Below are positions 1 through 5,762 of a stretch of DNA of 5,762 bases, one piece after another. Numbering within the stretch: the stretch's first letter is position 1; each line of letters opens with the position of its first letter. The position numbers and the translations under genes are program-made. The notes beneath the pieces are model-generated. The model did no database searches. It saw only the letters and a list, made by a program, of their open reading frames with translations, and was not told the origin of the DNA. This stretch comes from Bacteroidia bacterium (GTDB taxonomy: Bacteria; Bacteroidota; Bacteroidia; Cytophagales; Cyclobacteriaceae), in assembly GCA_012031955.1 (NCBI GenBank), contig JAAURZ010000183.1, forward strand, positions 1 to 5,762, read 5' to 3'.

Positions 1-427
1 TCGATGTATTGAGGCTTGCTTGCGCCCGCACTTTGGTGGCGGTCGAACTGGCCAGCAACACATCGCGGTTGAAGATGTTTTGCGTGGCGGTAAATTGCGC
101 CGAAGATGTGTTGTTCACGCCAAACCGTATTACGTTGCCACCGATTATGCTCGACTGCAAGTCAAAGTACCGTTGATAATTATACGTGAAGTTGATTTGC
201 GGATACCAATCGGCAAGCTTACCGCGAATAACGCTGTTGGTGATCTCTTCGTCGGCCTGGGCCTGACGCACAAATGGTTGGTGCTGCAACGCATAGCGTA
301 CCACCGCATCGATGGTGGCCTCTGCCAGCACGCTGTCGGCGTCTGACTGGGCGCGCAGCATGGATGGCGATAGCAGCAGGGTTAGGATAAACCAGCGGAG
401 CCGGTGTTTGGATAGAGTAATAAACAT
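1..427 (-). CDS. TolC-family outer-membrane efflux protein, N-terminal part (cut by left edge)
   Basis: The first 142 codons are visible and the gene runs off the left edge. Residues 1-26 form a signal peptide: basic start with K7, R9 and R11, hydrophobic core WFILTLLL, and a likely cut after LRA before QSDAD. The mature start (EATIDAVVRYALQHQP, then VRQAQADEEITNSVIRGKLADWYPQI) has the helical pattern of TolC-family proteins, followed by a strand-rich stretch with INFTYNY and then FTATQNIFNRDVLLASSTA as the next helix begins. TolC proteins form trimeric outer-membrane channels for RND or ABC exporters, or type I secretion. The gene starts 15 bases after the tetR stop, so the two are probably co-transcribed. 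In Bacteroidota such pairs are often followed by membrane-fusion and RND pump genes, which would lie outside this window. Substrate unknown. The ATG at 427-425 is chosen because it gives an intact signal peptide. Confidence 0.88.
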   Translation of the reverse strand, partial: MFITLSKHRLRWFILTLLLSPSMLRAQSDADSVLAEATIDAVVRYALQHQPFVRQAQADEEITNSVIRGKLADWYPQINFTYNYQRYFDLQSSIIGGNVIRFGVNNTSSAQFTATQNIFNRDVLLASSTATKVRAQASLNTS

Positions 428-442
428 AAGTATAAAAATGGA

Positions 443-1084
443 CTAAGGGTTCGTGTTAAAATTTTCATCGTCAATGTGCGGCATGGGCTCATTGAACACA
501 GTCATAAAGATGACCTGCTTTCTGTCGAGCAAGAACTTTTTGTAGGCCGCTTCAGACATGCAATGGATGGCCTGTATGACGGGCTTCGCCAGCAGTGGGT
601 AGTTGCACATCGCCGACAGGTTAACCATAAAGTGTACGGGCGTGATCGGTGCGAGCCTGCCTGCTTTGATCTCCGCGGCGAGGTCTTCGCGTATCAGGTC
701 GGCCGATTTTTGCCGGTCGCGAAGGCAGAACTCTCTCACCTTCTCGGTATTTCTGGCTGTTTCGTTTATAATAAAATTGTCGAGGTAAGGATAGGTGATG
801 CCGTAGTTCACGATGGTATTAATATAGAGTGCGATTTTCTCGCGAAAGGGCAGCCTCGACGAAAGTATGTTTCTCACCCGTTCCTTCTTCTCCATCAGCG
901 TTTCGTCGAGCAGGGTCTCCAGCAACTGGTCCCTCGAACGAAAGTAGTAATGAATGAGCGCGCGGTTTACCCCCGCCTCGTCGGCAATCTCCTGGGTAGT
1001 CGCATTCAGGAGACCTCGCTGAAAAAAAAGATATTTCGCCTTCTCCTTTATGAGCTCCTCCGTGTGAACTTCCTCGACTCCCAT
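443..1084 (-). CDS. TetR/AcrR-family transcriptional regulator
   Basis: 213 residues, a usual length for TetR repressors. The N-terminal DNA-binding domain is clear: a first helix (EELIKEKAKYLFFQRGLL, residues 9-26), then the helix-turn-helix TTQEIADEAGVNRALIHYYF (residues 29-48), followed by RSRDQLLETLLDE. The rest (about 65-213) is a helical ligand-binding and dimer domain with no recognisable ligand signature. TetR proteins bind as dimers to palindromes near their own promoter and release DNA when a ligand binds. A perfect inverted repeat 14 bases upstream of this start is a fitting target. The tolC-type gene begins 15 bases downstream, so this protein most likely represses itself and an efflux operon, in the manner of AcrR. 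The family call is firm; the control of the efflux genes is inferred from position. Confidence 0.93.
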   Translation of the reverse strand: MGVEEVHTEELIKEKAKYLFFQRGLLNATTQEIADEAGVNRALIHYYFRSRDQLLETLLDETLMEKKERVRNILSSRLPFREKIALYINTIVNYGITYPYLDNFIINETARNTEKVREFCLRDRQKSADLIREDLAAEIKAGRLAPITPVHFMVNLSAMCNYPLLAKPVIQAIHCMSEAAYKKFLLDRKQVIFMTVFNEPMPHIDDENFNTNP

Positions 1085-1098
1085 GGTTTACCTTTTTT

Positions 1099-1118
1099 GT
1101 TTAACAAAATTGTTAAAC
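1099..1118. promoter_or_regulatory. Probable TetR operator: perfect 9-2-9 inverted repeat
   Basis: The 20 bases GTTTAACAAAATTGTTAAAC consist of a 9-base arm, a 2-base centre (AA) and an exact reverse complement of the arm. It ends 14 bases upstream of the tetR ATG. Size, symmetry and place fit a TetR-family operator and autoregulation. On the minus strand it contains CAATTTTG, one mismatch from the Bacteroidota -7 box TANNTTTG, so a bound repressor could cover the promoter; I could not find a well-spaced -33 box. It has no GC-rich stem or U-tract, so a terminator is unlikely. The AAAAAAGG between the repeat and the ATG may help ribosome binding. Confidence 0.7.
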
Positions 1119-1164
1119 GCAAAGAAGTGCCCGCATGGTTCAATCCACCGGAAGAAATTTTCAA

Positions 1165-1833
1165 TTATTTTTCAGCGCCATTTTGCAAACGATTGAACTG
1201 TGATATCGGTTCGCGAAGGATTGTCTTGAGTCGCTCCGGAGGTACGCGCCGAAAGTCGGAAAGATATATTTCGTGATGCAAACCGTTTCGGGTTAACCCA
1301 TTGTTGGTCATAAAGTTTGCGAGCCGACCAAGGGACTTGCCCTCTTCACCGAACGGCCCGGTGTGCAGCACTTGCACGCAAGCACCCTCCATCAACTCAT
1401 GCCAGAGAACGTCTTCCGCCTGACGAAGACTTTTCTTCGTCTTCACGGTTTCAATGGCAAGCGGAAGATCTCCCAACTCGACAAACTCCGGCATCTGTAT
1501 CAGCAGCCGGTATCGCCAATGCGCTCGCGGCACATCACGCGGGGCCGTCTCCATGGACACTCCGCCAAAGCGCTGTTCGTCGAACCACCAAAGCCCTTCG
1601 AGTTTGGGCATTACAAAGTCACAGCCGCGCTGCTTGTTTATAAATTTCACCGCGTAGGCAACCGCATAAAGGCCCTCGACGCGCTGCGAAAACGGGTGGC
1701 CGTCTGGGTCTCCCACGCCTGTGATGGAGAGGTACCTGGTCTTGTCAATGTTGATGAGGTTGGGCGTTGCTCCTGCCCGGTAGTAGTCTCTCCGGGTTTT
1801 GCCCAAATCAGTTTTGGTAGTGGCTGCGATCAT
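1165..1833 (-). CDS. GyrI-like small-molecule-binding protein (COG4832 type)
   Basis: 222 residues, soluble, with no signal peptide. I recognise the GyrI-like (SOUL/BmrR effector-binding) family in its stand-alone long form: TDLGKTRRDYYRAGATPNL (residues 8-26), RYLSITGVGDPDG (33-45), a helix with VEGLYAVAYAVKF, then MPKLEGLWW (75-83), AHWRYRLLIQMPEF (104-117), GACVQVLHTGPF (150-161) and the end motif GLHHEIYLSDFRRVPPERLK (184-203) with TILREPI. The Glu in HEIYLSD sits where effector-binding domains of this fold often place a buried acidic residue; that equivalence is from memory. Some GyrI-like proteins bind cationic drugs, and some have been shown to hydrolyse cyclopropanoid DNA alkylators; no activity can be assigned here. 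It lies 80 bases upstream of tetR on the same strand, which suggests a role in sensing, binding or detoxifying compounds next to the efflux genes. Confidence 0.88.
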   Translation of the reverse strand: MIAATTKTDLGKTRRDYYRAGATPNLINIDKTRYLSITGVGDPDGHPFSQRVEGLYAVAYAVKFINKQRGCDFVMPKLEGLWWFDEQRFGGVSMETAPRDVPRAHWRYRLLIQMPEFVELGDLPLAIETVKTKKSLRQAEDVLWHELMEGACVQVLHTGPFGEEGKSLGRLANFMTNNGLTRNGLHHEIYLSDFRRVPPERLKTILREPISQFNRLQNGAEK

Positions 1834-1846
1834 ACTGGTTTTTGAG

Positions 1847-1854
1847 CAAACCTA
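1847..1854 (-). promoter_or_regulatory. Possible Bacteroidota-type -7 box for the GyrI-like gene
   Basis: On the minus strand the bases read TAGGTTTG, an exact match to the Bacteroidota -7 consensus TANNTTTG, 13 bases upstream of the GyrI-like ATG. This would give a very short leader. A TTG (in ATTGACAC) lies only 14 bases upstream of the box, closer than the usual spacing of a -33 element, so the promoter is uncertain. The 74-base gap between the kinase reading frame as restored (end 1908) and this gene is the only place for a promoter of its own. No hairpin with a U-tract was seen in that gap. Confidence 0.3.
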
Positions 1855-1907
1855 GACCGCGCGAGTGTCAATGGTATGTCAGGAGAAGGGACAAGGAGCG
1901 AAAAAAG

Positions 1908-1963
1908 TTACACGTAACGCGCGATCATATTATAGAGTTCGGCCTCGCTGTATGGCTTTGAAG
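1908..1963 (-). other. Out-of-frame receiver tail of the hybrid kinase
   Basis: In the frame shifted by one base from the kinase, this stretch encodes [17 protein letters not shown] followed by TAA at 1910-1908. It is the canonical end of a receiver domain: the SKP motif with the conserved lysine, then the last amphipathic helix. It follows directly where the in-frame protein stops resembling a receiver (after NDHL). The presence of an intact, stop-free and family-like tail means that the indel is recent or is an error in the sequence. Confidence 0.8.
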
Positions 1964-3217
1964 GTGATCGTTCATACCGGCTTCAAGGCTGCACTGCACA
2001 TCTGTTTTGTATGCATTGGCCGACACCGCGAGGATTGGCCTGCTATAATGCAGGCCTCTGATCTGCCTTGTGGCTTCGTAACCATCCATTTCGGGCATTT
2101 GAATGTCCATGAGCACAAAGTCGAATTCGCGTTCTTGTATCTTGGCAACTGCCTCCACGCCATTTTCCGCAGTGATAACGAATCCTCCAAACCGTTCTAC
2201 CATGGATTTGGCAACCATCAGGTTGATGGGATTGTCGTCAACGATCAACACACTCATCGACTTGGCGAAGTGCAGATCCGGGCCGGCATCGCCATTCGTG
2301 TGTGACCGCTGGACCTCTGGCATTAAGCCGAGGTTGACCTCGAAGGTAAAAGTCGTACCATGATTATGTTGTTCACAATTACTGGTTACATCTACCTTGC
2401 CGCCCATAAGCGTAACAAGATTCTTTACGATGCTGAGACCAAGACCTGTGCCTCCGAATTTTCGTGTGATGGAATTGTCTGCCTGGGTGAAGCTGTCGAA
2501 GACGACCACGCGCTTCGCCTCGGGAATGCCGATGCCTGTGTCTGTAATCTGGCCCTGCAGCACAAGGTGGTCGTCGGCACGTTCGCGCACGCGGAGAGCA
2601 AGTTCAATCGAGCCCCTTGGTGTAAATTTCAAGGCATTGCCTACCAGGTTGTTCACAATCTGCAAGAGACGGCCGGCGTCGCCAATCACCTTGGATGGCA
2701 CTCGGGAGTCGACCATCGTACTGAACGTGAGGCCGCGCTGCTTGGCGAGCAACATGTAGCGCTGCGTTTCCTTGTTGACCAATTCGATGAGATCGAAAGG
2801 CTCGTGTGCAAGTTCCAGTTTTCCACTTTCAATTTTGCTCACGTCAAGTATGTCGTTGATGAGTTCCAGCAAGTTCAGCCCGGAACGTTCCATGAGGCCC
2901 GCGTAGTCCTCGGCGGTGGCACTGAGGGTCTCACGTTTCAAGAGTTGGAGCAAGCCCAGGATGCCATTCAACGGGGTCCTTATCTCGTGGCTCATGTTGG
3001 CGAGGAACTGGCTCTTCGCTTTGCTGGCTTCCTCGGCCAACTCTTTCGCGATCTTCAGTTGGTTGCGCTCGAATTCAAGTTCTTTTCGCGACGCTACCGT
3101 CTGCTCGAGTTCGTCGCCCAGGAGGTTAATACCGGTGGCTATTGCATCCCATATATTGCCGTTGTCGGAGATAGGTAATTTTCGTTTAAAGTCGAGATTG
3201 GTATACGAGCTTATCAC
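1925..3217 (-). CDS. Soluble hybrid histidine kinase (HisKA-HATPase_c-REC), receiver end frameshifted
   Basis: 430 residues as read, from a GTG start that overlaps the previous stop (GTGA). Order: HAMP-like module (about 8-39), coiled coil (about 36-70), HisKA with [15 protein letters not shown] (phospho-acceptor H77), HATPase_c with N-box [10 protein letters not shown] (N194), G1 DTGIGIP (D226) and G2 GGTGLGLSI (255-263), then a receiver domain with acidic pair D327/D328, phospho-acceptor D371 in [10 protein letters not shown], and S399 in AVSANA. No transmembrane segment or PAS domain, so it is cytosolic and probably receives its signal from a partner protein. After GMNDHL the frame is lost: it reads [11 protein letters not shown] and stops, without the conserved receiver lysine. 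One added base at about 1961-1964 would give [18 protein letters not shown] with the stop at 1908. Either a sequence error or a real mutation that weakens the receiver. No DNA-binding output domain. Kinase call is firm; its signal is unknown. Confidence 0.93.
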
Positions 3218-3456
3218 TCGATAAAAGTATCGACGGTTGCTTGCTGGTCGAACTCGTGGGCATTCGGATCGACCTGCATCTTGTCGGCAAACTTATTGAG
3301 GTTGTCGGCGATTTGAGTCGCGAGGTCCTCTTCGTAGTCGGTAATGATTCGCCGGGAGTAATCTCCTTGCAGAAGCGCCCCTGTGAAATCGAGTATCTTG
3401 GTCAGCAACTCTACAGGTACTTGCACGGTGTCGGATTTTGATGTTATTGCACGCAT
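3214..3456 (-). CDS. Small HAMP-like helical module, likely N-terminal part of the kinase
   Basis: 80 residues from the ATG at 3456; a TTG 15 bases earlier is also open but less likely. Predominantly helical and acidic, with no signal peptide. Residues 31-61 ([10 protein letters not shown], then [16 protein letters not shown]) resemble residues 8-39 of the following kinase ([13 protein letters not shown], then [16 protein letters not shown]): both have an aromatic, a basic pair, an IA-x-x-I/L-N core and an acidic end. Such repeats occur as HAMP-like signal helices at the N-termini of soluble Bacteroidota kinases. The stop overlaps the kinase start (GTGA), so translation is at least coupled. 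The end VDTFIE would join the kinase start [10 protein letters not shown] as one smooth helix if one G were added (GAG-GTG-ATA). It could be a separate small partner of the kinase, or an artefact of a frameshift in one longer gene. Confidence 0.6.
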
Positions 3457-3474
3457 AGCACTTAAAGGCAAAGC

Positions 3475-3879
3475 TCAGGATTTCAGATCAGTTGTTTCCG
3501 GTTGCAGCGCCAGAATCCATTGTATGGCATCTTCCTTGCGCGAAAAAAATCGAGCGGGAAATTCCTTCGGACCTTTCACAAAGATGTTTGCAATAAGGGC
3601 AGCCAGGGGGTTTGACGCGATTAATGCAGCCGCTACAATATTTTTAAGACCGCCGTCTGCTCGTTGCATGTACTCTTTGGCTTCCGTGGTCATATGCTTT
3701 ACCAACGACATATCGGCAACCAGCAAGTGCATCTTGTTTTGAGTGAACTCAAGCCGGCTTGCCACGATGGCCTTTGCTGTTGCCAGGTCCACCGATACGG
3801 CGTGCCTGAACTCGGCATAGACCAGGTTGCCCTGCCCAAGCCGGGCATAAATTACCATGGGATATTCCCTTATTTCCAT
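3475..3879 (-). CDS. STAS/SpoIIAA-like small protein, second paralogue
   Basis: 134 residues from the ATG at 3879; a TTG 18 bases upstream is rejected because the ATG aligns with the start of the neighbouring paralogue and leaves a natural 4-base gap. Landmarks: DLATAKAIVASRLEF (31-45), a buried strand HLLVADMSLV (51-60), TTEAKEYM (64-71), GGLKNIVAAALIASNPLAALIANIF (76-100, long small-residue helix), then FPARFFSRKEDAIQWI (108-122). Alternating strands and helices suggest the STAS/SpoIIAA-like fold; I recall such proteins in Bacteroidota as STAS/SEC14-type or DUF7793 proteins. STAS proteins usually act as non-enzymatic switches that bind or are phosphorylated by partner kinases. Its position, 18 bases before the kinase module, suggests a regulatory partner of that kinase. 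The paralogy is seen directly; the role is inferred. Confidence 0.82.
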   Translation of the reverse strand: MEIREYPMVIYARLGQGNLVYAEFRHAVSVDLATAKAIVASRLEFTQNKMHLLVADMSLVKHMTTEAKEYMQRADGGLKNIVAAALIASNPLAALIANIFVKGPKEFPARFFSRKEDAIQWILALQPETTDLKS

Positions 3880-3883
3880 AGCT

Positions 3884-4291
3884 TCAAGCGAATTCAAGTT
3901 TTTCTATTCTAATTTTCTGCAGCCACACCAGCGCGTCAACTCTATTTGTAAAGAACTTCGCCGGCACAACCGGAGGACTGACTTTTAGGAAGAGGTTGAT
4001 AAACAGTGTCGCCACTACGTTGGCAGAAAGAAAAGCCCCACCCAACACACCTTTCAATCCTCCATCGGGGCTGTTCATATAGTCTCTCGCCTCTTTTGTG
4101 ACGGATTTCACATTTGTAAAATCAATCAGCACGTACATAGGCTTGCCGTCACAGAACTCGAGTCTGCTTCTGATAAGCTCGTGGGCGATGTCCAGCGTTA
4201 TTTCAAGTTTGCTGGCGTATGCGCTGAACAACACGTCCGGGTGTTCGTCGTTGGTCCAGATTGTGATATATTTAAAACTCTGCTTTTTCAT
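3884..4291 (-). CDS. STAS/SpoIIAA-like small protein, first paralogue
   Basis: 135 residues; the ATG overlaps the stop of the upstream synthase gene (ATGA), so translation is likely coupled. Clearly paralogous to the next gene: LDIAHELIRSRLEF (33-46), MYVLIDFTNVKSVTKEARDYM (52-72), GGLKGVLGGAFLSANVVATLFI (77-98), VPAKFFTNRVDALVWLQK (109-126). Shared positions include SRLEF, the D after the central strand, T-x-EA-[RK]-[DE]-YM, DGGLK, and P-A-[RK]-FF. The hydrophobic stretch at about 83-103 is more likely a buried helix than a membrane segment, as it fits the family pattern. No catalytic residues or enzyme motif are visible. It may sense or tether the product of the upstream enzyme, or switch the kinase; both are inference. 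Confidence 0.83.
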   Translation of the reverse strand: MKKQSFKYITIWTNDEHPDVLFSAYASKLEITLDIAHELIRSRLEFCDGKPMYVLIDFTNVKSVTKEARDYMNSPDGGLKGVLGGAFLSANVVATLFINLFLKVSPPVVPAKFFTNRVDALVWLQKIRIEKLEFA

Positions 4292-5762
4292 TTGGCGTAG
4301 TTCACCTGCTGAAACTTATTGAGCGATTCGAACTTGTAATTGTCGTCTGCCTGTATGTACACCGACTTGTGAACGAGCCTCGTGCCGAACTTGCGCTTTT
4401 CAACATCTGCTCCGAACCCGAAAAACAACTTATTGCACTTCAAGTCCGCAGCGCGCTTCACGGTTTGAAAAAGCAACTGCCTGTATACGCCGTATGTTTC
4501 ATTGAACCGGTAATTGAGACCAATCAAGAGCGGGATATAATTATTGCCCGGCGACCGATAGCCGATGCCGAACGCCACCGGGCCTTCATGATTGCTCTCG
4601 TTAAGTGTGAGTTCGATTATCTCCCAGCCGCCGAACATACCCAGGTTACTGAAGAACTTGCGAGGCAATTCGAAAGTGTTCATTTCAAACCCACGGTTCT
4701 TTACCTGCATGTACAAAGCATACTTCTGGTCGACGGTGGATTCGGCAATAGATCCATTCACTTTCACGGAAAAAAGTGGTTCGTTGGCGAGAATGTTACG
4801 CCGCAAGTGGACCCGCGACTTGGGCGACAGCCGGGGGATGAGTTCTTCCGTCGTGCTCCAGTTCAGGTCATCGATCACATGGTCGTTGAACATATCGGAG
4901 CGGATAAATCCTTCGGTAGCGAGGAAATCGCGAAGCTCAATATCGTCCGTATTAAAGTCCCTGAGTAAGATCATGGTGGCACCCGAACTCCGCTTCACAT
5001 CATTCATGATGCGCACCATGTTCAACAAAGCCTTTTTCCAATCTGATGACGTCCTGTCAAGAAAAAGGTGTTCTCCCAAACTCAGCAACGATCCGAGCAT
5101 CACTACTTTGGAAGTGAGGTGGTACCGGTCGTTCAGTCTTATATCTTCAATCTGCCTTGAAACATCGGCGGGCGCAATCATGTCGTCCTTGCACATGAGT
5201 TCCGAAAAGAACGTGGCCAACACAGGCTTCGATTCATGATCGCGGATTATCAGGTAATGCATGTTCCAGTTGTTCTCCGGCTGCGGGTTATTCTTGAAAG
5301 TCTGCTCTATAAACCGGCATCCCTCCCAGTCAAATGTACCGCGGTCGGCAAGCAAACTGTTCCAAAGCTCTTTGTCTATCCTTTCGATGGTTGTTTCATG
5401 CTGTACCGTAAGCGAACCTTTCCTGCCGGCGGGCGCGTCAAGTCCTGCGTAGCGGCTGGCAGTAGCGTCGAACGACATGTTGAAGTTCTGGCTGATGTCT
5501 TCTACTGTTTGATTCTCCTCTTCCAGCACGCGCGGGAAGTGATAGTGAAATGCTTCGAGCACATTCTTTATGTCGTCGTCGGTTTGGCCGTTGGTAATGG
5601 CAAGCCTGAGCCCGCAACACTTCACGGGTACACCCGGGAAGATACCGATGTTGGTATAAAACCCTTCATTCAACAACCGCTTCACCATGTTATAACCAAC
5701 ACGCGGTAGTCCCAGGCCAATGTAAAATATCGGTGAATCGGAAGGCAGCACCAAGGGCAGGT
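4288..5762 (-). CDS. PLP-dependent alpha-oxoamine-synthase-like / GNAT acyltransferase fusion, C-terminal part (cut by right edge)
   Basis: The frame is open to the right edge, so the true start lies outside; the TTG at 5754 is not a real start. Residues below count from that TTG. Residues about 6-72 match the small C-terminal domain of class II aminotransferase-fold alpha-oxoamine synthases (AONS, KBL, serine palmitoyltransferase): SPIFYIGLGLP, VKRLLNEGFYTNIGIFPGVP (24-43), then GLRLAITNGQTDDDIKNVLEAF (48-69) with the conserved substrate-binding arginine R50. The PLP lysine must be off the window. After a linker (about 75-115), residues about 120-480 form a large acyltransferase of the GNAT/FemAB-like (Acetyltransf_6) kind: SPKSRVHLRRNI (310-321), YMQVKNRGFEM (348-358), YIPLLIGLNY (406-415), VYRQLLFQTVKRAADLKCNKLFFGFG (423-448), KRKFGTR (453-459). 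The fusion could make and then N-acylate an amino-ketone, as in sphingolipid-like synthesis, or an acyl signal. Fold assignments are good; product unknown. Confidence 0.82.
   Translation of the reverse strand, partial: LPLVLPSDSPIFYIGLGLPRVGYNMVKRLLNEGFYTNIGIFPGVPVKCCGLRLAITNGQTDDDIKNVLEAFHYHFPRVLEEENQTVEDISQNFNMSFDATASRYAGLDAPAGRKGSLTVQHETTIERIDKELWNSLLADRGTFDWEGCRFIEQTFKNNPQPENNWNMHYLIIRDHESKPVLATFFSELMCKDDMIAPADVSRQIEDIRLNDRYHLTSKVVMLGSLLSLGEHLFLDRTSSDWKKALLNMVRIMNDVKRSSGATMILLRDFNTDDIELRDFLATEGFIRSDMFNDHVIDDLNWSTTEELIPRLSPKSRVHLRRNILANEPLFSVKVNGSIAESTVDQKYALYMQVKNRGFEMNTFELPRKFFSNLGMFGGWEIIELTLNESNHEGPVAFGIGYRSPGNNYIPLLIGLNYRFNETYGVYRQLLFQTVKRAADLKCNKLFFGFGADVEKRKFGTRLVHKSVYIQADDNYKFESLNKFQQVNYAK

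Follow-up and report, generated by a model that had tools for sequence, protein, structure and literature searches.

The described systems closest to the locus examined here are the CqsA/CqsS and LqsA/LqsS alpha-hydroxyketone quorum-sensing systems (Cqs/Lqs), which likewise join an alpha-oxoamine-type, PLP-dependent synthase to a histidine kinase (PMC3376566). A second comparison is with STAS proteins, for which a conserved Ser/Thr is reported (PMC7367683). For two SpoIIAA-like proteins, one of them 2q3l, binding of nonpolar ligands and membranes has been proposed (PMC2954212). The window, meaning the whole stretch of 5,762 nucleotides that was analysed (a Cyclobacteriaceae genome, assembly GCA_012031955.1, contig JAAURZ010000183.1), had been predicted to carry a production-and-sensing operon recalling Cqs or Lqs, with a synthase, two STAS-like proteins and a soluble hybrid kinase. 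Computation over related genomes shows that DUF7793, the family of the STAS-like proteins, is tightly linked to regulators that carry a soluble HAMP-like module at their N-terminus, and that the fusion of alpha-oxoamine synthase and GNAT almost always has DUF7793 as a neighbour.

All reading frames of the candidate operon lie closely spaced on the minus strand of the window (Table 1). The synthase stop and the start of the first DUF7793 gene overlap in an ATGA at 4288-4291, 4 bases separate the stop of this gene from the ATG at 3879, and 18 bases separate the stop of the second DUF7793 gene from an ATG at 3456. A GTGA overlap at 3214-3217 lies between an 85-aa ORF and the kinase ORF. Searches of the window for tRNAs and for Rfam families gave no tRNA and nothing above gathering score. 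Scans of positions 1800-5762 for promoter-like sigma-70 sites (5 sites, 3.2 expected) and terminator-like sites (2 sites, 4.2 expected) were not informative.

Table 1. Positions of the operon features in the window
Feature	Positions	Strand	Details
Synthase gene, 5' part beyond window	4288..5762	-	C-terminal end of alpha-oxoamine synthase (BioF/Kbl/SPT-type, PLP) plus GNAT-like domain
PLP (alpha-oxoamine synthase) domain, C-terminal end	5545..5760	-	contains Arg invariant in 38/38 relatives (residue 377 of P0003)
GNAT-like (Acetyltransf_6) domain of synthase	4393..4743	-	residues 340-456
First DUF7793 protein, 135 aa	3884..4291	-	PF25056, 98.6 bits (cut-off 26); predicted STAS/SpoIIAA-like fold
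Second DUF7793 protein, ORF of 140 aa (134 aa from ATG at 3879)	3475..3897	-	PF25056, 77.4 bits (cut-off 26)
Hybrid histidine-kinase gene, single, here split into three frames	1908..3471	-	breaks at about 3214-3217 and about 1958
85-aa ORF, first part of kinase gene	3214..3471	-	first HAMP-like stretch (by eye)
Kinase ORF, 430 aa	1925..3217	-	successive part of same protein as 85-aa ORF
HAMP-like module starting the 430-aa kinase ORF	3074..3217	-	common to regulators beside DUF7793
HisKA	2822..3019	-	residues 67-132, 78.6 bits
HATPase_c	2330..2683	-	residues 179-296, 95.7 bits
Receiver (REC)	1908..2251	-	ORF residues 323-420, 84.6 bits; last residues in another frame, stop at 1908-1910

The kinase is a hybrid histidine kinase by its matches to HisKA, HATPase_c and REC, and its gene is broken in the window copy. 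The single kinase ORF of a relative matches the window in three frames that follow one another, at 3456-3217, 3238-1958 and 1958-1917, the third match being weak because it is short (E 1.5 for L003, 0.24 for L010). The closest relative, P0242, is one protein of 516 aa that aligns to the 85-aa ORF at 90% and to the kinase ORF at 88%, with no gap left between the two; residues 6-85 of the former align with its residues 1-80 at 90%. Because the single protein of relatives covers both ORFs, the GTGA overlap is a frame break and not an operon junction, and the 85-aa ORF is ruled out as a fifth protein. The packing described in the original prediction is correct at each of the four spacings, the operon is genuine, and the number of genes is four instead of five. 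Over 19 residues, the highest Kyte-Doolittle means of the kinase parts in the window and of P0242 are 1.12-1.32; hydropathy indicates no membrane segment, and the kinase is soluble as had been proposed.

Inside the window edge remain the GNAT-like domain of the synthase and, from its PLP domain, about 72 C-terminal residues. The predicted acyl/PLP synthase is borne out as an alpha-oxoamine synthase-GNAT fusion, of which the window holds the C-terminal part alone. Residues 6-72 of this part weakly match the C-terminal end of serine palmitoyltransferase (SPT) and Kbl models, and PF13480 is matched at 23.5 bits (cut-off 22). Full-length relatives are about 800-840 aa long; the close ones are 65-71% identical, mostly 801-822 aa, and carry PF00155. 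In 38 of 38 full-length relatives a Lys, a His, an Asp and an Arg do not vary; they presumably stand at the places of the PLP and substrate residues of the alpha-oxoamine synthase family. A structure model (pLDDT 83.1, pTM 0.52) has the alpha-oxoamine synthase fold. Judged by these invariant residues and the predicted fold, the relatives are members of this family, to which the window contributes its Arg-bearing C-terminal part. The nearest solved enzyme, Alb29 (28% identity), yields aminoketones (PMC11906848). The synthase probably produces a small fatty molecule.

The NCBIfam equivalog models for serine palmitoyltransferase, Kbl, BioF and ALAS all scored four full-length relatives under cut-off; as a positive control for one SPT model, Spt of E. 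coli BL21 scored 599.2 (cut-off 500). Comparison of the GNAT part with YghO, a candidate N-acyltransferase of E. coli BL21, gave an hhalign probability of 0.2%, in a low-reach comparison with a single YghO sequence. A sphingolipid reading, in which serine palmitoyltransferase is fused to a ceramide N-acyltransferase, was rejected on these two results, and a lipid-like product in general is retained. Against solved structures the GNAT part had a single chance-level sequence match (E 0.42). Standalone GNAT relatives in the fetched loci are 398-443 aa long. Around 14 of them (10-14 kb fetched) no other ORF matched the synthase profile, and the fusion is therefore without split-gene evidence.

Both small proteins belong to DUF7793, in agreement with the two STAS-like proteins originally proposed. 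The second gene has its best-matching counterpart at the same place in five related loci (L002, L003, L005, L008 and L010). For the first protein, the structure model predicts a STAS/SpoIIAA alpha/beta type of fold, and the top Foldseek match is 2q3l. The most hydrophobic stretch of the window proteins begins at residues 82 and 87, and overlaps residues 91-110, where the model is least certain.

A sample of 395 genomes from one class gave 42 synthase copies, and DUF7793 lies no more than 1 kb from at least 38 of them; its orientation varies (32 divergent upstream, 5 co-directional downstream). Chance would give about 0.6% (161 DUF7793 matches in 119.2 Mb). Positions were taken from the DUF7793 matches listed, so that absence understates the linkage, and two G204 pieces were counted as one copy. 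Four of the 42 copies have no listed DUF7793 inside 1 kb, two of these at contig ends, and 4 of 39 synthase loci are without a DUF7793 match. Synthase matches were found in 80 genomes, of which 46 were left out for having weak matches only, below 70 bits and to the GNAT part, in ORFs of 390-491 aa. All 34 full-synthase genomes contain DUF7793, compared with 182 of 395 overall and, where a full synthase is lacking, 148 of 361. DUF7793 and its regulator therefore often occur without the synthase. Adjacency in this genome only, which the original prediction had named as evidence against itself, is contradicted by these counts; the association of synthase, STAS-like proteins and cytosolic regulator recurs across relatives, and a survey of Bacteroidota for such co-occurrence had been proposed as a check. 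The original prediction had likewise named the occurrence of each part without the other, and this holds in one direction: DUF7793 without the synthase is common, and the synthase without DUF7793 is rare.

Among the named loci, the synthase is followed by DUF7793 in the same direction in 11 of 12, with the kinase next in 10 of these 11. The L012 synthase, only 34% identical, still adjoins DUF7793 in another orientation. Mapped on a tree of 39 synthases, the set stays together through 2 or more changes of arrangement, counted over rows with a state, and 6 or more changes of regulator output, counted over the 26 rows that have an output assigned; the tree is a quick one without bootstrap, and regulator states were assigned by hand for 26 of the 39 rows from domain scans. 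The co-directional order of the window forms one clade, with the exception of row L089. The divergent synthase-DUF7793 spacers share no inverted-repeat operator, the top dyad occurring in 5 of 23 spacers (4-7 in shuffles); the 23 include L012 and L087, which are the same locus.

Most regulators beside DUF7793 begin in a soluble HAMP-like module of about 75 aa, followed by differing outputs: a hybrid kinase, a kinase with a NarL-type regulator, or AraC; the neighbour in the window is HisKA-HATPase_c-REC, and elsewhere HisKA_3, HisKA_2, HisKA or AraC is found. A module HMM built from 7 HisKA_3-type N-termini matched 35 distinct ORFs among 729 (E up to 10), AraC and HisKA-REC proteins among them; 28 of the 35 were not in the build. 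Thirty-four of the 35 adjoin a DUF7793 gene and one lies two genes off, an adjacency that is partly by design, as the loci were selected around synthase or DUF7793 genes (32 of the 729 ORFs belong to two duplicate loci). In the genome-wide test, on 53 DUF7793-carrying genomes, at least 48 of 59 module matches have a listed DUF7793 no more than 1.5 kb away, 44 of them on the same strand, and 11 are not near any of those listed; some of the 59 are loci that supplied alignment A5. The module was found in 0 of 20 DUF7793-free genomes. It was present in 13 of 20 DUF7793 genomes without a full synthase, chosen from the 148 mostly for strong DUF7793 matches, at least one of the 13 (G371) bearing a synthase cut by a contig end. 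Eight of 39 synthase loci are without a module match. Pfam HAMP (PF00672, gathering score 25) is not reached by the module, the best scores being 22.0 bits (L092), 19.7 (L061) and 19.0 (L089), and the Pfam scan lists no HAMP match in the window ORFs. From the linkage of DUF7793 to both synthase and module, it follows that the core is DUF7793 with a HAMP-module regulator, and that the synthase is a frequent client.

These observations suggest a cytosolic biosynthesis-and-control operon in which a STAS-HAMP unit controls a client synthase, a reading for which the case is about evenly balanced. The STAS-like DUF7793 would be a detachable input subunit that binds a hydrophobic ligand or senses acyl or membrane state. 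By docking on the HAMP-like module it would set the attached output, here the hybrid kinase and elsewhere a kinase with a NarL-type regulator or an AraC regulator, and this output would in turn control the synthase. The enzyme would join an acyl thioester and an amino acid in a condensation, and would probably N-acylate the alpha-aminoketone so formed to a lipid-like product. Feedback by this product may occur and is not required; a putative autoinduction by it is possible.

In a production-and-sensing arrangement of the autoinducer kind, the signal made by the synthase would be bound within the cell by DUF7793 or by the HAMP/PAS part of the regulator, which would induce the synthase in a positive loop. 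The pairing of one enzyme with a dedicated sensor unit would suit such a loop, no other gene recurring beside the synthase having been seen by eye in the ORF maps. Also consistent with it are the 32 of 42 copies whose synthase and sensor unit have divergent promoter regions between them, the nonpolar ligands proposed for SpoIIAA-like relatives (PMC2954212), and the precedent of Cqs/Lqs, in which a synthase of the alpha-oxoamine type goes together with a kinase (PMC3376566). However, the sensor unit is far commoner than the synthase, both as DUF7793 (148 of 361 genomes) and as module (13 of the 20 selected), and this loop is a serious possibility but a minority one. It is unlikely that the STAS-like proteins act on the synthase directly, for example by docking an acyl-carrier protein or holding a hydrophobic product, with the regulator merely tuning expression, as this leaves unexplained that module-bearing regulators track DUF7793 even where the synthase is missing.

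The STAS fold of the DUF7793 model also raises a classical partner switch, in which DUF7793 would be phosphorylated on Ser/Thr and sequester or release a kinase-like partner as do SpoIIAA and RsbV. The start of the second helix is the region of the SpoIIAA-type phosphosite, in a putative register of the two families, and Thr or Ser stands there in 51 of 54 close relatives. Among 83 distinct sequences family-wide, however, 42 have T/S at this position, 31 have D/E and 5 have N, a mix that is the usual helix N-cap pattern, and these 83 share no conserved phospho-acceptor. The scanned neighbour kinases are histidine kinases and not of the SpoIIAB type, and a partner switch appears very improbable. 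An inherited neighbourhood without functional coupling is already disfavoured and barely credible. It would accord with the origin of all named loci and samples in one phylum, but the distant L012 synthase (34% identical) keeps DUF7793 in another orientation, and both arrangement and regulator output have changed on the synthase tree.

These results give DUF7793, a Pfam family of unknown function, a testable partner in the HAMP-like N-terminus of the neighbouring regulator, and draw attention to a fused enzyme, so far uncharacterised, with a product that probably has a link to gene control. Should the coupling hold, it would be a route from a soluble STAS-type sensor to histidine kinases and AraC regulators, and could lead, in Bacteroidota, to a new signal of the cell's own making or to a regulated lipid. 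In a bolder and rather doubtful extension, a whole class of soluble HAMP-module regulators in this phylum would use DUF7793 as its detachable sensor subunit, a lipid-binding carrier of the STAS/CRAL-TRIO-like type. In synthase loci the ligand of DUF7793 would be the cell's own N-acyl-aminoketone, an intracellular lipid signal that is both measured and controlled, and the same input would serve kinase, two-component or AraC outputs.

A literature search found no description of this gene set, in line with the original remark that no described system with it was known. The resemblance to Cqs/Lqs does not amount to membership, because the synthase is far under the family cut-off and the kinase is without a membrane segment. 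With the CqsA/LqsA model NF005526, whose cut-off is 428, four full-length relatives reach 69.0-77.7 bits, the window fragment being too short for it, and CqsS and LqsS have six membrane helices (PMC3376566). Unlike Cqs/Lqs, the window set includes STAS-like proteins and a synthase fused to a GNAT domain. Alb29, SPT, SulA/CFAT, Kbl and BioF share the fold of the window-type synthase but differ in the C-terminal GNAT fusion, and every NCBIfam model of the named enzymes scores under cut-off in four proteins of this type. From SpoIIAA/RsbV and the stressosome STAS proteins DUF7793 differs as a separate Pfam family (PF25056), in having no family-wide phospho-acceptor, and in its neighbour, a HAMP-module histidine kinase or AraC protein. 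A partner-switch antagonist would be paired with a SpoIIAB/RsbW-type serine kinase, whereas the window neighbour is HisKA-HATPase_c-REC. The Shewanella SpoIIAA-like proteins (DUF3478; 2q3l and 2ook) are 16-20% identical to DUF7793, and the available text of their source mentions no regulator partner. The sole solved chain with a clear DUF7793 sequence match (E 1.2e-8) is 3bl4, the uncharacterised Arth_0117 of Arthrobacter, but it overlays poorly on the DUF7793 model (TM 0.27-0.35). Set beside these systems, the locus appears to be a so far undescribed means of controlling, and perhaps sensing, one of a cell's own products.

All genes of the operon lie on the minus strand, and run 5' to 3' from the synthase through the 135- and 140-residue small proteins and the 85-aa ORF to the kinase ORF. 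Their coordinates agree with the tight spacing of reading frames in the original prediction, and the relatives of these genes in named genomes are from Bacteroidota. The five reading frames originally described make up four genes, as the 85-aa and kinase ORFs are one gene in relatives. A downstream set on the same strand (2–1833) appears to be a distinct group of efflux type.

Features of the window, with coordinates, strand and Pfam domains
Feature	Coordinates	Strand	Domains
Synthase, C-terminal 490 residues, running off window edge	4288–5760	-	PF13480 (GNAT)
First small protein, 135 residues	3884–4291	-	PF25056 (DUF7793)
Second small protein, 140 residues	3475–3897	-	PF25056 (DUF7793)
85-aa ORF	3214–3471	-	
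Kinase ORF, 430 aa	1925–3217	-	HisKA, HATPase_c, REC
GyrI-like ligand-binding protein	1165–1833	-	
TetR-family regulator	443–1084	-	
TolC-type outer membrane efflux protein, start of gene	2–427	-	

The 85-aa and kinase parts match inside a single ORF in 8 of 10 related loci (L001–L010); the kinase ORFs of L004 and L009 start with a stretch of similar length, without a significant match to the 85-aa part. Thirty other relatives, found by the kinase N-terminus, are 460–646 aa long. In the closest (P0242, 516 aa), residues 1–80 are covered by residues 6–85 of the 85-aa ORF and residues 81–500 by the window kinase ORF, with no gap after the 85-aa part. The end of P0242 resembles, by eye, a third window frame, also matched by the relatives' kinases as a short piece that is weak alone (E 1.5 and 0.24). 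Because the relatives' single ORF spans successive window frames, the window kinase gene, judged from sequence, carries two frame breaks, which are either assembly errors or marks of a decaying gene. Intact copies are present in relatives, and the kinase of locus L066 is similarly split (131 + 277 aa).

Residues 6–72 of the synthase part in the window match, weakly, NCBIfam models of the serine palmitoyltransferase/Kbl fold at their C-terminal end. Close relatives are 65–71% identical, mostly 801–822 aa, and carry PF00155. Lys 250, His 136, His 139, Asp 217 and Arg 377 (numbered as in the relative P0003), which we take to be the PLP and substrate residues of the family, are invariant in 38/38 full-length relatives. 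By profile and fold, the nearest solved structures are Alb29 (28% identity), BioF, ThAOS, Kbl and SPT (synthase model pLDDT 83.1, pTM 0.52). Alb29, according to excerpts of PMC11906848, forms aminoketones from L-glutamate and acyl-CoAs. In the four full-length proteins scanned, the SPT, Kbl, BioF, ALAS and CqsA/LqsA NCBIfam models all scored below cut-off, as did the best match, subfamily PRK07505 ('hypothetical protein'). The fold and fusion suggest that the synthase would condense an amino acid with an acyl thioester, then N-acylate.

Of the 12 synthase loci examined in named genomes, 11 carry one to four DUF7793 genes downstream of the synthase and co-directional with it. In 10 of these 11 (L001–L010) a kinase bearing the HAMP-like module comes next, and in L011 such a kinase lies just upstream of the synthase; in L012, DUF7793 is divergent and the regulator is of the AraC type. 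The class-wide sample of 395 genomes contains 42 fusion copies above 170 bits, in 34 genomes. DUF7793 lies within 1 kb of at least 38 of the 42 (upstream and divergent in 32, downstream in the other 6, of which 5 are co-directional and 1 is on the opposite strand), against a chance expectation, from DUF7793 density, of about 0.6%. The conserved co-occurrence for which the original prediction proposed a survey recurs as synthase–DUF7793 adjacency. No DUF7793 was found within 1 kb of the copies G001:C232 and G002:C51, both of which reach contig ends, or in the 18 kb fetched around those in G056 and G316:C299. DUF7793 occurs in 34/34 synthase genomes versus 182/395 sampled genomes overall, and in 0/14 control genomes.

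In some genomes DUF7793 is strongly multiplied, with 20 matches in G001 (the genome of L001), 18 in G373, 17 in G110 and 12 in G004; some copies form tandem arrays of four to six (e.g. L001:1898–3567, L075). At L116 a 169-aa synthase fragment (6172–6681, start of the PLP part) is divergent to an intact DUF7793 and module-bearing regulator (6845–8283), a pattern that would fit loss of the synthase with retention of the sensor unit.

Regulators beside DUF7793 share their first 60–75 residues or so, the module, with sub-threshold HAMP matches in three. In the window it starts the 430-aa ORF, and a related stretch is seen by eye in the 85-aa part. An HMM built from seven HisKA_3-type N-termini was searched against 729 ORFs (32 in two duplicate loci) with E values up to 10 allowed, and matched 35 distinct ORFs (highest E 3.4e-4), including AraC proteins and HisKA-REC kinases. 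All adjoin a DUF7793 gene except one, two genes away, an adjacency partly by design as the loci were chosen around synthase or DUF7793 genes. Among the 39 loci whose synthases make up the tree, 31 contain a match and 8 lack one. Genome-wide, the module alignment A5 gave 41 matches in 30/33 synthase genomes and 18 in 13/20 DUF7793-positive genomes without a full synthase (picked from 148, mostly for strong DUF7793 matches; the G371 synthase is cut by a contig end), and none in 20/20 DUF7793-negative genomes. At least 48 of these 59 matches, some of them the loci behind A5, have a listed DUF7793 no more than 1.5 kb away, on the same strand in 44 cases and at a distance of up to 100 bases in 29. 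In a phylum-wide draw the module appeared at E up to 1e-8 in 12/296 genomes.

Regulator outputs comprise HisKA-REC, HisKA, HisKA_2, HisKA_3 with a NarL-type response regulator, and AraC. A quick tree of the 39 synthases (without bootstrap, regulator states assigned for 26 rows) shows at least six changes of output and at least two of arrangement; the window's co-directional order forms one clade, L089 excepted. Two scanned loci have a MauE-type (methylamine utilisation) protein after the AraC-type regulator (L012:4919–5362, L071:12120–13658), a place occupied in L064, L092, L086 and L116 by ORFs of 495–508 aa, not domain-scanned. At L112:5245–7481, in a genome without a synthase match, a kinase with two tandem module copies sits beside two DUF7793 genes. 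Hints of other clients come from L110:6523–8399, L111:6718–8595 and L117:4951–6824, where DUF7793 and a short kinase with the module (of HisKA_2 type in L110, whose kinase was scanned) lie by an apparent response-regulator gene, judged by eye, and the mapped ORFs include no synthase.

The module tracks DUF7793, not the synthase; the synthase tracks DUF7793, yet DUF7793 is often present where the synthase is absent. On the simplest reading, DUF7793 and the module would be partners, probably by direct contact, and the synthase a client with its expression or activity under their control; a ligand would act on DUF7793, DUF7793 on the module, and the module on the output. Hydropathy showed no membrane-helix stretch in the window's parts, in two relatives or in 12 regulators of other loci (highest value 1.35), so any sensing would be intracellular. 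The production-and-sensing system originally envisaged, where the synthase product feeds back as the ligand, is a candidate addition to this client arrangement.

The original prediction knew of no described system with this gene set, and no description of it or of DUF7793 was found in the literature searched, mostly non-subscription papers. The likeness to Cqs/Lqs lies in the enzyme superfamily of the synthase and its kinase partner. However, the synthase here falls outside the CqsA/LqsA model (four full-length relatives scanned); Cqs/Lqs kinases have six membrane helices, according to excerpts of PMC3376566. With SpoIIAA-type partner switching, DUF7793 has the fold alone in common.
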